A DNA stretch of 5,704 nucleotides, from NCBI GenBank assembly GCA_946482625.1, contig CAMLSH010000271.1:1-5704 (forward strand), given 5' to 3'. Of the stretch, positions 1 to 5,704 are shown piece by piece. This DNA is from an uncultured Opitutaceae bacterium (GTDB lineage: Bacteria; Verrucomicrobiota; Verrucomicrobiae; Opitutales; Opitutaceae). Made by a program: the position numbers and the translations under genes. How positions within the stretch are numbered: the first letter of the stretch is position 1; every line of letters starts with the position of its first letter. The notes under the pieces were generated by a model. That model was not told the origin of the DNA. It worked only from the letters and a program-made list of their open reading frames with translations, and ran no database searches.

Positions 1-1165
1 GACCGGCAAAGAAGAGGTTCTCGACCTTTCGTGACTCCAAAGACGGAAAAAGCTGCGTGGGCGGCGCGTAATCGTATTCGACCGCGTAGGCCGGTCTCAA
101 CAGCACGGCATTTTGAAGCCCGGGCACGCTATGCACCATATCAAGCTGTACCTCGAACGGCAGCGACGTCGAGAGCCCGTTAACGTAATACTCGTTGGTC
201 GTGCGCCCCTCAGGCTCAAGAAATAGCAAGTGGCGGGGTTTGTCCGCGAAGCGGACAAACTTGTCTTCAATACTCGGGCAATAACGCGGACCGACGCCCT
301 CGATCTCTCCGGAGTACATGGCGGAACGATGCAGGTTTTCCCTAACCAAGCGCGCGGTTTCCGAAGTGGTGTACGTCATCCAACACGAGACTTGGGCCGA
401 GCCGGGCTGCCAGCCGAGTCGATGCTCGCCGGTTTGTTCCACGTGGAACAGATCCTCGGCGCCTCGCGTGTCATGAAAAGCCAACAGGGTAGGGGTCGCG
501 TCGCCTTTCTGCTCATCCATCTGCCGGAAATCCAAGCTGCGGCCCAAGAGGCGGGGAGGGGTGCCAGTTTTTAGCCGCTGCAGCTCAATACCTGCCGCGA
601 GAAAGCTCGCCGAGAGGGTCTTCGCACTGAAATCCCCCAAGCGTCCGCCTTCATTTTTGTTTTGGCCGATATGCATCAAGCCACGGAGAAACGTGCCGGT
701 CGTCACCACCACAGTCTGTGCGGAAAACTCGATATCAAGGTTGGTGCGTACGCCTGTGACTTTTTGGCCGGTGTAGACGAGACCGGTCACGGTCGCTTGG
801 AACACTTGGAGATTCGGCTGCAACTCCAACGTATGCTTTAAGCGAAACTGGTACGCCTTCTTATCGCATTGCACGCGGGGAGATTGAACCGCCGGCCCTT
901 TCGACTCGTTGAGCAATCGAAACTGGATGCCTGTGACGTCGGTGTTAATAGCCATTTCCCCGCCGAGGGCGTCGATTTCCCGGACCATTTGCCCCTTCGC
1001 CTGACCACCGATTGCCGGGTTGCAACTCATCTGGGCAATCGTGTCGATATTGCCCGTCAAAAGTAGGGTATTGGCGCCCATTCGGGACGCCGCCAATGCC
1101 GCCTCGCAGCCCGCATGGCCCGCGCCGCACACAATCACATCAAAGGGTATCTTATTGTAAATCAT
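1..1165 (-). CDS. mnmG: MnmG (GidA), tRNA U34 carboxymethylaminomethyl synthesis FAD subunit, C-terminus cut off
   Basis: MnmG is the FAD-binding partner of MnmE; the cytoplasmic complex installs the (carboxymethyl)aminomethyl group at C5 of wobble uridine 34 in certain tRNAs. The minus-strand frame is open from ATG at 1165 to the window edge, giving 388 complete codons, so roughly the last 230-240 residues of a usual 620-630 are missing. Visible landmarks are the N-terminal FAD motif GAGHAGCEAA (residues 14-23), MSCNPAIGG with Cys48, GTFLRG, RLKTGTPPR (197-205) and GPRYCPSIEDK with Cys296. Cys48 and Cys296 match the two functionally important cysteines of E. coli MnmG (Cys47 and Cys277, from memory). 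The fragment stops at FFAG, just before the conserved GTTGYEEAA-type segment. It follows mnmE on the same strand after about 150 bases. No Shine-Dalgarno sequence precedes the ATG, but the family's N-terminus begins here. No frameshift was seen. Confidence 0.97.
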   Translation of the reverse strand, partial: MIYNKIPFDVIVCGAGHAGCEAALAASRMGANTLLLTGNIDTIAQMSCNPAIGGQAKGQMVREIDALGGEMAINTDVTGIQFRLLNESKGPAVQSPRVQCDKKAYQFRLKHTLELQPNLQVFQATVTGLVYTGQKVTGVRTNLDIEFSAQTVVVTTGTFLRGLMHIGQNKNEGGRLGDFSAKTLSASFLAAGIELQRLKTGTPPRLLGRSLDFRQMDEQKGDATPTLLAFHDTRGAEDLFHVEQTGEHRLGWQPGSAQVSCWMTYTTSETARLVRENLHRSAMYSGEIEGVGPRYCPSIEDKFVRFADKPRHLLFLEPEGRTTNEYYVNGLSTSLPFEVQLDMVHSVPGLQNAVLLRPAYAVEYDYAPPTQLFPSLESRKVENLFFAG

Positions 1166-1315
1166 CGACTAGCAGTTATTTAAACCGACTATAAAGCACA
1201 AATCACCCGAGCGAGGCAAAGAGGAAGTAGCCCAACCACTCTCGCGCGGCCGGTCTAGCGAATGCCACGATCCGACGGTGTAGATCAAATCCAGCCGGCG
1301 GAGTATCCCCTCCAG
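1166..1315 (-). other. mnmE-mnmG intergenic spacer
   Basis: This 150-base gap separates the mnmE stop codon from the mnmG start. It has no usable reading frame and no terminator-like hairpin with a T-run, so read-through from mnmE into mnmG is plausible. The last 40 bases before mnmG are AT-rich and include a minus-strand TATAGT (1193-1188) that resembles a -10 box. The nearest TTG-type -35 element is about 20 bases further up, which is too far, so a separate mnmG promoter is possible but weakly supported. Confidence 0.4.
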
Positions 1316-2671
1316 CTACTTCCCAATGCAGAACGCCGCAAAGAGGTGATCGAGCATTCGCTCGTTATCGATCTTCCCCCCGATCTCGCCCACGGCGTCG
1401 AGCGCCCCACGCAGATCGCTCGCCAATAACTCAACCGGCCCATGCGCGCCCACATTCGAGAGCGCCGACGCCAGACATTCACGAGCACGCGTCAACGCGG
1501 ACGCATGTCGCGCATTGATCGCGATGATCTCGGCACCGCTATCGCGTCGAAACACTTCCGCACGACGCTCCACGGCGGCTACCAGCGCGTTCAAACCTTC
1601 TCCTGTGAGGGCAGAAACACGGACAATCTCTTTGCCATCAACTGCTTGAGGCGAAAGTAGCTCCGCGCCCAAGTCGATCTTGTTAAAAACCACCACGGCG
1701 TTTTCCGCCGACAACAGCGCCGTCAGCTCCTCCGGCAGCGCGGGATGGGGACGCGAGGCGTCGAGCACCAATAAAAAGAGGTCAGCCTCTGCGGCCCGCT
1801 CCAAGGTTTTGGCCATCCCGAGTTTTTCGAGCGGGGCAGGGGAGGGATTGAGTCCTGCTGTATCGATTAACCGGAGACAATGCGGCCCGATTATCACGCG
1901 TTCCTCGATAAAGTCCCGCGTCGTGCCCGGCTCCGGACTTACCAGCGCGCGCTCCCGTCCCAACAGACGGTTCAGCAGCGAGCTTTTCCCCGCGTTCGGT
2001 TCGCCCACGATCACGGTCTTGATGCCATCGCGCAGCAACTCCCCGTAGTGTTGCGTCGCCAGCAACCGTTCCGTCCCCGCCGTCACCCGCTCGACGCCCT
2101 GACGCACAAGGCCGCGATCTTCGGCCGGCAAATCCTCGTCGGGAAAATCTATATACGCCTCCACCCGTGCGAGCACGCCGAGCAAGTCGTCCGTGAGCGC
2201 CGTCAGGTGCCGCCCAAGACTTCCACGCAATTGCTGATTCGCCGCCGCTAGCGCACGCTCGCTGCGCGCGTGGATCAGATCCATCACCGCCTCGGCCTGA
2301 CTGAGATCGATCCGGCCGTTTAGAAAAGCCCGGCGGGTAAACTCCCCCGCCTCCGCCGGTCGACATCCGCGCGCGAGCAGATCTTCAAGGATCTTTTGCG
2401 CAATGAACGGATTCCCGTGAGAGGAAATTTCCAACGTATCCTCGCCGGTGTACGATTTCGGCCCCGAGAAAAACGTCACGACCACATCGTCGAGAACCGC
2501 GCCCAAGCGATCGCAGTAATCCGCGTGGTGCGCAAAGCGGGGTGGGGGAGTCGTTCCGAAAATCGCCCGCGCCAGCTCTGCGCAGTCGGGTCCGCTCGCT
2601 CGTACAACCGCGATGGCGGAAGTGCCGGCAGGCGTTGCGAGAGCGGCGATCGTATCGATAGACAGGGCCAT
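1316..2671 (-). CDS. mnmE: MnmE (TrmE), tRNA modification GTPase
   Basis: MnmE is a GTPase that binds a formyl-folate cofactor and, with MnmG, modifies C5 of tRNA wobble uridine 34. The product is 451 residues, the usual length. It has the N-terminal folate-binding domain opening with DTIAALATPAG, the helical domain (AGEFTRRAFLNGR, YIDFPDEDLP), and an inserted G domain: P-loop GEPNAGKSS (223-231), PGTTRD (248-253), DTAGL (270-274) and NKID (330-333). It ends in the family's diagnostic CIGK, whose Cys is essential for modification. All key residues are present. I chose ATG at 2671, giving MALSIDTIAALATP, because it fits the family N-terminus; an in-frame TTG at 2680 would add three residues. 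Neither start has a well-spaced Shine-Dalgarno sequence. mnmG lies downstream on the same strand. Confidence 0.97.
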   Translation of the reverse strand: MALSIDTIAALATPAGTSAIAVVRASGPDCAELARAIFGTTPPPRFAHHADYCDRLGAVLDDVVVTFFSGPKSYTGEDTLEISSHGNPFIAQKILEDLLARGCRPAEAGEFTRRAFLNGRIDLSQAEAVMDLIHARSERALAAANQQLRGSLGRHLTALTDDLLGVLARVEAYIDFPDEDLPAEDRGLVRQGVERVTAGTERLLATQHYGELLRDGIKTVIVGEPNAGKSSLLNRLLGRERALVSPEPGTTRDFIEERVIIGPHCLRLIDTAGLNPSPAPLEKLGMAKTLERAAEADLFLLVLDASRPHPALPEELTALLSAENAVVVFNKIDLGAELLSPQAVDGKEIVRVSALTGEGLNALVAAVERRAEVFRRDSGAEIIAINARHASALTRARECLASALSNVGAHGPVELLASDLRGALDAVGEIGGKIDNERMLDHLFAAFCIGK

Positions 2672-3634
2672 TTCCGTCAACCAAAGCCGTCGCCGCTAAA
2701 AAGAAAAGGCCTCAGCGAATGCACTTCAGCAATTCGCATTCGCCCTGCGTCTGTCTTCCGCCTGCGGAGACACTTGCCCGCCGGCGTGAGACAAGATGCC
2801 TGCTGCCTGCCACGCGCTTCTGGCGCCACCAGCTTTTTAGAAGGGGTCCATTTAAGATAAACCTGTGCACGACAATCATCGCCACACGACCGCACTGCGC
2901 TGACGCCGCGAGCGCGCTCATCAGCCGGCCATGCTCGATGGGCGCGGCCCACCGTTTCGATGTACGACCCACGGCCGATCTGTCGCGCTCCTCGATCTCC
3001 GTAGTAAATACGCGAATACGGTAGCCGGTTGCGCATCGCGGCACAGCAATACTCCACCACCAGCACCGCGCAAAAAACCAACGAGCGCGCGGCGCCGCTC
3101 GACCGAGAAAACAGAACCGTCAGGTCCGAAAATCCCCCGCTCCCGTTTTCCCGCGCGCTCCCACCCGCCGCCAGAGGCCTGCCACGTCGTTTCGCGCCCC
3201 TCGATTCGAAAGTAATACTTCCGATGCTTTTTGCAGGATCGTCGAGTCACCTCATCGCTGCGCTCGTGTCGCCAAACTCGCAACTTCCTCGCCCCGAAAA
3301 GGATCGTCGCTCGCGCCACACGCGCGTGCTCCCCTGACTCCCGTCATACGGGCACTACGACTCTACGTCTTAGTCTTTCCACAATCATCCGGTCGACATG
3401 CTAAACGGCGCACGTCCGCCGCGTTTTCAAAAACGTCTTCGGCCAAATTTACCTCTAGGTAGCGTTACAATTTTGAACTGTTCAGTGGGCAGCGGGCAAT
3501 CCGCCTGCTACGATAAGTGTGCGGGCTGAGCCGTCGCGGATGAAATGAAATTACCGAGAACGAACACACGGGTTTTTTGCGACCACACCGACTAAACCGG
3601 TTGTTCGTGCGATCGAGCCAGTCCGGTACATACC
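2672..3634. other. intergenic region of about 960 bases without a supported gene
   Basis: This stretch lies between the divergent starts of mnmE and the rpfF-like gene. Several frames stay open for 90-135 codons, but they overlap on both strands, mostly begin at GTG or TTG, are rich in Arg, Cys and Ser, and match no family I know, as expected for stop-poor GC-rich DNA. The part after about 3340 is visibly less GC-rich. It contains a dyad TACCT/AGGTA (3450-3461) next to TTACAAT (3465-3471), a bulged 7-bp hairpin (3489-3508), an ACGAACA/TGTTCGT inverted repeat (3560-3566 and 3602-3608) and the palindrome AACCGGTT (3595-3602). These could belong to the control region of the rpfF-like gene, but none is convincing alone. 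I found no tRNA or known riboswitch pattern. Confidence 0.6.
2698..2743 (-). terminator. hairpin with U-rich tail upstream of mnmE (terminator or attenuator candidate)
   Basis: Read on the minus strand, a perfect 8-bp inverted repeat (GCGAATGC at 2743-2736 and GCATTCGC at 2722-2715) encloses a 13-base loop. A T-rich run, TTTTCTTTTT (2707-2698), follows after a 7-base gap. The T-run ends 26 bases before the mnmE ATG. The arrangement resembles an intrinsic terminator, but the gap between stem and T-run is longer than ideal. If real, it either ends a minus-strand transcript arriving from the gene-poor region or attenuates mnmE itself. Confidence 0.4.
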
Positions 3635-4492
3635 ATGCACGCAATCATCAGCCTGGCTGAAAATCAAAACGACGTGGTGCTCCAAACGGAGTCACTGACC
3701 GCCCGATACGACGAATCCACCCGCACGCTCTGGAACTACCTGCACGCTTCGCCGCGCCCTTGTTTCACCGAAGCACTGCTCTCGGATGCGCATCAACTGC
3801 ACACCCTGATCCGCACCGGCGAAATCCCCGTGGACTTCTACGTGGCGGCTTCAGAGGTGCCGAAGGTCTTCAACCTCGGCGGCGATCTCTCGCTCTTCCG
3901 ACAGTGCGCCCAAGAACGCGACTGGGATCGACTCACCGATTACGCCGAACGCTGCATTGAAGTCCTCCACGACCTCGTATCCGGTTTTAACCAACAGGTG
4001 ATCAGCATAGCGCTCATTCAGGGCGACGCCCTTGGCGGAGGCTTCGAATCCGCCCTCGGCGCCGACTTCATGATCGCCGAACAGCAGGCGAAAATGGGTT
4101 TCCCTGAAGTGCTCTTCAATCTGTTCCCAGGTATGGGTGCGTACAGCTTGCTCGCCCGCAAACTCGGGCCACAGCCCGCGCAACGCATGATCCTCAGTGG
4201 CGAGATGTTCACGGCCACCGATCTCCACGCCAAGGGCCTCCTCGACCAGCTCGCGCCACCGGGCGAGGGCGAAAAAGCCGTCCGCGACTTCATTCGCGAC
4301 ACCCGGAAACATCTGCACGGATACAAATCCTTTCTCGACGCCCGCCGCCGCAGCAGCCTCTGGACTGGCCGCGAAGAACTGCTCGCGATCGTCCACGACT
4401 GGGTGAAAAGCGTGAAGCAGATTTCCGAGCGCGACCTCCGTCTGATGGACCGGCTCGTGACTGCACAGAATCGTTTGAAGCTGGCGGCTTGA
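3635..4492 (+). CDS. rpfF: RpfF-like crotonase-fold enzyme, probable DSF-family signal synthase
   Basis: The 285-residue product matches Xanthomonas RpfF in length (about 289) and key motifs. RpfF is a cytoplasmic crotonase-superfamily enzyme that dehydrates 3-hydroxyacyl-ACP and cleaves the thioester, releasing cis-2-unsaturated fatty acid signals (DSF, BDSF). Shared blocks are VFNLGGDLSLF (78-88, oxyanion-hole region), IALIQGDALGGGFESAL (125-141), GFPEVLFNLFPGMGAYS (155-171) and, near the C-terminus, LRLMDRLVTAQ (268-278). Glu138 and Glu158 keep the 20-residue spacing of the RpfF catalytic pair Glu141/Glu161. Met167 and Trp256 align with acyl-pocket residues Met170 and Trp258 of RpfF (from memory). 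Ordinary enoyl-CoA hydratases share the two glutamates but not the FNLGGDL, FPGMGAYS and C-terminal blocks. ATG 3635 fits the family length but has no Shine-Dalgarno sequence. The gene stands alone: divergent from mnmE, with a hairpin after its stop. The product's chain length cannot be predicted. The main alternative is an RpfF-related hydratase with a metabolic role. Confidence 0.88.
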   Translation: MHAIISLAENQNDVVLQTESLTARYDESTRTLWNYLHASPRPCFTEALLSDAHQLHTLIRTGEIPVDFYVAASEVPKVFNLGGDLSLFRQCAQERDWDRLTDYAERCIEVLHDLVSGFNQQVISIALIQGDALGGGFESALGADFMIAEQQAKMGFPEVLFNLFPGMGAYSLLARKLGPQPAQRMILSGEMFTATDLHAKGLLDQLAPPGEGEKAVRDFIRDTRKHLHGYKSFLDARRRSSLWTGREELLAIVHDWVKSVKQISERDLRLMDRLVTAQNRLKLAA

Positions 4493-4499
4493 GGTGGCG

Positions 4500-4556
4500 G
4501 GACGACGACCGCCCCCCAAGCAATCGAACCCCGGTGCTTTGGCGGCGGTCGCGTCC
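4500..4556 (+). terminator. long hairpin after the rpfF-like gene
   Basis: Starting eight bases after the TGA stop, 4506-4522 pairs with 4535-4551 (15 of 17 positions) around a 12-base loop. After a bulged A at 4505 the stem continues with five more pairs (4500-4504 with 4552-4556). Some 20 pairs in total make a very stable structure in the right place to end the transcript or protect its 3' end. It lacks a following T-run, so it is not a classic intrinsic terminator. Confidence 0.6.
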
Positions 4557-4557
4557 A

Positions 4558-4563
4558 TATAAT
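4558..4563 (+). promoter_or_regulatory. consensus -10 box for the secreted-protein gene
   Basis: A perfect TATAAT lies 57 bases before the ATG at 4621, implying transcription from about 4570 and a leader of about 50 bases. The -35 position, 17 bases upstream (4535-4540), reads TGCTTT, a poor match. It falls within the right arm of the preceding hairpin. The match and placement in GC-rich DNA favour a real promoter, but the weak -35 leaves doubt. Confidence 0.45.
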
Positions 4564-4620
4564 ACTGCGCGATACCCGCGCACTTTTCCCGTGGCGAACG
4601 GTCCGACAAAGCCCTTATTC

Positions 4621-5704
4621 ATGCGCTTCATGGACCCACGCCTTCTGGTTCGTCGTCTCAAACTCGCCGTCGCGGCCGCCTGCCTGCCCACCGCCGCGCT
4701 CGCTCAAACCGGCACTCCGCCAGAAGAACCTCCGCTGCACGCCGTCCGACGCGAGCTCTCGCCCGACGCGCTTTTCTACACGTACATAGACTTCGAAGGT
4801 GGCTGGGGCCAGGTCGGTCGCGAACTTTCAAATACGCTCCAGGACAGCTCGCTTTCCGATAAGCCGCTCGATCTCCCCGGCGCTTTTGACGCCCTAGGCC
4901 TCTCGCAGATCCGTGCTATTGGCCTGAGCTCCGACGCCGTCACCGGCGGCTACGACAATCGCTTTTTCCTCTACACACCCAGCGGACGCGCCGGAGTGTT
5001 CTCCATTTTCCCGGGCAAGCCCGAGGCATTCCATGCCGCTCAATTCGCTCCCGCCGACGCCGACTTCGTCATCGACCTCCGTCTGGACGTGCCAGCACTC
5101 GTCAAAACCATCGAGTCGGTGGTCTTGAAATTCTCCGATAAGAAAGACGCCGCCGGAGAACTGCTCAACATCCTCACCGAAGCCCAAGGCAAAGGCTTGG
5201 CCGATCTGGTCACATACCAAGGTCGCGCCATCGTCATCGTCCGCATGCTCGCGCAGGAGCAGATCGAGAAAAACGCCGCCGAGTTCTCCTCCAAGCTTCC
5301 CGCTGACTTTTTCGCGCGCATCGAAACCGGCGGCAAAGCCATCGCCAAAACGCTCGCCGCCGATGCCAACTGGCTCAGCGAAGAAAAAAATGGTCGCACC
5401 TATTTCACGCGCAAACCCGCGGACGATATGCCTCCCGAGGACTTCGCGATCATTCTCGAAGGCGACAGCATCGCGATCGCCACGACACCGTTTGCCGAAG
5501 AATGCCTCGCGAAAAATGGTGGTCTAGCCGCCGAGCCCGCGTACCGACATGCGCTCACCGATTCCGCCGCCGAAGGCCACGTGCTGCTCTATATGACACC
5601 GACGTTTTTCACGTCGGTGCGCGACGCGTCCAAATGGATTCTCCTCACAAGCAACGCGCTCGGCCGTCGCTCGTTTCAAGAAACGATGATCGCCAACCAG
5701 CTCA
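4621..5704 (+). CDS. secreted protein of unknown function, C-terminus cut off
   Basis: An open frame runs from ATG 4621 to the window edge, giving 361 codons. The N-terminus is a clear Sec signal peptide: a basic stretch (RLLVRRLK, residues 7-14), a hydrophobic core (15-27) and an Ala-Leu-Ala cleavage site after residue 28, so export is expected. Cys21 is not in a proper lipobox. After a Pro/Glu-rich linker the protein has segments such as LSPDALFYTYIDFEG (46-60), a glycine-rich IGLSSDAVTGG (100-110), FPGKPEAFHAAQFAPADADF and GKGLADLV. This resembles large uncharacterised exported proteins of Verrucomicrobiota and Planctomycetota, loosely like DUF3352 proteins, but I cannot name a family. I see no catalytic motif and no transmembrane segment after the signal peptide. 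ATG 4630 is an alternative start, and the frame is open further upstream, with a GTG at 4591. Neither ATG has a Shine-Dalgarno sequence. It is probably transcribed from the TATAAT box upstream and separately from the rpfF-like gene. Confidence 0.85.
   Translation, partial: MRFMDPRLLVRRLKLAVAAACLPTAALAQTGTPPEEPPLHAVRRELSPDALFYTYIDFEGGWGQVGRELSNTLQDSSLSDKPLDLPGAFDALGLSQIRAIGLSSDAVTGGYDNRFFLYTPSGRAGVFSIFPGKPEAFHAAQFAPADADFVIDLRLDVPALVKTIESVVLKFSDKKDAAGELLNILTEAQGKGLADLVTYQGRAIVIVRMLAQEQIEKNAAEFSSKLPADFFARIETGGKAIAKTLAADANWLSEEKNGRTYFTRKPADDMPPEDFAIILEGDSIAIATTPFAEECLAKNGGLAAEPAYRHALTDSAAEGHVLLYMTPTFFTSVRDASKWILLTSNALGRRSFQETMIANQL

Follow-up and report, generated by a model that had tools for sequence, protein, structure and literature searches.

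A full-length RpfF homologue, probably a DSF synthase, on an Opitutaceae (Verrucomicrobiota) contig

Introduction

RpfF enzymes dehydrate a 3-hydroxyacyl-ACP to the cis-2-enoyl-ACP and then hydrolyse it (described in PMC4504480). As outlined in the same source, rpfF of xanthomonads is adjoined by rpfC and rpfG, and mostly also by rpfB, and rpfF of Burkholderia is convergent with rpfR. DspI of Pseudomonas aeruginosa is linked to cis-2-decenoic acid, according to the available text of PMC5834635. An earlier note on the DNA analysed here had started from DSF signalling as best known from Proteobacteria. As a premise this falls short, for Leptospirillum cultures are reported to contain DSF-family compounds, and the organism to have an rpf cluster that includes rpfC and rpfG (available text of PMC8357829). 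DSF outside Proteobacteria is thus already known, and the gene described here would add another such case. Searches of openly licensed literature aimed at Verrucomicrobiota and its genera listed no paper on a DSF synthase from this phylum; PMC12950752, which combines RpfF/DSF with Verrucomicrobia, mentions the phylum once in the text available, as a community member.

Gene content of the window

The window, i.e. the whole analysed stretch of 5,704 nucleotides from an uncultured Opitutaceae bacterium (contig CAMLSH010000271.1), holds four genes: mnmG, mnmE, the rpfF-like gene and the start of a downstream gene.

2..1165, minus strand: mnmG, truncated by the window end (TIGR00136, 510.9 bits over the part present, slightly below the cut-off of 524.85)
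1316..2680, minus strand: mnmE (MnmE model, 412.1 bits, cut-off 380; homologues)
3635..4492, plus strand: rpfF-like gene, ATG ORF of 285 aa, probable DSF synthase of the crotonase superfamily
4046..4048, plus strand: codon of Glu138, the predicted first catalytic glutamate (Glu141 of Xcc RpfF), from a column alignment, coordinate counted from the ORF start
4106..4108, plus strand: codon of Glu158, the predicted second catalytic glutamate (Glu161 of Xcc RpfF), placed in the same way
4621..5703, plus strand: ORF without assigned function, following rpfF in the same direction, truncated by the window end

A 950-bp gap (2681–3634) separates mnmE from rpfF. No recognisable gene was found there: six ORFs in the gap gave no Pfam match, a tRNA search returned none, and all Rfam matches in the window were far below cut-off and located outside the gap; the idea of a further gene or non-coding RNA was dropped. 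No sigma-70-like promoter was found in 2600–4700. The start of the downstream gene was picked by eye (ATG at 4621; the listed ORF starts at 4489), and its N-terminus, also judged by eye, resembles a signal peptide. Pfam and NCBIfam searches at E 0.001 gave no match for this gene, and the part seen contains no recognisable DSF receptor.

Family membership of the RpfF-like protein

The protein passed NCBIfam PRK08788 (NF006452), the model covering the RpfF family, with 347.5 bits (cut-off 177; E 4.9e-104), and this model gave no match above cut-off in any of 14 control genomes. The best PDB matches, both by sequence and by fold, were RpfF/DfsA chains (sequence E 1.2e-61 to an RpfF chain). The predicted model (pLDDT 92) has the RpfF fold including the C-terminal helices, and of the hydratases listed, RpfF/DfsA structures fit it best by a clear margin. 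Identity is 41.4% to the 6dgn chain and 41.5% to the Xcc RpfF chain, and these two chains are only 38.3% identical to each other, so that the window protein diverges from them no more than DSF synthases of known structure diverge from one another. Family model, PDB matches, fold ranking and the trees below agree in bearing out the earlier note's identification of a full-length RpfF homologue. Automatic annotation already labels several relatives ‘DSF synthase’.

The RpfF equivalog model NF053515 was missed by a wide margin (216.6 bits, cut-off 550). All seven other relatives scanned were likewise above the PRK08788 cut-off and under that of NF053515; scores for the two models were 408.9 and 180.6 for a Burkholderia multivorans homologue (unannotated in its record, clustering with the 6dgn chain in the 113-row tree), 380.2 and 253.7 for a Leptospirillum relative, and 340.2 and 221.6 for a Methyloversatilis relative. 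Within the one class of genomes sampled, 42 of 229 had an NF053515 match at E 1e-40 or better, none of them above cut-off. As the seven relatives and the 229 genomes all fell short, NF053515 seems very narrow and presumably marks xanthomonad-type RpfF only, in a comparison where no scanned sequence exceeded 550 bits, i.e. one without a positive control. Taking a score below this cut-off to mean ‘not RpfF’ was rejected, since the Burkholderia homologue also falls below it.

Motif blocks, active site and acyl pocket

All four motif blocks listed in the earlier note were located: FNLGGDL (79–85), GGGFESAL (134–141), FPEVLFNLFPGMGAYS (156–171) and MDRLVTAQ (271–278). Mean block match, in this order, was 0.93/0.85/0.90/0.68 across the remaining RpfF-family rows (71) and 0.45/0.71/0.40/0.10 across 13 rows of ordinary hydratases; the block that tells the two sets apart least is GGGFESAL (0.85 against 0.71).

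Glu138 and Glu158 do align with Glu141 and Glu161 of Xcc RpfF, as proposed, but the pair is also present in all 13 hydratase rows and does not distinguish RpfF, a point that the earlier note's argument from this pair missed. Ten catalytic and pocket positions of Xcc RpfF, with residues named in the review PMC9864630 (available text), were mapped by column alignment, and all ten are identical in the window protein. They include both glutamates and the oxyanion-hole glycines (E141, E161, G85 and G138 of Xcc; E138, E158, G82 and G135 here), which are necessary for RpfF but common to hydratases, hence not specific. Met167 and Trp256 (Met170 and Trp258 of Xcc RpfF) are more telling: each is found in 29/29 window-clade rows and 71/71 other RpfF rows vs 2/13 hydratases, and by this alignment they discriminate RpfF from hydratases. 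Gly86 of Xcc RpfF has been added to the key residues (PMC9040811, in the text available); Gly83 of the window protein lies opposite it in a pairwise alignment.

The acyl pocket was assessed from aligned residues. Phe44 and Phe88 of Burkholderia RpfF (RpfFBc) would clash with a fatty acid bound when the enzyme is in complex with RpfR (available text of PMC6361424) and so border the tunnel. Both positions are Phe in the window protein; at the Phe88 position, Ile or Leu is found in 10 of the 29 window-clade rows, which might shift chain preference in those ten.

Phylogenetic placement

Trees were built from 113 hand-picked rows (29 of the window clade, 71 other RpfF and 13 hydratases), from 101 rows with FastTree, and from 48 rows. 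A 197-aa fragment (P0030, 63%) was excluded, and the ORF representing locus L111 carries an upstream start and exceeds the real gene (418 aa). RpfF and hydratases were split with support of 100/99 in the 113-row tree (100 vs 13 rows) and 100/100 in the 48-row tree. The tree comparison that the earlier note had proposed thus places the window protein within the RpfF clade, apart from metabolic hydratases.

The 29 window-clade rows form a single group (99/89, 113 rows). This clade joins a Methyloversatilis group and Burkholderia RpfF at 100/98 (113 rows) and 99/98 (48 rows), and the same joining appears in the 101-row FastTree (local support 84). Burkholderia RpfF falls near the window clade weakly (97/71 with 113 rows; 90/53 with 48). 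In the best trees the window clade looks nested among Proteobacteria. Constraining all 35 other RpfF rows of the 48-row tree to one clade cost 0.65 log units (p-AU 0.444), and firm nesting was dropped on this result; the clade may have been acquired from Proteobacteria or may, as the earlier note had suggested as an alternative, branch near the RpfF base. A branch of 3.5 changes per column leads to the hydratases, and this length leaves the root uncertain. Branches are also long for P0032 and the Burkholderia rows, and in the 113-row tree hydratase rows were flagged as long and eight rows as unusual in letter composition, making the fine placement unsure.

Taxonomic setting and distribution

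Judged by its homologues, the neighbouring MnmE puts the window in the Opitutaceae, close to Nibricoccus; the verrucomicrobial origin that the earlier note had inferred has now been tested and holds. The nearest named homologue among the matches listed was from Nibricoccus sp. (84%). Among 120 listed, named matches came from Nibricoccus sp. (84%, 74%), Rariglobus sp. (two) and Ereboglobus sp. (two), all Opitutaceae of the Verrucomicrobiota, plus one ‘Opitutaceae bacterium’ and one ‘Verrucomicrobia bacterium’. For the RpfF-like protein, the matches listed comprise a Nibricoccus aquaticus orthologue (83% identity), ten more at 77–99%, and a second tier of 17 at 53–67%, presumably Opitutaceae-like; the full-length matches listed below this tier were at most 49% identical. 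A search from one relative (P0022) recovered the identical set. At ≥75% identity, the matches listed form 11 RpfF clusters vs at least 46 MnmE clusters, a rough comparison that suggests patchy distribution of rpfF.

The best 80 of 532 loci in a scan of genome contigs were labelled Proteobacteria, Nitrospirota, ‘Deltaproteobacteria’ or Deferrisomatales, none verrucomicrobial. Relatives of G007 (59 and 297 genomes) yielded nothing verrucomicrobial-looking (best MnmE identity listed, 48%), and no relative came from a scan of viral contigs. An E. coli plasmid record (NZ_CP060058.1:22283-23065) includes a crotonase that shares 34% identity with the window protein along 91% of its length.

Signalling partners near rpfF

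No rpfC, rpfG or rpfR was recognised in the visible window (four genes; ~1.2 kb downstream of rpfF), so that a receptor, if any, is unlinked, of another type or just beyond the window. Neighbourhoods were compared at 69 loci with at least 3 kb downstream, among the best 80 of 532, with partners called by blastp against a few examples and the domains of some proteins checked. Among these 69, an RpfC-type hybrid kinase was found within 1.5 kb of rpfF at 48, an RpfG-type regulator within 5 kb at 37, and a GGDEF/EAL protein within 5 kb at 11; 19 had none of the three nearby. These neighbourhoods support a DSF signalling function for the RpfF family as a whole.

Eight of the 69 loci (L020, L047, L048, L055, L060, L067, L074 and L075), all labelled Alphaproteobacteria, have an RpfC-type kinase beside rpfF, a GGDEF/EAL protein within 4 kb and no RpfG-type match in the locus, perhaps because one output phosphodiesterase has replaced another. 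In two Leptospirillum-like Nitrospirota loci (L015:922-2073 and L017:7447-8508), rpfF is followed directly by a co-directional fatty acid desaturase gene (PF00487), which might yield doubly unsaturated signals.

Interpretation

The rpfF-like gene most probably encodes a genuine DSF synthase of the RpfF type, in an Opitutaceae bacterium (probability roughly 0.8). This reading is based on the family assignment, the predicted fold, the residues of active site and pocket, the placement in the clade and the taxonomic context. Counting against it, the fold and the catalytic glutamates are common to ordinary hydratases, the NF053515 cut-off is missed by a wide margin (as it is by all seven relatives scanned), no receptor gene lies near rpfF in the visible window (with ~1.2 kb seen downstream; 19 of the 69 compared loci are likewise partner-free), and Ile or Leu replaces Phe88 in 10 of the 29 clade rows. 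By analogy with described enzymes, the protein would take 3-hydroxyacyl-ACP (about C10–C14) from fatty acid synthesis, the Glu138/Glu158 pair would dehydrate it to cis-2-enoyl-ACP, and thioester hydrolysis would then free the cis-2-unsaturated fatty acid, plus some ordinary free fatty acids. We infer both reactions, the substrate, chain length, product and signal release from this analogy; synthesis of cis-2-unsaturated fatty acids by the window protein is likely, and it would presumably serve DSF signalling in the Opitutaceae bacterium. A further step, rather doubtful at present, is that Opitutaceae make and use a DSF-family signal through a receptor other than RpfC or RpfR, with their RpfF perhaps among the oldest branches of the family.

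An unlikely alternative is that the protein is an RpfF-fold acyl-ACP thioesterase/hydratase for lipid housekeeping (free fatty acid release, membrane adjustment), signalling having been lost in Opitutaceae. The lack of the three partner genes in the visible window fits such a role, as does the Methyloversatilis clade, close in the trees, where 9/9 loci are without rpfC, rpfG or rpfR nearby (nine of the 19 partner-free loci). In four genomes of that clade, none of the 43 RpfC matches with an E-value of at most 1e-40 begins before query residue 179, whereas 49 of 51 kinases next to rpfF align from residue 150 or even further upstream (the query itself is among these kinases, which were compared by blastp, not genome search); the RpfC sensor region seems absent from these genomes. 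The start positions of RpfR matches in the clade (57/57 at residue 117 or later) carry no weight here, since a Methylobacterium control protein is likewise unaligned there. Broad RpfF thioesterase activity is also established (available text of PMC4504480). Against housekeeping stand the ten of ten retained catalytic and pocket residues, a locus near the Methyloversatilis clade (L046) where a weakly matching kinase (203 bits) lies at a distance of 645 bp, and the occurrence of unlinked receptors, Leptospirillum rpfR candidates lying outside the rpf cluster (available text of PMC8357829).

An ordinary catabolic enoyl-CoA hydratase merely resembling RpfF would explain why Pfam sees only ECH_1/ECH_2 in the protein and why the source name of the Nibricoccus orthologue is enoyl-CoA hydratase; this is very improbable given the fold ranking and the RpfF-specific Met167 and Trp256, and as a family assignment it is refuted by the trees, where the protein does not group with metabolic hydratases. 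That rpfF is a contaminant or misassembly fused to an Opitutaceae fragment is hardly credible, with an 83% orthologue (P0009) in Nibricoccus aquaticus, GC by codon position (0.66/0.41/0.74) similar to the neighbour genes (third position 0.74 vs 0.69–0.72), and three further contigs (lengths 9209, 23707 and 246275) with both RpfF and MnmE matches (P0002/P0126, P0005/P0152 and P0004/P0132), very likely on the same contig in each case, judging from equal sizes.

If active, the RpfF-type enzyme of the window extends DSF synthesis to Verrucomicrobiota; the surprise is limited, since the enzyme family and its chemistry are already known. The gene also points to a section of the RpfF family that has none of the usual receptors in its vicinity, and the question of who listens becomes testable.

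Comparison with known systems

With RpfF/DfsA of Burkholderia cenocepacia (BCAM0581; PDB 5fus, 6dgn) the window protein shares 41% identity (to 6dgn), the full-length fold, the catalytic glutamates and the tunnel residues Phe44 and Phe88. The locus differs from the Burkholderia rpfF/rpfR pair in having mnmE upstream and a gene without assigned function downstream. The Burkholderia arrangement is resembled by Methylobacterium and Sphingomonas plasmids (L112:5835-8165; L113:5832-7790), where rpfF and an EAL-domain gene run towards each other on secondary replicons. Xanthomonas/Stenotrophomonas RpfF (PDB 3m6n, 3m6m, 7zq7) has 41% identity and 10/10 mapped positions in common with the window protein, but belongs to a separate subclade, and the window protein is far under the NF053515 cut-off.

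Pseudomonas aeruginosa DspI (PDB 5wyb, 5wyd) shares the crotonase fold and the Glu pair. The Methyloversatilis-clade PRK08788 proteins (L001–L005, L008, L009, L012 and L014) share a joint node and, as far as the visible window goes, the partner-free neighbourhood (9/9), but differ in sequence (43–47% identity), in their other neighbours and in being labelled Proteobacteria. Leptospirillum (Nitrospirota) RpfF is, like the probable one of the window, a DSF synthase outside Proteobacteria; its representative L015, a fragment on which no rpfC, rpfG or rpfR was found, encodes a protein 43% identical to that of the window over 277 columns.
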